From Longimicrobiales bacterium (lineage in GTDB: Bacteria; Gemmatimonadota; Gemmatimonadetes; Longimicrobiales; Gaopeijiaceae): a stretch of 64,000 nucleotides of DNA. The translations under genes were made by a program, and so were the position numbers. The stretch lies in the NCBI GenBank assembly GCA_958295645.1, contig OY282361.1, forward strand, positions 434,001 through 498,000. Reading direction: 5' to 3'. Of this stretch, positions 1-64,000 are shown in pieces (the first letter of the stretch is position 1; every line of letters begins with the position of its first letter). Under the pieces are notes generated by a model that saw only the letters and a list, made by a program, of their open reading frames with translations, was not told the origin of the DNA and did not search any database.

Positions 1-1
1 G

Positions 2-313
2 GCCGCCATGATCGCCTTCTTCGAGAGCCTTCGGATGGAACTCCGTCCCGCGGGCGTCGCCGTGACCGTCGTCAACCCTGGCTTCGTGCGCACCGAGATG
101 ACGGTGGACGACGGTCGGCCTCGGCCGTTCATCATGGACGTCGACTCCGCCGCGGAGCACATCTGGCGGGCGATCTCGGCGCGACGCGTTTCCGCGGCCT
201 TCCCGTGGCAGCTGGCGCCGGCCGCCATGTTGGCTCGCGCACTGCCCCGGAGCGCCTACGATTGGCTCGTGCGGCGGCTGTTCAGGCCCCCCCGCGGGCG
301 CCCGCCGGCGTGA
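2..313 (+). CDS. Short-chain dehydrogenase/reductase, C-terminal fragment
   Basis: This is the C-terminal part of an SDR-family NAD(P)-dependent oxidoreductase; the reading frame is open to the window edge, so the cofactor-binding glycine motif and the Tyr-x3-Lys active site lie outside. What is visible is the helix that normally follows the catalytic lysine (AAMIAFFESLRMEL), then the strand VAVTVVNPGFVRTEMT, where P-G-x-V-x-T is the typical SDR segment closing over the nicotinamide. The tail (LARALPRSAYDWLVRRLF) is like that of membrane-proximal SDRs. Substrate cannot be told. The stop codon overlaps the GTG start of the next gene, so the two are probably co-translated. Confidence 0.8.
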   Translation, partial: AAMIAFFESLRMELRPAGVAVTVVNPGFVRTEMTVDDGRPRPFIMDVDSAAEHIWRAISARRVSAAFPWQLAPAAMLARALPRSAYDWLVRRLFRPPRGRPPA

Positions 314-1926
314 CCGGGACGCCCCGGACCGGATCGTTCGAGGACCGGTTCCGGCAGCACGTGCGGGATTCCGAGGCCTTCGCGGGCGCCGCCGCGGTGA
401 TCGTCGGGGTCTCCGGCGGCCTCGATTCCATGACGTTGCTCCACCTGCTCCGTTTCTGCGGGGGCGCTCCGCCCGGCGCCGAACTCCAGGCCGCGCACTT
501 CGACCACCGCATGAGGCCGGAGAGCGGCGAAGACGCCTCCTGGGTTGCCGCCGTCTGCCGCGACTGGGACGTGAAGGTGCATTTGGACCGCGCGCCCGCG
601 CCCGTCCGGAGCGAGGCCGAGGGACGCGAGCTTCGCTACCGGTTCTTCGAAGAGGCGCGGCTCGCCGCGGGCGTCCCGGCGGTCGTGGCGACCGGGCACA
701 CGGCCGACGACCAAGCGGAGACGGTTCTGTTCCGCATCGCGCGGGGAAGCGGTCCAACGGGACTTGCCGGCGTGCTTCCGACCCGGACGCCCGGCCTCGT
801 GCGGCCCCTGCTGCCGTTCTGGCGGAGCGAAATCCGCCTCTTCGCGCAGAACAGGGACGTGCCCTTTCGCGAGGATCCGTCGAACCGCGATCTGCGCTGG
901 ACCCGCAACCGCTTGAGGCGCTTGGTGCTCCCGGCCTTGGAGGACGCGGTGCCCGGCGCGGCGGCCGCCCTCGCATCGCATGCCGAGGCCAGCCTGCTGC
1001 AAGCCCGGGCTCTCGACGAACTCCTGGACCAGCGGATCGCCACCTTGACGGCGCCGCGGCCCGAAGAGTCGCCGCCGCCCGCCGCAGGCCTGACCCTGGA
1101 CCGCGAAGCGCTCGCCGCCCTCTCGGACCCCGTGCTTGCGCTCGTCCTCCGCCGAGCCGCCGCGCGGACCGGAACCCAACTCGGCCGCCGCGCCACGCGG
1201 GCGCTGGTGCGCTTCGTCCGCCATGCCCAGAGCGGAAGGCGGCTCGCACTTCCCCGCGGCGCCGTCGCCGAGCGCCACCTCGGACGCATCGTCTTCCGCC
1301 CCGCCCCAGCCCCGCCGCCGCCATCCCCGGCCGACCTGCCCGGCCTTGCGGCCGCGCCCGGGTCCCGGCCGCCCCAGCCTGCCGTCGACGCGCCCGCCGA
1401 CCCCCCAACCGCCTCCGCCGCCCGCCCCGCCGCGCCCGCCCGCGTGCTTGTCACGCCCGAGCCCGGCGAAGGCGCCTATACGTGCGAGGCAATGCGCGTG
1501 GAGGTCGCTTGGGGCCCGGTCCGCCTGCGCCACTTCCCCCATGTGGCGAGCTTTCGCAAGAAGGATGTATCGTTTCCCCTGGTGGTTCGGCCCTGGGCGC
1601 CGGGCGACCGCGTGGTCGTGTCCTACGGCAAGAAGAAGGTGAAGAAGCTGCTCCTCGAAGCGCGCGTCTCCCAGTGCGACCGCCCCGGACTGCCGGTCCT
1701 GGCCGTCCCCGGCGGACCCGTCGTCTGGGTGCCGGGCGTGACGGACGGCGCTCGGCCGGCCTGGCGTCGCCGAGAGCCGCGCCCAGATTTGCCCAGAACC
1801 GAAAGCGCCCCCGAGGACCACCCGTCCCCCTGCTCGGAGCAGCCCCGGACGCCGCCCGCTCCACCTTCTCCCTGGTTCGTGCACGTCAGGTCGTCCGTCG
1901 CACCCCTGCCGGGAGTCCCCTCGTGA
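310..1926 (+). CDS. tilS: tRNA(Ile)-lysidine synthase TilS
   Basis: ATP-dependent ligation of lysine to cytidine 34 of tRNA-Ile(CAU), which changes its codon reading from AUG to AUA. The N-terminal PP-loop ATPase motif SGGLDS lies near residue 36 and is followed by the TilS-type sequences HFDHRMRPES, TGHTADDQAETVLFRIARGSG and RPLLPFWRSEI. A Pro/Ala-rich linker of about 60 residues leads into the C-terminal domain (PLVVRPWAPGDRV ... KKVKKLLLEARV ... VVWVPGV). The GTG at 310 is chosen because it overlaps the preceding stop as GTGA and places the start 30-odd residues before the PP loop; the longer open frame from 205 runs through the neighbour. The last 45 residues are low complexity and probably not structured. 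Confidence 0.93.
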   Translation: MTGTPRTGSFEDRFRQHVRDSEAFAGAAAVIVGVSGGLDSMTLLHLLRFCGGAPPGAELQAAHFDHRMRPESGEDASWVAAVCRDWDVKVHLDRAPAPVRSEAEGRELRYRFFEEARLAAGVPAVVATGHTADDQAETVLFRIARGSGPTGLAGVLPTRTPGLVRPLLPFWRSEIRLFAQNRDVPFREDPSNRDLRWTRNRLRRLVLPALEDAVPGAAAALASHAEASLLQARALDELLDQRIATLTAPRPEESPPPAAGLTLDREALAALSDPVLALVLRRAAARTGTQLGRRATRALVRFVRHAQSGRRLALPRGAVAERHLGRIVFRPAPAPPPPSPADLPGLAAAPGSRPPQPAVDAPADPPTASAARPAAPARVLVTPEPGEGAYTCEAMRVEVAWGPVRLRHFPHVASFRKKDVSFPLVVRPWAPGDRVVVSYGKKKVKKLLLEARVSQCDRPGLPVLAVPGGPVVWVPGVTDGARPAWRRREPRPDLPRTESAPEDHPSPCSEQPRTPPAPPSPWFVHVRSSVAPLPGVPS

Positions 1927-1941
1927 CGCCGCCTCCACCCG

Positions 1942-2076
1942 CCGCCGCCCGACAAGACCGCGCGGCCGTCCCGCTACCCGCTCCGCCCGCCGCCCGACAA
2001 GACCGCGGGGCCGTCCCGCCGCCCGCTCCACCCGCCGCCGAACAAGACCGCGCGGCCCTCCCGCCCCCGAAGACCT
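1942..2076 (+). repeat. 45-bp tandem repeat, three copies, between tilS and hpt
   Basis: Three GC-rich units of 45 bp start at 1942, 1987 and 2032, each carrying C-C-G-C-C-G-C-C-S followed by RACAAGACCGCG. They fill the space between the tilS stop and the hpt start. In one frame the units read as a 15-residue peptide repeat around RQDR(A/G)AVP that ends at 2084 in a TGA overlapping the hpt ATG. I see no ribosome binding site or start that would make this a separate gene. Confidence 0.85.
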
Positions 2077-2080
2077 TCCC

Positions 2081-2650
2081 ATGACGCCGACCAGCCAACC
2101 GTCCCCGGACACCGTCGCCCGAAGCCAACTGGCGGGCCAGCCGTTGCTGCGGGTGATCTACTCCGCCGCGGCCATTCAGAAGCGCGTGAGCGAGCTGGGC
2201 CGGGAGATCGCGGCTGCCTATCCCCCCGAAGCGGACGTGCTGGTGCTCGCGCTGATGAAGGGGTCCTTCATCTTCGTGGCCGACTTGGTGCGCAAGATTC
2301 CCCGGCCCATCCAGTTCGACTTCATTGCGGCGGGAAGCTACGGGGACCAGCGATCGAGCAGCGGAGAGGTCAAGCTCCTCTACATGCCCGAGAAGTCGCT
2401 GGCGGGCCGCAGCGTCGTGCTCGTCGAAGACATCGTCGACAGCGGGCTCACCATCGAACGGCTGACCCCGCTCCTGCGCGCCCGCGGCCCCGCCCGCCTC
2501 GACATCTGCGCGCTCCTCCACAAGCGCCGTCCGGGGCTCGCCGAGGAGCCCCGCTGGGTTGGATTCGACGCGCCGGACGAGTATTTGGTGGGCTACGGAT
2601 TGGACTATGCCGAGGAATTCCGGCATCTTTCCTGCATAGGATCGATTTGA
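2081..2650 (+). CDS. hpt: Hypoxanthine phosphoribosyltransferase
   Basis: Purine salvage enzyme transferring the phosphoribosyl group of PRPP to hypoxanthine or guanine. The protein has 189 residues, typical for bacterial Hpt once its roughly 20-residue N-terminal lead is discounted. The PRPP-binding loop is VVLVEDIVDSGLTI, with the two acidic residues E-D before the I-V-D-S-G-x-T core, and the earlier segment LMKGSFIFVADLVRKI is the conserved Hpt loop. Near the end, WVGFDAPDEYLVGYGLDY is the family's purine-binding signature. It lies between tilS and ftsH, the conserved tilS-hpt-ftsH order found in many bacteria, which supports all three calls. Confidence 0.95.
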   Translation: MTPTSQPSPDTVARSQLAGQPLLRVIYSAAAIQKRVSELGREIAAAYPPEADVLVLALMKGSFIFVADLVRKIPRPIQFDFIAAGSYGDQRSSSGEVKLLYMPEKSLAGRSVVLVEDIVDSGLTIERLTPLLRARGPARLDICALLHKRRPGLAEEPRWVGFDAPDEYLVGYGLDYAEEFRHLSCIGSI

Positions 2651-2666
2651 CGCGCAACGGGTAACG

Positions 2667-4667
2667 ATGTCCGAGCAGAAAACGCCTCCCAAGAAGGAAC
2701 CGCCTCAGAAGCAGCTGTCGAAGACGCCGCGCACCGCCGCCGTATGGATTCTCACCGGGCTGACGGTCTTGTTGGCGATGACCTTCTTCAGGGGCGCCGA
2801 ACGCGCGGGCGGCGAGATCAGCTTGTCGGAGCTCTACCGCCAACTCGATGCCGACAACGTCCTCGAAGTCACGTTCCACGGCGAGGACCGCGTCGAGGGC
2901 GAACTCAGGAACACGATCTCGCTCCCCTCGAACGCCGACGTCAGCCGGTTCACCGCGAAGCTGCCGAACGGCCTTTCAGTCGGCTTGGTCGAGAGCCTGC
3001 GCGAGCGCGGCGTCGAGATGAACGCCCAGCCCGAGGCGACCGGGTGGGGAGAGCGGCTTTTCTTCGTCCTTCCCTGGATCATCTTGCTCGCCTTCTGGAT
3101 TTGGATTCTCCGCACCATGCAGGCGGGAGGGAACAAGGCGTTTCAGTTCGGACGCTCGCGGGCCAAGCTGATCAGTCCCGACACCTCGCAGATTCAGTTC
3201 TCCGACGTGGCCGGCGCCGACGAGGCCAAGCAGGAGCTAGAGGAGATCGTCGAGTTCCTGAAGGATCCGCCGCGCTTCTCTCGGTTGGGAGGAAGGCTGC
3301 CGAAGGGCGTGCTCCTGATCGGCCCCCCCGGGACGGGGAAGACCTTGCTGGCCCGGGCCGTCGCGGGCGAGGCGGGCCGCCCCTTCTTTCAGATGTCGGG
3401 CTCCGACTTCGTCGAGATGTTCGTGGGGGTCGGGGCGTCGCGGGTTCGCGACCTGTTCGAGCAGGGGAAGACGCACGCCCCGTGCATCATCTTCGTGGAC
3501 GAGATCGACGCGGTCGGCCGGCACCGCGGCGCCGGCCTCGGGGGCGGGCACGACGAGCGCGAACAGACGCTCAACGCGCTCCTGGTGGAGATGGACGGCT
3601 TCGATTCCAACGAGGGCGTCATTCTCTTGGCGGCGACGAACCGCCCCGACGTGCTCGACCCGGCCTTGCTGCGCCCCGGGCGGTTCGACCGCCAAGTGGT
3701 CGTGGACCTGCCCGACGTGAAGGGCCGCGAGGGCATCCTGCGCGTCCACGCCAAGAAGCTGCCGCTGGAGGGGGACGTGGAGTTGTCGATCGTCGCCCGG
3801 GGCACGCCGGGGCTGAGCGGAGCGGACCTGTCCAACATCTGCAACGAGGCGGCGCTCTTCGCGGCCCGCCGGGCCGTGGACCGGGTGGCCATGGAGGACT
3901 TCGAGCAGGCCAAGGACAAGGTGATGCTGGGCGCGGAACGCCGGAGCATGGTGCTGACGGAATCCGAGCGCGAACTCACCGCCTACCACGAGGCCGGCCA
4001 CGCGGTGATCGCGGTCAAGGTTCCGGGGCTGGACCCCATCCACAAGGTCACCATCGTGCCGAGGGGCCGGGCGCTCGGCATCACCGCGTCGCTCCCCGAG
4101 GAAGACCGGCGGGCCTACACGCGCGATTGGATGACCGGTCAGCTGGCCATGCTGTTCGGAGGCCGCGTAGCCGAGGAAATGGTCTTCGGCCCCGGCAAGA
4201 TCACGACCGGCGCGAGCAACGACATCGAACGCGCCACCACGATGGCCCGCCGCATGGTCACGCGCTTCGGCATGTCCGACCGCATCGGGCTGATGGCGGT
4301 GGGGAACGCCGAGCAGGAGGTCTTCATCGGCCGGGAGCTCGTGCAGCGCCGGGAAGTCTCGGAGCATACCGCCCAGCAGGTGGACGAAGAGGTCAAGCGC
4401 ATTCTCGACGACGCGCACGACCAGGCCCAGAGCGTGTTGGCGGACAACCAAGATCTTCTCAAGTCGATCGCCAAGGCCTTGCTGGATCGCGAAACGCTCG
4501 ACGCTGGCGAGCTCGGCCTCCTGGTGGAAGGAAAGACGCTCCCGCCCTTGTCCAGCGGATGGGAGTCCGGGCAACGCCAGTTGGCCCTGCCCGGGGCGGA
4601 GGCCAAGTCGGCGCCCAAGCCGAAGATCGGCCTGGGCGGTGCCGAGCCGTTGCCCTCTCCCGGCTAA
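2667..4667 (+). CDS. ftsH: ATP-dependent zinc metalloprotease FtsH
   Basis: Membrane-anchored AAA+ protease that extracts and degrades membrane and unstable cytosolic proteins. Two transmembrane segments (about residues 25-41 and 131-148) flank the periplasmic region. The AAA module has Walker A GPPGTGKT at 219-226, Walker [10 protein letters not shown] near 274-282 and the second region of homology with [19 protein letters not shown]. The M41 peptidase site is HEAGH at 441-445. Its 666 residues match the family. It ends convergently with cdaA, the two stop codons overlapping by four bases, so no terminator space exists between them. Confidence 0.97.
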
Positions 4668-5452
4668 GCCGCCAGAGCCTGGCCGCCTGCCGGCATCGCG
4701 CTTTCCAGGACGTGGCGCAGGCGCCGTTCGTCCACGGAGGTCTCGATCCTGCCGTGCTGGGCGACCGAGATGCGCGACGTCTCTTCGCTCACCACGATCA
4801 CCACCGCGTCCGTCTCTTCGCTGAGGCCGATGGCGGCCCGGTGGCGCGTGCCCAACGTGCGGTCGGCGACGGGGTTCTGCGTGAGCGGCAGAATGACCCC
4901 GGCGGCCGTGATTCGGTCGCCCGTCACGATCACCGCCCCGTCGTGAAGAGGCGACTTGGCGTTGAAGATCGTCTCCAGCAGCTCGGTGGACAGAAGAGCG
5001 TCCACCCGGGAGCCCTCCTGCGCGTAGTCCCGCAGTCCCGTTTCGCGCTGCACCGCCAAGATGGCCCCGCATCCGGCTCGCGCGAGCCGCAGGGCGCCGT
5101 CCACGAGCTGGTCCACCACGCCGGCCTTGGGACCCGGCGCCAGCAAACGGGCCAGCCGCGTCTCGCCCAGCCGCGTCAACGCCGCCCGCATCTCCGGCTG
5201 GAACACCACCAGCGCGGCGATGACGCCGTACTGCAGCAAGGCCGCCAGCAACGTCCGGATCACCGCGAAGTCCAGAATCACCGCCAAGAGGTACATGCCG
5301 GCGACGACCCCGATTCCGAGCAGCATCCGCATGGCCCGGGTATCGCGCATGAACAGCAGAATGCGATAGAACAGAAAGAAGACGATGGCGATCTCGATCA
5401 GATCGGTCCATCCCGGCGTCAGGAACCGCAACTGTTGCAGAAAACCGCCCAC
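4664..5452 (-). CDS. cdaA: Diadenylate cyclase CdaA (c-di-AMP synthase)
   Basis: Makes the second messenger c-di-AMP from two ATP. Three hydrophobic segments in the first 85 residues (around WTDLIEIAIVFFLFYRILLF, MLLGIGVVAGMYLLAVI and TLLAALLQYGVIAALVVF) are followed by FQPEMR and a DisA_N cyclase domain. The catalytic signatures are present: SPLHDGAVIV (DGA motif) and GTRHRAAIG (RHR motif). The GTG start at 5452 has GAGGAG seven bases upstream. In Firmicutes cdaA sits next to cdaR and glmM; here neither is adjacent, and the gene is convergent with ftsH. No c-di-AMP phosphodiesterase is visible in the window. Confidence 0.93.
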   Translation of the reverse strand: MGGFLQQLRFLTPGWTDLIEIAIVFFLFYRILLFMRDTRAMRMLLGIGVVAGMYLLAVILDFAVIRTLLAALLQYGVIAALVVFQPEMRAALTRLGETRLARLLAPGPKAGVVDQLVDGALRLARAGCGAILAVQRETGLRDYAQEGSRVDALLSTELLETIFNAKSPLHDGAVIVTGDRITAAGVILPLTQNPVADRTLGTRHRAAIGLSEETDAVVIVVSEETSRISVAQHGRIETSVDERRLRHVLESAMPAGGQALAA

Positions 5453-5606
5453 TCGCGCTCCTCGTCCGTCTTCGTCTCGCCCTTGAGATCAACGATAACG
5501 GCGCGGGCAGGCGGACGGCGGAGCCGGACCCTCCCCGCGCCTCCCAGGCCGCTGCGGCGAGAGGGCCCGGCCCCGGCCTCCTCCTGATTCCGGCGGGGCC
5601 GGCTTG

Positions 5607-5636
5607 TTGACGCTGGCGGGCGTCCTTCCTTACATT
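5607..5636 (+). promoter_or_regulatory. Sigma-70-like promoter for exbB operon
   Basis: TTGACG at 5607-5612 and TACATT at 5631-5636, 18 bp apart, upstream of exbB. Four of six -10 positions match consensus. It is the only such pair in an otherwise very GC-rich stretch. Confidence 0.45.
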
Positions 5637-5669
5637 CAACTGGAGGACTCGGATGGCCGAAATGGAGAG

Positions 5670-5695
5670 CTCGGGATGGCCGGGCTCCTCCCGAG
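5670..5695 (+). promoter_or_regulatory. Inverted repeat in the exbB leader
   Basis: CTCGGGA (5670-5676) and TCCCGAG (5689-5695) form a 7-bp perfect inverted repeat with a 12-base loop, downstream of the predicted promoter and about 40 bases before the exbB start. It could be an operator or a leader hairpin; nothing visible distinguishes these. Confidence 0.3.
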
Positions 5696-5733
5696 TCCCG
5701 AGATGCGGTTCCTTACTTCCCTGGAGCTGACGC

Positions 5734-6411
5734 TTGGACACGAACTACCAGCTTACCAGCTTGTTTGCCGACGGCGGCGGGATGATGTATCCGCTGGTGC
5801 TGTGCTCCCTGATCGCGGTGGGGGTCATCATCGCGAAGGCTTGGACGCTGTGGATCGCCCACCGGGGCGCCACGACGGTGATCGCGCAGGTCGAGGAAGC
5901 GGCTTCGGTCGGCGACCTGGAGCGGGCCGCGGCGATCGCGTCGGGCACGCCGGGTCCCGCGGCGGCCATCCTGCTGGCCGGGCTCAAGCGGATCCGCGGC
6001 CGCACGCTGGGCAAGGGCGAGCTGGAGCAGGTCGTCGCGACCGCGGGCGCCATCGAGCTCAGCTTCCTGGAGCGGGGCCTGGTGATTCTGGCGACCATCG
6101 CCAACGTGGCTCCTCTCATGGGATTCCTGGGAACGGTGGCGGGCATGATCTTCGCCTTCGATTCGATCGCCGCCGCCGGAACGGTGGAGCCGGGCTTGGT
6201 CGCCGGGGGCATCAAGGTGGCCCTGCTCACGACCGCCGCCGGGCTGGCCATCGCCATCCCCGTCAACATCGGCTACAATTTCTTCGTGTCGCGGATCGAC
6301 AAGCTGATCCTGGACATGGACGAGAGCACGCAGAAGATTCTCAACATCGCCTGGGACTTGGAACGAGACGGCAGATTGCAGATCGTCCAGGAAGCGCAGG
6401 CGGGGACCTGA
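5734..6411 (+). CDS. exbB: ExbB/TolQ/MotA-type proton channel protein
   Basis: Inner-membrane proton channel subunit that energises TonB. There are three transmembrane segments: MYPLVLCSLIAVGVIIAKAW near the N-terminus, and two later helices around LVILATIANVAPLMGFLGTVAGM and VALLTTAAGLAIAIPVNIGYNF, with the conserved P-L-x-G-x-L-G-T-V motif between cytoplasmic domains. The TTG start at 5734 is used because CTGGAG lies seven bases before it and it gives a 225-residue protein of standard size. It begins a compact exbB-exbD-exbD-tonB operon, which points to TonB energisation and not to flagellar motors or the Tol-Pal system. Confidence 0.92.
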   Translation: MDTNYQLTSLFADGGGMMYPLVLCSLIAVGVIIAKAWTLWIAHRGATTVIAQVEEAASVGDLERAAAIASGTPGPAAAILLAGLKRIRGRTLGKGELEQVVATAGAIELSFLERGLVILATIANVAPLMGFLGTVAGMIFAFDSIAAAGTVEPGLVAGGIKVALLTTAAGLAIAIPVNIGYNFFVSRIDKLILDMDESTQKILNIAWDLERDGRLQIVQEAQAGT

Positions 6412-6466
6412 CCACGCCCTTGGGGACCAGCGCACCCAACCGGCGACACCAAGCGGAGGCGAGCAC

Positions 6467-6892
6467 ATGGCGGTGATGGGCAACAAGAAGTCGAAGGTCT
6501 CGGACGAGATCCCGTCTTCGTCGATGGCGGACATCGCGTTCCTGCTACTCATCTTCTTTCTGGTGACGACGACGTTCCCCAAGGACAAGGGACTCGCCAT
6601 CGTCCTTCCGGAGAGCGACGAGACCGTCGAGGTCAGCCAGAAGAACATCCTGCACGTCATCGTCAACCCGGACGGCAGGGTGATCATCAAGCGGGGGGAG
6701 AGCCAGCAGGAGCAGACGGTTCGCGCGAGCGACGTGGAGCGGATCTGGCGCCAGGACGTGACCGCGAATCCGTTGCTCATCGCCGCGGTGAAGACGCATC
6801 CCGAGGCCCCGTACCGGTTCATGATCGACGTGCTCGACGCCTTGCAGTCGGCGGGCTCGGAACGCATATCCATCCAGTTGCTGGAGAGCTAG
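6467..6892 (+). CDS. exbD: ExbD-type biopolymer transport protein, first copy
   Basis: ExbD partner of the ExbB channel. The 141-residue protein has a short cytoplasmic N-terminus with EIPSSSMADIAFLLLIFFLV, in which the Asp of S-M-A-D is the proton-translocating residue at the head of the single transmembrane helix. The remainder is a periplasmic domain. GGAGG lies seven bases before the ATG. A second, related copy follows after six bases; such ExbD pairs are common in Bacteroidota and Gemmatimonadota TonB loci, where a heteromeric channel is assumed. Confidence 0.93.
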   Translation: MAVMGNKKSKVSDEIPSSSMADIAFLLLIFFLVTTTFPKDKGLAIVLPESDETVEVSQKNILHVIVNPDGRVIIKRGESQQEQTVRASDVERIWRQDVTANPLLIAAVKTHPEAPYRFMIDVLDALQSAGSERISIQLLES

Positions 6893-6898
6893 AGCGAA

Positions 6899-7345
6899 AT
6901 GGCCCTGAAATCCGGAGGACTGGAGCGCCAGTCCAAGGCGTCGCACGAGATTCCGTCGTCCTCGATGGCCGACATCGCCTTCCTGCTGCTGATCTTCTTC
7001 ATGGTGTCCACGGTGTTCCAGACGGACAAGAACAGGAACATCGAGTGGGCGCAGGCCGAGGCCACCGAGAAGATCGACGAGAAGCAAAAGAACATCTTGA
7101 ACATCTGGGTGGAGTCGAACGGCGACGTCTACATCAGCGACGCCCTGCGCCCTCTGGACCAAGTCAGCGCGATCATCGCTCCGCTGTACCGCGGCAATCG
7201 CGAATTGGTCATATCGATCCGGTCGGACCGGACGGTTCCGTACCGGTTCGTCGACGCCGTGCAGCAGGAGCTGGTCGCGGCGGGAGTGGTTCGCGTCGTT
7301 TTTGCGACGGAGCTTGAACGCAACATCACAAGGGAGATACGATGA
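6899..7345 (+). CDS. exbD: ExbD-type biopolymer transport protein, second copy
   Basis: The second ExbD of the operon, 148 residues, with the same HEIPSSSMADIAFLLLIFFMV membrane start and conserved Asp as the first copy but a divergent periplasmic domain (ISIRSDRTVPYRFVDAVQQEL is the usual ExbD tail motif). Its last codons overlap the tonB start as ATGA, so the two are translationally coupled. Sequence similarity in the first 45 residues suggests a local duplication followed by divergence of the periplasmic part. Confidence 0.92.
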   Translation: MALKSGGLERQSKASHEIPSSSMADIAFLLLIFFMVSTVFQTDKNRNIEWAQAEATEKIDEKQKNILNIWVESNGDVYISDALRPLDQVSAIIAPLYRGNRELVISIRSDRTVPYRFVDAVQQELVAAGVVRVVFATELERNITREIR

Positions 7346-8043
7346 TGAACGAGCCGAACATGGAAGACTGGACCGCGAGCGAAGGCGAGGAGCTGCTCGG
7401 CACGGCCAACGAACGCTTCAAGCAGGACTTCCCCTCCTGGTTCTGGGGGTCCATGATCGTCGCCGCGGTCGTGCACTTCGGCGTCTTCGCACTCTGGCCC
7501 GATCTCCAGGCCGAAGACGTGTCGGTCACCTCCCAGACCATCGAAGCGGTGGACATCACGCCCGAGATCGACATTCCGCCGCCGCCGGCAGCCGTGGCGC
7601 GGCCGGCCACGCCGGTCATCGTGGACGCGAGCGTCGCCAACGAGGACATCACGATCGAGTTGACCACCATGGATGCGAACCCGGTCGAGAACCTACCGCC
7701 GCCGCCCTCCGAAGTCGAAGTCGACGTGTCGAAGGCGTACACCTACACGCCCATGGACGTCCGGCCCTCTCCTTTGAATTCGGCGGAGGCCAAGAGAGCG
7801 CTCGACCGCGCGTATCCCTCGATTCTCAAGGACGCGGGCATCGGCGGCACGGTCGAGGTCAACTTCTACATCGACGAGAACGGCCAGGTGGTGAACGCGT
7901 ACGTCCGCACCACCTCCGGTCATACTTCGCTGGACGAGGCCGCCATCTCCGTCGCCCACGTGTTCCGGTTCTCGCCGGCGATGAACCGGGACAAGCGCGT
8001 GGCGGTTTGGATCTGGTTCCCCATCACGTTCACAGCCAACTAG
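7342..8043 (+). CDS. tonB: TonB energy-transducing protein
   Basis: Links the ExbB-ExbD motor to outer-membrane receptors. The 233-residue protein has a cytoplasmic N-terminus of about 33 residues, one transmembrane segment (WFWGSMIVAAVVHFGVFAL), a proline-rich periplasmic span (IDIPPPPAAVARPATP and NLPPPPSEVEVD) and a C-terminal TonB fold (GTVEVNFYIDENGQVVNAYV ... LDEAAISVAHVFRFSPAM). The N-terminal cytoplasmic extension is longer than in E. coli TonB. Three potential client receptors (22793, 25584 and 44511) lie in the same window. A strong hairpin 25 bases after the stop ends the operon. Confidence 0.93.
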   Translation: MMNEPNMEDWTASEGEELLGTANERFKQDFPSWFWGSMIVAAVVHFGVFALWPDLQAEDVSVTSQTIEAVDITPEIDIPPPPAAVARPATPVIVDASVANEDITIELTTMDANPVENLPPPPSEVEVDVSKAYTYTPMDVRPSPLNSAEAKRALDRAYPSILKDAGIGGTVEVNFYIDENGQVVNAYVRTTSGHTSLDEAAISVAHVFRFSPAMNRDKRVAVWIWFPITFTAN

Positions 8044-8067
8044 GCCGCGGCTCTTCGCAACGCGGGC

Positions 8068-8101
8068 ACGCCCCGCCGGCCTAGCGCGGTCGGCGGGGCG
8101 T
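8068..8101 (+). terminator. Strong hairpin after tonB
   Basis: ACGCCCCGCCG (8068-8078) pairs perfectly with CGGCGGGGCGT (8091-8101); three inner pairs (one G-U) extend the stem to 14 bp with a six-base loop TAGCGC. Only CTT follows, so the uridine tract is weak, but position directly after tonB and stem strength support a terminator. It ends five bases before the ATG of the next open frame, leaving no room for a ribosome binding site there. Confidence 0.65.
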
Positions 8102-8106
8102 CTTGC

Positions 8107-8889
8107 ATGGCGCCTCCTCAACCCCTTGGGCCAAGCGTGTCATTTCCTCAGCCAAGCGCGCCGGGCACGAGCGCAAGCGCGCCGGACACGAGCGAATACG
8201 CGGCCATTGTGCGGGATCGCTTGTCGCGCGTCGCGGAACGGATCGCGGAGGCCACCGGGCGGAGCGGCAGGCCGTCCGGCTCGGTGCGCGTCGTCGCGGT
8301 CGCCAAGGGTCATCCGCCCGCGGCGATCGAGGCGGCGCTGGGCGCGGGCGTCGCCGACATCGGCGAGAACCGCGTGGAGGAGCTCGAGACGAAAGCGTCG
8401 CTGTTTCGGGACCGCGGCGTGCGCTGGCACATGATCGGCCACGTGCAGAGCCGCAAGGCGACACGCGCCTTCGCGCTGGGCGGGTTGATTCACAGCGTGG
8501 ACTCGTTGCGCTTGGCCGGGAAGCTGTCGCGCATCGCCGAAGCGGCCGGCCGAAAGGTTCGGATCCTGGTGCAGGCCAACCTGTCGGGCGAGGCCACGAA
8601 GGGCGGCTTCGGCGCCGAGGCGGCCCTGGACGGCATCGGGGCCGTATCGGCGTTGCCGGGCCTGCGCGTCGAGGGACTGATGACGATGGCCCCGTTCACG
8701 AGCGACGAAGGGGCGGTTCGGGCCGTCTTCGGCCGGGCCAGAGAGATCGCGGCGGCGGCTTCGGCGGCTCTGGGAACGGGACCGCTGGAGCTGTCCATGG
8801 GCATGTCCAACGACTACGTAGCGGCCGTGGAGGAGGGCAGCACCATGGTGCGCCTGGGCACGGCCCTGCTGGGGCGCCGCCCCGGATGA
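8107..8889 (+). CDS. yggS: YggS-type pyridoxal phosphate homeostasis protein
   Basis: Cytosolic PLP-binding protein of the YggS/PROSC family, a single alanine-racemase-like barrel thought to buffer PLP. The PLP lysine lies in RVVAVAKGHP; further family motifs are GENRVEEL, WHMIGHVQSRK, SVDS, VQANLSGEATKGGF, LRVEGLMTMAPF and LSMGMSNDYVAAVEEGSTMVRLG. The first 34 residues are a Pro/Ser-rich extension encoded partly by a 21-bp tandem duplication (8155-8196) and are not part of the fold. A GTG at 8209 would give the usual 226-residue size and may be the true start, since the ATG at 8107 lies directly under the upstream hairpin. The stop overlaps the next ATG. Confidence 0.9.
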   Translation: MAPPQPLGPSVSFPQPSAPGTSASAPDTSEYAAIVRDRLSRVAERIAEATGRSGRPSGSVRVVAVAKGHPPAAIEAALGAGVADIGENRVEELETKASLFRDRGVRWHMIGHVQSRKATRAFALGGLIHSVDSLRLAGKLSRIAEAAGRKVRILVQANLSGEATKGGFGAEAALDGIGAVSALPGLRVEGLMTMAPFTSDEGAVRAVFGRAREIAAAASAALGTGPLELSMGMSNDYVAAVEEGSTMVRLGTALLGRRPG

Positions 8890-9848
8890 CGACGCCCGGG
8901 TTTGCAGGCGAGACGGGAGGCGGGCGGGACGGCCGTTCCGTGCTTGATGCGTCCGGATTCGCCGAGCGCGAGATGGGCCGCCTGCGCGAGGCCGCGGAGG
9001 CGGTGCGGTCGGCCTGTCCGCTGGCGCCTCGGGCCGCGGTCGTGCTGGGCTCGGGCTTGGGCGGCGCCATAGCCGAATGGGAGGCCGAATGCGAGATCCC
9101 CTACGAGAACATCCCGCATTTCCCGCGCTCCACGGCGCCGGGCCACCGGGGCCGGCTGATCCTGGGCAGGGTCGGCGGGATGCCGGTGGCCGCCATGCAG
9201 GGCCGCTGCCATCTGTACGAGGGCTACTCCGGCGCCGAGGTGGTCTTCCCGGTGCGGGTCATGAAGCTCCTGGGCGTTCGCGTGCTCGTCGCGACGGCCG
9301 CGGTCGGCTGTCTCAACGATCTCTGGGCGCCGGGCGACCTGGTGCTCGTCAGCGACCACATCAACCTTCAAGGGGCGAGCCCGCTTGCCGGTCCCAACCT
9401 GGACGCCCTGGGACCTCGCTTCCCCGACATGTCGGCGCCGTACGACGCGCAACTCCAAGAGCGGGCCATGGCCTCCGCGGCGGGGGCCGGGATTCGGCTG
9501 TGGCGCGGCGTCTACGCGGCCATGGCGGGGCCGCAGCTCGAGACGCGCGCCGAGCATCGCATGCTGCGCACCATGGGGGCCGACGTAGTGGGCATGTCCA
9601 CCGTGCCCGAGGTGACCGCGGCGCACCACATGGGCCTGCGCGCGCTGGCGCTGGCCGTCGTGACCAACACCTGCCTTCCCGTCCCGGAACCCGCCACCGC
9701 CGAATCCGTCGTCGCGGCCGCCCAGACCGCCGCGCCCAACGTGGCCCGCATCGTCGAGGACGTCCTGGCGGCGCTCGCTCGGGCGGAGGAAGCCCTCGCC
9801 GGCGATTCCCCCGGCGCGGAGGGCCCGACGCCGGACGAAGTCCCCTGA
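8886..9848 (+). CDS. Purine nucleoside phosphorylase (trimeric PNP-I type)
   Basis: Phosphorolysis of purine ribo- and deoxyribonucleosides to free base and sugar-1-phosphate, feeding Hpt-type salvage. Family features: VVLGSGLGG (phosphate loop), FPRSTAPGHRGRLILG, MQGRCHLYEGY with the catalytic-loop HxYEG, VSDHINLQG, MAGPQLETRAEHRML and VGMSTVPEVTAAHHMGLRALALAVVTN, where M-S-T-x-x-E binds the base and sugar. The ATG at 8886 overlaps the yggS stop as ATGA and gives 320 residues including a 35-residue lead and a low-complexity tail. The usual N-P-L-x-G-P-N segment reads S-P-L-A-G-P-N, a mild deviation. Confidence 0.92.
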   Translation: MTTPGFAGETGGGRDGRSVLDASGFAEREMGRLREAAEAVRSACPLAPRAAVVLGSGLGGAIAEWEAECEIPYENIPHFPRSTAPGHRGRLILGRVGGMPVAAMQGRCHLYEGYSGAEVVFPVRVMKLLGVRVLVATAAVGCLNDLWAPGDLVLVSDHINLQGASPLAGPNLDALGPRFPDMSAPYDAQLQERAMASAAGAGIRLWRGVYAAMAGPQLETRAEHRMLRTMGADVVGMSTVPEVTAAHHMGLRALALAVVTNTCLPVPEPATAESVVAAAQTAAPNVARIVEDVLAALARAEEALAGDSPGAEGPTPDEVP

Positions 9849-9850
9849 CC

Positions 9851-12800
9851 ATGCGCTTTCCGCAACCCCCTGCGTCTCTGCCCGCCTTGGAAGAGAGCGT
9901 GCTGGCCATGTGGCGCGAGCAGGACACGTTCCGGCAATCCCAGGAGGCGGCGGGAGAGGCGGGCGACTTCGTCTTCTTCGAGGGACCGCCGACGGCCAAC
10001 GGCCGCCCCGGCCTGCACCACGTCGTCAGCCGCGCGATCAAGGATCTCGTGTGCCGCTACCAGACCATGCTGGGCAAGCGCGTCACCCGCATCGCGGGAT
10101 GGGACACGCACGGCCTGCCGGTCGAGATCGAGGCCCAGAAGCGGCTCGGCATCGCCGGCAAGCAGGAGATCGAGGAACGCGGGGTCGCTTGGTTCAACGA
10201 GCAGTGCCGGTCGTCCGTCTTCCTCTACAAGAGAGAGTGGGAGAAGTTCTCCGAGCGGATCGGGTACTGGCTGGACTACTCGCGTCCCTACGCCACGCTG
10301 GACCCCAGCTACGTCGAGTCGGTGTGGTGGCTGCTCAAGCAGATGGCGGACCGGGGACTGCTGTACCGGGGGCACAAGGTCGTGCCGTGGTGCCCGGCCG
10401 ACGAGACGGTTCTCTCCTCCCACGAGCTGTCGCTGGGCTACCGGGACGTCGAGGACCCCTCGCTCTACGCCGTGCTGGACCTGCTGGACGGCTCGGGGCG
10501 GGGCCTGCTCGTCTGGACCACGACGCCCTGGACGCTCGTGGCGAACGTGGCCTTGGCGATCAACCCGAAGCTGGAGTACGTGGAGGCCGAACACGAGGGA
10601 AGGGTGGTGATCGTGGCCCGCGACCGGGCGGAAGCGCTGCTGGGGAGCGGCGCCCTGCGCGGACGAGTCGCCCCCGAAGACCTCCTCGGGAAGCGCTACC
10701 GGCGTCTCTTCGACTTGGTGCCGGAAGCCTGCGCGAAGGGGCGGGCCTGGGAGATCGTGCCCGGCGAGTTCGTGACGTCCGATGAGGGCGCCGGGATCGT
10801 GCACTTGGCGCCGGCCTACGGCGCGGACGACTACCAAGCGGGCAAGGAACTGGGCTTGGCCGTGCTGGAGCCGCTTCGGACGGACGGCCGCTTCGACCCG
10901 GCGCTGCCGCTCGTGGGCGGCATGTTCTTCAAGGACGCCGACGACGTGCTGGTGGACGACTTGGCCGAGCGAGGCCGCGTCTTCCGGTACGGGCGCAAGG
11001 TGCACTCCTACCCGCACTGCTGGCGTTGCGAGTCCCCGCTCGTCTACATGGCGCGCCACAGCTGGTTCGCGCGGACCTCCGAGTTGCGCCGCGATCTGGT
11101 GGAAAACAACCAGCAGGTGTCCTGGCATCCGCCGGAAGTGGGCCGCGGCCGCTTCGAGGCATGGCTCAAGGGCGCCGTGGACTGGGCTCTGTCGCGAGAC
11201 CGGTATTGGGGGACGCCGCTGCCGGTCTGGGTGTCGGAGGACGACCCCGGGCGCGTCGAGTGGATCGGCAGCTTCGAGGAGCTGGCGGCCAAGATGGGCG
11301 GTCTGCCGGCGGACTTCGACCCGCACAGACCCTTCATCGACGATCTGGTCTGGACCTGTCCGGAGACCGGCTCGGTCATGCGCCGCACGCCCGAAGTGCT
11401 CGACGTGTGGTTCGACTCGGGGGCCATGCCCTGGGCGCAGTGGCACTACCCGTTCGAGAACGGGGAGCAGTTCGAACGCCACTTCCCCGCCGACTTCATC
11501 TGCGAGGCGGTGGACCAGACGCGCGGCTGGTTCTATTCGCTCCACGCCATTTCGACTCTGCTCGGCGCCGGCCCCGCGTTTCGCAACGTGATCGTCAACG
11601 ACCTGATCCTAGACGCTCGGGGCCGCAAGATGTCGAAGTCCCGCGGGAACACCGTGGACCCTTGGGAGGCGGTGGCGGACCTGGGCGCCGACGGCCTGCG
11701 CTGGTACCTGATCACCGTCAGCAATCCCTGGCTGCCGACCCGCTACGACCCGACGGCCGCCAAGGAGTCCGCCGCCCGCTTCTTCGACACGCTGTTCAAC
11801 ACGTACCGGTTCTTCGCCTTGTACGGCGAAATCGAGGCCTGGGATCCGTCCGCTTCCGCCCCGCCGCCCGCCGCCCGCCCGGTCTTGGACCGCTGGCTGC
11901 TGTCCCGGTTGCAGGGCCTCGTGGTTCGCGCGAGAGCGGAATTGGACGGCTACAACCCCACCCGCGCCTACCGCCAGCTCGCCAGCTTCGTGGACGGCGA
12001 CCTCTCCAACTGGTACGTGCGGCGCGCGCGGCCGCGCTTCTGGGGCGCCACCCGTGCCGAGGACGCGGCGGCGGCGTTTGCGACGCTCCACGAGACGCTT
12101 CGTGTGGTGGCCCTGCTGCTTGCGCCGGTCGCGCCCTTCGCGTCGGACTGGTTGCACCGCGCGCTCGCCGGACGCTCGAGCCACGCCGAACGCTTCCCGG
12201 CCGCCGCCCCCGAGCTCGCGGACGAAGCGCTCGAAGCGCAGATGGCGCACGTGCGCGCGCTGAGCACGCTCGCCAGGGCTGCCCGGGAGGAACTCGGCCT
12301 GCGCGTGAGGCAGCCGTTGCGGCGGATGCGCGCGGTCGTTCCGGGGCCGCCGCCGACCGGCGACGCCCTGCAGCTGCTCAAGGACGAGATCAACGTGAAG
12401 GAGATCGAGTTCGCGGGCTCCGCGGACGGCTTGGCGACCCTCTCCGCGCGTCCCCGGTTTCGTGCGCTCGGACGGCGTTTCGGAAAGCTCACGCCGGAGG
12501 CGGCGGAGCGCATTCGCGAGCTGGGCCACGAGGAGCTGGCGGCCTTCCGCGGCGGCGGCGCCCTGAGCGTCCAGGTGGGCGGCGAACGGGTCGAGCTGGG
12601 AGCGGAGGACCTCGAGCTCGTGTCCCAGGCGCGCGGCGATTGGGTCGTGCGCTCGGACGGCCGTTGCGTGGCCGCGCTCGACCCGGCGCTCACGGAGGAG
12701 CTCGTGCGCGAAGGGTTGGCGCGCGACTTGGTGAACCGCATTCAGCGCGTCCGCAGGGAGGAGGGGCTCGCCGTGAAGGACCGCATTCGTCTGGGCATCG

Positions 12801-12973
12801 GAGGCGGGCCGGCCGTCGTCGCAGCGGCGCAGGAGCACGGCGGCCACATCGCCCGCGAAACCTTGGCCGTGTCGGTGGAGGCGCGCGAGGCGCTGGGCCG
12901 CCAGTTCAAGTCGCGGCACGAGTTCGTGATCTCGGGCGAGGACGTCGTGCTCGGCGTCGCAGCCGTGTCCTGA
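9851..12973 (+). CDS. ileS: Isoleucyl-tRNA synthetase, type 2 (IleRS2)
   Basis: Charges tRNA-Ile. The length (1040 residues) and sequences such as GPPTANGRPG, WDTHGLPVEIEAQKRLGI and WCPADETVLSSHELSLGY identify the eukaryote-like type 2 class, which is naturally insensitive to mupirocin. The editing domain follows LLVWTTTPWTLVANVALA, KMSKS is at residues 593-597, and the anticodon-binding region lies after PVLDRWLLSRL. The class I HIGH signature is altered: residues 54-57 (10010-10021) read G-L-H-H, a GXHH instead of HXGH. It starts two bases after the PNP stop. It is the only ileS visible here; whether an IleRS1 exists elsewhere cannot be seen. Confidence 0.96.
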   Translation: MRFPQPPASLPALEESVLAMWREQDTFRQSQEAAGEAGDFVFFEGPPTANGRPGLHHVVSRAIKDLVCRYQTMLGKRVTRIAGWDTHGLPVEIEAQKRLGIAGKQEIEERGVAWFNEQCRSSVFLYKREWEKFSERIGYWLDYSRPYATLDPSYVESVWWLLKQMADRGLLYRGHKVVPWCPADETVLSSHELSLGYRDVEDPSLYAVLDLLDGSGRGLLVWTTTPWTLVANVALAINPKLEYVEAEHEGRVVIVARDRAEALLGSGALRGRVAPEDLLGKRYRRLFDLVPEACAKGRAWEIVPGEFVTSDEGAGIVHLAPAYGADDYQAGKELGLAVLEPLRTDGRFDPALPLVGGMFFKDADDVLVDDLAERGRVFRYGRKVHSYPHCWRCESPLVYMARHSWFARTSELRRDLVENNQQVSWHPPEVGRGRFEAWLKGAVDWALSRDRYWGTPLPVWVSEDDPGRVEWIGSFEELAAKMGGLPADFDPHRPFIDDLVWTCPETGSVMRRTPEVLDVWFDSGAMPWAQWHYPFENGEQFERHFPADFICEAVDQTRGWFYSLHAISTLLGAGPAFRNVIVNDLILDARGRKMSKSRGNTVDPWEAVADLGADGLRWYLITVSNPWLPTRYDPTAAKESAARFFDTLFNTYRFFALYGEIEAWDPSASAPPPAARPVLDRWLLSRLQGLVVRARAELDGYNPTRAYRQLASFVDGDLSNWYVRRARPRFWGATRAEDAAAAFATLHETLRVVALLLAPVAPFASDWLHRALAGRSSHAERFPAAAPELADEALEAQMAHVRALSTLARAAREELGLRVRQPLRRMRAVVPGPPPTGDALQLLKDEINVKEIEFAGSADGLATLSARPRFRALGRRFGKLTPEAAERIRELGHEELAAFRGGGALSVQVGGERVELGAEDLELVSQARGDWVVRSDGRCVAALDPALTEELVREGLARDLVNRIQRVRREEGLAVKDRIRLGIGGGPAVVAAAQEHGGHIARETLAVSVEAREALGRQFKSRHEFVISGEDVVLGVAAVS

Positions 12974-12980
12974 AGGAGTC

Positions 12981-13958
12981 GTGCGAGCAGAGCCCGGGCC
13001 GGGAAGCCGCCGTCGCTGGACGGCCTCCGAAGGCGCGTCGGGCCGGCTGGACATGCACTTGGCGTCGCAGCTGGAGACGTCGCGCAGCCGAGCGGCCGGG
13101 CTGATCGAGGAAGGACGGGTCCTGGTGGACGGCCGGGCGCCGAAGAAGTCCGACCTAGTTGCGGAGGGGCAGGCGATCGAAGTGTCGGTCCCGCCCCCGG
13201 CGCCCGCCGCGGCCGAGCCCGAGGACATCCCCATCGACATCCTCTTCGAGGACGCGGACGTGGTCGTGGTCGACAAGCCCGCCGGCCTGGTCGTGCATCC
13301 CGCGCCCGGCCATCCGCGCGGCACGCTGGTGAACGCGCTGCTGCACCGTCTGGACGGTCGGCTCTCGGGAATCGGCGGCGCGCTGCGGCCGGGCATCGTG
13401 CACCGGCTCGACCGCGACACCTCGGGCCTGATGGTGGCGGCCAAGTCCGGCCGGGCGCACCGGGCGCTGTCGCGGGCCTTGCAGGAACGCGCGGTGGGCC
13501 GCACCTACCTGGCGGCGCTCTGGGGCGCCCTGCCGGAATCTCCCCTGGCGGTGGACCGCCCGATCGGCCGGCATCCCCGCGAGCGCAGGCAAATGGCCGT
13601 CGTGGCCGGGGGGCGTCCCGCGCAGACCCGGTTCCGGGTGGTCGAGCAGTGGCCCGCGACCTGCCTCTGCGAAGCCAAGTTGACCACCGGCCGCACGCAT
13701 CAGATTCGCGTCCACGCCGCCGCCGCCGGCCACCCGGTGGTGGGCGACGCCGTGTACGGGGCGGGCCGCGACAGGGGATTCCAAGGCCCGGCCGGACGCT
13801 GGGCCCGCGAGTTGGCCCGGCGAACGCCCCGCCAGTTCCTGCACGCCTGCCGACTGGCCTTCGCGCACCCTGCGACCGGCGCCGAGATGGCCTTCGAGTC
13901 TCCGTTGCCCCCGGATCTGGAGGGCGTGCGGCGCTGGGCGACGGAATCCTCGAGTTGA
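12981..13958 (+). CDS. rluD: RluD-family 23S rRNA pseudouridine synthase
   Basis: Pseudouridylates 23S rRNA, by similarity the helix 69 uridines. An S4 RNA-binding domain (RLDMHLASQLETSRSRAAGLIEEGRVLVDG, residues about 22-52) precedes the catalytic domain, whose signature GIVHRLDRDTSGLMV includes the catalytic Asp. Later family motifs are KLTTGRTHQIRVHAAAAGHPVVGD and FLHACRLAFAHPATG. The GTG at 12981 lies only two bases after AAGGAG, which is tight; no later start would keep the S4 domain, so it is retained. It follows ileS by seven bases and looks co-transcribed with it. Confidence 0.93.
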   Translation: MRAEPGPGSRRRWTASEGASGRLDMHLASQLETSRSRAAGLIEEGRVLVDGRAPKKSDLVAEGQAIEVSVPPPAPAAAEPEDIPIDILFEDADVVVVDKPAGLVVHPAPGHPRGTLVNALLHRLDGRLSGIGGALRPGIVHRLDRDTSGLMVAAKSGRAHRALSRALQERAVGRTYLAALWGALPESPLAVDRPIGRHPRERRQMAVVAGGRPAQTRFRVVEQWPATCLCEAKLTTGRTHQIRVHAAAAGHPVVGDAVYGAGRDRGFQGPAGRWARELARRTPRQFLHACRLAFAHPATGAEMAFESPLPPDLEGVRRWATESSS

Positions 13959-13991
13959 CCCGTCCCGCAGGCTTCGCTTAGCCTTTGCGTC

Positions 13992-14189
13992 ATGGCGACA
14001 CAAAACTCCGCTTCCTCTACGACCGCCTCTTCGCTCAAGTTCTCGCGAACCAACGTCTGGTTGCTGGTGGCGGCGCTCGCAACGATTTCGCTGGGCTATT
14101 TCCTGCTGGACCAGGGCTCCATCACCGCGGCGCCGGTCTTGCTGGTGCTGGGCTATGTGGTTCTGCTTCCGCTGGCCATCATCGCCTAG
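13992..14189 (+). CDS. Small two-helix membrane protein
   Basis: A 65-residue protein: about 19 polar residues (Ser/Thr/Ala-rich), then two hydrophobic segments, NVWLLVAALATISLGYFLLD and APVLLVLGYVVLLPLAIIA, joined by a short loop with G-S-I-T. The layout resembles DUF3098-type small membrane proteins, but I cannot confirm that without a search. The ATG at 13992 is preceded by weak pairing only. It sits between rluD and an ABC-F gene, all on the plus strand, and its composition is as expected for a real membrane protein. Confidence 0.7.
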   Translation: MATQNSASSTTASSLKFSRTNVWLLVAALATISLGYFLLDQGSITAAPVLLVLGYVVLLPLAIIA

Positions 14190-14213
14190 CGCTCGGCAGC
14201 CGGGCGGCGCCCG

Positions 14214-16157
14214 GTGATCTCCGCGAAGGATTTGGCGAAGTCGTTCGGCGACCGCACGCTCTTCGCGGACGTGTCCTTCCAGCTTGCGGCCGGGGAGCGC
14301 TACGGCGTGGTCGGCGCCAACGGCAGCGGGAAGAGCACGTTGCTCGACATCCTCTCGGGGCGCACCGAGCCCTCGGCCGGGACGGTCTCCATGCCCGGCG
14401 GCACGCGGCTCGGGGTTCTGGGACAGCGTCGCTTCCTGAAGGACGCGGACTCCGTGCTGAGCGTCGCGCTCATGGGCAACGAGGAGCTGTGGCGGGCCAT
14501 GGCGGAGAAGGAGGAGATGCTGGCTGGCCCAGAGGAAGACTTCGACGCGAACCGGTTCTCGCGGCTCGAGGAAGCGGTGCAGCGGCACGACGGCTACGCG
14601 GCCGAAGCCGCGGCGGCCTCCATTCTGGAAGGGCTGGGGATTCCGGCCGAGAGTCACGGCCGTCCGCTGTCCACGCTCTCCGGCGGATACAGGCTGCGCG
14701 TGGGCCTGGCCCAGGTCCTGGCCGGCAGTCCCGACGCGCTGCTGCTCGACGAGCCCACCAACCACCTGGACGTCCTGTCGATTCGGTGGCTGGAGAAGTT
14801 CCTGCAAGGGTTCCGCGGTCCCGTGGCGGTCGTGAGCCACGACCACCGCTTCCTCGACAACGTGGCGACGCACATGCTGGACGTCGACTACGAGACCGTC
14901 CTCGCGTATCCGGGCAACTACACGCGCTTCGCCAAGGCCAAGCGGGCCGAGCGGGAGCGCCGCGAGAAGGAGATCGCGGCCCGCCGCCGGGAGATCGCCC
15001 GCCACCAGCAGTTCGTGGATCGCTTTCGGGCCAAGGCGACCAAGGCGCGCCAAGCCCAGAGCAAGCTTCGCCTGATCGAGAAGAAGGCCGCAGGGCTGGA
15101 GGAACTTCCGCGAAGCTCGAGGCGATACCCGGTCTTTCGCTTCGAGCAGGAGCGGCCCAGCGGTCGCGAAGCGCTCAAGGTGGAAGGCCTCTCGAAGTCC
15201 TACGGAGCCAACCAAGTCCTGTCCGGCGTGTCCTTGCGCGTGAACCGCGGAGACCGCCTTGCGATCTTGGGGCCCAACGGAATCGGCAAGTCCACGCTGC
15301 TCAAGATCGTCGCCGGGGACTTGGCCGCGGACAGCGGATCCGCCGTCTGGGGATATCAGGCGCAGCCGGGCTACTTCGCTCAGGATCAGGCGCGCCACTT
15401 CGACTCCCCGAATCAATCCGCCGAAGCCTGGATCGAAGAGCGTTGCGGCGGAAGAGGCGCCGGCTACGCGCGCGGCCAGATGGGCAAGGCGCTCTTCACC
15501 GGCGACGACGCGGCCAAGCGAGTCGGCGACCTGTCGGGGGGCGAAGCGGCCCGGCTCGTGTTCTGCAGTCTGGCGATCCAGCGACCCAACGTGCTGCTCT
15601 TGGACGAGCCCACGAACCATCTGGACCTCGAATCGATCGAAGCGCTGGTGGACGGACTGCGCTCGTACGACGGCACGGTGGTCTTCGTCTCCCACGATCG
15701 TTGGCTGGTGAGCCGCCTGGCCAACCGGATCGTGGAGATATCGGCGGAGCGGGTTCGCGACTTCCACGGGTCCTACGACGACTACGTGCACTACTGCGGC
15801 GACGACCGCCTCGACGCCCCCGCAAGTCGGCCAGCCCGCGCCCGGCGGGAGGCTCGCGCGGAGTCGCGGCGCGAAACCGGCGGGCGTCGCAGGGGCAGGC
15901 CCGCCCCGTCCGGGCGGCAGGATGCGGAGGATCGGCAAGGGCGCGTTCTCGCTCGCCTGGAGGCCGCGGAGGAGAGGATGGCGGAGATCGACGCCGTCTT
16001 CGCCCAGCCCTCCTACTTCGCCGAGGCCGCGCAGGAAGAGGTGCGGGACCTGAACGCGGAACGCGCGGCGCTCGCGGCCCGGATCGAGGGGCTCGCCGCC
16101 GAATGGGACGAGGTGGAGCAGAGGCTGGAGGCGGCGACAGGGGCGGATCGGCTCTAG
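14214..16157 (+). CDS. ABC-F family ATPase (Uup/EttA-like)
   Basis: Soluble twin-ATPase of the ABC-F family, which acts at the ribosome and does not transport. First cassette: Walker A GANGSGKST, signature LSGGYRLRVGLAQ, Walker B ALLLDEPTNHLD. A linker rich in Lys/Arg (about residues 240-300, the P-site tRNA interaction motif region) leads to the second cassette: Walker A GPNGIGKST, signature LSGGEAARLVFC, Walker B VLLLDEPTNHLDLES. After residue 530 comes an Arg-rich region and a predicted coiled coil, as in Uup. Start is GTG at 14214. Whether it is a housekeeping factor or an antibiotic-protection type cannot be decided from sequence alone. Confidence 0.92.
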   Translation: MISAKDLAKSFGDRTLFADVSFQLAAGERYGVVGANGSGKSTLLDILSGRTEPSAGTVSMPGGTRLGVLGQRRFLKDADSVLSVALMGNEELWRAMAEKEEMLAGPEEDFDANRFSRLEEAVQRHDGYAAEAAAASILEGLGIPAESHGRPLSTLSGGYRLRVGLAQVLAGSPDALLLDEPTNHLDVLSIRWLEKFLQGFRGPVAVVSHDHRFLDNVATHMLDVDYETVLAYPGNYTRFAKAKRAERERREKEIAARRREIARHQQFVDRFRAKATKARQAQSKLRLIEKKAAGLEELPRSSRRYPVFRFEQERPSGREALKVEGLSKSYGANQVLSGVSLRVNRGDRLAILGPNGIGKSTLLKIVAGDLAADSGSAVWGYQAQPGYFAQDQARHFDSPNQSAEAWIEERCGGRGAGYARGQMGKALFTGDDAAKRVGDLSGGEAARLVFCSLAIQRPNVLLLDEPTNHLDLESIEALVDGLRSYDGTVVFVSHDRWLVSRLANRIVEISAERVRDFHGSYDDYVHYCGDDRLDAPASRPARARREARAESRRETGGRRRGRPAPSGRQDAEDRQGRVLARLEAAEERMAEIDAVFAQPSYFAEAAQEEVRDLNAERAALAARIEGLAAEWDEVEQRLEAATGADRL

Positions 16158-16191
16158 GCCTGGGGCCGTCGGGCTGGCTTGGCGGTCGGAC

Positions 16192-16219
16192 TTGACGCCG
16201 CTCGCGCAACGCACATAAG
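16192..16219 (+). promoter_or_regulatory. Sigma-70-like promoter before the NCS2 permease
   Basis: TTGACG (16192-16197) and CATAAG (16214-16219) with a 16-bp spacer, 45 bases upstream of the permease start and directly after the ABC-F gene. Confidence 0.45.
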
Positions 16220-16263
16220 CTGGAGCGCTGGACACTGGCCGCCTCCATTCCGAGCAGCAGCCC

Positions 16264-18090
16264 GTGTCCGATCCGCCACGCACCCCCGAAAGCGGAGTTC
16301 CCGAAATGGCCCGAGCATCCTCGGACGTCCAGTCCGCCGTTCGCTACGAACCCCCCGACAGGCCGCCCGAACTGCTTTCGGTCGGCATGGCGGCGCAGTT
16401 CGCGGTCGTCACGATAGCAGGCATCGTGCTCACGCCCCTGATTGTGATCCGGGCGGCGGGACAGAGCGATTCCTACCTGTCGTGGGCGGTCTTCGCCGCC
16501 CTGCTCGTGTCGGGGCTCACTACGATCCTCCAAGCCGTTCGCGTGGGACGGTTCGGCTCCGGATACGTCCTGCTCATGGGCACCTCCGGCGCGTTCATCG
16601 CGGTCTGCATCACCGCGCTGGCCGAAGGCGGTCCGCCGTTGCTGGCCACGTTGGTCGTGGTGTCCTCGCTGTTCCAGTTCCTGCTGGCCTCTCGCCTGTC
16701 TCTGTTGCGCCGGATCATCACGCCGGCCGTCGCGGGTACCGTGATCATGCTGATCTCGGTCACCGTCATGCCGATCCTCTTCGGCATGATGTCGCAGGTT
16801 CAGGCGAACGGCGCCGACGATCTCGCCGCTGGCGGCGGGAACTTCGGCACAGCGGCCGCCGTTGGGATCACCGTCGCCGTCATCGTCGCGATCGTATTGC
16901 GGGGCAGCGGCGCGTGGCGTCTCTGGGCGCCGGTGATCGGCGTGGTCGCGGGTGCGCTGGTGTCCGGCGCCTACGACACGGGTGCGGTGGCCTCCGCCTC
17001 GTGGCTCGGGGTCCCCGGATCCCGGTGGATGGGCTTGGATCTCAGCTTCGGGCCGGAGTTCTGGGTGCTGTTGCCGGCGTTCGTCTTCGTGACCCTGGTG
17101 GGGGCGATCGAGACCATCGGCGACGCCGTGGCCATTCAGAACGTGTCGTGGCGGCATCGGCGTGCGACCGACTACCGGGCCGTGCAGGGCGCGGTGGCTG
17201 CGGACGGCGTGGGCAACCTGCTGTCCGGCTTGGCTGCCACGGTGCCGAACACCACATACTCTTCGAGCGTGTCGGTGACGGAGGTGACCGGCGTCGCCGC
17301 GCGCCGCGTGGGCGTCTTCATCGGCGTCATCTTCATCGTCCTGGCGTTCTCGCCCAAGGCGACCTCCGTGTTGCTGGCCATTCCCGACGCCGTGATCGGC
17401 GCCTACGGACTGGTGCTGATAGCGATACTGTTCATCGTGGGCATGAGGATTGCGGTCACGGACGGACTCGACCTGCGGCAGGGCGTCGTCGTGGGAGTCT
17501 CGTTCTGGATCGGCGCGGGATTCCAGGCCAACGCGATCTTCCCGGAGCTGTGGAGCGACCGCATGGCTTCGCTGCTCGGGAACGGCATGACCGCGGGCGG
17601 CTTCACGGCCTTGGCCCTGTCGGCGTTCTTCGAGCTGACGCGACCCCGTCGCAAGCGGCTCGCCGTCGGCCTCGACATGGATTCGCTCCCCGAGATCAGG
17701 GAGTTCCTGTCGGCGTACGCCTCCAAGCAGGGATGGGACGAGACGGCCGCCGACCGCATGTGCCTGGTGGCCGAGGAGACGCTCGTGATCCTCGCGGAGC
17801 ACAAGAAGGAGCGCGAGGGAGCCGTCTGGGGCAAGCTGACCGTGGTGGCCGCCGCCGACGGCGACGACGCCGAGTTGGAGTTCATGGCCTCCATCGGCGA
17901 CGCCAACATCGAGGATCGCCTGGCGCTGCTGGGCGACCGTCCCGCCGAAGCCCCTGCGGAGCGCGAGATATCGCTCCGGCTGTTGCGTCACTTGGCGTCG
18001 TCGGTGCACCACCAGCAGTACACCGACGGAGACGTCGTGAAGATTCGCCTGCGCGTTGCCGGACCGCGCGCCGACGAGCAGGCCGCGTAG
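16264..18090 (+). CDS. NCS2 nucleobase permease fused to an RsbW-like domain
   Basis: Residues about 38-460 form a nucleobase:cation symporter-2 (xanthine/uracil) transporter with around 14 hydrophobic segments; LVGAIETIGDAVAIQN carries the conserved family Glu and SGLAATVPNTTYSSSVSVTEVTGVAARRVG is the NCS2 signature region. The hydrophobic part ends near 460 and residues 466-608 make a separate soluble domain: DRMCLVAEETLVILAEHKKE resembles the N-box helix of RsbW-type GHKL ATPases but lacks its Asn, and REISLRLLRHLASSVHHQQY resembles the end of such domains. This C-terminal part is not found in ordinary NCS2 transporters. It may be a degenerate regulatory module. Start is GTG at 16264. Confidence 0.85.
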   Translation: MSDPPRTPESGVPEMARASSDVQSAVRYEPPDRPPELLSVGMAAQFAVVTIAGIVLTPLIVIRAAGQSDSYLSWAVFAALLVSGLTTILQAVRVGRFGSGYVLLMGTSGAFIAVCITALAEGGPPLLATLVVVSSLFQFLLASRLSLLRRIITPAVAGTVIMLISVTVMPILFGMMSQVQANGADDLAAGGGNFGTAAAVGITVAVIVAIVLRGSGAWRLWAPVIGVVAGALVSGAYDTGAVASASWLGVPGSRWMGLDLSFGPEFWVLLPAFVFVTLVGAIETIGDAVAIQNVSWRHRRATDYRAVQGAVAADGVGNLLSGLAATVPNTTYSSSVSVTEVTGVAARRVGVFIGVIFIVLAFSPKATSVLLAIPDAVIGAYGLVLIAILFIVGMRIAVTDGLDLRQGVVVGVSFWIGAGFQANAIFPELWSDRMASLLGNGMTAGGFTALALSAFFELTRPRRKRLAVGLDMDSLPEIREFLSAYASKQGWDETAADRMCLVAEETLVILAEHKKEREGAVWGKLTVVAAADGDDAELEFMASIGDANIEDRLALLGDRPAEAPAEREISLRLLRHLASSVHHQQYTDGDVVKIRLRVAGPRADEQAA

Positions 18091-18257
18091 TGCGGCCGCG
18101 TAGACTCGCTCGGACGAGCCGGGCGGCCGGAGCCGCGTAGAACTCGCCGGGCTGGTCGAGCCGAGCCGGAATCGGCGCCGCGCAGACACGCCTGCTCGGT
18201 CGAGTCGGCCGGTTGGGGCCGCGCCGACTCGACCGAACTTGGGCCGGGCCCGCTAGG
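18082..18257. repeat. Degenerate GC-rich repeat array between convergent genes
   Basis: Units beginning GCCGCGYMG start at 18095, 18132, 18177 and 18218 (spacing 37, 45 and 41 bp) and share GACTCG-type and GAGCCGG-type blocks. The permease stop codon itself lies in a matching GCCGCGTAG at 18082, so the array looks like repeated copies of the gene tail. It fills the space up to the amidohydrolase stop. Confidence 0.6.
18196..18236. terminator. 14-bp perfect hairpin between convergent genes
   Basis: TCGGTCGAGTCGGC (18196-18209) pairs perfectly with GCCGACTCGACCGA (18223-18236) around a 13-base loop. It lies inside the degenerate repeat array between the permease and the amidohydrolase, so it could serve as a bidirectional transcription terminator, although no T tract follows on either side. 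Confidence 0.5.
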
Positions 18258-19560
18258 ACACGATGCGCCGCCCGGGACGGCCCCTGTACTTCTCGTAGAG
18301 CGACTTGTGCTTGTTGTCGAGGCTCACGCCCCGGCCGAGGATGAACAGATCGGTGACCTGCGTCTGAATCTCCAGCGGATCGCCGTCGGTGATCATGATG
18401 TTCGCCAGCTTGCCTTCTTCGATCGTGCCAATGCGGTCGCCCAGGCCCAGCATCTCGGCCGCGTTCTTGGTCACGGCCTCGAGGGCCGCCTCGTGGGGAA
18501 GTCCATACGGAACGGCCTGCGCCGCTTCGTACGGGAGCGTGCGCGACGCCGAGGAGTTGAAGGTGGCGAAGGCGATCTTGACTCCCGCCGCGTGCAGCTT
18601 GCCCGGATTCGCGTAGGCCTCGTCGTAGGCCTCGTCCAGGCCGGAGGGCATCGTCTGCGTCGGCGACAGGATGATCTGCACGTCGTGCTCGGCCAGCCAC
18701 TCCGCGATCTTCCAGGCCTCTCGCCCGCCCGTGATCACGAACCTGATTTCCTGGCGCTCGGCCCACTCGACCGCGTTGCGGATGTTCCGCTCGCCGTCCG
18801 CTCCCAAAAGCACCGGCATCTCGCCGCCGACCACCTTCGCCATCGCTTCGTTCTTCAGGTCCCTGGGCATGTCCACGCCCGCCTTCGCGGCTTGGTCGTA
18901 GCGCCGGCCCGCGTCCATCCACTCGTCGAGGCGCTCCACGGCCTCTTCGTACCGTTCCTGCTGCTGGCGCCAGGACCGCGGCGGCCCGAACCGACGTCCC
19001 CTGAATCCTCCTCCGCCTCCTAGGCTCGGGTAGCGAATCACCATCGCGGCCCCGGGCTCCACCCACATCTCTTCGACCGTCCAGCCGTCCAGTCCGACGA
19101 GAGACGCCTGTCCGGCGATGGAACCGTCGCCCCCTTGGGGTGCGGCCATCGTCAGCGTGATGCCGTTGGCGCGCGCCACGGGGATGTGCTCGCTGGCCGG
19201 ATGGATCGCGGTCGCCGCCTGCAGGTGCGGATTGAAGTTGCCCTGTTCGCGGGAATCGTTGGTCACGTCCACCGCCCCGATCTCGGTCAGACCGAGGCCC
19301 GAGACCGCGTCGAACATGCCGGGGTAGACGTGCTTGCCGGTCGCGTCCACGACCTCCGCGCCCGCCGGCGGTTCCACGTTCTCGCCCACCGCCACGATCC
19401 GCCCTTCGCTGATCACCACCGTTCCCACGAACGCCCTGCCCGCCAGCGTGTGCACCGTGCCGCCCTGAATCGCATAGGTCTGGCCGGCCGCGGGGGCGGC
19501 CATGCCAAGAGCCAGGACCAAGGCAACTGCGGCCGGGCCGCATTTACGAATCGCTTGCAT
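18253..19560 (-). CDS. Exported amidohydrolase-fold protein lacking the first metal ligands
   Basis: 435 residues with a signal peptide (hydrophobic stretch AAVALVLALGMAAPAAGQ). The amidohydrolase-like layout is clear: an N-terminal beta-sandwich (GGTVHTLAGRAFVGTVVISEGRIVAVG), YPGMFDAVSGLGLTEIGAVD at the point where true amidohydrolases have a D-x-H-x-H motif, and a C-terminal block (GLPHEAALEAVTKNAAEMLGLGDRIGTIEEGKLANIMITDGDP) typical of imidazolonepropionase-like members. Here HxH is replaced by V-S-G, so a binuclear metal site of the usual kind is unlikely. It starts two bases after the stop of its larger partner on the same strand and probably works with it. Substrate unknown. Confidence 0.82.
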   Translation of the reverse strand: MQAIRKCGPAAVALVLALGMAAPAAGQTYAIQGGTVHTLAGRAFVGTVVISEGRIVAVGENVEPPAGAEVVDATGKHVYPGMFDAVSGLGLTEIGAVDVTNDSREQGNFNPHLQAATAIHPASEHIPVARANGITLTMAAPQGGDGSIAGQASLVGLDGWTVEEMWVEPGAAMVIRYPSLGGGGGFRGRRFGPPRSWRQQQERYEEAVERLDEWMDAGRRYDQAAKAGVDMPRDLKNEAMAKVVGGEMPVLLGADGERNIRNAVEWAERQEIRFVITGGREAWKIAEWLAEHDVQIILSPTQTMPSGLDEAYDEAYANPGKLHAAGVKIAFATFNSSASRTLPYEAAQAVPYGLPHEAALEAVTKNAAEMLGLGDRIGTIEEGKLANIMITDGDPLEIQTQVTDLFILGRGVSLDNKHKSLYEKYRGRPGRRIVS

Positions 19561-19562
19561 CG

Positions 19563-22370
19563 TCAGTTCGCCTCCGTGTGCTTCTCGAGGAGCGCCTTCT
19601 TCTCGGTCCGAACGGCCGCTTGGCGCTCTCTGTCCATGTCGATGTCGAAGTACAGCTTGCCGTCCACGTAGGTCTGAACGGCCTTGCCGAACATGCTCAG
19701 CGGGTGTCCCTCCCAGATCGTGACGTCGGCGTCCTTGCCTTCGTCGATCGACCCGGTTCGGTCGTCGATGCCGAACTGAATCGCCGGGTTGAGCGTCACC
19801 AGACGCAAGGCCTGCTCCTCGTCGAGGCCGCCCCACTTCATGGCTTTGGCGGCTTCCTGGTTGAGGTGCCGGATCTCCTCGCCCGAGTCGGAGTTGATGG
19901 ACACGAGCACGCCCCGTTCGGTCATCAGGGCGGCGTTGTGGGGGATGGCGTCGTACGCTTCGACCTTGTACGCCCACCAGTCGGAGAACGTGGACGCTCC
20001 AGCCCCGTGCGCCGCGATCTCGTCGGCGACCTTGTAGCCCTCGAGCACATGTTGCAACGTGCGCACGCGGAAGCCGAACTCCTCGGCCAGCCGCAACAAC
20101 TGCAGGATCTCGTCGGCCCGGTAGGAATGGGAATGGACCCACCGCTCGCCCGTCAGTATCTCGGCGAGCGCCTCCAGCTTGAGGTCCCTGCGGGGCGCGA
20201 CCCCCCTGCTGCCGCTCTCCTCGTAAGCGTCCCATTCCTCCATGTACTCGCGCGCTTCGAGGAAAGCCTGCCGGATCACGTCCTGCACGCCCATTCGCGT
20301 CGCCGGGTACCGGTCCGGGTTGCGGTCGCGCTTGGTGTTCTCGCCGAGCGCGAACTTGATGCCCTTGTGCGCGCCGATCAGCAGGTCGTCCGCGTCGGCT
20401 CCCCAACGCAGCTTGATCACGGCGTTGCCGCCGCCGACTGGGTTGGCCGAGCCGTGCAGGATGTTGATCGTCGTGACGCCGCCGGCCAGCGCCCGGTACA
20501 TGCCCAGGTCCTCCGGGCGAATCACGTCTTCGATCGTCACCATCGACGACACGTTGACCGAGCCCTCGTTGATGCTGGTGGCCGCCATGTGCGAATGCGC
20601 GTCGATGATGCCCGGCGTGACGTACTTGCCCGTGGCGTCCACCACGACGGCGTCGCGAGGAGCGTCCAGGCCGGCGCCGACGCGGGCGATCTTGCCGTCG
20701 CGCAGCAGAACGTCGGTGTTGGCCAGCGTTCCGCGGGATGCCGTCAGCACCGTGGCGTTGCGGATCAAGGTCGCCGGGTCGTCCCGGTACGGACCCTTGT
20801 CCGCGCTCATGGGAACGGGCGGGGTCGCCGGGTCGGGACCTGCAGGCCGCCGGCCCATGCGTCCGCGCCGCCGTGGCCCGGGGCGCGAATCCTCTTCCGT
20901 TCCGGTCTCGGCCTCCGCTTCGGCTCCAGGCTCCTCGTCCTCGGGGCCCCCGCCGGCCGCCTCTTCCGTCTCGTCGTCGCCGTCCTCCTCCTCGGCGGCG
21001 TCCACCTCGAAGAGCTCGCCGTCGACGAAGACCGCCTCGGGGCGCGCGCCCTCGTCCAAGAGGCTCCCGCGCACGAGGATCAGGTTCGCGATCTTGCCCT
21101 CCTCGATCGACCCCAGGCGGTCGTCCACGCCGAAGATCTCGGCAGCCGACAGCGTGAGCGCCCGAACCGCTTCTTCCTCCGAGAGGCCTTGCGCGACCGC
21201 TCTGCGCACGGCGGGCAGAACCTCTCCCGGGCCGTCCAGGCCGCCGGAGTAGAAGGCGAACTTGACGCCCGCGGCCGCCAGAGCACCCGGCGTGGTCGGC
21301 GCCCGGTCGTACAGCCGAAGCTGCTCCAAGGCCGGCTCGGCGTCGGGATCGCCGTCCCGCGGCGGCTCCGGCCAGTCGAGGTCGACCAGCGCCGGAATCC
21401 CGTTGGCGGCCAGCAGATCGGCGGCGGCGTAGGCCCCCTGCGCGCCGTAGACGATCGGCGCGACGCCCATTTCCCGCGTGGTGCGGATGGCGCGTCCGAC
21501 GTCGGAGCGGCTGCCGGCGGGGAACAGGACGGGCCACCCCTCCGCAAACTGCATGCGCACGGGCTCGAGCGAGATGTCCCATTCGGGTCGCCGCTTGCCC
21601 GAGGGGTCCGCCTCGTATTCGGCCCACACGTCGCGGTAATGCATGGCGTCGTAGTAGAACTGCTTGAGGTAGGCCAAGACGCCCATGGAACTGCCCGGAT
21701 ACCCGGTGTAGGTGCGGGATCGGTCCTGAACGTTGATCCGCATGGCGACCGGCGTGGCGACCACCATCTCGCGGGGGCGGTCAAAGGAGCCGAGGTTGAG
21801 GACGGCGGCCTGGCCGGCGATCAAGCCGGCGTGCAGGGTGCTGACCACGGTCGTGAAGCCGGCGTTGCGCCATTGCTCGAAGCGGTCGTCGCCGCCGTCG
21901 ATGTCGTCGGCGGCGGTCAGCCAGGACGACGTGCCGGGACGGTCGTCCGGACCCCAGGAATGGTTGCGCTCCTCCTGGTTCGGGGGCCCTCCCGCTCCCC
22001 CTCCGCCGAAGCCGGCCCGGGCCGACGGCTCGCCGCCGTGTCCCAGCGTGGTGAAGGCGTCGACCAGACCGGGATAGACGGTCTTGCCCGCGCCGTCCAG
22101 GACCCAGGCCCCGGGCGGCGTCTCGACGTTGGCTCCCGCTCTCGCGATCAGCCCGTCTTCGACGACGACGGCGCCGTCTTCCACGACCGAGCCGGACACG
22201 GTGACGATTCGGACGCCTTCGATGGCGTACAGGCGCAACCCGGCGGGCCGGGTCGGGCGGGGTTGGGCGGAAAGGACGGCCGGCAGGACGGCCAGGACGG
22301 CCAGGGCGCCCAACCGCGCGTGGCGGCCGAGGAGCCCGCGGCCAAGGGGCAGTCTGGAAACTGCTTGCAT
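19563..22370 (-). CDS. Exported tandem amidohydrolase, N-terminal half degenerate, C-terminal half active-like
   Basis: 935 residues with a signal peptide (RLGALAVLAVLPAVLSAQP); AGGAGG lies seven bases before the ATG at 22370, which fixes the start. The first amidohydrolase-like half has YPGLVDAFTTLGHGGE in place of the metal-binding HxH and ends with IFGVDDRLGSIEEGKIANLILV. An acidic linker (about residues 460-510) rich in Glu and Asp follows. The second half keeps the catalytic set: TPGIIDAHSHMA (HxH), ERWVHSHSYRADE, LQHVLEGYKVADEI and SINSDSGE (Asp ligand). It is the first gene of a two-gene unit whose second member is another degenerate copy. Possible roles are hydrolysis of cyclic amides or peptides in the periplasm. 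Confidence 0.85.
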   Translation of the reverse strand: MQAVSRLPLGRGLLGRHARLGALAVLAVLPAVLSAQPRPTRPAGLRLYAIEGVRIVTVSGSVVEDGAVVVEDGLIARAGANVETPPGAWVLDGAGKTVYPGLVDAFTTLGHGGEPSARAGFGGGGAGGPPNQEERNHSWGPDDRPGTSSWLTAADDIDGGDDRFEQWRNAGFTTVVSTLHAGLIAGQAAVLNLGSFDRPREMVVATPVAMRINVQDRSRTYTGYPGSSMGVLAYLKQFYYDAMHYRDVWAEYEADPSGKRRPEWDISLEPVRMQFAEGWPVLFPAGSRSDVGRAIRTTREMGVAPIVYGAQGAYAAADLLAANGIPALVDLDWPEPPRDGDPDAEPALEQLRLYDRAPTTPGALAAAGVKFAFYSGGLDGPGEVLPAVRRAVAQGLSEEEAVRALTLSAAEIFGVDDRLGSIEEGKIANLILVRGSLLDEGARPEAVFVDGELFEVDAAEEEDGDDETEEAAGGGPEDEEPGAEAEAETGTEEDSRPGPRRRGRMGRRPAGPDPATPPVPMSADKGPYRDDPATLIRNATVLTASRGTLANTDVLLRDGKIARVGAGLDAPRDAVVVDATGKYVTPGIIDAHSHMAATSINEGSVNVSSMVTIEDVIRPEDLGMYRALAGGVTTINILHGSANPVGGGNAVIKLRWGADADDLLIGAHKGIKFALGENTKRDRNPDRYPATRMGVQDVIRQAFLEAREYMEEWDAYEESGSRGVAPRRDLKLEALAEILTGERWVHSHSYRADEILQLLRLAEEFGFRVRTLQHVLEGYKVADEIAAHGAGASTFSDWWAYKVEAYDAIPHNAALMTERGVLVSINSDSGEEIRHLNQEAAKAMKWGGLDEEQALRLVTLNPAIQFGIDDRTGSIDEGKDADVTIWEGHPLSMFGKAVQTYVDGKLYFDIDMDRERQAAVRTEKKALLEKHTEAN

Positions 22371-22512
22371 GAATGATCCTCCTGAAGGGAAGCGCCGACG
22401 CCCGGCAGGGCCGGCCGCGCGGCTCGACGACATGCCGGAAAGCATAAGCTCCGAGCGCCGGGTCGGCCAGCGGCGGGGTTCGGCCGGCCGAACCGGCGCG
22501 GCTCTCGAGCGT

Positions 22513-22542
22513 TTGCAGGCGTCGTCCACCACGGTTTATGAT
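22513..22542 (+). promoter_or_regulatory. Promoter of tRNA-Val
   Basis: TTGCAG (22513-22518) and TATGAT (22537-22542), 18 bp apart; the -10 matches consensus at five of six bases and ends ten bases before the tRNA start. Confidence 0.6.
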
Positions 22543-22552
22543 ACGGTGCGCC

Positions 22553-22627
22553 GGGCGCTTAGCTCAGCCGGTTCAGAGCGCCTGCCTTACAAGCAGGAGG
22601 TCGCTGGTTCGAATCCAGCAGCGCCCA
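22553..22627 (+). tRNA. tRNA-Val (anticodon UAC)
   Basis: A complete cloverleaf of 75 bases: acceptor GGGCGCT pairs with AGCGCCC, D-arm region TAGCTCAGCCGGTTCAGAGC, anticodon stem CCTGC/GCAGG around loop CTTACAA with anticodon TAC, and T-arm CTGGTTCGAATCCAG. The discriminator is A and CCA is not encoded; T residues follow. Open frames crossing it give the familiar false peptides LVRIQQRP and GFEPATSCL. Confidence 0.97.
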
Positions 22628-22649
22628 TTTTCGCGCCTCGGGCGAACCG

Positions 22650-22687
22650 CCCTTGATTTTCGGAGCCGAGATTGCGATAATCAAGGG
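22650..22687 (+). promoter_or_regulatory. Promoter with overlapping inverted repeat, upstream of TonB receptor 1
   Basis: TTGATT (22653-22658) and GATAAT (22676-22681) are 17 bp apart, a near-consensus promoter. A 9-bp perfect inverted repeat, CCCTTGATT at 22650-22658 and AATCAAGGG at 22679-22687, covers both elements. The symmetry over -35 and -10 suggests binding by a dimeric regulator, although a hairpin ending the tRNA transcript is also possible. Confidence 0.6.
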
Positions 22688-22792
22688 CTAGGCTACTCTC
22701 ATTCGGAACCGATGCGCGCCGCCTGCGACGACGAATCGTCGTGTCCCGGCGGCGCCGTGCTTGGCAAACCATCCCCCAACCCGAAACGACTG

Positions 22793-25564
<2,772 letters not shown>

Positions 25565-25583
25565 CAACGAGACGAACGGAGCT

Positions 25584-28334
25584 GTGCGCCTAAGGGCGCG
25601 AACGGGCAAGGCAACGCGGCTCGCCATGCTGTGCTTCGGCATGGCGGCCGCAGCCTTGCCTTCGCCTCGGGCCGTTGCGGCCCAGGGCGTCTTGGAAGGG
25701 ACGGTGCGGAGCGCCTCGTCGAACGATGTCCTGTCCGGCGCCCACGTCGTCATCGAAGCAGTGCGCTTGGGCGGCACGGCCGACCCCGCCGGCCTGTTTC
25801 GGATCGGCGGAATTCCCGCGGGGCGGCACGATGTCGAGATCGGTCTCATCGGATATCGCTCGGTGACGCGGACGGTGGAGATCGGGAACGGCCGAACCAC
25901 CCGCATCGATGTCCTGCTGGACGAGGCCGCGCTGGCTCTGGAGGGCATCGTCGCCGTGGGCAGTCGCAGCCGGCCCCGGACGGCGACGCAGTCCATGGTG
26001 CCGATCGACGCAGTCCCGTCGGCCCGGTTCAGAGAGCAGGGCGAAACGGACCTGAGCGACCTGCTCCGAACGGTCATCCCGTCCTACAACGTCAATCCCG
26101 AGGCCCGAGGCGACGCGGCCACCATCGTCCGTCCGGCCAACCTGCGCGGCTTGGCGCCCGATCACACCCTGGTTCTGGTCAACGGCAAGCGCAGGCACCG
26201 GGCCGCCGTGATCACGTGGATCGGCAACGGCGTCTCGGACGGCGCCCAGGGCGCGGACGTCTCGGCCGTTCCGGCCATTGCGCTTCGGCAGGTCGAAGTG
26301 TTGCGCGACGGGGCGTCGGCGCAGTACGGGTCCGACGCCATCGCGGGCGTGGTCAACTTCGAGCTCCGGGACGACCGCTCGGGGGGGCGCGTGGAGGCGC
26401 GCACGGGCGGTTTCGGCGACGGCGACGGGGAGTCCTACACCGTGGCGGCCAACGTCGGTCTGCCGCTGGGCCGCACCGGCTTCGCCAATCTCAGCGCCGA
26501 GTACGGCGCCACCAACGCGACCAACCGCAGCGTGCAACGCCGGGACGCCGCTGTTCTGGTCGCCGCGGGCAACACGCACGTTCGCGACCCCGCCCAGATC
26601 TGGGGCGGCCCCAAGATCGAAGACGACTTCAAGTTGTGGGGCAACTTCGGGGGCGCGCTGGGCGAAGCCGTCCGGCTCTACGGCCATGCGGGATACGCCA
26701 GCGAGACGGTGACGGGCGGCTTCTACTTCCGCAATCCGAACACGCGCTCCGGCGTCTTCAGCCTGGACGGGGGCAAGACGCTGCTGATCGGCGACTTGGC
26801 CGGAGGTGGATCGAACTGCCCCGTCGTTCGGGTACTCAACGGGGTGCCCGACCCGGCGCAGATCGCAAAGGTTCTCGCCGACCCCAACTGCTTCACGTTT
26901 CAGAAGCCCTTTCCGGGCGGCTTCACGCCCCAGTTCGGCGGCGACGTGCTGGACGCTTCGGTGGTCGCGGGCATCAAGGGCGAGACCGGCGGAGGACTGT
27001 CCTGGGACGCCAGCGCGAGCTACGGCCTCAACGAAGTGGACTTCTTCATCTACAACACGGTGAACGCGTCCCTGGGTCCGGACACGCCGACCGATTTCGA
27101 CCCCGGGCTCTATCGCCAGCGAGAACTCAACTTCAACTTCGACGCCGGCTATGCCCCCAACAGCCTGCTCAGCTTGGCTGCAGGCGCGGAATGGCGCCGC
27201 GAGACGTTTCGCATCGGCCTCGGAGAGGAGGACTCCTGGCGCATCGGGCCGCTGGCCTCCCAAGGCTTCAGTTCAGGCTCCAACGGCTTCCCCGGCTTCA
27301 GTCCCATCGCCGCCGGAGAGTGGGGACGGGCCAACTACGCCCTGTACGGCGACGCGGAGCTGGGCGGCGGCGAACGCCCATGGACCGTGGGCGCGGCCGT
27401 CCGTGTCGAAGACTTTCAGAGCTTCGGAACGACCCTGAACGGCAAGTTCGCGGCACGCTACCAGATCGCGGAGCGCTTCGCCCTGCGAGGGAGCATGAGC
27501 ACCGGATTCCGTGCGCCCACGCCCGGCCAGCAGAACGCCTTCAACGTTTCCACGGAGTTCGACGCCGAGATCAACGATCTCGTCAACAACGGCACGATTC
27601 CTTCGACGTCGCGCGTAGCGGCGCTGCGGGGTGGTCGGCCGTTGCAGCCCGAGCGGGCCTTCAACGCCGGCCTGGGCGCCACCTTCCAGTCCGACGCCGT
27701 GCGCGTCACGGCCGACTACTTTCGGGTTGCCATGTCCGACCGGCTGGCGCTCACGCAGGTGTTCGCTCTGACCCCGGCGGAGAGAAAGGACTTGGAGGCG
27801 GCCGGTATCACCAGCGCCGCCAACTTGCAGAACTTCAGGTTCTTCACGAACGACTTCGAGACCAGGACTCAAGGGGTGGACGTGGTGGCCGCGTTCGAGC
27901 CGGGATGGCTGGGCGGCGTCGAAGTCAGCTTGGCCTTCAATCACACCCGCACCAAGGTGACGGCCTACAATCCCGCCGTGCTGGACGAGACCCGGATCCG
28001 CCAGCTGCAGGAGGGCCTGCCGCGCACTCGCTGGGTCTACACCGCGGACCGCAGGCTGGGACCGGTCGACCTGCTGGCGCGGCTCAGCTACTACGCGGGC
28101 TGGTTCGACGCCCGGGACGACCGCAGCTACCGCGGTGCCCACCTGTTCGACATCGAAGCCACCTACTCCATCGGGGAGTCGCTCTTGCTCACGGCGGGCG
28201 GGCAGAACGCGCTCAACCTGCATCCCGAGCCGAACCCCGATCCCGCTCTGCGCGGCAACCGGTACGGGCCGAATGCGCCGTTCGGCACCAACGGCGGCTT
28301 CTACTACGTCCGGCTGGGATACGGCTGGAACTAG
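25584..28334 (+). CDS. TonB-dependent receptor, paralogue 2
   Basis: 916-residue close paralogue of the preceding receptor with the same order of signal peptide, carboxypeptidase-like domain (GVLEGTVRSASSNDVLSGAHV), plug (LVLVNGKRRHRAAVITWIGNG; LRDGASAQYGSDAIAGVVNF) and barrel ending GGFYYVRLGYGWN. Long shared stretches, for example VDFFIYNTVNASLGPDTPT and RGSMSTGFRAPTPGQQNAF, show tandem duplication. Its periplasmic regulatory domain and barrel loops have diverged more than the plug. The GTG at 25584 has GGAG just before it with only two bases spacing; an ATG at 25626 is the alternative and would still leave a signal peptide. Confidence 0.92.
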   Translation: MRLRARTGKATRLAMLCFGMAAAALPSPRAVAAQGVLEGTVRSASSNDVLSGAHVVIEAVRLGGTADPAGLFRIGGIPAGRHDVEIGLIGYRSVTRTVEIGNGRTTRIDVLLDEAALALEGIVAVGSRSRPRTATQSMVPIDAVPSARFREQGETDLSDLLRTVIPSYNVNPEARGDAATIVRPANLRGLAPDHTLVLVNGKRRHRAAVITWIGNGVSDGAQGADVSAVPAIALRQVEVLRDGASAQYGSDAIAGVVNFELRDDRSGGRVEARTGGFGDGDGESYTVAANVGLPLGRTGFANLSAEYGATNATNRSVQRRDAAVLVAAGNTHVRDPAQIWGGPKIEDDFKLWGNFGGALGEAVRLYGHAGYASETVTGGFYFRNPNTRSGVFSLDGGKTLLIGDLAGGGSNCPVVRVLNGVPDPAQIAKVLADPNCFTFQKPFPGGFTPQFGGDVLDASVVAGIKGETGGGLSWDASASYGLNEVDFFIYNTVNASLGPDTPTDFDPGLYRQRELNFNFDAGYAPNSLLSLAAGAEWRRETFRIGLGEEDSWRIGPLASQGFSSGSNGFPGFSPIAAGEWGRANYALYGDAELGGGERPWTVGAAVRVEDFQSFGTTLNGKFAARYQIAERFALRGSMSTGFRAPTPGQQNAFNVSTEFDAEINDLVNNGTIPSTSRVAALRGGRPLQPERAFNAGLGATFQSDAVRVTADYFRVAMSDRLALTQVFALTPAERKDLEAAGITSAANLQNFRFFTNDFETRTQGVDVVAAFEPGWLGGVEVSLAFNHTRTKVTAYNPAVLDETRIRQLQEGLPRTRWVYTADRRLGPVDLLARLSYYAGWFDARDDRSYRGAHLFDIEATYSIGESLLLTAGGQNALNLHPEPNPDPALRGNRYGPNAPFGTNGGFYYVRLGYGWN

Positions 28335-28350
28335 GCGCGGCTCGCCTCCC

Positions 28351-29118
28351 GTGAGCGACTCTTCGCCGAGCGGCGACTCCGGCAGCGCCTCCCGAGTCGA
28401 ATATCGCCGGGCCGAGGACGGTCGCGGGGAGGCGACGAAGTACGCCTCCGGGCCGGGGAGCGGGCGCAAGCGAGGCTGTCTTCCCTTTGCGCTGTTGTCG
28501 CTCGCTTTTCGGGGCGCGCTGCTGCTGGTCTTGTTGGTCGCGCTCCCTTTCTACTGTCTGATCCGAGGCGGCGTCTGGGCCTACCAAGCCTTGAGCCTGG
28601 ACGCTTGGTCCGCGCTGGCGCTTTCGGCCGCCGTCACCATGCTGCTTCTGGTGGCGTACGCGTGGTTTGCGGGTCGGCGCATGGGCGCCGGCAAGGGAGT
28701 GCGCAAGCTGTTGCGGCGGTCGGCCGTGGTGTTGGCCTCCGCCTACGTCGCCTACGCGCTCCTGTACGTGGCAGGCGCCAACGTGAAGTCCGAGGAGGTG
28801 AGGGCGGAGTATTCGTCGCTGCATCCCATGCTCCGCCTGGCGGCGAGCACCCTCGTGCTCGTCGACAGGGCCGCGGTGATCACCGACGCGGCGCGAACGC
28901 GGGACGACTACCGGCGCATGGGGCTCTCCCCGCGCGAGGCCTCGCTCCACTTCCGCCAGGCGAGCGGCTTCGTGCACGCCATCGACCTGCGCACCAAGGG
29001 CCGCTCCGAGCGGTGGAACAAGACGGTGGAGCTGGCGTTCTGGGCGATGGGCTTCCACGCGTTGCGCCACATGGGGACCGCCGACCACCTGCACATCTCG
29101 TTGCGCCTGCCGGAATAA
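28351..29118 (+). CDS. Multi-helix membrane protein with a possible M15-like C-terminal domain
   Basis: 255 residues from a GTG at 28351. A polar Ser/Gly/Arg-rich N-terminus of about 42 residues precedes three hydrophobic segments (about 44-70, 86-107 and 124-143). The soluble tail contains SGFVHAIDLRTKGRSERWNKTVELAFWAMGF and MGTADHLHISLRLP. The spacing of A-I-D-L and H-L-H recalls the zinc site of LAS-type (M15/VanX) peptidases, although the histidine seven residues before the Asp is missing here. I regard the peptidase reading as tentative. It follows the TonB receptors by 16 bases and may share their transcript. Confidence 0.7.
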   Translation: MSDSSPSGDSGSASRVEYRRAEDGRGEATKYASGPGSGRKRGCLPFALLSLAFRGALLLVLLVALPFYCLIRGGVWAYQALSLDAWSALALSAAVTMLLLVAYAWFAGRRMGAGKGVRKLLRRSAVVLASAYVAYALLYVAGANVKSEEVRAEYSSLHPMLRLAASTLVLVDRAAVITDAARTRDDYRRMGLSPREASLHFRQASGFVHAIDLRTKGRSERWNKTVELAFWAMGFHALRHMGTADHLHISLRLPE

Positions 29119-29159
29119 GCGCCGCCGACGCGGCCGGCCGGGTTCGCCGTCGCGCCCGA

Positions 29160-30317
29160 CTATCCTTCGGCCCGAATCTCCTCGGCCACTTCCTGCACGC
29201 GGTCCAGCACGCGCAGCAAGTTCCCGCTCCAGATCTGGGCGATCTCTTCCTCGGAATAGCCTCGTCGCACGAGTTCCAGCGTCACGTTGAAGGTCTCCGA
29301 GGCGTCCTGCCATCCCTCCACGCCTCCTCCTCCGTCGAAGTCCGAGCTGATCCCGACGTGCTCCAGTCCGATCAGGTTGACCATGTAGTCGATGTGGTCG
29401 GCCAAGTCGGCCACGCTCGCCGGCTCGCCGTCGCCGCGAACGTACGCGCCCAGCGCCACGGTCTGCACCACGCCTCCGTTCTCGGCCACGGCATGCAGCT
29501 GCTCGTCGTCCAAGTTGCGACTGTGATCGGTGAGCGCGCGGGCCGATGAGTGCGAAGCGACGACGGGTGCGCGGCTGAGCTCGACCATCTCCATCATCGC
29601 CGCCTTCGAAGGGTGCGAGATGTCGATGACGATCCCCAGCCGGTTCAATTCCGCCACCGCCTGGCGTCCCAGATCGCTCAGGCCGCCGTGGAGCCAGTCG
29701 TCCTCCGCTTCGCCGGTATGCGAATCCGCGAACTGGCTGTGCCCGTTGTGCGCCAGGGACGCGTACCGGGCGCCGCGCGCGTGGAACTCCTCGAAACGGG
29801 CGAGGTCGAGTCCAGCAGGGTAGGCGTTCTCCACGCCGATCATGGCGACTCTCTTGCCGGTTGCGGCGATGCGGCGCACGTCGGCGGAGGAGAACGCGAG
29901 TTCGATCCGGTCCGGCGCGATCTCCCCGGCCAGCCGATGGATGGCGTCGAACTTGTCGACCGCGTTCTCGTAGGCCGTCGCGTAGCCCTCGTCGGTCAGG
30001 TCGCCTTGGCCCGTGTAGACGATGAACCAAGCCACGTCGAGCCCGCCCGCCTCCATCTTGGGCAACGTGACCTGCGTCGGCAGGTCCATCGTGTAGTTCT
30101 GCTCGGCGGTGAAGTTCTCGGTGTTGATGTCGTCGTGCGTGTCCAGCGTAATCACGCGCTCGTGAATGGCGCGCGCGCGAGCCACGAGCTGCTCCTCCGA
30201 TTCGGTTGCTCCGTTCTCGTCGGAGCCGGCGTCCGACTGCGTGCAGGAGGGGGCCGAGGCCAGCACGGCGACGACGGCCAAGAGGGAAGGGAGGGGAAGA
30301 GGGCGGCGTGCTCTCAT
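29160..30317 (-). CDS. Exported membrane dipeptidase (peptidase M19)
   Basis: Zinc dipeptidase of the renal dipeptidase family, 385 residues. The signal sequence LPSLLAVVAVLASAPSC resembles a lipoprotein signal but its lipobox is weak. Catalytic features: LDTHDDINTEN (metal-binding HxD at H61 and D63), VAMIGVENAYP (bridging Glu), YASLAHNGHSQFADS, IVIDISHPSKAAM and VVASHSSARALTDHSRNLDDEQL, then HVGISSDFDGGGGVEGW with the conserved Asp. It is divergent from an S10 carboxypeptidase-like gene, and both probably act on peptides brought to the periplasm. Confidence 0.92.
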   Translation of the reverse strand: MRARRPLPLPSLLAVVAVLASAPSCTQSDAGSDENGATESEEQLVARARAIHERVITLDTHDDINTENFTAEQNYTMDLPTQVTLPKMEAGGLDVAWFIVYTGQGDLTDEGYATAYENAVDKFDAIHRLAGEIAPDRIELAFSSADVRRIAATGKRVAMIGVENAYPAGLDLARFEEFHARGARYASLAHNGHSQFADSHTGEAEDDWLHGGLSDLGRQAVAELNRLGIVIDISHPSKAAMMEMVELSRAPVVASHSSARALTDHSRNLDDEQLHAVAENGGVVQTVALGAYVRGDGEPASVADLADHIDYMVNLIGLEHVGISSDFDGGGGVEGWQDASETFNVTLELVRRGYSEEEIAQIWSGNLLRVLDRVQEVAEEIRAEG

Positions 30318-30746
30318 TGCGGTGGCTCCGTGGCTGGAGGACGTGAGACGGCGAAGGCTGAAGATACTGCGGGCGGGCCGTGCGCGGGACGGCGCGGATG
30401 CCGAGCCCGTGGCGCGGCCCGGAGACGTCGTCTGGCGAGCGCCTTCGCGACGCCCCGTCGACGACGGTCTTGGTCGACCTCGCGCCCAACGGAGAATACG
30501 GCGTGCGGAGGCACGTTGCTGATGCGCATGGCGGTCGACCTCGCGCCTGTCGGGGAATACGGCGCACGGAGGTGCGCTGCTGGTGCGCGGTTGACCTCGC
30601 GCCCGGCAAGGAATACGATCTTGAAGGCGGGGACGCCGGGGGGCGTGCTTGATGCGTTCCGGTCGTGGATGGAGACGTCGTTGACGGTGCGCGGACTTGA
30701 GCGCCCGAGAAACCGAGAGGCATCTCGCTTCTGGAGGGAAGAGCCC
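30318..30746. other. Gene-free region between divergent peptidase genes
   Basis: 429 bases without a supported gene. It holds a tandem repeat array (30472-30644) with internal hairpins and must contain the promoters of both flanking genes; I could not pick clear -35/-10 pairs. Confidence 0.6.
30472..30644. repeat. Tandem repeat of 56-61 bp with internal hairpins
   Basis: Units start at 30472, 30533 and 30589 with GGTYGACCTCGCGCC, then GAATACG. Units 1 and 2 each contain a six-pair stem closed on a GGAG loop: GCGTGC-GGAG-GCACGT at 30501-30516 and GCGCAC-GGAG-GTGCGC at 30562-30577. The two stems differ at positions that change in pairs, so pairing is kept. Unit 3 keeps the leading block but not the same hairpin. 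Confidence 0.75.
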
Positions 30747-32351
30747 ATGCTGGCGAAGACGAGGAGGCTGATCGTGGACTGCAACGCCGGAGCGGCCCTG
30801 TTGCTGGCCGGACTGCCGGTTGCGGCGCTTCCACTGGCGGCGGCCCGGTCGGCCGGACCACCGATGGCGGCGTTGCCCGCTCAAGCGCAAGAGGCCGGCT
30901 CGACCGCGGCCGATCTGCAACGATGGGAGAGCCGCCACGCGATCGATGTCGGCGGCGCGACCGTCGAGTACGACGCGGTGATCGGCGGAATCGTGCTCGA
31001 GAACGACGAAGGCGCCTCTGCCGCCGAGCTCTACTACACCGCCTACTTTCGCACCAACGGCGTCCCGGCCCGCGACCGGCCTCTCGTCTTCGCCTACAAC
31101 GGCGGCCCCGGCTCGGCGTCCTTCTGGTTGCACATGGGCATCATGGGGCCGCGCCGCGTCGTCACCCCAGAGGTCGGCCCGCAGGGTGCGCCGCCCTATC
31201 CGCTGGAAGACAACGCCTACACGATCCTCGACATCGCCGACATCGTCATGGTGGATCCCATCGGGACGGGCTTCAGCCGCACGCTGGGCGACACGCCGGG
31301 TTCCGACTACTGGGGCATCGACGAGGACGCCCGCTCGCTCGCGCAGTTCACCAGGCGCTTCCTCTCGGAGCACGACCGCTGGAACTCGCCCCGCTACCTG
31401 CTGGGCGAGAGCTACGGCACCACGCGCTCGGCCGTCCTGGCCCGCCACCTTCAACGCGCCAACGTCGACGTAAACGGCATCGTCCTGGTCTCCGCCGTCC
31501 TCCAGTTCAACACCATCCAGTTCGCACCCGGCGACGACCTGCCCTACATCGTGAACCTGCCTGCCTATGCGGTCGCCGCCAACTACCTGGGCGCGCTTCC
31601 CGGCGGGCGGCGAGAGGACTTGGCGGCGTTCATGGCCGAAGTCGAGACCTGGGCGCTCACCGACTACGCGACGGCCCTGCTCGCGGGCGGCGCCCTGGAT
31701 TCCGCGACCCGCGAACGCGTGGCCGAACGGATGCACGAGTACACCGGCCTCGGCCGCGACTTCATCGAGAAGTCCGGCCTGCGCGTCACCGCGCCCGCCT
31801 TCGAAGCCGAACTCCTGCGCGACCAGGGCAAGATCGTCGGGCGGCTCGACGCGCGCTTCACCGGACCGGCCGGCGACGTGCTGCAGACCCGTCCCTCGCA
31901 CGACCCTCAGTCGACCGCGATCAGCTCGGCCTACACCTCCGCCTTCAACAGCTACGTCCGCGACGAACTGGGCTACGACGGCGACCGCGAGTACGTGCCC
32001 AGCGGAGGCGTGCGCGACTGGAACTGGGGCCGGCAGGGCGGAGGCGCCTTCGTACGGGGCGGCGGAACCCCCAACGTGGCGCCCGACTTGGCGGAGGCCA
32101 TCAAGCGGAACCCGCACCTCGAAGTCCTCCTCGTCAACGGCATCTACGACTTGGCGACGCCCTACTTCGCCGCCGTTTGGACGATGGATCGCATGGGCCT
32201 GCCGCCGGACCTGCGCGACAACATCCAGCGCGCCGACTTCGCCGCCGGGCACATGATGTACGTGGATCAGTCGCTCCTGCCGCAGTGGAAGGAGACGCTG
32301 GACGCCTTCATCCGGCGCACCTCGGGCGCGACGCCGCCCGCCTCGGACTGA
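30747..32351 (+). CDS. S10 serine carboxypeptidase-like protein, exported
   Basis: 534 residues with a hydrophobic leader ending about ALPAQAQ. Alpha/beta-hydrolase of peptidase family S10: oxyanion segment VFAYNGGPGSAS (about 115-125), nucleophile Ser222 in GESYGTTR, Asp in VLLVNGIYDLATPY and His in AAGHMMYVDQ. PIGTGFSRTLG matches the family's substrate-side loop. GGAGG lies about ten bases before the ATG at 30747; longer upstream frames run into the repeat array and are rejected. It is divergent from the M19 dipeptidase and eight bases ahead of an aldo/keto reductase on the same strand. Confidence 0.9.
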   Translation: MLAKTRRLIVDCNAGAALLLAGLPVAALPLAAARSAGPPMAALPAQAQEAGSTAADLQRWESRHAIDVGGATVEYDAVIGGIVLENDEGASAAELYYTAYFRTNGVPARDRPLVFAYNGGPGSASFWLHMGIMGPRRVVTPEVGPQGAPPYPLEDNAYTILDIADIVMVDPIGTGFSRTLGDTPGSDYWGIDEDARSLAQFTRRFLSEHDRWNSPRYLLGESYGTTRSAVLARHLQRANVDVNGIVLVSAVLQFNTIQFAPGDDLPYIVNLPAYAVAANYLGALPGGRREDLAAFMAEVETWALTDYATALLAGGALDSATRERVAERMHEYTGLGRDFIEKSGLRVTAPAFEAELLRDQGKIVGRLDARFTGPAGDVLQTRPSHDPQSTAISSAYTSAFNSYVRDELGYDGDREYVPSGGVRDWNWGRQGGGAFVRGGGTPNVAPDLAEAIKRNPHLEVLLVNGIYDLATPYFAAVWTMDRMGLPPDLRDNIQRADFAAGHMMYVDQSLLPQWKETLDAFIRRTSGATPPASD

Positions 32352-32358
32352 GCGGCGG

Positions 32359-33375
32359 ATGAAGTACGCTCGCTTGGGACGAAGCGGCCTGGTCGTGTCC
32401 CGCATGGCCTTGGGGTGCATGAGCTTCGGCAGCAAGCGCTGGCGGCCGTGGGTGCTCGAAGAGGAGGAGGCGATGCCGTTCTTCCGCCGCGCCGTGGAAC
32501 TCGGCGTCAATTTCTTCGACACGGCGGACGTGTACTCGACGGGCGCGAGCGAGGAGATCACCGGCAAGGGCGTGCGGGAGTTCGCGGTTCGCGAAGAAGC
32601 GGTCGTGGCCACGAAGGTCCGGCTGAAGATGGGCGACGGGCCGAACCGCGCCGGGCTGTCCCGCAAGCACGTGATCCAGTCCTGCGAAGCCAGCCTGCGG
32701 AGACTGGGCCTTGAGAAGATCGACCTGTACCAAGTCCATCGCGCGGATCCCAACACGCCGGTGGAAGAAACGCTGTCGGCGCTGGACCAGCTGGTGCGCG
32801 ACGGCAAGGTCCTCTACCTCGGCGCGAGTTCCATGTTCGCTTGGGAGCTCATGAAGGCGCTGTCGGTGTCGGAACGCAACGGCTGGGCCAAGTTCGTTTC
32901 GATGCAGAATCACTACAACTTGGTCTACCGGGAGGAGGAGCGGGAAATGCTTCCGCTCTGCGCGGACCAGGGGATCGGGGTGATTCCGTGGTCGCCTCTG
33001 GCGCGGGGGCTGCTCGGCGGCAACCGGACCCGGGGCAGCCGCGACGCGACGGCCCGCGACGAGTCGGACGCGCCGCTGTACGAGGAGCTGTACGACCAGG
33101 AGACCGACTGGGACGTGGTGGAGGCAACCGTGCGAGTGGCCGCGCGACTCGGCCTCCCGTCAGCGCAGGTCGCCCTGGCTTGGTTGCTGGGCAGGCCCGC
33201 CGTCGTCTCGCCCATCGTCGGATTCACGCGGCTGGAGCAGTTGGAGGAGGCCGCGGGGGCCGTGTCGCTCGAACTCTCGGAGGCGGACCGAGCCGAGCTG
33301 GAGGCCCCTTACCGGCCCCACCCCGTGCGGGGATGGATCGGCGGCCCGCTCCGGCTGCCGGGAATCAGTTCTTGA
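32359..33375 (+). CDS. Aldo/keto reductase
   Basis: NADP(H)-dependent oxidoreductase of the AKR superfamily, 338 residues, a complete TIM barrel. The catalytic tetrad is visible: Asp in NFFDTADVYS with Tyr just after, Lys in VVATKVRLKMG and His in DLYQVHRADP. The cofactor-binding tail motif is SPIVGFTRLEQLEEA. It matches the YajO/Tas-like group that reduces aldehydes and sugars, but the substrate is not evident. Its stop overlaps the TTG start of the following dehydratase as TTGA. Confidence 0.93.
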   Translation: MKYARLGRSGLVVSRMALGCMSFGSKRWRPWVLEEEEAMPFFRRAVELGVNFFDTADVYSTGASEEITGKGVREFAVREEAVVATKVRLKMGDGPNRAGLSRKHVIQSCEASLRRLGLEKIDLYQVHRADPNTPVEETLSALDQLVRDGKVLYLGASSMFAWELMKALSVSERNGWAKFVSMQNHYNLVYREEEREMLPLCADQGIGVIPWSPLARGLLGGNRTRGSRDATARDESDAPLYEELYDQETDWDVVEATVRVAARLGLPSAQVALAWLLGRPAVVSPIVGFTRLEQLEEAAGAVSLELSEADRAELEAPYRPHPVRGWIGGPLRLPGISS

Positions 33376-34361
33376 CCGTTGCGCAGGCGCCCCCGCCGGC
33401 GCCTTTGCTGGAGCGGGCCGACTTCGAGGCTGCGTACCGGAACGTCGGCCCGCACGTCTACCGGACGCCGTTGCTGCGCTGCCGCTCCCTGAGCGAGGCC
33501 TCGGGCCTGGACGTGCGCCTCAAGGCCGAAATGTTCCAGCGGGGCGGCTCCTACAAGGTGCGAGGCCCGATGAACAAGATCGCGCGGCTCTCTCCGGAGG
33601 CCCGGGCGAGGGGCATCGTCTGCTCTTCGGCGGGCAACCATGCGCAAGGCGTGGCTCTGGCGGCGCGCCACTACGGAGTCCGGGCGGTGGTCGTCATGGC
33701 CGAGAACGCGACGCCCTCGAAGATCGCGGCCACGGAAGGCTACGGCGCGAAGGTCGTGCTCCACGGCAGCATCTGGGACGAGGCCAACGAGAGAGCCCTC
33801 GGGCTGGCCGACGCCGAGGGGCTCGTGTACGTCCACCCGTTCGACGACCCGGACCTCGTGGCGGGGCAGGGGACGCTCGGCCTTGAGATCATGGAGGACT
33901 TTCCCGAGGCGGAGTTGCTGGTCGTGCCGATCGGAGGCGGAGGACTGCTGTCGGGCGTGGCGATGGCCGCCAAAGCCGTGAAGCCGGATGTTCGGGTCGT
34001 CGGCGTGGAGTCCTCGGGAGCGCCGGCGATGAAGCGGAGCGTGGAGGCCGGGCGGCTCGTCACGCTGGACCGGGTGGACTGCGTGATCGACGGCCTGCGG
34101 GTGCGCCGGGTGGGCGAGTACACGCGCTCGGTCGTGGCGCGCTTCGTGGACCGGATCGCAACCTTGCCGGACGAGCAGATCTTCGAGGCGGTGCTCTGGC
34201 TGATGACGCGCGCCAAGGTGGTGGCCGAGGGTGCGGCCGCGGCCACGGTCGGCGCCTTGCTCCAGGGCTTGGTGGACGCGCCGCGGGGGACCAAGACGGT
34301 CTGCGTGCTGAGCGGCGGCAACTTGGACGTGGAGCAGCTGCGCGGCCTGTCGTGGAACTGA
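33372..34361 (+). CDS. Threonine/serine dehydratase (short, no ACT domain)
   Basis: PLP-dependent beta-family enzyme converting threonine to 2-oxobutyrate or serine to pyruvate. The PLP lysine lies in GGSYKVRGPMNKI, the phosphate loop is PIGGGGLLSGVA, and SSAGNHAQGVALAA is the carboxylate-binding loop. At 329 residues it lacks the C-terminal ACT regulatory domain of biosynthetic IlvA, so it resembles the catabolic TdcB type or a serine racemase-like enzyme. The TTG at 33372 overlapping the preceding stop is the only start that leaves the N-terminus intact. The thiI start overlaps its last codons. Confidence 0.9.
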   Translation: MTVAQAPPPAPLLERADFEAAYRNVGPHVYRTPLLRCRSLSEASGLDVRLKAEMFQRGGSYKVRGPMNKIARLSPEARARGIVCSSAGNHAQGVALAARHYGVRAVVVMAENATPSKIAATEGYGAKVVLHGSIWDEANERALGLADAEGLVYVHPFDDPDLVAGQGTLGLEIMEDFPEAELLVVPIGGGGLLSGVAMAAKAVKPDVRVVGVESSGAPAMKRSVEAGRLVTLDRVDCVIDGLRVRRVGEYTRSVVARFVDRIATLPDEQIFEAVLWLMTRAKVVAEGAAAATVGALLQGLVDAPRGTKTVCVLSGGNLDVEQLRGLSWN

Positions 34362-35869
34362 CCGCCGGCCCGGGGGCCGAGCCCGCACTGCACTTGGTCC
34401 GGCTCGCGCCTGAGATCACGCGCAAGTCCAACCGTACGCGGCGGCGCTTCCAACGCCGCTTGGCCGGCAACTTGTCCGAGGCCCTGGCGTCGGGCGGAAG
34501 CCGAGCGCGCGTCGAGGACCACTGGAGCCGAATTCGCGTGAAGGCTCCGCCGGCCGCCATGGAGGCGGCCGCCCGCGTCTTCGGAGTCGGGTCGTTCTCC
34601 CGGGTGGACGCGGTCGCGCCGGCCGCTCTGGAGGCCATCGTGCGGACGGGGCACGCAACCTACCGGGACTTGGTCGCCGGGCAACGGTACGCGGTCGCCG
34701 CCCGCCGCGCGGGACGGCACTCCTTCTCCTCGCAGGACGTGCGCGAGCAGTTGGGCGCGGCGCTGAACCCCTACGGTAAGGTGGACTTGACCAACCCCGA
34801 CGTGGTCGTGTCGGTGGAAGTCCGCGAGGGCGAGGCGCTCTTCTTCGCGAGCCGCACCGACGGTCCCGGCGGTCTTCCCCTGGGCGTGCAGGGCTCGGCC
34901 GTCTGCCTGCTGTCCGGCGGCTTCGACTCGGCGGCCGCCGCTTGGCTGATGCTCAAGCGCGGCGTCGCGCTGGACTATGTCTTCTGCAACTTGGCGGGAC
35001 CCGCGTTCGAGCGATCGGTGATCCGCGTGGCCAAGGTGTTGGCCGACCGGTGGAGCTACGGTTGCCGTCCGAAGATGCACGTGCTGCCGTTCGGCGAGGC
35101 GATCGAAGCGTTGCAGGGCGGGGCGACGCCTCGCTACTGGCAGGTCGTGCTCAAGCGCATGATGTACCGCGCCGCCGCGCAGGTCGCCGAGGAAACTGGA
35201 GCGGTGGCGATCGTGACGGGCGAGTCGCTGGGCCAAGTTTCGTCGCAGACGCTCGCCAACCTGAGGGCGATCGACGAGGCGGCGCCGTTGCCCGTGTTGC
35301 GGCCGCTCATCGGGTTCGACAAGCAGGAGATCATCGCGCTGGCGACGCGGATCGGCACGGCGGCGCTCTCGGCGCGGATCAAGGAGTACTGTGCGATTCT
35401 CGAAGGCAAGCCGGTCACGGCCGCCAAGCCGGCCGCGGTCGATCGCGAGGAGAGCAAGGTGTCCCCCGAGCCGGTCGCCGAGGCCGTCGCGAGCCGAACC
35501 GTCATGGACCTCCGCGCGCTGCGCCCGGGCGACATGAGCCGCGAGTACGTCGTCTTGGGCGCGGCGCCTCCGGGCGCGGTGTGGATCGACTGCCGCCTCC
35601 CGCACCAGGACGACGGCTGGCGCTTCCCCGCGTCGCGTCGCGTCCTGCCCGCCGAGTTCGCCGACTTGGCCGCCGGACTGGACAAGGATCTCTCGTACAT
35701 CCTCTTCTGCGACCAGGGCGTCCAGTCCACCATGTTGGCCAATGCGCTGCAGATCGCCGGCTACGACGCCTACGCGTTGGACGGCGGGACCAAGGCGGCG
35801 CGCCGCTGGGCGGCGGCGGACGCGCTGGGCGGGCGCGACGTGGCGGCCCGGAGCGCACCCGCCGGCTAG
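34352..35869 (+). CDS. thiI: tRNA 4-thiouridylase ThiI with C-terminal rhodanese domain
   Basis: Sulfur transferase for s4U8 in tRNA and for thiazole synthesis in some bacteria. Order: N-terminal ferredoxin-like and THUMP region (residues 1-165), PP-loop pyrophosphatase domain with LLSGGFDSAAAAW (SGGFDS at 188-193) and VTGESLGQVSSQTLANL, then a rhodanese domain with the persulfide Cys453 in YILFCDQGVQST. The partner cysteine in KEYCAIL (about 347) is also present. A GTG at 34352 overlaps the preceding gene. The last codons (P-A-G-stop) lie in the first copy of a 29-bp repeat. Confidence 0.94.
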   Translation: MELTAGPGAEPALHLVRLAPEITRKSNRTRRRFQRRLAGNLSEALASGGSRARVEDHWSRIRVKAPPAAMEAAARVFGVGSFSRVDAVAPAALEAIVRTGHATYRDLVAGQRYAVAARRAGRHSFSSQDVREQLGAALNPYGKVDLTNPDVVVSVEVREGEALFFASRTDGPGGLPLGVQGSAVCLLSGGFDSAAAAWLMLKRGVALDYVFCNLAGPAFERSVIRVAKVLADRWSYGCRPKMHVLPFGEAIEALQGGATPRYWQVVLKRMMYRAAAQVAEETGAVAIVTGESLGQVSSQTLANLRAIDEAAPLPVLRPLIGFDKQEIIALATRIGTAALSARIKEYCAILEGKPVTAAKPAAVDREESKVSPEPVAEAVASRTVMDLRALRPGDMSREYVVLGAAPPGAVWIDCRLPHQDDGWRFPASRRVLPAEFADLAAGLDKDLSYILFCDQGVQSTMLANALQIAGYDAYALDGGTKAARRWAAADALGGRDVAARSAPAG

Positions 35870-35947
35870 GGTCCCCGTAGAGCTGGCACGCCTCACCGGC
35901 GTGGCTACAAGGTTCCGCCCGCCGGCCGGGGTCCCCGTCGAGCGGGC
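35859..35947. repeat. 29-bp direct repeat, 60-bp period, at convergent gene ends
   Basis: Two copies (35859-35887 and 35919-35947) with four mismatches. The first contains the thiI stop codon; the second encodes the last residues of the convergent FAD/Fe-S dehydrogenase. Between them CACGCC and GGCGTG form a short hairpin (35888-35904 region). Confidence 0.75.
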
Positions 35948-38900
35948 GCCTCTCGATCCATGCGTTGGGCGAGCAGGCTTGCCAGGTGCAGCGGACTCCT
36001 GCCGGTCCCGTCGCGAATCTGCGATCGGCAACTGAAGCCGTTTGCCACGATGAAGTCGTCGTCTCCCGCGGCGCGCACGGCGGGCGCCAGATCCAGTTCG
36101 GCCATGGCGCGCGAGACGGAGGCGTGCTCGCTCTCGTAACCGAACGATCCCGCCATTCCGCAACAGGTGGACTCCACGGGGACGGCCCGCAGGCCCGCCA
36201 GCCCATCCAGGACCCGCACCGCCGCCCCCTGGGTGCCGGCGGCCTTTTGGTGGCAGTGGCCGTGCACGTGCGCCACGCCGGTACCGGGGTCGGCCGCCGC
36301 AGGGACGCTCGTCCCGGCGGGATCCCCGAACCGGCCCGCGGTCGGCCCGTCCGGCGCCGCGAGGTATTCGTCCAGGAGGACGGCCCGGCGCGCCACCTCG
36401 CGGGCGTCCCTTCCTGGAATCAGCAAAGGCGCGTCCTCTCGCAACGTCAGCAGGCACGACGGCTCGAGCCCGACCACCGGCAGACCGCATGCGGCGAGCG
36501 GCGCCAGGGCCTCCACCGTGCGGGTCAGCGCGGCGCGGGCCTGGTCGAGGAGGCCGGCGCTGATCCATGTACGGCCGCAACAGAGGGGTCGGCCGCGGCC
36601 CGGAGGCGCCAGGAGGCCGACGCCGCAGCGTCGCAGCACGTCGGCCGCCGCGCGCGCCACCTCCGGCTCGAAGTAGCGGTGAAAGGTGTCCACGAAGAGG
36701 ACGACCTCCTGCGCTTCCGGCACGAGGCCCTCGGCCTCCGCCCGCGGGGCCCGAGAGTCCGTCTCGCCTTGCGACGGACTCCCAACGGAATCCGCCTTCG
36801 TCGCCCCCCGAACCGGCCCGCGCCCGTCCGCCCTGCCCAGTTCCGCCTCTCGGAACGGCCGGCGCCAGCTGGGCAGCGCCCGGTCGGCGCTGACGCCGAG
36901 CAGCCGCTCGGCCGCCCGCGCCAGAAAAGCGCTCCGGTTGCGGAGATTGAGCGCCCAGCGCGCCCGCGACGCCACCGGAGCGAATCGCGGCAGCTCCGCG
37001 AACACGCGCTGGCGCGCCTCCGCCCGGAGCCCTCGAAGCCGGGTTGCGAAGGCCGACGCCCACCCGCCCCGAGTTCCGCCGCCCGGCCCCCGCCCCCTCC
37101 ACGCGCCCGCGCCCGTGCTCGCCTCCGGTCGCCCGCCCACGCCTGTTCGGCCGCCCGCCGCGCCGTCCCCCCGTTTCCGCCGAGCGCGCCGCCGCCGGTA
37201 GAGCGCCTCCGCCTTCATCCGCGTCATGTCCACGCCCGCCGGGCATTCGCGCCTGCACGCCTTGCAGGCGACGCACAGATCCAGCGCGTCCACCACTTCC
37301 GGGGCGGACAGCCCTTCCGGACCCAGCGCTCCGGACATCGCCAAACGCAATACGTTCGCGCGCCCGCGCGTGACGTCCCGTTCCTCGCGCGTGACCCGAA
37401 ACGACGGACACATCACGCCGGACTTCGTCTTTCGGCAGGCCCCGTTGTTGTTGCAGCGCTCGAGCGACGCCGCGAACCCGCCGGCCTCCGCAAAGCCCAT
37501 GCCCCGGAGTTCGCCGTCCGCTTGCCGCGCCGCCACGGGCAACCGCGGGCCGTCGGAGCCGACACCTCGCCTGGAGGCCGCCGCTCCGTCCACACGCGGC
37601 GCTGTCGCGTTCGTTGCAGTGGGCTTGCGCGGGGGACCGAGTCGCAACAACGCCGCGTCGTCCATGCGGGGGGCGTCCACGATCTTGCCGGGGTTCATCA
37701 GGCCCGCCGGATCGAAGGCGCGCTTCACTTCGGTGAAGGCGAGGGCCAGCCGCGAACCCAGCATGGGCTCGATGAACTCCGAACGCAGGATGCCGTCGCC
37801 GTGCTCGCCCGAATGCGAGCCGCCCAGCCGCCGGACCACGGCGTGCGTCTCCTCGGCGATGGAGCGCAGCGCCACCAAGTCCGTCGGGTCTCGGACGTCC
37901 AGCGACGGCCGGACGTGAAGGCAGCCGACGGAAGCGTGGGCGTACCACGTGCCCCGAGTCCCGTGGCGGGCGAAGATTTCCTCCACGGCCTCCGCGTACT
38001 CGGCCAGCCCGGCCAGGGGCACGGCGCAGTCCTCGACGATCGAGACGGGTTTGCGCGGCCCCTTCGCCGACAGGACGATGCTCATCGCCGCGCGGCGGAC
38101 GCGCCACACGGCCTCTTGGGCGGCGGCGCTCTCGACCCGCGAGAGGCCGCAGCCGCCTCCGCCCGAGCCGGTCGCCTCCTCGAGCGCGTCCAACTTGCGC
38201 AGCAACGGCCCCTTCTCCTCCCCCGCGAACTCCACAAGCAGCACCGCCTGCGTCTTGTCGGCAGCGAAGCCCTCCACTGCGCCGCGAAACTCGTCGTTCT
38301 CCCTGGCGAGCCGGAGCACCGCGTCGTCCACGAGCTCCACGGCGTGCGGACCCAACTCCACCATGTGCTGAACCGAGTCCAGGGCAGTCCGCAAAGAGGG
38401 AAATCCCCAGATCGCCAGCACCCTGTGCCGAGGCCTCCGCGCCAGCTTCAACGTGATGCGCCTGAAGAAGCCCAGCGTGCCCTCGGAGCCCACGAGCAGC
38501 TCGGCCATCGACGCGCCGGGCTTCAGAAGGCGGTGCAGGTTGTAGCCGGCCACGTGACGCGCCACGCGGGGCACCTGCCGTCGCAGCTCGGCGGCCTCCC
38601 GCTCGACGATCTTCCGGACGCGCGCCTCGATCTCCCCGGCGCGGCTTCCCTCGTTCCCGTACGCTTTCGCTTCTTCAGGACCGAACCGGACGCCCCGATC
38701 CTGACTCGCCGCCCGGCCGCCCGATCCGAACTTTGCGACGCCGCCCTCCGGCAACGAGGCCTCGATGGCCAGCACGTTGTCGGCGGTCACGCCGTAGCGA
38801 ATGGAGCGCGCCCCGCCGCTGTTGTTGCCGGCCATGCCGCCGATCGTGGCCCGGCTGGCCGTCGCCACGTCCACGGGAAAGAACAGCCCCGACGGCGCGA

Positions 38901-39297
38901 GTTCGCGGTTGAGCGCGTCCAGCACGATGCCCGGCTCGACCGTGGCCGTGCCCTCTGCCAGGTCGGTCTCGCAGACTCTCGTCAGATATCGAGAGGTGTC
39001 CACGACGACGGCCCGCCCCACCGTCTGTCCGCACTGCGAGGTGCCGGCGCCCCGCGGAAGCACGGGGACGCCTTCTTCCCGCGCGACCTCCAGCACCGCC
39101 TCGACGTCGTCCAAGGTCTTGGGCAGCACGACCCCGAGCGGGGGCCTTTCGTAGATGGAGCCGTCGGTCGAGTAGAGGGCGCGCGAGAGGGCGTCGAACC
39201 GAACCGGGCCCTCCACGTGGCGGGCGAGGCGCCGGGCCAAGCGGGACTGGTCGCCTGGACTGGACTCCGCCGGGTGGCTGTCGGGCAGGTGCGTCAT
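35905..39297 (-). CDS. FAD-linked oxidase fused to 4Fe-4S/CCG domains (D-2-hydroxyacid dehydrogenase type)
   Basis: 1130-residue single-chain dehydrogenase oxidising 2-hydroxyacids such as D-lactate or glycolate and passing electrons through Fe-S clusters. Residues 45-290 are a PCMH FAD-binding domain (PRGAGTSQCGQ near 81, GGMAGNNSGGARS, GSEGTLG near 270); 300-545 the FAD-oxidase C-terminal domain (HSGEHGDGI, FDPAGLMNPGKI). Fe-S cysteines follow at 615, 621, 630 and in CVACKACRREC (675-685), then two CCG domains (LEPSCLLTLRED, HGHCHQKA, ESTCCGMAGSFGYE). Low-complexity Arg/Gly-rich linkers (about 555-595 and 700-745) make it longer than related D-lactate dehydrogenases. It is divergent from the TRAP transporter operon. 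Confidence 0.92.
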   Translation of the reverse strand: MTHLPDSHPAESSPGDQSRLARRLARHVEGPVRFDALSRALYSTDGSIYERPPLGVVLPKTLDDVEAVLEVAREEGVPVLPRGAGTSQCGQTVGRAVVVDTSRYLTRVCETDLAEGTATVEPGIVLDALNRELAPSGLFFPVDVATASRATIGGMAGNNSGGARSIRYGVTADNVLAIEASLPEGGVAKFGSGGRAASQDRGVRFGPEEAKAYGNEGSRAGEIEARVRKIVEREAAELRRQVPRVARHVAGYNLHRLLKPGASMAELLVGSEGTLGFFRRITLKLARRPRHRVLAIWGFPSLRTALDSVQHMVELGPHAVELVDDAVLRLARENDEFRGAVEGFAADKTQAVLLVEFAGEEKGPLLRKLDALEEATGSGGGGCGLSRVESAAAQEAVWRVRRAAMSIVLSAKGPRKPVSIVEDCAVPLAGLAEYAEAVEEIFARHGTRGTWYAHASVGCLHVRPSLDVRDPTDLVALRSIAEETHAVVRRLGGSHSGEHGDGILRSEFIEPMLGSRLALAFTEVKRAFDPAGLMNPGKIVDAPRMDDAALLRLGPPRKPTATNATAPRVDGAAASRRGVGSDGPRLPVAARQADGELRGMGFAEAGGFAASLERCNNNGACRKTKSGVMCPSFRVTREERDVTRGRANVLRLAMSGALGPEGLSAPEVVDALDLCVACKACRRECPAGVDMTRMKAEALYRRRRARRKRGDGAAGGRTGVGGRPEASTGAGAWRGRGPGGGTRGGWASAFATRLRGLRAEARQRVFAELPRFAPVASRARWALNLRNRSAFLARAAERLLGVSADRALPSWRRPFREAELGRADGRGPVRGATKADSVGSPSQGETDSRAPRAEAEGLVPEAQEVVLFVDTFHRYFEPEVARAAADVLRRCGVGLLAPPGRGRPLCCGRTWISAGLLDQARAALTRTVEALAPLAACGLPVVGLEPSCLLTLREDAPLLIPGRDAREVARRAVLLDEYLAAPDGPTAGRFGDPAGTSVPAAADPGTGVAHVHGHCHQKAAGTQGAAVRVLDGLAGLRAVPVESTCCGMAGSFGYESEHASVSRAMAELDLAPAVRAAGDDDFIVANGFSCRSQIRDGTGRSPLHLASLLAQRMDREAPARRGPRPAGGTL

Positions 39298-39366
39298 TAT
39301 TTTCCGCGCGAACGCTCCGCGTACGCTCGTGCGGCGCAGAATCGCAAGCTAGGGAGAAGCCAGCGC

Positions 39367-39405
39367 ATGAAACTCGGGAATGGGGCGCATGGGACTCGGG
39401 AATAG
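39367..39405 (+). other. Possible decoy start / 12-codon leader before dctP
   Basis: An ATG at 39367, with GGGAGA about ten bases upstream, opens a 12-codon frame that stops at 39405. The same GCGCATG-ACTCGGGAAT sequence recurs 22 bp later, providing the in-frame dctP ATG at 39389. The two starts are therefore duplicates in different frames. Confidence 0.35.
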
Positions 39406-40414
39406 TCGCGGGGGACCCGCTGAAACGCAAAGGCCGATGCTGGCGGCGGCGCTGGTCGCGGCTTTGGCGCTGGCCGGTTGCGGCGAAGGCGCCCCGGTGG
39501 GCCCCGTGGAGATCAAGCTAGGTCATGTGGGCGCGCCGGGCTCCCTCTTCGCGCTCTCCGCCGAAGAGTTCGCGGCCCGGGCCAATGCTCGGCTCGACGG
39601 CCTGGGCGAGGTTCTCGTCTACGGCTCCAGCCAGCTGGGGGGCGACGACGTTCTGCTCCAGAAGCTCAAGCTGGGAACGGTGGACTTGGCGTTGCCGTCG
39701 TCCATCATGTCCTCGCGCATCGACGCCTTCGGCCTCTTCGAGATGCCCTACCTCGTCCGTAGCCGCGAGCACATGCGCGGCATCGAAGAGGAGATCTTCT
39801 GGCCCCGGCTGGCGCCGCTTGCCGAGGAGGAAGGATACCGCGTCCTCGCAGTGTGGGAGAACGGATTCCGACACGTCACCAACAATGTTCGTCCCGTGCG
39901 CGCCCCCGCCGATCTCGAAGGCGTCAAGCTCCGTACGCCGCGTGGCACTTGGCGGATCAAGTTGTTCCAGCAGTTCGGCGCCAACCCCACGCCGATGGCG
40001 CTGTCCGAGGTGTTCATCGCGCTGAAGACGGGCGTGGTCGACGGCCAGGAGAACCCGCTGTCGCAAATTCACGCGTCCCGGCTGTACGAGGTTCAGGAGT
40101 ACCTGTCGCTCACCAGCCACGTGTACACGCCGGCATACCTGACGGCGTCGGCGAGCCGGTGGTCCAAGTTGCCGGAGGCCGTGCGCACCGTGCTGGAGGA
40201 GGAGGCGAGAGGGGTCCAGGAATTCGTGTTCGAACAGGCCGCGCGGCTCGAGCAGGAGCTGCTCGACGAGATCGAGGCGTCGGGAGTGCTCGTCAACACG
40301 GTCGACCGATCCCGGTTCCTGGAGGGCAGCCGGGCGATCTACGACGAGTTCGGCTCTGCGGTCCCTCAGGGCAGCGAACTCGTCGCACTGGCGTTGCCGT
40401 TGGCCTACCGCTAG
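39389..40414 (+). CDS. dctP: TRAP transporter solute-binding lipoprotein (DctP family)
   Basis: Periplasmic binding subunit of a tripartite ATP-independent transporter for carboxylates. The lipobox LALAGC follows a hydrophobic leader, so the mature protein is lipid-anchored. DctP features: IKLGHVGAPGSLF at the N-terminus, FEMPYLVRSREHMR, GVKLRTPRGTWRIKLFQQFGANPTPMALSEVFIALKTGVVDGQENPLSQI with the conserved Arg for the substrate carboxylate in K-L-R-T-P. ATGs at 39380, 39389 and 39437 are possible starts; 39389 is preferred because it carries a duplicated start context. The membrane subunits follow directly. Confidence 0.9.
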   Translation: MGLGNSRGGPAETQRPMLAAALVAALALAGCGEGAPVGPVEIKLGHVGAPGSLFALSAEEFAARANARLDGLGEVLVYGSSQLGGDDVLLQKLKLGTVDLALPSSIMSSRIDAFGLFEMPYLVRSREHMRGIEEEIFWPRLAPLAEEEGYRVLAVWENGFRHVTNNVRPVRAPADLEGVKLRTPRGTWRIKLFQQFGANPTPMALSEVFIALKTGVVDGQENPLSQIHASRLYEVQEYLSLTSHVYTPAYLTASASRWSKLPEAVRTVLEEEARGVQEFVFEQAARLEQELLDEIEASGVLVNTVDRSRFLEGSRAIYDEFGSAVPQGSELVALALPLAYR

Positions 40415-40416
40415 GC

Positions 40417-40935
40417 GTGATCTCGCCCGGGCGGGCCGCCGAGGCCGCGCGGCGTTGCCGCCGCTGGTTCGAGAGGGCGCTCGAAGTCGCGGTCGTGGCG
40501 CTGGTCGCGGCGCTCCTCGCCGTGGTCCTGCTGGGAGTGGCCTCTCGCAAGGCCGGCCAAGCGCTGGTCTGGTACGACGAGGCCGCGTCGGTGCTGCTCG
40601 CGTGGCTCTCCTACTACGGGGCCGCGCTGGTCGCGTTGCGCCGCGGGCACATCGGCGTGCCGACGCTGGTCGAGAACTTGCGCGGGCGGACTCGGACCGC
40701 GGTCGCGCTGGCGGGCGAAGCGGCGGTCGTGACCTTCTTCGCTGCACTGGCTTGGGCGGGATGGCAGGTTCAGGAGGCGGTGGCGGGGACGACGCTGGTG
40801 AGCATGCCCGCGGTGCCCACCGCGCTCGCCCAGTCCGTCATCCCCGTCGGGGCCGTGCTGTTCGTGGCCGCCCAGCTCGCAAGTCTTCCCGGCGCACTCT
40901 CCACGGCGCAGCCGCCCTCCCGCGCCGCCCCATGA
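40417..40935 (+). CDS. dctQ: TRAP transporter small permease (DctQ family)
   Basis: 172-residue membrane subunit with four hydrophobic segments: ALEVAVVALVAALLAVVLLGV, SVLLAWLSYYGAALVALRRG, AVVTFFAALAWAGWQV and VIPVGAVLFVAAQLASL. The loop sequence RRGHIGVPTLVENLRGR is typical for DctQ (RxGxHI). The start is GTG at 40417, three bases after the dctP stop, and the end overlaps the dctM ATG, so all three subunits form one operon. Small DctQ proteins diverge strongly; context is the main support besides topology. Confidence 0.88.
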   Translation: MISPGRAAEAARRCRRWFERALEVAVVALVAALLAVVLLGVASRKAGQALVWYDEAASVLLAWLSYYGAALVALRRGHIGVPTLVENLRGRTRTAVALAGEAAVVTFFAALAWAGWQVQEAVAGTTLVSMPAVPTALAQSVIPVGAVLFVAAQLASLPGALSTAQPPSRAAP

Positions 40936-42212
40936 CGGCCGTCCTCCTCCTCCTTTTCGTTCTCCTCGTGCTGGCGAACGTCCCCATCGCCGTCGCGCTG
41001 GGGTTGACGGCCGCCTCCGCGATCGTGGCTGCCTCCGGGCTCGAGGCGTTGCCCAACGTGGCCCTGGTGATGTTCTCGGGCGCGACCCGGTTTCCGCTGA
41101 TCGCGATTCCGCTCTTCATCCTGGCGGGGGCGATCATGAACGCCTCCGGCATCTCGCAGCGCCTCGTGGCCTTCGCCTCGGCGGTCTTCGGGTTCGTCCG
41201 GGGCGGCCTGGCCGTCGTGAGCATCGCGGCGTCCCTCTTCTTCGCGGAGATTTCGGGGAGCGCCGTCGCGGACGTCGCCGCCATGGGGTCGATCCTCGTC
41301 CCGGCGATGAAGAGGCGCGGATATTCGGCCAACTTCGCGGCCGCGGTCACCTCCTCCTCGGCCACCCTGGCGGTGATCATTCCCCCGTCGATTCCCCTGA
41401 TCCTGTACGGCGTCATGTCGGGCGCCTCCGTGGTCGAACTCTTCGTGGCGGGCATCTTGCCCGGCGCCGCGGGCGGACTGCTCATGATGTTCGTCGCCTA
41501 CCTCTGGGCGCGGCGGGCGAACCTGCAGGCCGAGCAGGCGTTCCAGCTCCGCAGGGTCTGGGAGACGTTCAAGGAGGCGGGCTGGTCGCTCGTCCTGCCC
41601 GTGATCATCCTGGGCGGCATCTTCAGCGGCTGGGTCACGGCGACCGAGGGGGCCGCCCTGGCGGTGGTCGCCGCGCTCCTGGTCGGCGGCGTGGCGTACC
41701 GCGGGCTCACGCGCGAGAAGCTCGCGAGGGCCGTCGTGGAATCGGGCATGCAGACGGCCGTCGTGATGCTGCTGGTGGCCTCGTCGGCTCTCCTGGGAGA
41801 CTATCTGACCGAAGTGCGCGCGCCGCAGCGGATGGTCGAGACCATCATGGGGCTCACGGACTCCCGCTTGGCGATCCTGGCCCTGCTCAACGGCTTCCTC
41901 CTTCTGCTGGGTCTGGTGCTCCACTCCGCAGCGGCCATCATCCTCGTGGTGCCCATCGTCATGCCGCTGGTGGAGGCCGCGGGCATCGACCCCGTCCACT
42001 TCGGAATGATCGTCACCCTCAATCTCGGCGTGGGCCAGCAGACCCCTCCCGTGGCCTCGGTTCTGGTCACCGCCTGCTCGGTCGCCAAGACCAGCGTCTG
42101 GGGCACGACGCGAACCAACCTCTGGTTCATCGCGGTTCTGTTGGCCATTCTTGCTGCGGTCACCTACGTGCCGGCCTTCTCGCTCTCCTTGGTGGAGGCG
42201 TTCTACCGTTGA
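40932..42212 (+). CDS. dctM: TRAP transporter large permease (DctM family)
   Basis: 426-residue transport subunit of the TRAP system with about 12 membrane segments, driving Na+-coupled uptake. Family motifs: NVPIAVALGLTAA, FPLIAIPLFILAGAIMNASGIS, EISGSAVADVAAMGSILVPAMKRRGYS, SSSATLAVIIPPSIPLILYG, GWVTATEGAALAVVAAL and GMIVTLNLGVGQQTPPVA. Start is the ATG at 40932 overlapping the dctQ stop. Its own stop overlaps the TTG of an enoyl-CoA hydratase gene, placing transport and CoA-based metabolism in one operon. Confidence 0.94.
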   Translation: MTAVLLLLFVLLVLANVPIAVALGLTAASAIVAASGLEALPNVALVMFSGATRFPLIAIPLFILAGAIMNASGISQRLVAFASAVFGFVRGGLAVVSIAASLFFAEISGSAVADVAAMGSILVPAMKRRGYSANFAAAVTSSSATLAVIIPPSIPLILYGVMSGASVVELFVAGILPGAAGGLLMMFVAYLWARRANLQAEQAFQLRRVWETFKEAGWSLVLPVIILGGIFSGWVTATEGAALAVVAALLVGGVAYRGLTREKLARAVVESGMQTAVVMLLVASSALLGDYLTEVRAPQRMVETIMGLTDSRLAILALLNGFLLLLGLVLHSAAAIILVVPIVMPLVEAAGIDPVHFGMIVTLNLGVGQQTPPVASVLVTACSVAKTSVWGTTRTNLWFIAVLLAILAAVTYVPAFSLSLVEAFYR

Positions 42213-42994
42213 ACTCACGAGACCGCGTGCGCGCCGAGCGCGATGGCGGCTTGGCCACGGTCGTCCTGGACCACCCCGCGAAGCTGAACGTGCTGGACCG
42301 GCGCGGGTGGGAGCGCCTGGGCGAAGTCTTTCGGGGGCTGGCGGAAGACGACTCGGTGCGTTGCGTGGTCGTGCGCGGGGCCGGGGAACGGGCCTTCTCG
42401 GCGGGCTCCGACATCGGCAGCTTCGCCGAGTCGCGGACAGCCCCAGCCGACGTGCGCCGCTACGCCGACGCCGTGCGGAGCGGCATCGACGGCGTGTGGA
42501 ACTGCCCGCATCCGACGGTGGCCGCCGTGGAGGGGGTGTGCGCGGGCGGGGGCCTGATCGTCGCATCGTGCTGCGACGTGCGCCTGTGCGGAACCTCCTG
42601 CCGCTTCGGCGCGCCGGTGAACCGTCTGGGGCTGACGATGGCGTACGAAGAGATGGCGCCGGTGCTGGCCGCGGCCGGAGCGGGCGCGTTGCTGGAAGTC
42701 CTGCTGACCGGCGATTTCGTGGGGGCGGAGAGGGCCCGGGAAATGGGGATCGTGCATCGCATCGCCCCGGACGGCGAAGTCGCGGGCATGGCGCGGGCGC
42801 TGGCGGAGACCATCGCGGAGGGCGCGCCATTGGTGAACCGCTGGCACAAGAAGTTCGTTCGCCGCTTGCTGGATACGTCTCCTCTGGCGGCCGACGAGCG
42901 GGCGGAGCCCTACGAATCCTGCCAGACCCGCGACTACCGCGAAGGAGTGGCCGCCTTTGTGGAGAAGCGGGAGCCCCGCTTTTTGGGGGAGTAG
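42209..42994 (+). CDS. Enoyl-CoA hydratase/isomerase family protein
   Basis: 261-residue crotonase-superfamily protein that stabilises a CoA-thioester enolate. The oxyanion-hole motif is GERAFSAGSDIGSFAES, with the second half at GVCAGGGLIVASCCDVRL. At the position of catalytic Glu144 and Glu164 of rat crotonase the region reads GAPVNRLGLTM and APVLAAAGAGAL, so the standard hydratase glutamates are not obvious; an isomerase or racemase-like activity, as in CaiD-type carnitinyl-CoA enzymes, is possible. The TTG start overlaps dctM's stop, and its stop overlaps the GTG of the CoA transferase. Confidence 0.88.
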   Translation: MNSRDRVRAERDGGLATVVLDHPAKLNVLDRRGWERLGEVFRGLAEDDSVRCVVVRGAGERAFSAGSDIGSFAESRTAPADVRRYADAVRSGIDGVWNCPHPTVAAVEGVCAGGGLIVASCCDVRLCGTSCRFGAPVNRLGLTMAYEEMAPVLAAAGAGALLEVLLTGDFVGAERAREMGIVHRIAPDGEVAGMARALAETIAEGAPLVNRWHKKFVRRLLDTSPLAADERAEPYESCQTRDYREGVAAFVEKREPRFLGE

Positions 42995-44310
42995 TGGCCC
43001 CCCAGCCCCTCGAAGGCATCCGCGTGTTGGAGATTGCGCATGTCATGGCCGGTCCCGTTTGCGGCCGCATGCTGGCCGATCTCGGCGCCGACGTGGTCAA
43101 GGTGGAACGTCCCGGATCCGGGGACCCAACGCGCGCCCTGGCGTTCCCGCCACCGTCCCCCCCGCAGGTCGGCCCTCGGCCGGGGACCGGGCATCCAGGA
43201 GTGTCGGGGTCCAGTTTCGGGCCGGCGATTGCCGGCGAGAATGGAGAGACCGCCTCGCCAGGGCCGGTCGACCGGGGGAGCGCCGCTTTCGCCATGCTCA
43301 ACCGTACGAAGCGGGGCGTCGCCCTCGACCTCAAGAGGGAATCCGGCGCCGCCGCGCTCCGGCGGATGCTGGCCCGCTGCGACGTGGCCATCGAGAACTT
43401 CCGGCCCGGCACGATGGAACGACTTGGACTCGGCTACGAGTCGCTCCGAACGGCCAACCCGCGCTTGGTCTACTGTCAGATCACCGGCTTCGGGCGAACA
43501 GGACCGCTCGCCGACCGCGCCGCGTTCGACTTGATTGCGCAGGGAATGACCGGCCTTATGAGCATAACCGGCGAAGGACCGGGGCGGTCGCCCATCAAGT
43601 GCGGCCCGCCGGTTGCCGACATCACGGCCGGCATCCTGGCGGCGATGGGCGTTCTGGCGGCGCTCTACGATCGCGAGCGCACCGGCCGGGGACGCCTCGT
43701 GGACACGTCCGTCTACGAGGCCGGCATCCTGCAGACCCTGTGGCAGTCTGCCGCTGCGCTGGCCACCGGCGAATCTCCCGGCCCGATGGGTTCCGCGCAT
43801 CCGCTGGCCGCTCCGTACGAGGCCTTCCCCACCAAAGACGAATGGATCACCATCGGCGGCTGGAACCAGGCCAACTGGTTGCGCTTGATCGGCGCCATGG
43901 ACATGCGGGAGCTGGCCGAGGATCCGCGCTTTTCCGACAACGCGGCCCGGATGCGGAACATCGGCGCGTTGCGAGAAGCGATGCGAACGCGCTTGGCCGA
44001 GCGTACAGCGGCGCATTGGCTCCAACGGATGGAGGCCGCCTCGGTGCCGGCGGGTCCCGTCTTGAGCATCGGCGACATGTTGCGGCATCCGCAGACGGCG
44101 GCGCGGGAGATGGTCGTGGCGGTTCCGGGCGGCGAGACGGTGCAGAGGACGATCGGCATGCCGGTGAAGCTGTCGGGCACGCGGGCTGCGCCCGCATGTC
44201 CTGCACCGGGGCTGGGGGAGCACACCGCCGACGTGCTGGCCGAGTACGGCTTCACCGAAGCGGAGATCGGCGCATTCGGTAGCTGCGAAGCGGACGCCGG
44301 CGACGATTGA
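42994..44310 (+). CDS. CaiB/BaiF (family III) CoA transferase
   Basis: 438-residue CoA transferase moving CoA between carboxylic acids. Motifs: GIRVLEIAHVMAGPVCGRMLADLGADVVKVERPGSGDPTR at the N-terminus, FAMLNRTKRGVALDLKRESG, VAIENFRPGTMERLGLGYE, CQITGFGRTGPLADRAAFDLIAQ with the catalytic Asp, and GRGRLVDTSVYEAG. Between residues 52 and 95 there is an insertion of about 40 low-complexity residues (P/G-rich), bounded at DNA level by imperfect inverted repeats. With the TRAP transporter and hydratase it suggests import, CoA activation and conversion of a carboxylic acid, reminiscent of carnitine-type pathways. Confidence 0.9.
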   Translation: MAPQPLEGIRVLEIAHVMAGPVCGRMLADLGADVVKVERPGSGDPTRALAFPPPSPPQVGPRPGTGHPGVSGSSFGPAIAGENGETASPGPVDRGSAAFAMLNRTKRGVALDLKRESGAAALRRMLARCDVAIENFRPGTMERLGLGYESLRTANPRLVYCQITGFGRTGPLADRAAFDLIAQGMTGLMSITGEGPGRSPIKCGPPVADITAGILAAMGVLAALYDRERTGRGRLVDTSVYEAGILQTLWQSAAALATGESPGPMGSAHPLAAPYEAFPTKDEWITIGGWNQANWLRLIGAMDMRELAEDPRFSDNAARMRNIGALREAMRTRLAERTAAHWLQRMEAASVPAGPVLSIGDMLRHPQTAAREMVVAVPGGETVQRTIGMPVKLSGTRAAPACPAPGLGEHTADVLAEYGFTEAEIGAFGSCEADAGDD

Positions 44311-44510
44311 GGCCGGCTTTCGTCGCTCGCGATTTGCTTTGGTGGCCGAAAGACCCCATATTGGACTTGGTGGGGCGGCGGCATGGTTGCACGGGCCTGA
44401 CGAGTTCGCTTTGGTGCTTCCGTTGTTGACGTCTCGCTCCCATTATTCGACCGCGCGGCCTTGGTTTTCCTAAGTGGGACCCGGGTCGCCACAGCCGGAG
44501 AGGATGTGGC
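44311..44510. other. Leader region of the SusC-like gene
   Basis: About 200 bases, noticeably less GC-rich than its surroundings, with no gene. It holds a weak promoter-like pair, TTGCTT at 44334-44339 and CATATT at 44357-44362, 17 bp apart, and two copies of GCTTTGGTG (about 44337 and 44411). Confidence 0.5.
44334..44362 (+). promoter_or_regulatory. Weak promoter candidate for susC-susD unit
   Basis: TTGCTT and CATATT with a 17-bp spacer, 150 bases upstream of the SusC-like start. Only partial matches to consensus. Confidence 0.3.
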
Positions 44511-47500
44511 ATGAAGAGATCGCGACAGAACCAACTGCACCCGAATCGCTGGAGAACAGCCGCGGCGGCCTTGGTCTTCGTCGGGTTGCTTCCGGCGGGC
44601 GGGTTGGCGCAGCAGACCGGTACGGTGACCGGCATGGTCACCGACGACGCCTCTGGCCAGCCGCTCGAGTCCGCGCTCGTGCGGATGGCGGGCCAGGAAG
44701 GCGGCGTGCTCACCAACCAGAACGGCCGGTACGTGATGCAGGGGGTGCCGGCGGGGACCCACGACGTCACCTTCGTCATCGTCGGCTACGGGAGCGCCAC
44801 GTTGCAGGTGAGCGTCGCCGGGGGGCAGACGGCGGTGCTGGACGCCGAGCTTGCCAGCGAGGCGATCCGCTTGCAGGATCTCGTGGTGACCGGGGTGTCC
44901 CGTGCGACCCCGCGGGTCAAGTTGCCGTTCACGGTCGAGAAGATCGACGTGGCGGCGGCGCCGGTGCCCGCCATCTCGGCGGAGTCGTTCCTGGTCGGCA
45001 AGGTGCCAGGGGTCAAGGTCGTGCGCGGCTCGGGGCAGCCGGGCTCGACGGGTTCCATCCTGTTGCGAGGAGCCACGTCGATCTCCGGAAGCCAGGCGCC
45101 GTTGGTCGTCGTCGATGGAGTGATCACCACCACGGCCTTCGACGACTTGGCTACTCTGGACATCGAGTCGATGGAAGTGGTCAAGGGGGCAGCGGGCGCG
45201 GCGCTGTACGGTTCCAGGGCGGCGAACGGCGTGGTCCAGATCAGAACCAAACGAGGCAACAGCTTCGGAGCCGACTACAGCCGGATCATCGCCCGCAACG
45301 AGTTGGGCCAAGCCCGGCTGGCTGGCTCGATCCAGTTGTCGAAGTACCATCCCTGGGCCACCAACGAGGCGGGAGACTTGGCCTATTGGCAGTTGTGCGA
45401 CCAGGACAGAGGGGCATGCCCGACTGACGGCGAATATTACAAGATCGCCATTCCGAACTTCACGGATCCGGATGCCAAGCGTCCCGGCTTGGAGAGCCGA
45501 GGATCAGTCTTCACGTCGTTCCAAGACAACCCTTGGCCCAGCTCGCTTCCGCTCTACGATCAGGTGAAGCGGGTTTATTCGCCGGGCACGTACATGTCCA
45601 ACCACTTTGCGACCTCGGGCCAGACGGGGAGCACGAACTATAGGGCCTCGTTCGACAGGAACCAGGAACTCGGAGTTTTGTCGGAGTACAACGACGGCTT
45701 CGTTCGCAACGGCTTTCGGTTGAACATCGACCACAAGGTCAGAGACAACCTGGACGTCTCCTTGAGCACTTCGTACACGCAGTCGGAGCAGGAAGACCTG
45801 GGAGGCAGCCCGTTCTTCAACCTCACGTTCATGGGTCCGTACGTCGACTTGCTCAAGCGTGATCCCACGTCGATCGGAAAGCGGCATTGCCCGCCACAGG
45901 GTTGCCTCATTCTGAACCCGGACCCGCTTTCGGCGGAAGAGAATCCGCTGTACCACTTCGAGCTGGTCGACCTTCGCGACTTTCAGCACGACGTGAAGGC
46001 CGCGTTCACCACCCGATGGAGTCCCGCGACTTGGTTCGACCTCGAAGGGCTCTTTGGGCTTGATCGCAACAGCTTCAGCGAGCACAACTTCACGCCGGCA
46101 GGCCGAGAGACGACCGACGGAGGCGTCACCACGGGCAGCTACGGCCGGTATCAGTCTCACAGGCGCGACATCAATGCCGAAGCGACGGCCTCGTTTCATC
46201 GGTCTTTTGGCGACTTTGCCACGCGCGCCCGAACTCGTTACACGAGAGAAGACCGGCATTTCGAGAACTTCGGTGCCAGCGGTACGGACTTCGTCGCCGC
46301 GGGCGTTCGGCGACTGAACAACCTGAACGACGAGAGCTACAGCGCTACTTCGTACCTCCGAGACATCATCGGCGAGTCGTACTTCCTGATCGCCGACGTC
46401 GACTACCAAGGGAAGTACATCGTTGGCGGCCTCGTACGGCGAGACGGCTCCAGCTTGTTCGGGGAGGACCAGCGGTGGCAGACGTATTACCGGACGTCGC
46501 TCGCTTACCGGATGGCGCAGGAAGACTGGTGGCCGTTCGACGCGGTGAACGAGTTCAAGATCAGCTGGTCGCGAGGAACAGCGGGACGCCGCCCCGGTTT
46601 CTCGAACCAGTATGAAACCTATTCGGTTTCTTCCACGGCCATCTCGCCGGTTTCGCTAGGCAACAAGGACTTGAAGCCGCAGAGGTCCACGGAAGACGAA
46701 TACAACCTGAACTTGGTGTTCTTCAATAAGGTGAGCACCGGCTTTACGTATGCCCAGACCGTTTCGACGGATCAGTTGCTGCAGGTGCCGCTCCCGAGCG
46801 TTGGCGGGTTCGGATCGCAATGGCAGAATGCCGGAACGCTGGAGTCCAAGGGTTGGGAATTCTTCGTGGAGGCTCCGATCTTCGAAAGCGAGGACGTGAC
46901 GTGGACGATGCGGCTTAATGTCGACAAGTTCTCCGAAAAGATCACCGCTTTGGGACGTCCGGCGTACCGCTCGGGATTCTTCTACTATCGCGATGGCGAA
47001 GTCTTCGGCTCCTTCTTCGGCGCCAAATGGGCTCAGTCGTGCGCCGATCTCCCCAATGGGGCTCCGTGCGATCAGTTCCAGGTCAACGACGATGGCTTGA
47101 TGGTCTGGGTCGGAGCCGGAAACAACTACACCGACGGCATGAGCAAGGAGCTTTGGGGAACGAACAGCGACGGCGCTACCGGCGACGACAGATTCCTCTG
47201 GGGCATGCCAGTGCGAATGTTTGGCGAGTGCGAGATGCGGCGCCAAGGCGGAGAAGGGTGCAAGGACTTTCTCCACATCGGCAACACGAGGCCCGATCTC
47301 AACCTGAGCTGGAGCAACAACTTCCGGTGGCGGGGGCTCTCGGTCTACGCGTTGCTGGACGCCGAGTTGGGGGCCGACGTGTACAATAGGACGCGGCAAT
47401 GGGCGTATCGGGAAAACCGCTCGGGCGATCAAGACCAGTTCGGCAAGGCCGACGACATGAAGAAGCCTGTGGCGTATTATCAGACGCTGTACAACACGAA

Positions 47501-47786
47501 CGCCATGAACGCGTGGTTCGTTGAAGACGGGACGTTCATCAAGTTGCGCGAGGCGTCCATTCGATACTCGCTCAATCCGGAGTGGCTCGATTCCGCGTTC
47601 CGAGGTCGAGTGACGGGCATCGACATCAACCTTATCGGTCGAAATCTCCTGACGTTCACGAACTTCAAGGGGTACGACCCCGAGGTCGCCAACGGCAACG
47701 GAGGGTCCGACGTGATCGGGCGCGTGGACAGTTACGGGTACCCGAACTCGCGGGTCTTCTCGGCAAGCCTGCAAGTCATCTTCTAG
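44511..47786 (+). CDS. SusC/RagA-family TonB-linked outer-membrane protein
   Basis: 1091-residue TonB-dependent transporter. A signal peptide (RTAAAALVFVGLLPAGGLAQQ) is followed by a carboxypeptidase-like domain (GTVTGMVTDDASGQPLESALV), the SusC plug with VVDGVI and DIESMEVVKGAAGAALYGSRAANGVVQIRTK, and a large barrel ending in RVFSASLQVIF with terminal Phe. The plug motif VVKGAAGAALYGSRAANGVI is diagnostic of SusC/RagA. Twenty bases after the stop a SusD-type lipoprotein begins, so the two form the usual importer-lid pair. Third-position bases are less GC-biased than in genes outside this island. Confidence 0.94.
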   Translation: MKRSRQNQLHPNRWRTAAAALVFVGLLPAGGLAQQTGTVTGMVTDDASGQPLESALVRMAGQEGGVLTNQNGRYVMQGVPAGTHDVTFVIVGYGSATLQVSVAGGQTAVLDAELASEAIRLQDLVVTGVSRATPRVKLPFTVEKIDVAAAPVPAISAESFLVGKVPGVKVVRGSGQPGSTGSILLRGATSISGSQAPLVVVDGVITTTAFDDLATLDIESMEVVKGAAGAALYGSRAANGVVQIRTKRGNSFGADYSRIIARNELGQARLAGSIQLSKYHPWATNEAGDLAYWQLCDQDRGACPTDGEYYKIAIPNFTDPDAKRPGLESRGSVFTSFQDNPWPSSLPLYDQVKRVYSPGTYMSNHFATSGQTGSTNYRASFDRNQELGVLSEYNDGFVRNGFRLNIDHKVRDNLDVSLSTSYTQSEQEDLGGSPFFNLTFMGPYVDLLKRDPTSIGKRHCPPQGCLILNPDPLSAEENPLYHFELVDLRDFQHDVKAAFTTRWSPATWFDLEGLFGLDRNSFSEHNFTPAGRETTDGGVTTGSYGRYQSHRRDINAEATASFHRSFGDFATRARTRYTREDRHFENFGASGTDFVAAGVRRLNNLNDESYSATSYLRDIIGESYFLIADVDYQGKYIVGGLVRRDGSSLFGEDQRWQTYYRTSLAYRMAQEDWWPFDAVNEFKISWSRGTAGRRPGFSNQYETYSVSSTAISPVSLGNKDLKPQRSTEDEYNLNLVFFNKVSTGFTYAQTVSTDQLLQVPLPSVGGFGSQWQNAGTLESKGWEFFVEAPIFESEDVTWTMRLNVDKFSEKITALGRPAYRSGFFYYRDGEVFGSFFGAKWAQSCADLPNGAPCDQFQVNDDGLMVWVGAGNNYTDGMSKELWGTNSDGATGDDRFLWGMPVRMFGECEMRRQGGEGCKDFLHIGNTRPDLNLSWSNNFRWRGLSVYALLDAELGADVYNRTRQWAYRENRSGDQDQFGKADDMKKPVAYYQTLYNTNAMNAWFVEDGTFIKLREASIRYSLNPEWLDSAFRGRVTGIDINLIGRNLLTFTNFKGYDPEVANGNGGSDVIGRVDSYGYPNSRVFSASLQVIF

Positions 47787-47805
47787 GATAGGAGAGAAGA
47801 GAAAA

Positions 47806-49482
47806 GTGAAGACACTCCGATACAATGTCGCCATGGGGTTGGCCGTGGCCGTTGCGGTGGCCGCATGTGCGGATCTCGAGGTCGTCAACCAGAACGATCC
47901 GGACAGGGAACGAGCGCTGGCGGCCGCCGACGACGTGCAGTCGTTGATCTCCGGGGCTTATCAGAACTGGTGGGCAGTGAGCCACCACAGCTACCCGGGG
48001 TCGGCTCTCAGCGTCGGCGCCGACGCTCATTCGTCGTCGTGGGGCAATTGGGCCATGCGCGACACGGGGTGGGAACCCCGAAAGGCGTACAACAACGATC
48101 CGTCGTACTCGTACAACAACTTGACCGAGACGCCGTGGGTGTTGTCGTACCGTGCCTTGGCCGCCGTGCGGGACGGGTTTCTGGCCATCGACGGCGGCTT
48201 GAGGATCCAGGAAGAGGGCGGGCCCGACAACACCGACAGGGCCCTGGCGTTCGGCAAGCTGATCCAAGCGATGTCCTTCGCAAACTTGGCCCTCCTGTTT
48301 GACCGAGCGTTCATCATCGACGAGACCGTCGAGGACGTCGCGGGGGTCGAGTTGGTCGACTACAACGCGATCTGGGCCGCGGCCGAGGCGAAGTTCGGCG
48401 AAGTGATTCAGTTGGCCGGAACCGGCGCCTTCACCATTCCATCTGAATGGGTCGGGTACAACGGCACATGGGACGGGGCGTACATGGCGGAGATCGCTCG
48501 GGCTTACCGGGCGCGGTACCGGTCGCAAGTGGCTCGTACGGCCGCCGAGCGGGACGCGGTGGACTGGAACGCCGTTCTGCAAGATGCGAGTCCGGGCATC
48601 TCGCGCACGTACGCCGGCAATTACGTTGCGGGCGGCAACTGGGCGTGGGCCAGATCCAAGTTGCACACTGCGACTTGGTCCGGCTGGGCGCGGATGGACT
48701 ATCGGACGATCGGACCAGCGGATGCGTCAGGACAATGGGAGCGTTGGATCAACGCGCCACCGGAGGGAAAAACGCCGTTCGACATCGATACGGACGACCG
48801 CAGGATCACCGACGGAACGCCAAACACGAATGGGCTGTATATCCGATATCTTGGAAACAGCCCGTTTCCAGCGGACCGCGGCATCTATCACTACTCCAAT
48901 TACATTGACCGGCGGTGGGATCACCTTCGCGTACCCGTCAGCTTTATCGGGCAATACCCGGACATGACCGCGAAGGAGTTGGAGTTTCTGGCTGCCGAAG
49001 CCAGCTATCGACTTGGCGATCCGGGCCCGATGATGACGACCGTCAACAAGTACCGAACGGAGAACGGCGAGTTGCCGCCGTTTGCGAGTGCGAGCGGACC
49101 GGCGCCGGGAGGAGACCGTTGCGTGCCGCAAATGCCGAACGGGTCCTGTGGCGACCTGTGGGAGGCGTTCAAGTACGAGAAGCGGATCGAGCTCTTTCAC
49201 TATGGAATGGGAACCGAGTACTTCGACGACCGTGGTTGGGGGGACTTGGTGGTCGACACCTGGGAACAGCTTCCGATTCCGGGTAGCGAACTCGAGCTGT
49301 TGTTGTTGGAGGTCTATTCGTTCGGTGGTCCCGGCGGCTCGAGTTCTGCGCCGTACGCGGTCACGAAGGAACTGCTGAACGACCAAAGCCCCGATGCGAT
49401 CAAGGCGAAACTAGAGGTTCTGGAAGCCTTGCGGGCACGTACGATGGAGAAAGTCGACGACTATTCGGTCGTACGGCGCTAA
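47806..49482 (+). CDS. SusD/RagB-family nutrient-binding lipoprotein
   Basis: 558-residue outer-membrane lipoprotein that caps the SusC-like transporter. The lipobox VAVAAC is near residue 20 and is followed by the typical SusD start DLEVVNQNDPDRERALA. SusD-type features include a helical first half (LISGAYQNWWAV, ALAFGKLIQAMSFANLALLFDRAF) and the late ELEFLAAEASYRLGD segment with EAFKYEKRIELFHYGMG. GTG start at 47806 after a purine-rich AGGAGAGAAGAG stretch. The substrate bound is unknown; no glycan-degrading enzymes are nearby, so peptides or other oligomers are as likely as glycans. Confidence 0.93.
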   Translation: MKTLRYNVAMGLAVAVAVAACADLEVVNQNDPDRERALAAADDVQSLISGAYQNWWAVSHHSYPGSALSVGADAHSSSWGNWAMRDTGWEPRKAYNNDPSYSYNNLTETPWVLSYRALAAVRDGFLAIDGGLRIQEEGGPDNTDRALAFGKLIQAMSFANLALLFDRAFIIDETVEDVAGVELVDYNAIWAAAEAKFGEVIQLAGTGAFTIPSEWVGYNGTWDGAYMAEIARAYRARYRSQVARTAAERDAVDWNAVLQDASPGISRTYAGNYVAGGNWAWARSKLHTATWSGWARMDYRTIGPADASGQWERWINAPPEGKTPFDIDTDDRRITDGTPNTNGLYIRYLGNSPFPADRGIYHYSNYIDRRWDHLRVPVSFIGQYPDMTAKELEFLAAEASYRLGDPGPMMTTVNKYRTENGELPPFASASGPAPGGDRCVPQMPNGSCGDLWEAFKYEKRIELFHYGMGTEYFDDRGWGDLVVDTWEQLPIPGSELELLLLEVYSFGGPGGSSSAPYAVTKELLNDQSPDAIKAKLEVLEALRARTMEKVDDYSVVRR

Positions 49483-49486
49483 GACT

Positions 49487-49978
49487 ATGCGGATCGGCTT
49501 GTTGCGATTCGGTATGCTGGCGTTGGCGCTCGCGCTTGCGGACTGTGCGTCGAGCGGTGGAGCCGCGGTCACGGATTCGTATTGGCGCACGGAAATCGGC
49601 CGCGTTAGCCCCTCGATGCTTCAGGGCGCGATAGACAAGGTCTTCAGGAAGCACGCCATCGTCTTGCGACGATCCCAGTTCCAATCGGGTGCCAGGGAGA
49701 TTTGGTTCGAGACCGAATGGACCAGTAGGCAGATCATGGCGACCGAAGAGGGCGTGGGCGTGACAGCGGCTCGCAATCGTCTCGTTCTGAGAGGATATCG
49801 GCTGGAGGCGCAATGGGATGGCGACAGCGTCTATCGCCTCGTATGGCAGTTGGAAAACGAAGTGACGTCAGCCGCGAGTCCGGATTGGCACCCGGCCCCG
49901 TTGCCCGACGAAGTGCGGGATCGCTATCGGCCGGTTCTTTCCGACCTCGAGCTTGAGCTGCGGTCGGGGTTGCGGTAG
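49487..49978 (+). CDS. Small lipoprotein of unknown function
   Basis: 163-residue predicted lipoprotein: the leader MRIGLLRFGMLALALALADC ends in a lipobox, followed by a Ser/Gly-rich anchor. The mature part has an alternating pattern (REIWFETEWTSRQ, RNRLVLRGYRLEAQWDGDSVYRLVWQLEN) that suggests a small beta-rich domain. I do not recognise the family. It starts four bases after the SusD stop, so it is the third gene of that transcript and probably an accessory of the importer or of its substrate processing. Confidence 0.75.
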   Translation: MRIGLLRFGMLALALALADCASSGGAAVTDSYWRTEIGRVSPSMLQGAIDKVFRKHAIVLRRSQFQSGAREIWFETEWTSRQIMATEEGVGVTAARNRLVLRGYRLEAQWDGDSVYRLVWQLENEVTSAASPDWHPAPLPDEVRDRYRPVLSDLELELRSGLR

Positions 49979-50060
49979 GAGAGGCGACGGCGCGCCGATG
50001 GTGGCGGGGGTCGCTCGAGGATCACCTCGGGCGGCCCCCGTTGGTTTTTGCGCTCCGGTT

Positions 50061-51977
50061 CTAGAGATCGAGGAGGCGAACGACGACGACGCGAGATCGC
50101 CTCAAGCCGGTCGCCGGGTCGGTGACGTCGAGAACGAGCCGCAGGATGCCCGGAGTCTCGTTTCGCAGATCCAGGTCAAGGAAGTGCTTGGTTGCGGAAC
50201 CCGTCGTTTCCACGCTCACGCTCACCGTTGCCCTGCCCTCGCGTTCCTCTTCTGCGGGCGGAAACGGGAATGTTTGGTCGTGCCCGAAGAACCTCTCGTC
50301 GGACGGAACGACCTGCAGGCGGACGTCGTACGTCTTGGATTGCTGTGCAGGCGTGCCGGCGGGGCGATAGGTCTCGAAGTAGATGCGAAGAAGATCGTTT
50401 CGCCAGAAGCGCGTAGCGGGCAACAACGGTACGGGCGAGGCCTCCGGGCGTAACGCCGCCTGCTGCGCAATGCCGACAACCGGGTCGCTGACCTCGAAGC
50501 TCGTGGAATCGAACACTAGCGGGGAGTCCACGACGAAGTGACGGCGCCCTGGGAAGGGCGGGGTCCTTGCGGCGGCGCGGCGCTGGGTGTCCATGTCGTG
50601 CCTGGCGGCGACGGAGAGATGGCGGACGTGCGGCTCGTGCCGGAGCACGAGAGTAGCGAGCTGACCCTCGGAATCCAACGGCTGCATGGCGGCTCGTTGA
50701 ATCTCGTCGAGCAGGTGATCTCGAACGATGACGGTGTGATGCGGGACGTAGTCGGCCAGCGCCAAGTCGGCGGGCAGCTTCCCGTCGGTCATTTCGGGCG
50801 TCCACAAGGGAGAGGAGACGGCCAACACGAGGATGCGCGGCTTGCCGTCTTGGACGACTCGTGCGACCTGCGCCGAAATGGCGCTCTTGGGCGCGTCGTC
50901 GATCTCCGACCAGGCGAGAGGCTTCGGTTGCTTCGCACGCCGGACGTCGTCGTCGATATGCCTCAACGAGGCAGCTTCGAGATAGCCCTCGTTGGGGCGG
51001 CCGCCTCGCTGGTTCCAGATTGCCTCCAACTGCGACAAGCGAAGCCCGAACGGCCCGCCCGCACGCGCCAATTCCGTGTAGTAGAAGAGCTCCAAGTAGT
51101 ACTGCGCCCTGATGCCCGTTGCGATGCGGGACCCAGGACCAAACCGGGAACCGGACGGCAGGATGTCGTGAGGCCCCGCCACGCGTCGAAACGGCCCCGT
51201 TCCCTCCTCGTTTCCAAACATGAAGTACGTGAACTCGCGATCGTTCAGCGTTGTGTACCGCCAAATCTCGTATTGCGGCTCGACATCCCACCGGAACAGG
51301 TCGTCTCTTGAGACGCCTCGCCATTCGGCTTCTGCGCTGCTGATCTTCATGTGGCCTGCCGTGACCTGGGCGGGTGGCCCATACTTCACGTACAACGTGC
51401 CACGATCGTCGGTGCCGAACGGCGAACTGCGGTTGTAGACGTGGTTTTCCCGCGCATAGGCGATGCGCGACCAATGCTCGAGAAGCCGTTCGTTCTCGGG
51501 CGTGGTGGGCGTGGGATCCCGTTCGATCCAGAACTGCTTGATCGCGAGCGCCAAGGATACGGGGTCTGCGCGGCCAGCGGCGCTCCAAGCATCGCTCGTG
51601 ACGGAATCCGCCAGCGCGAAGGTACGCCGTCCCTCGGCAAGAATCTCGCGGCGAGCGTCGTCGTTGGGCGTGAGGCCGGAAAAGCCCCAGTAGAACATGA
51701 GGCTGGCCATTTCCTTGTAGCGGTCGATCTCGTGCTCGGCGACAGAAGCGATGAACGCCGTGGCGATGCGGGGATCTTCGGCGCCGACCGCCGTGAGACT
51801 GTCCCGAAGTTCGATCCAAAGGTCGAGCGCGCCCACGATGTCGCCGGCTTCCAGGAGCACGCGCCCTCGATCGAACGGGTCGTCGGCGGGCACGGCAACC
51901 CTCGCCGCTGCAGTTCGGTTCGCAACGCCAGCGATCATCGCCATGGACAGGAAAGCAACTACACGGAATTGACGCAT
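50061..51977 (-). CDS. GWxTD domain-containing exported protein
   Basis: 638 residues with a signal peptide (FLSMAMIAGVANRTAAA). After a helical segment that looks like repeats of the TPR type (DPFDRGRVLLEAGDIVGALDLWIELRD), the GWxTD-type domain follows: AIKQFWIERDPTPTTPENERLLEHWSRIAYA and DDRGTLYVKYGPP. The signature tryptophan motif is altered to P-F-G-T-D-D-R-G. The remainder carries beta-rich segments with FAD-free, non-enzymatic character. Proteins of this family occur mainly in Gemmatimonadota, Acidobacteriota and relatives and lack an assigned function. It is convergent with the SusC-SusD-lipoprotein unit. Confidence 0.85.
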   Translation of the reverse strand: MRQFRVVAFLSMAMIAGVANRTAAARVAVPADDPFDRGRVLLEAGDIVGALDLWIELRDSLTAVGAEDPRIATAFIASVAEHEIDRYKEMASLMFYWGFSGLTPNDDARREILAEGRRTFALADSVTSDAWSAAGRADPVSLALAIKQFWIERDPTPTTPENERLLEHWSRIAYARENHVYNRSSPFGTDDRGTLYVKYGPPAQVTAGHMKISSAEAEWRGVSRDDLFRWDVEPQYEIWRYTTLNDREFTYFMFGNEEGTGPFRRVAGPHDILPSGSRFGPGSRIATGIRAQYYLELFYYTELARAGGPFGLRLSQLEAIWNQRGGRPNEGYLEAASLRHIDDDVRRAKQPKPLAWSEIDDAPKSAISAQVARVVQDGKPRILVLAVSSPLWTPEMTDGKLPADLALADYVPHHTVIVRDHLLDEIQRAAMQPLDSEGQLATLVLRHEPHVRHLSVAARHDMDTQRRAAARTPPFPGRRHFVVDSPLVFDSTSFEVSDPVVGIAQQAALRPEASPVPLLPATRFWRNDLLRIYFETYRPAGTPAQQSKTYDVRLQVVPSDERFFGHDQTFPFPPAEEEREGRATVSVSVETTGSATKHFLDLDLRNETPGILRLVLDVTDPATGLRRSRVVVVRLLDL

Positions 51978-52000
51978 GCTCGTCTCCCAGTATCGATAAG

Positions 52001-52849
52001 TCAGAACACGTTGATGCCTGCCGATGCTTCGATGCGGACGTTCGCGTACCAGTTGCCGTTGACCCGTTGCGTGCCTCCGCTGTACGGACCCACGTCGCCG
52101 CTCAAAGTCAGCTCGGAGACGTAGCGACCCGTCTTGAGCCGCCCCCCGAGGGTTGCCCGAAAGACGACGTGGCTGCCGCTCTCCCGGAAGATGTCCACAA
52201 TCGACCTGCACACGGACCGATGGTCGTTGCTGGTTCGAGTCGTGCAGTCGGGCACCGCCAAAGCGTACTGCCGCAGCCCGACGCCGCCGCTCACAAGCGG
52301 GCGAATCCGCCATTCGGGGTTGCCTCGGTACGCCCGTAGCTGAACCGTGATCGCGCGAATCGTCGCCGAAGCCGTCTCTGGTTCGCAAAGCGGGCCGCCG
52401 CCAAGCACCTCGCAAACGCCCAGGCGGCCGCTGGCTTCGGCGCCGACGGTCGTCTCGAAGCCGAGACGAAGCCCGAGATCGCGATCCGAGAAATCAATGT
52501 CGGCTCCGCCGCCCACGACCAACGAGGCGCCCATGTCGGCGACCGTGTTCGCGAGCGGAATCTCGACCAAGTTCGACGGCGCCGTCGCCATCCGGCCGCT
52601 TGGCATCTGGTAGCCGGCCTGCACCCACGCCGTAGCCGTCCACGAGCGCACGGAATCTTCCTGGGCAACGCCGGACTGTGAAGAGAGCAGAACCGCGGCT
52701 GCTCCCGTCACACCCAGGATCGCCGGTCTCGCCGGATGGCGTCCCCGGACCGCCTGGCCTCCTCGCCAACTGAACCGGCGGGGGCCGAGCAAGGTCGCAA
52801 TCGCCGAGGGCTCTTGGCGACGCCGGGGTGGTTGTGCGAGGCCGACCAT
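52001..52849 (-). CDS. Outer-membrane beta-barrel protein, unknown
   Basis: 282 residues. The start at 52849 is chosen because AGGAG lies five bases upstream; a further ATG at 52873 is possible. A long Arg-rich leader precedes a hydrophobic signal segment (AILGVTGAAAVLLSSQSGVAQ). The mature part alternates polar and aromatic residues (WTATAWVQAGYQMP, DLGLRLGFETTVGAE, WRIRPLVSGGVGLRQYALAV, ATLGGRLKTGRYVSELTLSGD) and ends IEASAGINVF with terminal Phe, as in 8-12 stranded barrels. Four cysteines could form two disulfides. It lies 23 bases upstream of the GWxTD gene in the same direction. Confidence 0.78.
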   Translation of the reverse strand: MVGLAQPPRRRQEPSAIATLLGPRRFSWRGGQAVRGRHPARPAILGVTGAAAVLLSSQSGVAQEDSVRSWTATAWVQAGYQMPSGRMATAPSNLVEIPLANTVADMGASLVVGGGADIDFSDRDLGLRLGFETTVGAEASGRLGVCEVLGGGPLCEPETASATIRAITVQLRAYRGNPEWRIRPLVSGGVGLRQYALAVPDCTTRTSNDHRSVCRSIVDIFRESGSHVVFRATLGGRLKTGRYVSELTLSGDVGPYSGGTQRVNGNWYANVRIEASAGINVF

Positions 52850-53335
52850 CTCTCTCCTGCGCGGAAGTGCCATGAGTCCGGTTCCTTTTCGGGTGAAACG
52901 ATAGAGGTTGGACGTGGGCCGGGTCGTCTCCAGTTCCTGCCGCGGAGGCCGTCGCGCTCTGGTCCCGGGCGGGAAGGTCGCGACTACGCGGGTCACGGCT
53001 TGCCCAATTCACTCTCGTGCGAGTGTCGCCTGCGCCCCGCTTGAGGAGTGGTCGACGCCATCTAACCTTTAACGTTTCCGCGCTCGCGTTTCAACCCTGG
53101 CGCATGGAGGCTGGCGACGGGCGACGCCAAAGGGCTTGATGTGAAGACGTGCGCACGAGCGGTGCGGAAGATGCGCTGGGACGCGTTCGACGGCCTCCCA
53201 TCGTCGTCCAGTGGGGCTCGGATTGGCGCCGCGGCCTTGACAAGGAGCGCCCGCGAAGGGAAGAATGGCCCTGTGGGCATCAACGGATTGGTTCGGCATC
53301 GCGTTGCCGGACCGTACATGGCGAAAGGGCGGCGG
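52850..53335. other. Gene-free region between divergent genes
   Basis: About 485 bases. The only AT-rich spot, around ATCTAACCTTTAACGTTT at 53061-53078, is the best place for promoters in both directions. Open frames from 53141 and 53318 extend the downstream protein but encode an Arg-rich, unstructured N-terminus; I see no independent gene. Confidence 0.5.
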
Positions 53336-55900
53336 ATGACGACTGGCGTGGAGAGAACGGCGCGGAGCGGGGGGCGTTGGGGCGGGCAGGATCGTCGGGG
53401 TGCGCGGCGGATTGGGCGTGTGGGCCGGGCCTGGGCTGCGAGGCGGGGTTGGGGCGGCCGAGCGACGCCGAGAAGCGTTGCGGGACGGCTGGCGACCGGC
53501 AAGCGGTTGGCCGCGCTGGGCGCGCTCGCGCTCGTGCTTGCGGCGGCCGCGGCGCCGGCGGAGGCGCAACAGTACGGAGGCGCGCTTGCCGTGAGCGGCG
53601 AACAGGTGCTGATCGGGGAGTCCGGCAACGTTACGCTGCCCGGCATCGTGTACGTGTACGGGCAGGAGGACGGCGGCTGGCGCGAGACCGCAAGGCTCAT
53701 GGCCTCTCCTGCGGTGGCGTCGCCGGACCAGTTCGGACGGGCGCTTGCGGCGGACGGCGGGCTGGTCGTCGTGGGGTCGCCGGGATGGGACGGCGGGCGG
53801 GGGGCCGCGATGTTGTTCGAGATGGGCGCGGGCGGCTGGAGCGAGATTGGGCGGCTGGCGCCGGAAGGGCGCGGGGTGGAATCGGCGGAGTCGGGCTTCG
53901 GATCGGCCGTGGCGGTGAGCGAAGGAGTGATCTTGGTCTCGGCGCCGGGCGAGGACGACGGAGCGGGGGCGCTGTACGTCTTCGTTCGCGGGCCAGACGG
54001 GCGTTGGGGGCAGAGGAGCCGGGTCGTGCAGCCCCGAGAGGACGGGGAGGAGGAGCGGGTCGCGTTCGGCGCGGTGGTCGCGGTACGCGGCGCGGCGGCC
54101 TTGGTCGCCACGCGGGCCGTCGGCGGCCGTCGCGAGGAGCCGTTGCGGCCGGCCAGGGTCTATGCGTTCTCGGTCGACGCGGGCACGGGGCAGTTGGCGT
54201 TCGAGGCGGAGCTCGAGGCGCCGGGCGGGCTTGGCGAACGACCGGGCTTCGGGGCCTCGCTCGCGGTGAGCGGCGGCGAGGCGGTTGTGGGCGCTCCGGG
54301 CGCGGGCATCGTGCTCCGGTTTCGGCGGAATGCCGAGACGGGCGAGTGGGCGCCGAGCGGGAGGCTGGTGGGGTTCGACTTGGCGGAGGGAGAGAGAGCG
54401 CGGTTCGGCGCGGCGGTCGCGCTTGAGGGGTCGGAGGCCTGGGTCGGCGCACCTGGAGGCCGGTCGGATTCGGGCGCCGTCTATCGGTTCGCCAAGGACG
54501 AGAGCGGCGCCTGGGCGCTGTCGGTGCGCGTGGACGAACCTGGTTTGTCCGAGCGGGCGGCGTTTGGGGCCGCGGTGGCGGTGGCGGGAGATGTCGCGGT
54601 GGTTGGCGCGGGCGGGGTCGACAGCCGGGCGGGCGGCGCTGTCGCGCTGTCGCGGGGCTGGGGAGACGACTGGACCGGGGGCGGGCTGCTGGTCGGGGAC
54701 CACCGCAGTCCTCCGGCCATCCTGGGCTTGGACGAGGAGATGCCCTGCGAGGAGAACATGGTCGGCCACTTCCCCTGCGACAACGTCGCGGTGCTTTCCT
54801 TCCTGCCGATCAAGGACATGGGGGGCGCCAGGGGCGCGCGGTTGAACGACGTCTGGGGATGGACCGACCCGGAGTCGGGCCGCGAGATCGCGATCGTGGG
54901 CCGGACGGACGGTGCGGCCTTCGTGGACCTGACCGACCCGCGCAACCCGGTGATGCTCGGCGATCTTCCCAAGACCCCGGGTTCGCAATCCAGCGTGTGG
55001 CGCGACATGAAGGTCTTCCGCGACCACGTCTACGTCGTGGCCGACGGGGCGGGCGAGCATGGCGTCCAGGTCTTCGACCTCCGCCGGCTGCGCGAGGAGG
55101 CCGGGCCGGATGTGGTGTTCGAGCCCGACTTCACGTACGACGGCATTCACAGCGCACACAACATCGTCCTGAACGAGCAAACGGGCTTCGCCTATGTCGT
55201 CGGGAGCAGCGGCGGAGGCACGACCTGCGGGGGTGGCCTTCACATGCTCGCCTTGGACGATCCCGGGCGCCCGGACTTCGCGGGGTGCTTCTTCGACACG
55301 TCCACGGGGCGGCGGCGCACGGGGTACTCTCACGACGCGCAGTGCGTCGTCTATCACGGGCCCGACGTGGAGCACCAGGGCAAGGAGCTTTGCTTCGGCT
55401 CGAACGAAACCAGGCTCAGCGTGGCCGACGTGACCGACAAGGACGACCCGAAGGCGATTGCGGCAGCGGACTACCCGAATTCGGCGTACGCGCACCAGGG
55501 ATGGCTCACCGACGATCACCGGTTCTTCTACATGAACGATGAAGGCGACGAACCCCAAGGACTCGTCGAGGGAACCCGGACGCTGATATGGGACTTGGCG
55601 GATCTGGATACCCCTGTGCTGGCCGCCGAATACATCGCCGAGACGCCGGACACGGACCACAACTTGTACATCTTGGGCGACTTGATGTACCAGTCGAACT
55701 ACGGCGCCGGCCTTCGCATCCTGGACATCTCGAACCGCACCGAGCCAGTGGAAATCGCGTACTTCGACAACAGTCCGTACGGAAGCGGCGCGTCGTGGAG
55801 CAATTACCCGTACTTCGAGAGCGGCGTGGTCGTCGTGACCAGTACGGGCGACGGATTGTTCATCGTGAGGAACACGGCCAGGAGGAACCTGATTCCGTGA
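53336..55900 (+). CDS. Exported beta-propeller plus choice-of-anchor-B domain protein
   Basis: 854 residues from an ATG with AAAGGG six bases upstream (GTG 53141, ATG 53318 and GTG 53420 are alternatives). An unusually long Arg-rich n-region leads to the signal helix (RLAALGALALVLAAAAAPAEAQQ). Residues about 80-430 contain FG-GAP-like propeller blades with recurring F-G-x-A-(V/L)-A-V and V-G-(A/S)-P-G. The second half is a choice-of-anchor-B domain: EMPCEENMVGHFPCDNVAVLSF, DVWGWTDPESGREIAIVGRTDG, AFVDLTDPRNPVMLGDLP, HNIVLNEQTGFAYVVGS and YSHDAQCVVYHGPD. It is expected at the cell surface; function unknown. Confidence 0.85.
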   Translation: MTTGVERTARSGGRWGGQDRRGARRIGRVGRAWAARRGWGGRATPRSVAGRLATGKRLAALGALALVLAAAAAPAEAQQYGGALAVSGEQVLIGESGNVTLPGIVYVYGQEDGGWRETARLMASPAVASPDQFGRALAADGGLVVVGSPGWDGGRGAAMLFEMGAGGWSEIGRLAPEGRGVESAESGFGSAVAVSEGVILVSAPGEDDGAGALYVFVRGPDGRWGQRSRVVQPREDGEEERVAFGAVVAVRGAAALVATRAVGGRREEPLRPARVYAFSVDAGTGQLAFEAELEAPGGLGERPGFGASLAVSGGEAVVGAPGAGIVLRFRRNAETGEWAPSGRLVGFDLAEGERARFGAAVALEGSEAWVGAPGGRSDSGAVYRFAKDESGAWALSVRVDEPGLSERAAFGAAVAVAGDVAVVGAGGVDSRAGGAVALSRGWGDDWTGGGLLVGDHRSPPAILGLDEEMPCEENMVGHFPCDNVAVLSFLPIKDMGGARGARLNDVWGWTDPESGREIAIVGRTDGAAFVDLTDPRNPVMLGDLPKTPGSQSSVWRDMKVFRDHVYVVADGAGEHGVQVFDLRRLREEAGPDVVFEPDFTYDGIHSAHNIVLNEQTGFAYVVGSSGGGTTCGGGLHMLALDDPGRPDFAGCFFDTSTGRRRTGYSHDAQCVVYHGPDVEHQGKELCFGSNETRLSVADVTDKDDPKAIAAADYPNSAYAHQGWLTDDHRFFYMNDEGDEPQGLVEGTRTLIWDLADLDTPVLAAEYIAETPDTDHNLYILGDLMYQSNYGAGLRILDISNRTEPVEIAYFDNSPYGSGASWSNYPYFESGVVVVTSTGDGLFIVRNTARRNLIP

Positions 55901-55967
55901 CTGCCTGCGGCCCGCTTTGGGACAGGCGGGCGGCCGCATTGTCCCCGTTGCCGGAGATTGCAAGCAC

Positions 55968-57734
55968 GTGACCCCGGACGCGTGGGTCACGCTGGCCGTG
56001 ATCGTGGTGGCGGTCGCGGTGCTGGTGCGCGACTGGGTCTCGCCGCCGGCCACGTTCATTGCCGCGGTCGTGGTGTTGCTGGTAGCCGGCGTTGTGACGC
56101 CGGAGCAGGCGTTCAAAGGCTTCTCCAACCCGGCGCCGGTCACGGTTGCGGCCTTGTACGTGCTGGCGCGCGCGGTCGAGAGGAGCGGGGCGCTGCAGCC
56201 GCTTGTGCACGCCACGCTGGGCGGCGGCGGGAGCCTGCGCTGGTCGCTGGCCCGGCTCACCACGCCGGTGGCCGCGGCTTCGGCGTTTTTCAACAACACT
56301 CCGATCATCGCAATGCTGACGCCCCAGATCCGCGAGTGGGCGGATCGGCGCGGACACTCGGCTTCGCGTTATCTGATGCCGGTGTCCTTCGCGGCCATTC
56401 TGGGCGGCATGACGACCCTCATCGGCACCTCGACCAATCTTGTCGTGTCGGGGCTGTTGCAGGCGCAGGGGCAGGCTCCGTTCACGATGTTCGAGTTGAC
56501 GCCGATCGCCTTGCCGGTGGCGGCCATGGGGTTGCTCCTGACCATTGGACTGTCTCCCAAGTTGCTGCCGGATCGCCTGTCGCCGCGGCGGGAAGCGCGC
56601 ACGGGGGACCGCAACTTCACGGTGCGGATGCGGATCGTGGCCGACGGCCCGCTGGACGGCAAGACGGTCGCAGAGGGAGGCTTCACCGAGACGGGCGTTC
56701 CGTCGGTCATGGAGATCGAGCGAGGCGGAGAGTGGCTCTCCGAACATTCTCCAGCCACGGCGTTGCGCGGCGAAGACTTGGTGACGTTTGCTGGGCGGCG
56801 CATGGAGGACGTGCGGCAGCTGCACGAGCGGCCGGGTCTGGTGTCGGCCCAGGAGCCGCACTTTCCGAGCGAGTTCGGGAGCCCCGACCAGGAGTTCTTC
56901 GAGGCGGTGGTCGCGCAGGGCTCGCCGCTGGTTGGACGGACGCTGGCGGACACCCGGTTCTCGTCCTACTACCAGGCCGTCGTGCTGGCGATTCACCGGG
57001 CCGGAGAACTCGTTCGCGGCAAGTTGGCCCACACGCCCTTGAGGCCCGGGGACACGTTGCTCCTCATCGCCGACCAGGGCTTCGGCGACCGGTGGCGCGA
57101 CCGGGCCGACTTCGTGCTCGCAGCCCGAATGGACGCTCCGTCTCCCCGGACGAGCCGCAAGGCGGGGCTCGTGCTGGCCATCGCGGGGGCGATCGTCGTG
57201 GGGGCGGGCCTGGGCGTGTTGCCGATCCTGCACTTGTCGCTGATCGGCGCCCTGGCCGTCGTTGGCATCGGGGTGCTGCGGCCTGGCGAGGCGAAGGACG
57301 CCATCGACTTCGACGTGATCGTCGTGATCGGGGCGGCCTTCGGTCTGGCGGCGGCGGTCGAGAGCTCGGGGCTCGGGCACGCGGGAGCCAACTTGGTTGC
57401 GGAGGGCTTCGGCCGTTTTGGTCCCCAGGGCGCGCTGGCGGGCATCGTGCTGGCGACGGTGGCGCTGAGCTCGGTGATCACCAACAACGCCGCGGCCGCC
57501 TTGGTGCTGCCCATCGCTCTGTCCACCGCCGGGGACTTCGGCATCGATCCGCGCACGGCCGCCGTGGCCGTGGCGCTCGCGGCCTCGGCGTCATTCCTGA
57601 CCCCCGTCAGCTACCAGACCAACCTCATGGTCTACGGCCCTGGAGGCTACCACTTCGGGGACTACCTGCGCCTGGGGACGCCTCTTGTGATCGCGGTGCT
57701 GGTGGTGATCATTTCGGCCACGGTCTCGCTGTAG
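55968..57734 (+). CDS. SLC13/DASS-type permease with two TrkA-C domains
   Basis: 588 residues from a GTG at 55968, which gives the standard family start TPDAWVTLAVIVVAVAVLV; GGAG lies about 11 bases upstream. Two transmembrane halves flank a soluble middle with two RCK/TrkA-C modules (NFTVRMRIVADGPLDGKTVAE and FFEAVVAQGSPLVGRTLAD). SLC13 signatures occur in both halves: AFFNNTPIIAMLTPQ with GTSTNLVVSG, and SSVITNNAAAALVLPIA with TPVSYQTNLMVYGPGGY. Such proteins move dicarboxylates, sulfate or similar anions with Na+; the substrate cannot be told. Confidence 0.92.
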   Translation: MTPDAWVTLAVIVVAVAVLVRDWVSPPATFIAAVVVLLVAGVVTPEQAFKGFSNPAPVTVAALYVLARAVERSGALQPLVHATLGGGGSLRWSLARLTTPVAAASAFFNNTPIIAMLTPQIREWADRRGHSASRYLMPVSFAAILGGMTTLIGTSTNLVVSGLLQAQGQAPFTMFELTPIALPVAAMGLLLTIGLSPKLLPDRLSPRREARTGDRNFTVRMRIVADGPLDGKTVAEGGFTETGVPSVMEIERGGEWLSEHSPATALRGEDLVTFAGRRMEDVRQLHERPGLVSAQEPHFPSEFGSPDQEFFEAVVAQGSPLVGRTLADTRFSSYYQAVVLAIHRAGELVRGKLAHTPLRPGDTLLLIADQGFGDRWRDRADFVLAARMDAPSPRTSRKAGLVLAIAGAIVVGAGLGVLPILHLSLIGALAVVGIGVLRPGEAKDAIDFDVIVVIGAAFGLAAAVESSGLGHAGANLVAEGFGRFGPQGALAGIVLATVALSSVITNNAAAALVLPIALSTAGDFGIDPRTAAVAVALAASASFLTPVSYQTNLMVYGPGGYHFGDYLRLGTPLVIAVLVVIISATVSL

Positions 57735-57759
57735 CGGCGGGTCGCCCGGCTTTGGGGGC

Positions 57760-57838
57760 GGCGCGGCGGTTGCCGGGATCGGTCGGCGGGCCTGCGTCGG
57801 CGCGGCGGCCCGCCGGGACCGCTCAGCGAGCCCGGGTC
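57760..57838. repeat. 39-40 bp repeat at the end of convergent genes
   Basis: Units beginning GGCGCGGCGG start at 57760 and 57799, with a partial third at 57839 (AGCGCGGCC). Both share GCCGGGAYCG and GGGCCTGCGTC-type blocks. The array fills the gap after the SLC13 gene and reaches over the stop of the selenoprotein gene. Confidence 0.55.
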
Positions 57839-58353
57839 AGCGCGGCCAGGACCGGAGCGACGGCGTTGCGGGCGAGTTCTCGGAGTTCCGCGGCGGTTCG
57901 GTTCTGGACGGGGTGCGCCACCCAGGCGATGGCGGGCTCGAAGCCCAGCGCCCGGGCTTGGTGCTGGGCGGCGTCGCGGAAGCGGTCGGTTGCGACCAGC
58001 ACGCCGGGGACGCCCCTGTCGTCCAACGCTTTGATGTCATGCAGACCGCATGATGTGCACGACCCTCAATCGGCGAGTCCCTCCACGACCACGTCGGCGT
58101 GCTCGGCGATGTCGCCGAGAATGGCCGGAGTCGCGGGCTTGGCGTTGGTGGGCTTGGCGAAGCGGCGCGTGCGAACGTCCTGGTCGTGGAGCGCGCGCTC
58201 CAGGTAGTCGAGGAACTCGCCGGCGCGGGATTTTCCGATGTCGAAGAGCGCGACCGTCTTGTCGTCCAGAGTAGCGGGAGCGGCAAGGCGGGCGCGGGTC
58301 GCGGGCGCCGCCTCGTGGGTCGGGTCGTGGAGCATGACGGGAACGTGGGTCAT
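57823..58353 (-). CDS. UGSC-family selenoprotein with in-frame TGA (Sec96)
   Basis: 176 residues if TGA at 58066-58068 (minus strand) is read as selenocysteine. The frame is open on both sides: before it, DIGKSRAGEFLDYLERALHD and HADVVVEGLAD; after it, GSCTSCGLHDIKALDDRG, VLVATDRFRDAAQHQA and WVAHPVQNRT, which together make one UGSC-family protein in which U-G-S-C (elsewhere C-G-S-C) is the redox motif. A hairpin with loop GGUCU follows the TGA (58037-58053). The ATG at 58353 overlaps the stop of its partner gene as ATGA. The family is probably redox-active; its reaction is not known. A conventional caller would split this gene or drop its C-terminal half. Confidence 0.9.
58037..58053 (-). 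promoter_or_regulatory. Bacterial SECIS element
   Basis: TCATGC-GGTCT-GCATGA forms a six-pair perfect stem with a five-base loop. Counting U of UGA as 1, the stem spans 16-32 and loop residues G23 and U24 fall exactly where E. coli fdhF has its SelB-contacting G23 and U24; bases 22-29 (GGUCUGCA) are identical to fdhF. Confidence 0.88.
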
Positions 58354-59954
58354 TCTTCGATCTCTCGTGTGACGGGGTGGGATTCCTTGTAGGCGCCTCC
58401 GCCGGGCCAGCCGGCGAGGACGGCTGAGTACATGCCGGCGTCGCCACCGGCGCGAACCAGCGACAGGCCCTCGGGATGGAACTTGGGCACGAGCGGCGGG
58501 TTGCGGCCATCCCCGCCGACGTCCGTGCGCCGTTGCGGCCCGTTGCGGCGAACCTCCGCGCCTGCTCGTCGCTGCGACGCGTGGTCGCGAGCCTTCTCGC
58601 CCGTTCGTTGCGGGCGCGGCATGCCTTCGGCCACGCCGCCCGCGCCCTGAGCGACTTTCTCGGCCGGACGCAACAGCGCCTCGTGGAGGGCGGCCACGAT
58701 TCGGCCCCGGCCCCAGCCCGCCTTCCGGTAGATGCCGTAGTGCTCGGGAGCGACGACCAGCAGCGCGGGCGCCCATTCGCACAACTTGGGGTGGCCGACG
58801 GCCTGAAGCGCCATGGCCAGGGAGCGCGTCAGCTCCTCGGCGGTTCGGGCCTTGCGGTCGGTCACGCCCTGCAGGCCGTCGCCCGCGAAGAGGGTGACCG
58901 CGCTCCTGCCGGGCGTCGCGCCGCGCGAGACCGACAACGGCTCCCATTCGGGATCCGTTTCGTCCTCCGCGAAGCAGAACGTGTACTTCCCCGGGCCGCC
59001 GAGCGCCGCCCGGTCGATCTCGCCGGGCCTTCCGCCCCCCACGTTGCGCACGATCAAGTTGAGCGCGCGCCCGATCGTGCCGTTGGCGCGGTTCCCCTGG
59101 CCGAGCGCGTTGATGCCCGCGTTCATGCCGATGCGCTTCGCCACGGGGCCGTTGACGACCACCACCGGGCTCGAGAAGCAGGTGCTGCACGTGACGCCGT
59201 GAAGCGTGAAGCCGGGGTCCAGCGCGGCCTCCAACGCGCCGATCACGACGGGCAGGTACTCGGGCCGGCAGCCGGCCAGCACGGCGTTGATCGCCGCCTT
59301 CTCGACCGTGCACGGAGCCAGAGCCGGCGGGATCCGCCCTATGACGTCGCCGGCGTCCCGTCGCGTCCCCGCGAGCATCCGCAACACGCGCTCCGGCGTC
59401 GGGGGGACGACGGGCAGGCCGTCCGTCCAGCCCCGGTCGTAGCAGACCTCAACGGGATCGGCGTAGGGAGCCGTCTCGATCCGGCGGGCGCGAATCCGCC
59501 TCTCGCCGAACCGGGCCTGCAACGCTTCGGGCACGCCGGGCTCCAGCGAACGCGATCCGCAGCCGGGGCGGTGCGCGGGAAGCGCGGCCCCCAGCGCACC
59601 CAGTCCCGTGAGAGCGCGCCAGTCCTCCTTGCTCCATCCCTCCGCGCGGCCGGTCTCGGCTCCGTCTTCCAAGCGGAGGAGCGTGGGCACCGTCTCGACG
59701 CCGTACCGGAACGAATGCTCGAGTTCCGTGTCGTCCACCGTGGCGAGCCCCGCGCCGAGAAACGCGCCGTCGTCCTGCCAATGGACGGCGAGGCTCCCGC
59801 CCTCCGCGGCGATGAACCGAAGCGCGGGGGCCACGAGATGGCAGGTCTCGCAGTCGTCCTTGACGAAGGCGAGAAAGCGGATGTGCGGGGCGGGCGTGGC
59901 GTCCTCCGTTTCCGTGGGCGCGCGAGCCGCTGGAAGGCGCGGCCGCGCGCCCAT
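58350..59954 (-). CDS. Thioredoxin-like protein with UGSC-associated Cys-rich domain
   Basis: 534 residues. Residues about 22-115 resemble a thioredoxin fold with redox motif C-E-T-C (C35, C38) and the cis-Pro segment YGVETVPTLLRLEDG. The large remainder begins CYDRGWTDGLPVVPPTPERV and contains CTVEKAAINAVLAGCRPEYLPVVIGALEA, HGVTCSTCFSSPVVVVNGP and GQGNRANGTIGRALNLIVRNVGGGRPGEID; several conserved cysteines (C-S-T-C) suggest a redox or thiol-transfer centre. I do not know a characterised homologue. It ends in ATGA overlap with the UGSC selenoprotein, which makes it a likely redox partner, and starts 15 bases after the DUF5916 gene. Confidence 0.85.
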   Translation of the reverse strand: MGARPRLPAARAPTETEDATPAPHIRFLAFVKDDCETCHLVAPALRFIAAEGGSLAVHWQDDGAFLGAGLATVDDTELEHSFRYGVETVPTLLRLEDGAETGRAEGWSKEDWRALTGLGALGAALPAHRPGCGSRSLEPGVPEALQARFGERRIRARRIETAPYADPVEVCYDRGWTDGLPVVPPTPERVLRMLAGTRRDAGDVIGRIPPALAPCTVEKAAINAVLAGCRPEYLPVVIGALEAALDPGFTLHGVTCSTCFSSPVVVVNGPVAKRIGMNAGINALGQGNRANGTIGRALNLIVRNVGGGRPGEIDRAALGGPGKYTFCFAEDETDPEWEPLSVSRGATPGRSAVTLFAGDGLQGVTDRKARTAEELTRSLAMALQAVGHPKLCEWAPALLVVAPEHYGIYRKAGWGRGRIVAALHEALLRPAEKVAQGAGGVAEGMPRPQRTGEKARDHASQRRAGAEVRRNGPQRRTDVGGDGRNPPLVPKFHPEGLSLVRAGGDAGMYSAVLAGWPGGGAYKESHPVTREIEE

Positions 59955-59959
59955 GGAAA

Positions 59960-59974
59960 GATAGCCCGGCTATC
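59960..59974. promoter_or_regulatory. 15-bp palindrome at DUF5916 stop
   Basis: GATAGCCCGGCTATC is a perfect 7-bp inverted repeat around one central base. It covers the stop codon of the DUF5916 gene just before the next start, so it could be an operator or chance. Confidence 0.25.
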
Positions 59975-62738
59975 CGATCCAGTAGCTCATCTTCACCATG
60001 AACACGTCTTCGCTGGGCTCCTCGAACAGCGTGCCCACGTCGCCCAGGGAGAAGTCCCCGGTCTGCGCGTAGTGGTCCCGTCCCTGCGACCATGCGACGA
60101 AGAGCGCCGAGCCGGGCTGGTACTCCCAGCGCAGCACCACGTTGGAGCGGAACTGCTTGACGTTGAAGTCGGGGTTTCGGAAGGACTCGGGCGAGCCGTC
60201 TCCGTCCACGTCGGCTTCGACGAGACCGTTGTCGGCGACCCTCGACTGCAGGAGGTCGTATCGGTCCTTGTAGGCTTGGGCGCGGGGATCGGAAATCCGC
60301 TTGAACTCGCCGTACTCGCCGGCGGAGACGAAGGGTTCCGCGTAGACCTGCAGCGACAGCGTGGGAGAGAACGTCCAGGAGGCGCGCGTGGTGGCGCCGG
60401 CCGTCACTTGGCGCAGCTCGCCGAACAGATAGTTCGGCGCGTCGCCGCCGAAGCGCCGGACCCACTGCAGATCCTCGGACCTGAGCCGCATGAAGGGGCC
60501 TGCCGACAACGTCATGCTGGACGAGGGGCGCCAATGCAGGCTGGCCTCCGTTCCCCAGGACCAGGAGCCGCTCTCCGGCTTTGCGCTCCAGTTTGCGCCG
60601 ATGTTGATTCGCAGGGGCTTGCGCGAGTCGGACCGGAGGCCGCCCCAGCCGTTCCAGGAGGCCTCGCGCACGAACATCGGACCGCCGCGAAGGGTGGTGT
60701 TGCTGAGTCCTTCGGTGTTGTGATGCACGCCGACGTAGCCGCCCCAGAAGTTGTTCAGCGTGAAGCTCCCGTTGACGTTGCCGCCGGTCGAGTAGCGCTC
60801 GCCCCCGAAGCTGTAGGAGGTCCATCCGTTGAAGTTCACGTTCCAGCGCTGGAACCGCTTGGTGGGCTTGTAGCGGTTGTATCCCACCCACACCCAGGGA
60901 CTCCAGAAGTCGGCCTCGCGCATGAATCCCGCGTCGTTGGTCTCGAAGCCGGGCGACCTCGCCATCACGCCGCTGGCGTAGCGGAAGAAGCCCCCCGAGA
61001 TCTTGGCGAAGGTCGCGGCGCCGGACCATCCGTTCAGCGAGGTGCGCTCGGGGTCGAAATCGGTGTGACCGGCGTCGGGCCGCTGGAAGTAGCGGGCCGG
61101 CGCTCTCTGGGTTCTGGCGATGGCTTGCTCGGAGCCTCGCACGGTGGTGCCGATGAGGTAGCCGGAGAGGAGGAAGCGATCGGCGCCGAAGCGGTGCCGG
61201 CCGTCCAGTCCCGCCGTGTAGGCGCCCTTGTGCAGCGCGAGCTCGTCGGCCGCGGCTCCGTTGCGCACCGTCCACGTCGAAATCACGCCGACTGCGCTCT
61301 TGCCGTCGCGAAAGTCCTTGCTCAGTCGCCCCACGCCGTAGTGGGCCAAGGGTTCCACCACTTGCGGTTCCAGTAGATTGGAGCCGTCGGCGCGATAGGC
61401 CTTCTCGCGGGTCGTGAGCGCGTGCAGAAGTCCCACGGACCAGCCCGTCTGCGTCTTCCCGGAGAGCTTCACGGCGCTGGCGATGCGGGTGCGGTCCGGG
61501 GAATCCGCGTAGAGCCTGGAGGAGACCCTTCCACGGGGCGCTCGTCCGATCCGTCTCGAATAGAACAGGTTCTCGCCGCCTCCGTCGTCGCCGGGCGAGA
61601 AGGAAAACGAGAAGATGTTCGCACCCTCCACGAAGAACGGCCGCCGCTCGGCGAAGAAGGACTCGAACGCCGTGAGATTGACTTGCGCGGGGTCGGCCTC
61701 GACCTGGCCGAAGTCCGGGTTGATCGTGAGATCGAGGGTGATGTCGGTCGTGAGCCCGTACTTGACGTCCCCGCCTATCGCGTACGAGAAGTCCCGCGGA
61801 TCGTGAAAGGGGTCCTCGGCGGCGCCGGACAGGCTCTCCAGGCGGACGAGCGAATAGGGCAGGACTTCCAGGCGCCTTGGCGGCGACAGGTCGTGCAGGC
61901 CCTCGAGGTCCCCGAAGCGCGAGACCATGGCGCCGTCTCCTCGCGACACGGGCGCCCAGAGGCTCTGTTCGAGGTGCCGGGCGACGACGCGGCCGAAGTT
62001 GATGCCCCACGTCTGCCGGTCGGCGCCGTTGAAGCGCAGCTGGGAATAAGGGATGCGGAACTCGGCCGTCCATCCCTCCTCGTCCATGGTCGTGGCCACG
62101 TCCCAGACGGCGTCCCACGAAGTGTCCTCGTTCGTGTCGTCGAAGAAGTAGGCGTCCACCTTGACGCCGGCCGGATTCACCGAAAACCGAAACGCGGTGC
62201 GGCGGTCGTGGTAGCTGTCGATCGCCACGTCCAGCCAGTCCGAGTGGGGACGCTCGTCGCGCCTTGCCAGGCGCGAGACGATGGAGTCGGGCGCTTCGTC
62301 GAAGGCGCGGATGCCGACGTAGAGAGCGGCGTCCCCGTAGAGCACGCGGGCCTCGGTTCTCTGCGAGGCCGGTTCCCCTTCGTTCGGCTCGAAGACCACG
62401 AAGTTCCGCGCGACCGTCGCCGAGGCCCAGTCCGCTTCGTCCAGGACTCCGTCGACGGCCGGAGTCTCGCCGCTCAAGCGCAACGCCTGGAGGCTGGGCA
62501 CGACCGCCGCCCCTCCCGCCGCCGCCGTGCTTCCGCTGCTTTCCGCTTCCTGCGCGGCGAGGCCCGCGGCCGTGCCCCTTCCGCCCGGCGTCCCTACCGT
62601 CAATGCCATCGCCGCGACGGCCGCGGCCGCCACGGTCCGAACACGCGCCAAGTACCCCCTGCTTCCCCCACCGATGCTGCTTCCCGCGCCACCGATGCTG
62701 CTTCTCCCGCCACCCATGCCGTTGCCCTCGCCACCCAT
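59970..62738 (-). CDS. DUF5916-type outer-membrane protein with CBM9-like N-terminal domain
   Basis: 922 residues. After a signal segment (RTVAAAAVAAMALTVGTPGG) comes a carbohydrate-binding module 9-like domain (LSGETPAVDGVLDEADWASA ... SDWLDVAIDSYHDRRTAFRFSVNPAGVKVDAYFF ... FRIPYSQLRF), then the DUF5916 region with long beta-strand alternation (AFESFFAERRPFFVEGANIF, FYSRRIGRAPRG) to a barrel-like end FMVKMSYWIG. The N-terminus is encoded by four 21-bp repeats (62668-62738) with repeated in-frame ATG codons, so the exact start is uncertain. First gene of the operon with the thioredoxin-like and selenoprotein genes. Confidence 0.87.
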   Translation of the reverse strand: MGGEGNGMGGGRSSIGGAGSSIGGGSRGYLARVRTVAAAAVAAMALTVGTPGGRGTAAGLAAQEAESSGSTAAAGGAAVVPSLQALRLSGETPAVDGVLDEADWASATVARNFVVFEPNEGEPASQRTEARVLYGDAALYVGIRAFDEAPDSIVSRLARRDERPHSDWLDVAIDSYHDRRTAFRFSVNPAGVKVDAYFFDDTNEDTSWDAVWDVATTMDEEGWTAEFRIPYSQLRFNGADRQTWGINFGRVVARHLEQSLWAPVSRGDGAMVSRFGDLEGLHDLSPPRRLEVLPYSLVRLESLSGAAEDPFHDPRDFSYAIGGDVKYGLTTDITLDLTINPDFGQVEADPAQVNLTAFESFFAERRPFFVEGANIFSFSFSPGDDGGGENLFYSRRIGRAPRGRVSSRLYADSPDRTRIASAVKLSGKTQTGWSVGLLHALTTREKAYRADGSNLLEPQVVEPLAHYGVGRLSKDFRDGKSAVGVISTWTVRNGAAADELALHKGAYTAGLDGRHRFGADRFLLSGYLIGTTVRGSEQAIARTQRAPARYFQRPDAGHTDFDPERTSLNGWSGAATFAKISGGFFRYASGVMARSPGFETNDAGFMREADFWSPWVWVGYNRYKPTKRFQRWNVNFNGWTSYSFGGERYSTGGNVNGSFTLNNFWGGYVGVHHNTEGLSNTTLRGGPMFVREASWNGWGGLRSDSRKPLRINIGANWSAKPESGSWSWGTEASLHWRPSSSMTLSAGPFMRLRSEDLQWVRRFGGDAPNYLFGELRQVTAGATTRASWTFSPTLSLQVYAEPFVSAGEYGEFKRISDPRAQAYKDRYDLLQSRVADNGLVEADVDGDGSPESFRNPDFNVKQFRSNVVLRWEYQPGSALFVAWSQGRDHYAQTGDFSLGDVGTLFEEPSEDVFMVKMSYWIG
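62668..62738 (-). repeat. 21-bp tandem repeat encoding the DUF5916 protein N-terminus
   Basis: Units at 62668, 62689, 62710 and 62731 (plus-strand reading CCACCSATGC...). They encode Gly/Ser-rich seven-residue repeats ahead of the signal peptide and repeat in-frame start codons. Confidence 0.8.
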
Positions 62739-62902
62739 GCCCCGCCTCCCGTGTGTTGCCCCGGACGCCGTTGTCCGGCCGGCTTCATGACAGGACGAGA
62801 AAACGGGGGTCCAGGTTGCGAAGCGGGCGGCGGCGGCGGGTTTCGATGCGCAGGGGGCCGTGGCCGGGAGAGCGGCCGAAGCGGCGGCGGGAGCTGGCGT
62901 TC

Positions 62903-63799
62903 GTGAAGGCGCTTCCGCCTCCGTCGGTGGGGCCGGGCTTCATCAAGGCGCACGGGCAGGGCAACGACTATCTGGTGTTCGACGAGGGCCGCGGGGCCAT
63001 GCTGTCGGCTGCGCTCGTCGAGCGGGTTTGCGACCGGCGGCGCGGGGTGGGAGCGGACGGCGTGGTCGTCGTGGAGGCGCCCCGCCCGGGCCGGGAGCCG
63101 TTTCTGCGCATGTTCAATCCGGACGGGAGCGAGTTCGAGCGGAGCGGCAACGGTCTCCGCATCGCGGGCGTGCATCTGCGGCGCATGGGGCGGGCGCCGG
63201 AGGCTGTGTTCGCGGTCGCGACGGCGGCGGGCCGGGCCCGGCTGGACGTGCGGGGTCCGGGGGTGGGCGGGGTCTACGACGTGCGGGCGGAGATGGGGAA
63301 GGTGGAGTTTCCGTGCGGGCCGCCGTTCGTCGCGCCGGGATGGGTCGGCGAAGAGGGGAAGGCGACGTTGCCGTTGCCGGCGGGGGCGGGCCGGGAGCGG
63401 GTGGAGGCGGTGCCGGTGTCGGTCGGCAATCCGCATGCGGTGTTGTTCGCCGACTCGTGGGAGGAGGCGGAGGTGGAGCGGTTGGGGCCGTTGGTCGCAG
63501 GGCACAGGGTGTTCCCGGCGGGCGCCAACGTGCAGTTCGCGAGCCTGCCGGCGGGGCGCGAGATGGCCGTCCGCATCTGGGAGAGAGGCGTGGGGCGGAC
63601 CGCCTCTTCGGGCACGTCGGCCTGCGCGGCGGTGGCGGCGGCGGCGAGGACGGGCTTGATGGAGCCGGGGCGGTGCAGGGTGCTGATGGAGGGCGGGCCG
63701 ATGGAGGTGGACTGGCGGCCGGGTGGCGAGGTGCGGCTGCGCGGGCCGGTCGAGGTCGTGTGCTCCGGCGAGCTGGAGGCGGACTTTCTCGCCGGCTAG
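62903..63799 (+). CDS. dapF: Diaminopimelate epimerase-like protein with both catalytic Cys replaced by Ser
   Basis: 298 residues, DapF fold: FIKAHGQGNDYLVFDE, RRGVGADGVVVVE, RMFNPDGSEFERSGNGLRIAG, PVSVGNPHAVLFAD and RIWERGVGRTASSGTSACAAVA. In E. coli DapF the two acid/base cysteines sit in A-Q-C-G-N-G (Cys73) and Q-A-C-G-S-G (Cys217); here the aligned residues are Ser81 (63143-63145) and Ser236 (63608-63610). The GTG at 62903 with GGAG about ten bases upstream gives the normal N-terminus. The replaced pair makes a cofactor-independent epimerase of the usual mechanism doubtful; a related but distinct activity is possible. It overlaps the convergent lptF/G gene at its stop. Confidence 0.88.
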   Translation: MKALPPPSVGPGFIKAHGQGNDYLVFDEGRGAMLSAALVERVCDRRRGVGADGVVVVEAPRPGREPFLRMFNPDGSEFERSGNGLRIAGVHLRRMGRAPEAVFAVATAAGRARLDVRGPGVGGVYDVRAEMGKVEFPCGPPFVAPGWVGEEGKATLPLPAGAGRERVEAVPVSVGNPHAVLFADSWEEAEVERLGPLVAGHRVFPAGANVQFASLPAGREMAVRIWERGVGRTASSGTSACAAVAAAARTGLMEPGRCRVLMEGGPMEVDWRPGGEVRLRGPVEVVCSGELEADFLAG

Positions 63800-64000
63800 G
63801 TGCGCACGCGGGCGGCGAGCACGACCGCGACGGCGAAGAAGACCAGGTTGGGGCTCCAGGCCGCCACCCAGGGAGAGAGCGCCCCGGTCTCGCCAACGGC
63901 GCCGAAGAGCTGCAGGAGCAGGTAGTAGACGATGGTGACGCTCAGGGACAGGCTGATTCCGAAGGCCGCGCCGCTCTTGCGCGACGTGGTCGCCAACGGA
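63796..64000 (-). CDS. LptF/LptG-family permease, C-terminal fragment
   Basis: C-terminal 68 residues of a lipopolysaccharide-export permease, open to the window edge. The visible segment SGAAFGISLSLSVTIVYYLLLQLFGAVGETGALSPWVAAWSPNLVFFAVAVVL matches the end of LptF/LptG (YjgP/YjgQ), with the typical S-x-x-F-G-I-S-L and two transmembrane helices around the G-x-L-x-P-W-x-A-x-W-x-P-N sequence. The remainder, including the periplasmic domain, lies outside. Its stop overlaps the dapF-like stop. Confidence 0.8.
   Translation of the reverse strand, partial: PLATTSRKSGAAFGISLSLSVTIVYYLLLQLFGAVGETGALSPWVAAWSPNLVFFAVAVVLAARVRT

Follow-up and report, generated by a model that had tools for sequence, protein, structure and literature searches.

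A UGSC-family selenoprotein gene and its overlapping thioredoxin-like partner gene in a Longimicrobiales bacterium

What is almost certainly a true selenoprotein gene of the UGSC family lies at positions 57823..58353 on the minus strand of a 64,000-nucleotide stretch of DNA (the window) from a Longimicrobiales bacterium (contig OY282361.1, positions 434,001 to 498,000). It encodes 176 amino acids, and comparison with homologous sequences supports the reading of the UGA at codon 96 as selenocysteine (Sec). The UGSC family was described in 2008 among the more abundant selenoprotein families of aquatic bacteria (PMC2398784) and is curated as PF24696 and NF041046; the gene is a further member and founds no new family. 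What is added here is a partner gene that overlaps the UGSC gene by ATGA, the linkage of the two across phyla and the fusion of the partner to UGSC in some relatives. The Sec codon, its SECIS hairpin, the family assignment and the partner linkage are established at the level of sequence. A testable idea of function for this abundant family comes from the partner gene, its fusions to UGSC and its thioredoxin-like domain.

The frame begins with an ATG at 58353, ends with a terminal TGA (57825-57823) and is otherwise open except at codon 96, the in-frame TGA at 58066..58068 (minus strand). The first-pass annotation had held that this TGA interrupts one conserved protein, and the Pfam UGSC profile (PF24696) bears this out. 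Its match, over residues 8-173 and 2-171 of the 172 profile positions, takes in the protein before and after the TGA and scores 126 bits against a gathering score of 25 (E 2e-36). The narrower NCBI naming model, NF041046, gave 120 bits over nearly its full profile, 5 bits under the curated cut-off of 125, so the gene was assigned to PF24696 and not to NF041046. Because the score falls just under the naming cut-off, this copy could easily be annotated as ending at residue 95. Apart from this slightly low score, no essential difference from the known family (PMC2398784, PF24696, NF041046) was found; the whole length, the U-G-S-C and the place of Sec are the same.

With the TGA read as Sec, the motif is U-G-S-C-T-S-C, as had been proposed, and in the alignment with 21 relatives the residue at the TGA is Sec or Cys, giving U/C-G-S-C. 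The codons of Cys99 and Cys102 in this UxxCxxC lie at 58048..58059 (minus strand), and both residues are likely redox partners of Sec. Cys99 is invariant and Cys102 nearly invariant in an alignment of 22 relatives. A variant without the second Cys, U-G-S-C-I-A-W, occurs in one relative (L021, G235:C100).

UGSC was found in 49 of 395 genomes of the phylum, and every match has exactly one stop, a TGA. In the Alphaproteobacteria, the class of Elioraea, the TGA is held by all but six among the matches listed; two Elioraea loci (L062 and L063) have TGC, for Cys, at this position. Cys is the classical counterpart of Sec. The earlier statement that other members have Cys is correct for Elioraea but does not describe the family at large, since all matches in the phylum have Sec and ocean data gave 255 Sec against 21 Cys members (PMC2398784). 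Homologues do not end at the TGA, an outcome that the first-pass annotation had named as a possible refutation; they run on through it with a conserved C-terminal half, and substitutions 3' of the TGA follow the pattern expected of a coding sequence, being commonest at third positions. That the TGA is an ordinary stop in a UGSC gene undergoing decay, whether through nonsense mutation or through an error of sequencing, is therefore scarcely credible: the codon itself speaks for it and nothing further was found, while the same TGA recurs in relatives and the protein sequence encoded beyond it remains conserved. Five alphaproteobacterial genomes (G585, G593, G679, G757 and G764) carry five to eight UGSC paralogues each, nearly all with TGA.

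The host genome (2.89 Mb, a single contig), most of whose closest named relatives are Gemmatimonadetes MAGs, was searched for the Sec machinery, a test set in advance, and all parts were found. The selA, selB and selD genes each score over their cut-offs, and a tRNA-Sec scores 79.5 bits (gathering score 47) and is identified by ARAGORN as SeC with anticodon tca. Decoding of the UGA as some other amino acid, through a code change or a suppressor, would also fit a frame that is open past the TGA. However, UGA is a normal stop here, because UGSC and its partner both end at TGA; with the full Sec machinery in the genome, and Cys in relatives that lack the TGA, such decoding deserves hardly any weight against insertion of Sec. 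The host genome encodes at least two selenoproteins, since its selD (L017 minus strand, G000:C1 about 2528068-2528988) also contains an in-frame TGA, which falls within the active-site loop (HGAGUACK).

Within the phylum, selA is present in 47 of the 49 genomes with UGSC versus 243 of the 346 without it (Fisher P = 4e-5, uncorrected for ancestry). The two UGSC genomes without a selA match are G377 (73% complete), where a tRNA-Sec is present, and G275 (92% complete), where no tRNA-Sec could be clearly recognised and which may have been affected by loss or a binning error. A selA over the cut-off is absent from both Elioraea genomes and present in two genomes with the Sec form. Weak matches to tRNA-Sec in Elioraea (about 52 bits) were set aside, as 5 of 14 control genomes also exceed that threshold.

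The candidate SECIS hairpin occupies 58037..58053 (minus strand) and is identified by covariation, invariant G23 and U24 and bacterial SECIS geometry. With the U of UGA counted as 1, it covers positions 16-32 (UCAUGC-GGUCU-GCAUGA), separated from the UGA by 12 nt; its 6-bp stem is formed by positions 16-21 and 27-32, and the loop GGUCU lies at 58043-58047, with G23 at 58046 and U24 at 58045. This agrees with the placement, loop and G23/U24 given in the first-pass annotation. The bacterial SECIS model (PMC13188914) specifies a loop of 3-9 nt, an upper stem of 4-16 bp, a G among the first two nucleotides of the loop, a distance of 16-37 nt between UGA and loop, and a free energy of -7.5 kcal/mol or lower. 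In geometry the hairpin conforms, with its 5-nt loop, 6 bp and 18 nt to the loop; its energy is -7.0 kcal/mol in context and -8.9 with the pairs forced. Rfam gave no match at the hairpin, and the one hit it returned at E <= 10 lay in another place and was a chance match to a miRNA. Among synonymous recodings, about 28% give some hairpin under the loose model and 1.2% give the exact geometry with GU at positions 23-24. Because a hairpin arises so readily under loose criteria, a single one is weak evidence, and it is conservation across relatives that carries the claim.

Such conservation was observed among 22 distinct Sec-form sequences, in which 96% of pair cells are intact. At pair 18-30, 13 sequences have G-C and 9 have A-U, and none has a mismatch; the switch corresponds to TCG/TCA for Ser together with CAC/CAT for His, both synonymous. 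One sequence, L021, has G-C in place of C-G at pair 21-27 and so keeps the pairing. G23 and U24 are invariant in all 22, and the loop of a second clade is AGUUU. The Elioraea sequences with Cys have lost the hairpin, and their loop, UCGAC, has neither G23 nor U24. The energy minimum of the isolated, unconstrained strand is another, longer pairing (-14.8 kcal/mol), in which positions 6-13 pair with 26-33, and this fold could instead be the conserved RNA signal. It is quite improbable in that role: it is without covariation, its score is reached by 136 of 500 shuffles, and its pairs 6-33 and 9-30 are broken in 12/22 and 8/22 sequences, whereas the proposed hairpin covaries. The proposed hairpin becomes the energy minimum once the first 9 nt are unavailable.

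The likeness of this hairpin to the SECIS of Escherichia coli fdhF, claimed in the first-pass annotation, extends to the loop and upper stem. Positions 22-29 (GGUCUGCA) are identical to fdhF 22-29, and the distance from UGA and the G23 and U24 are also the same; the fdhF sequence used here shows 100% identity to the E. coli gene over 47 nt. There is no counterpart of the bulged U17 of fdhF, which SelB contacts in E. coli (PMC8659212). Position 17 of the UGSC hairpin is a C, paired with G31 in all sequences, so that the 6-bp stem is fully paired; the lower stem is not conserved. Because the bulged U17 is absent, E. coli SelB may be a poor reader of this hairpin.

Directly upstream of UGSC is the partner gene (58350..59954, minus strand; 534 amino acids), which overlaps the UGSC start by ATGA; because of this overlap, the two are probably translationally coupled. 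The partner consists of a thioredoxin-like N-terminus (CETC at residues 35-38), with thioredoxin matches by both sequence and fold, and an unnamed core. Outside the thioredoxin-like domain, no Pfam or NCBIfam name applied. The predicted model has a mean pLDDT of 71 and is poor outside that domain, and its PDB matches are mostly thioredoxins.

Where the Gemmatimonadota, Bryobacterales and Elioraea loci extend far enough, the gene immediately upstream of UGSC is a partner homologue; in 19 of 20 alphaproteobacterial loci a homologue is near UGSC, nearly always upstream. Six further alphaproteobacterial loci encode UGSC and the partner core as a single-frame fusion, five with TGA (L088-L092) and one with Cys (L096), and the domain order in these fusions is opposite to that of the two-gene form. 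A fusion of UGSC to a domain called Unknown_1 was mentioned in PMC2398784, and Unknown_1 may be the partner core domain. The thioredoxin-like domain is absent or undetected in some partners of relatives.

The predicted fold of UGSC (pLDDT 93) alternates beta and alpha elements and forms a Rossmann/flavodoxin-like sandwich of five strands, in which Sec comes after the third strand and before the helix that follows it. The PDB matches of the model are generic (Rossmann, flavodoxin and receiver folds, Z 9-11), and no solved structure of a UGSC relative was found by sequence. The model points away from a thioredoxin fold, although the true fold may be one that the match list lacks. This bears on the suggestion that UGSC acts alone as a thioredoxin-fold oxidoreductase, with the partner a mere neighbour. 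UGSC was judged likely to be thioredoxin-like in PMC2398784, and UxxC motifs are common in thioredoxin-fold proteins; the predicted sandwich and the retention of the partner beside UGSC across phyla, with fusion in some relatives, argue otherwise and make independent action unlikely.

A distant link to GrdB is suggested by a weak but repeated match and a common motif. The C-terminal part of GrdB was matched by profile in 20 of 22 UGSC members (best E 1.4e-5), and the UxxCxxC of GrdB-type selenoproteins (PMC6778437, PMC13188914) is common to UGSC. GrdB/F/H, the selenoprotein B of glycine, sarcosine and betaine reductases, differ in length (about 430 amino acids versus 176), and against their curated full-length model UGSC scored 17 bits, with a cut-off of 602. 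Beside UGSC no relative of grdA or grdE was recognised, and the partner is unrelated by the profiles tested.

SelB and Sec-tRNA almost certainly read the UGA at codon 96 as Sec by way of the SECIS hairpin 12 nt downstream, and the terminal UGA, which no such hairpin follows, ends translation. In the proposed mechanism of catalysis, U96 would be linked to C99 or C102 in a selenenyl-sulfide, which the partner would re-reduce with its thioredoxin-like domain, and the partner core domain would bind the substrate. We infer with about even confidence that UGSC and its partner form one two-part, thioredoxin-fed Sec reductase working in this way. A more specific proposal is tentative and rather doubtful: a single selenium-dependent reductase in which a small Sec subunit with a Rossmann-like fold, a distant relative of the Sec domain of GrdB, works together with a core that binds the substrate and has a fold not yet described, and with a thioredoxin-like electron donor of its own. 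If true, it would place GrdB-like Sec chemistry outside amino-acid-fermenting anaerobes.

The PrdB-like selenoproteins of Alphaproteobacteria have, as does UGSC, Sec in UxxCT after a strand. Comparison of their profile with that of UGSC gave no significant match (E 0.03, probability 1.7%). In one locus, L100 (minus strand, about 730-2483), the UGSC gene is immediately followed by a gene for such a PrdB-like selenoprotein (VUPFCTRAVG). In the window, UGSC converges with a gene for a CitMHS-family ion transporter with TrkA-C domains (55917-57734, plus strand), and the upstream gene on its own strand encodes a DUF5916 protein with a CBM9-like domain (59970-62738, minus strand).
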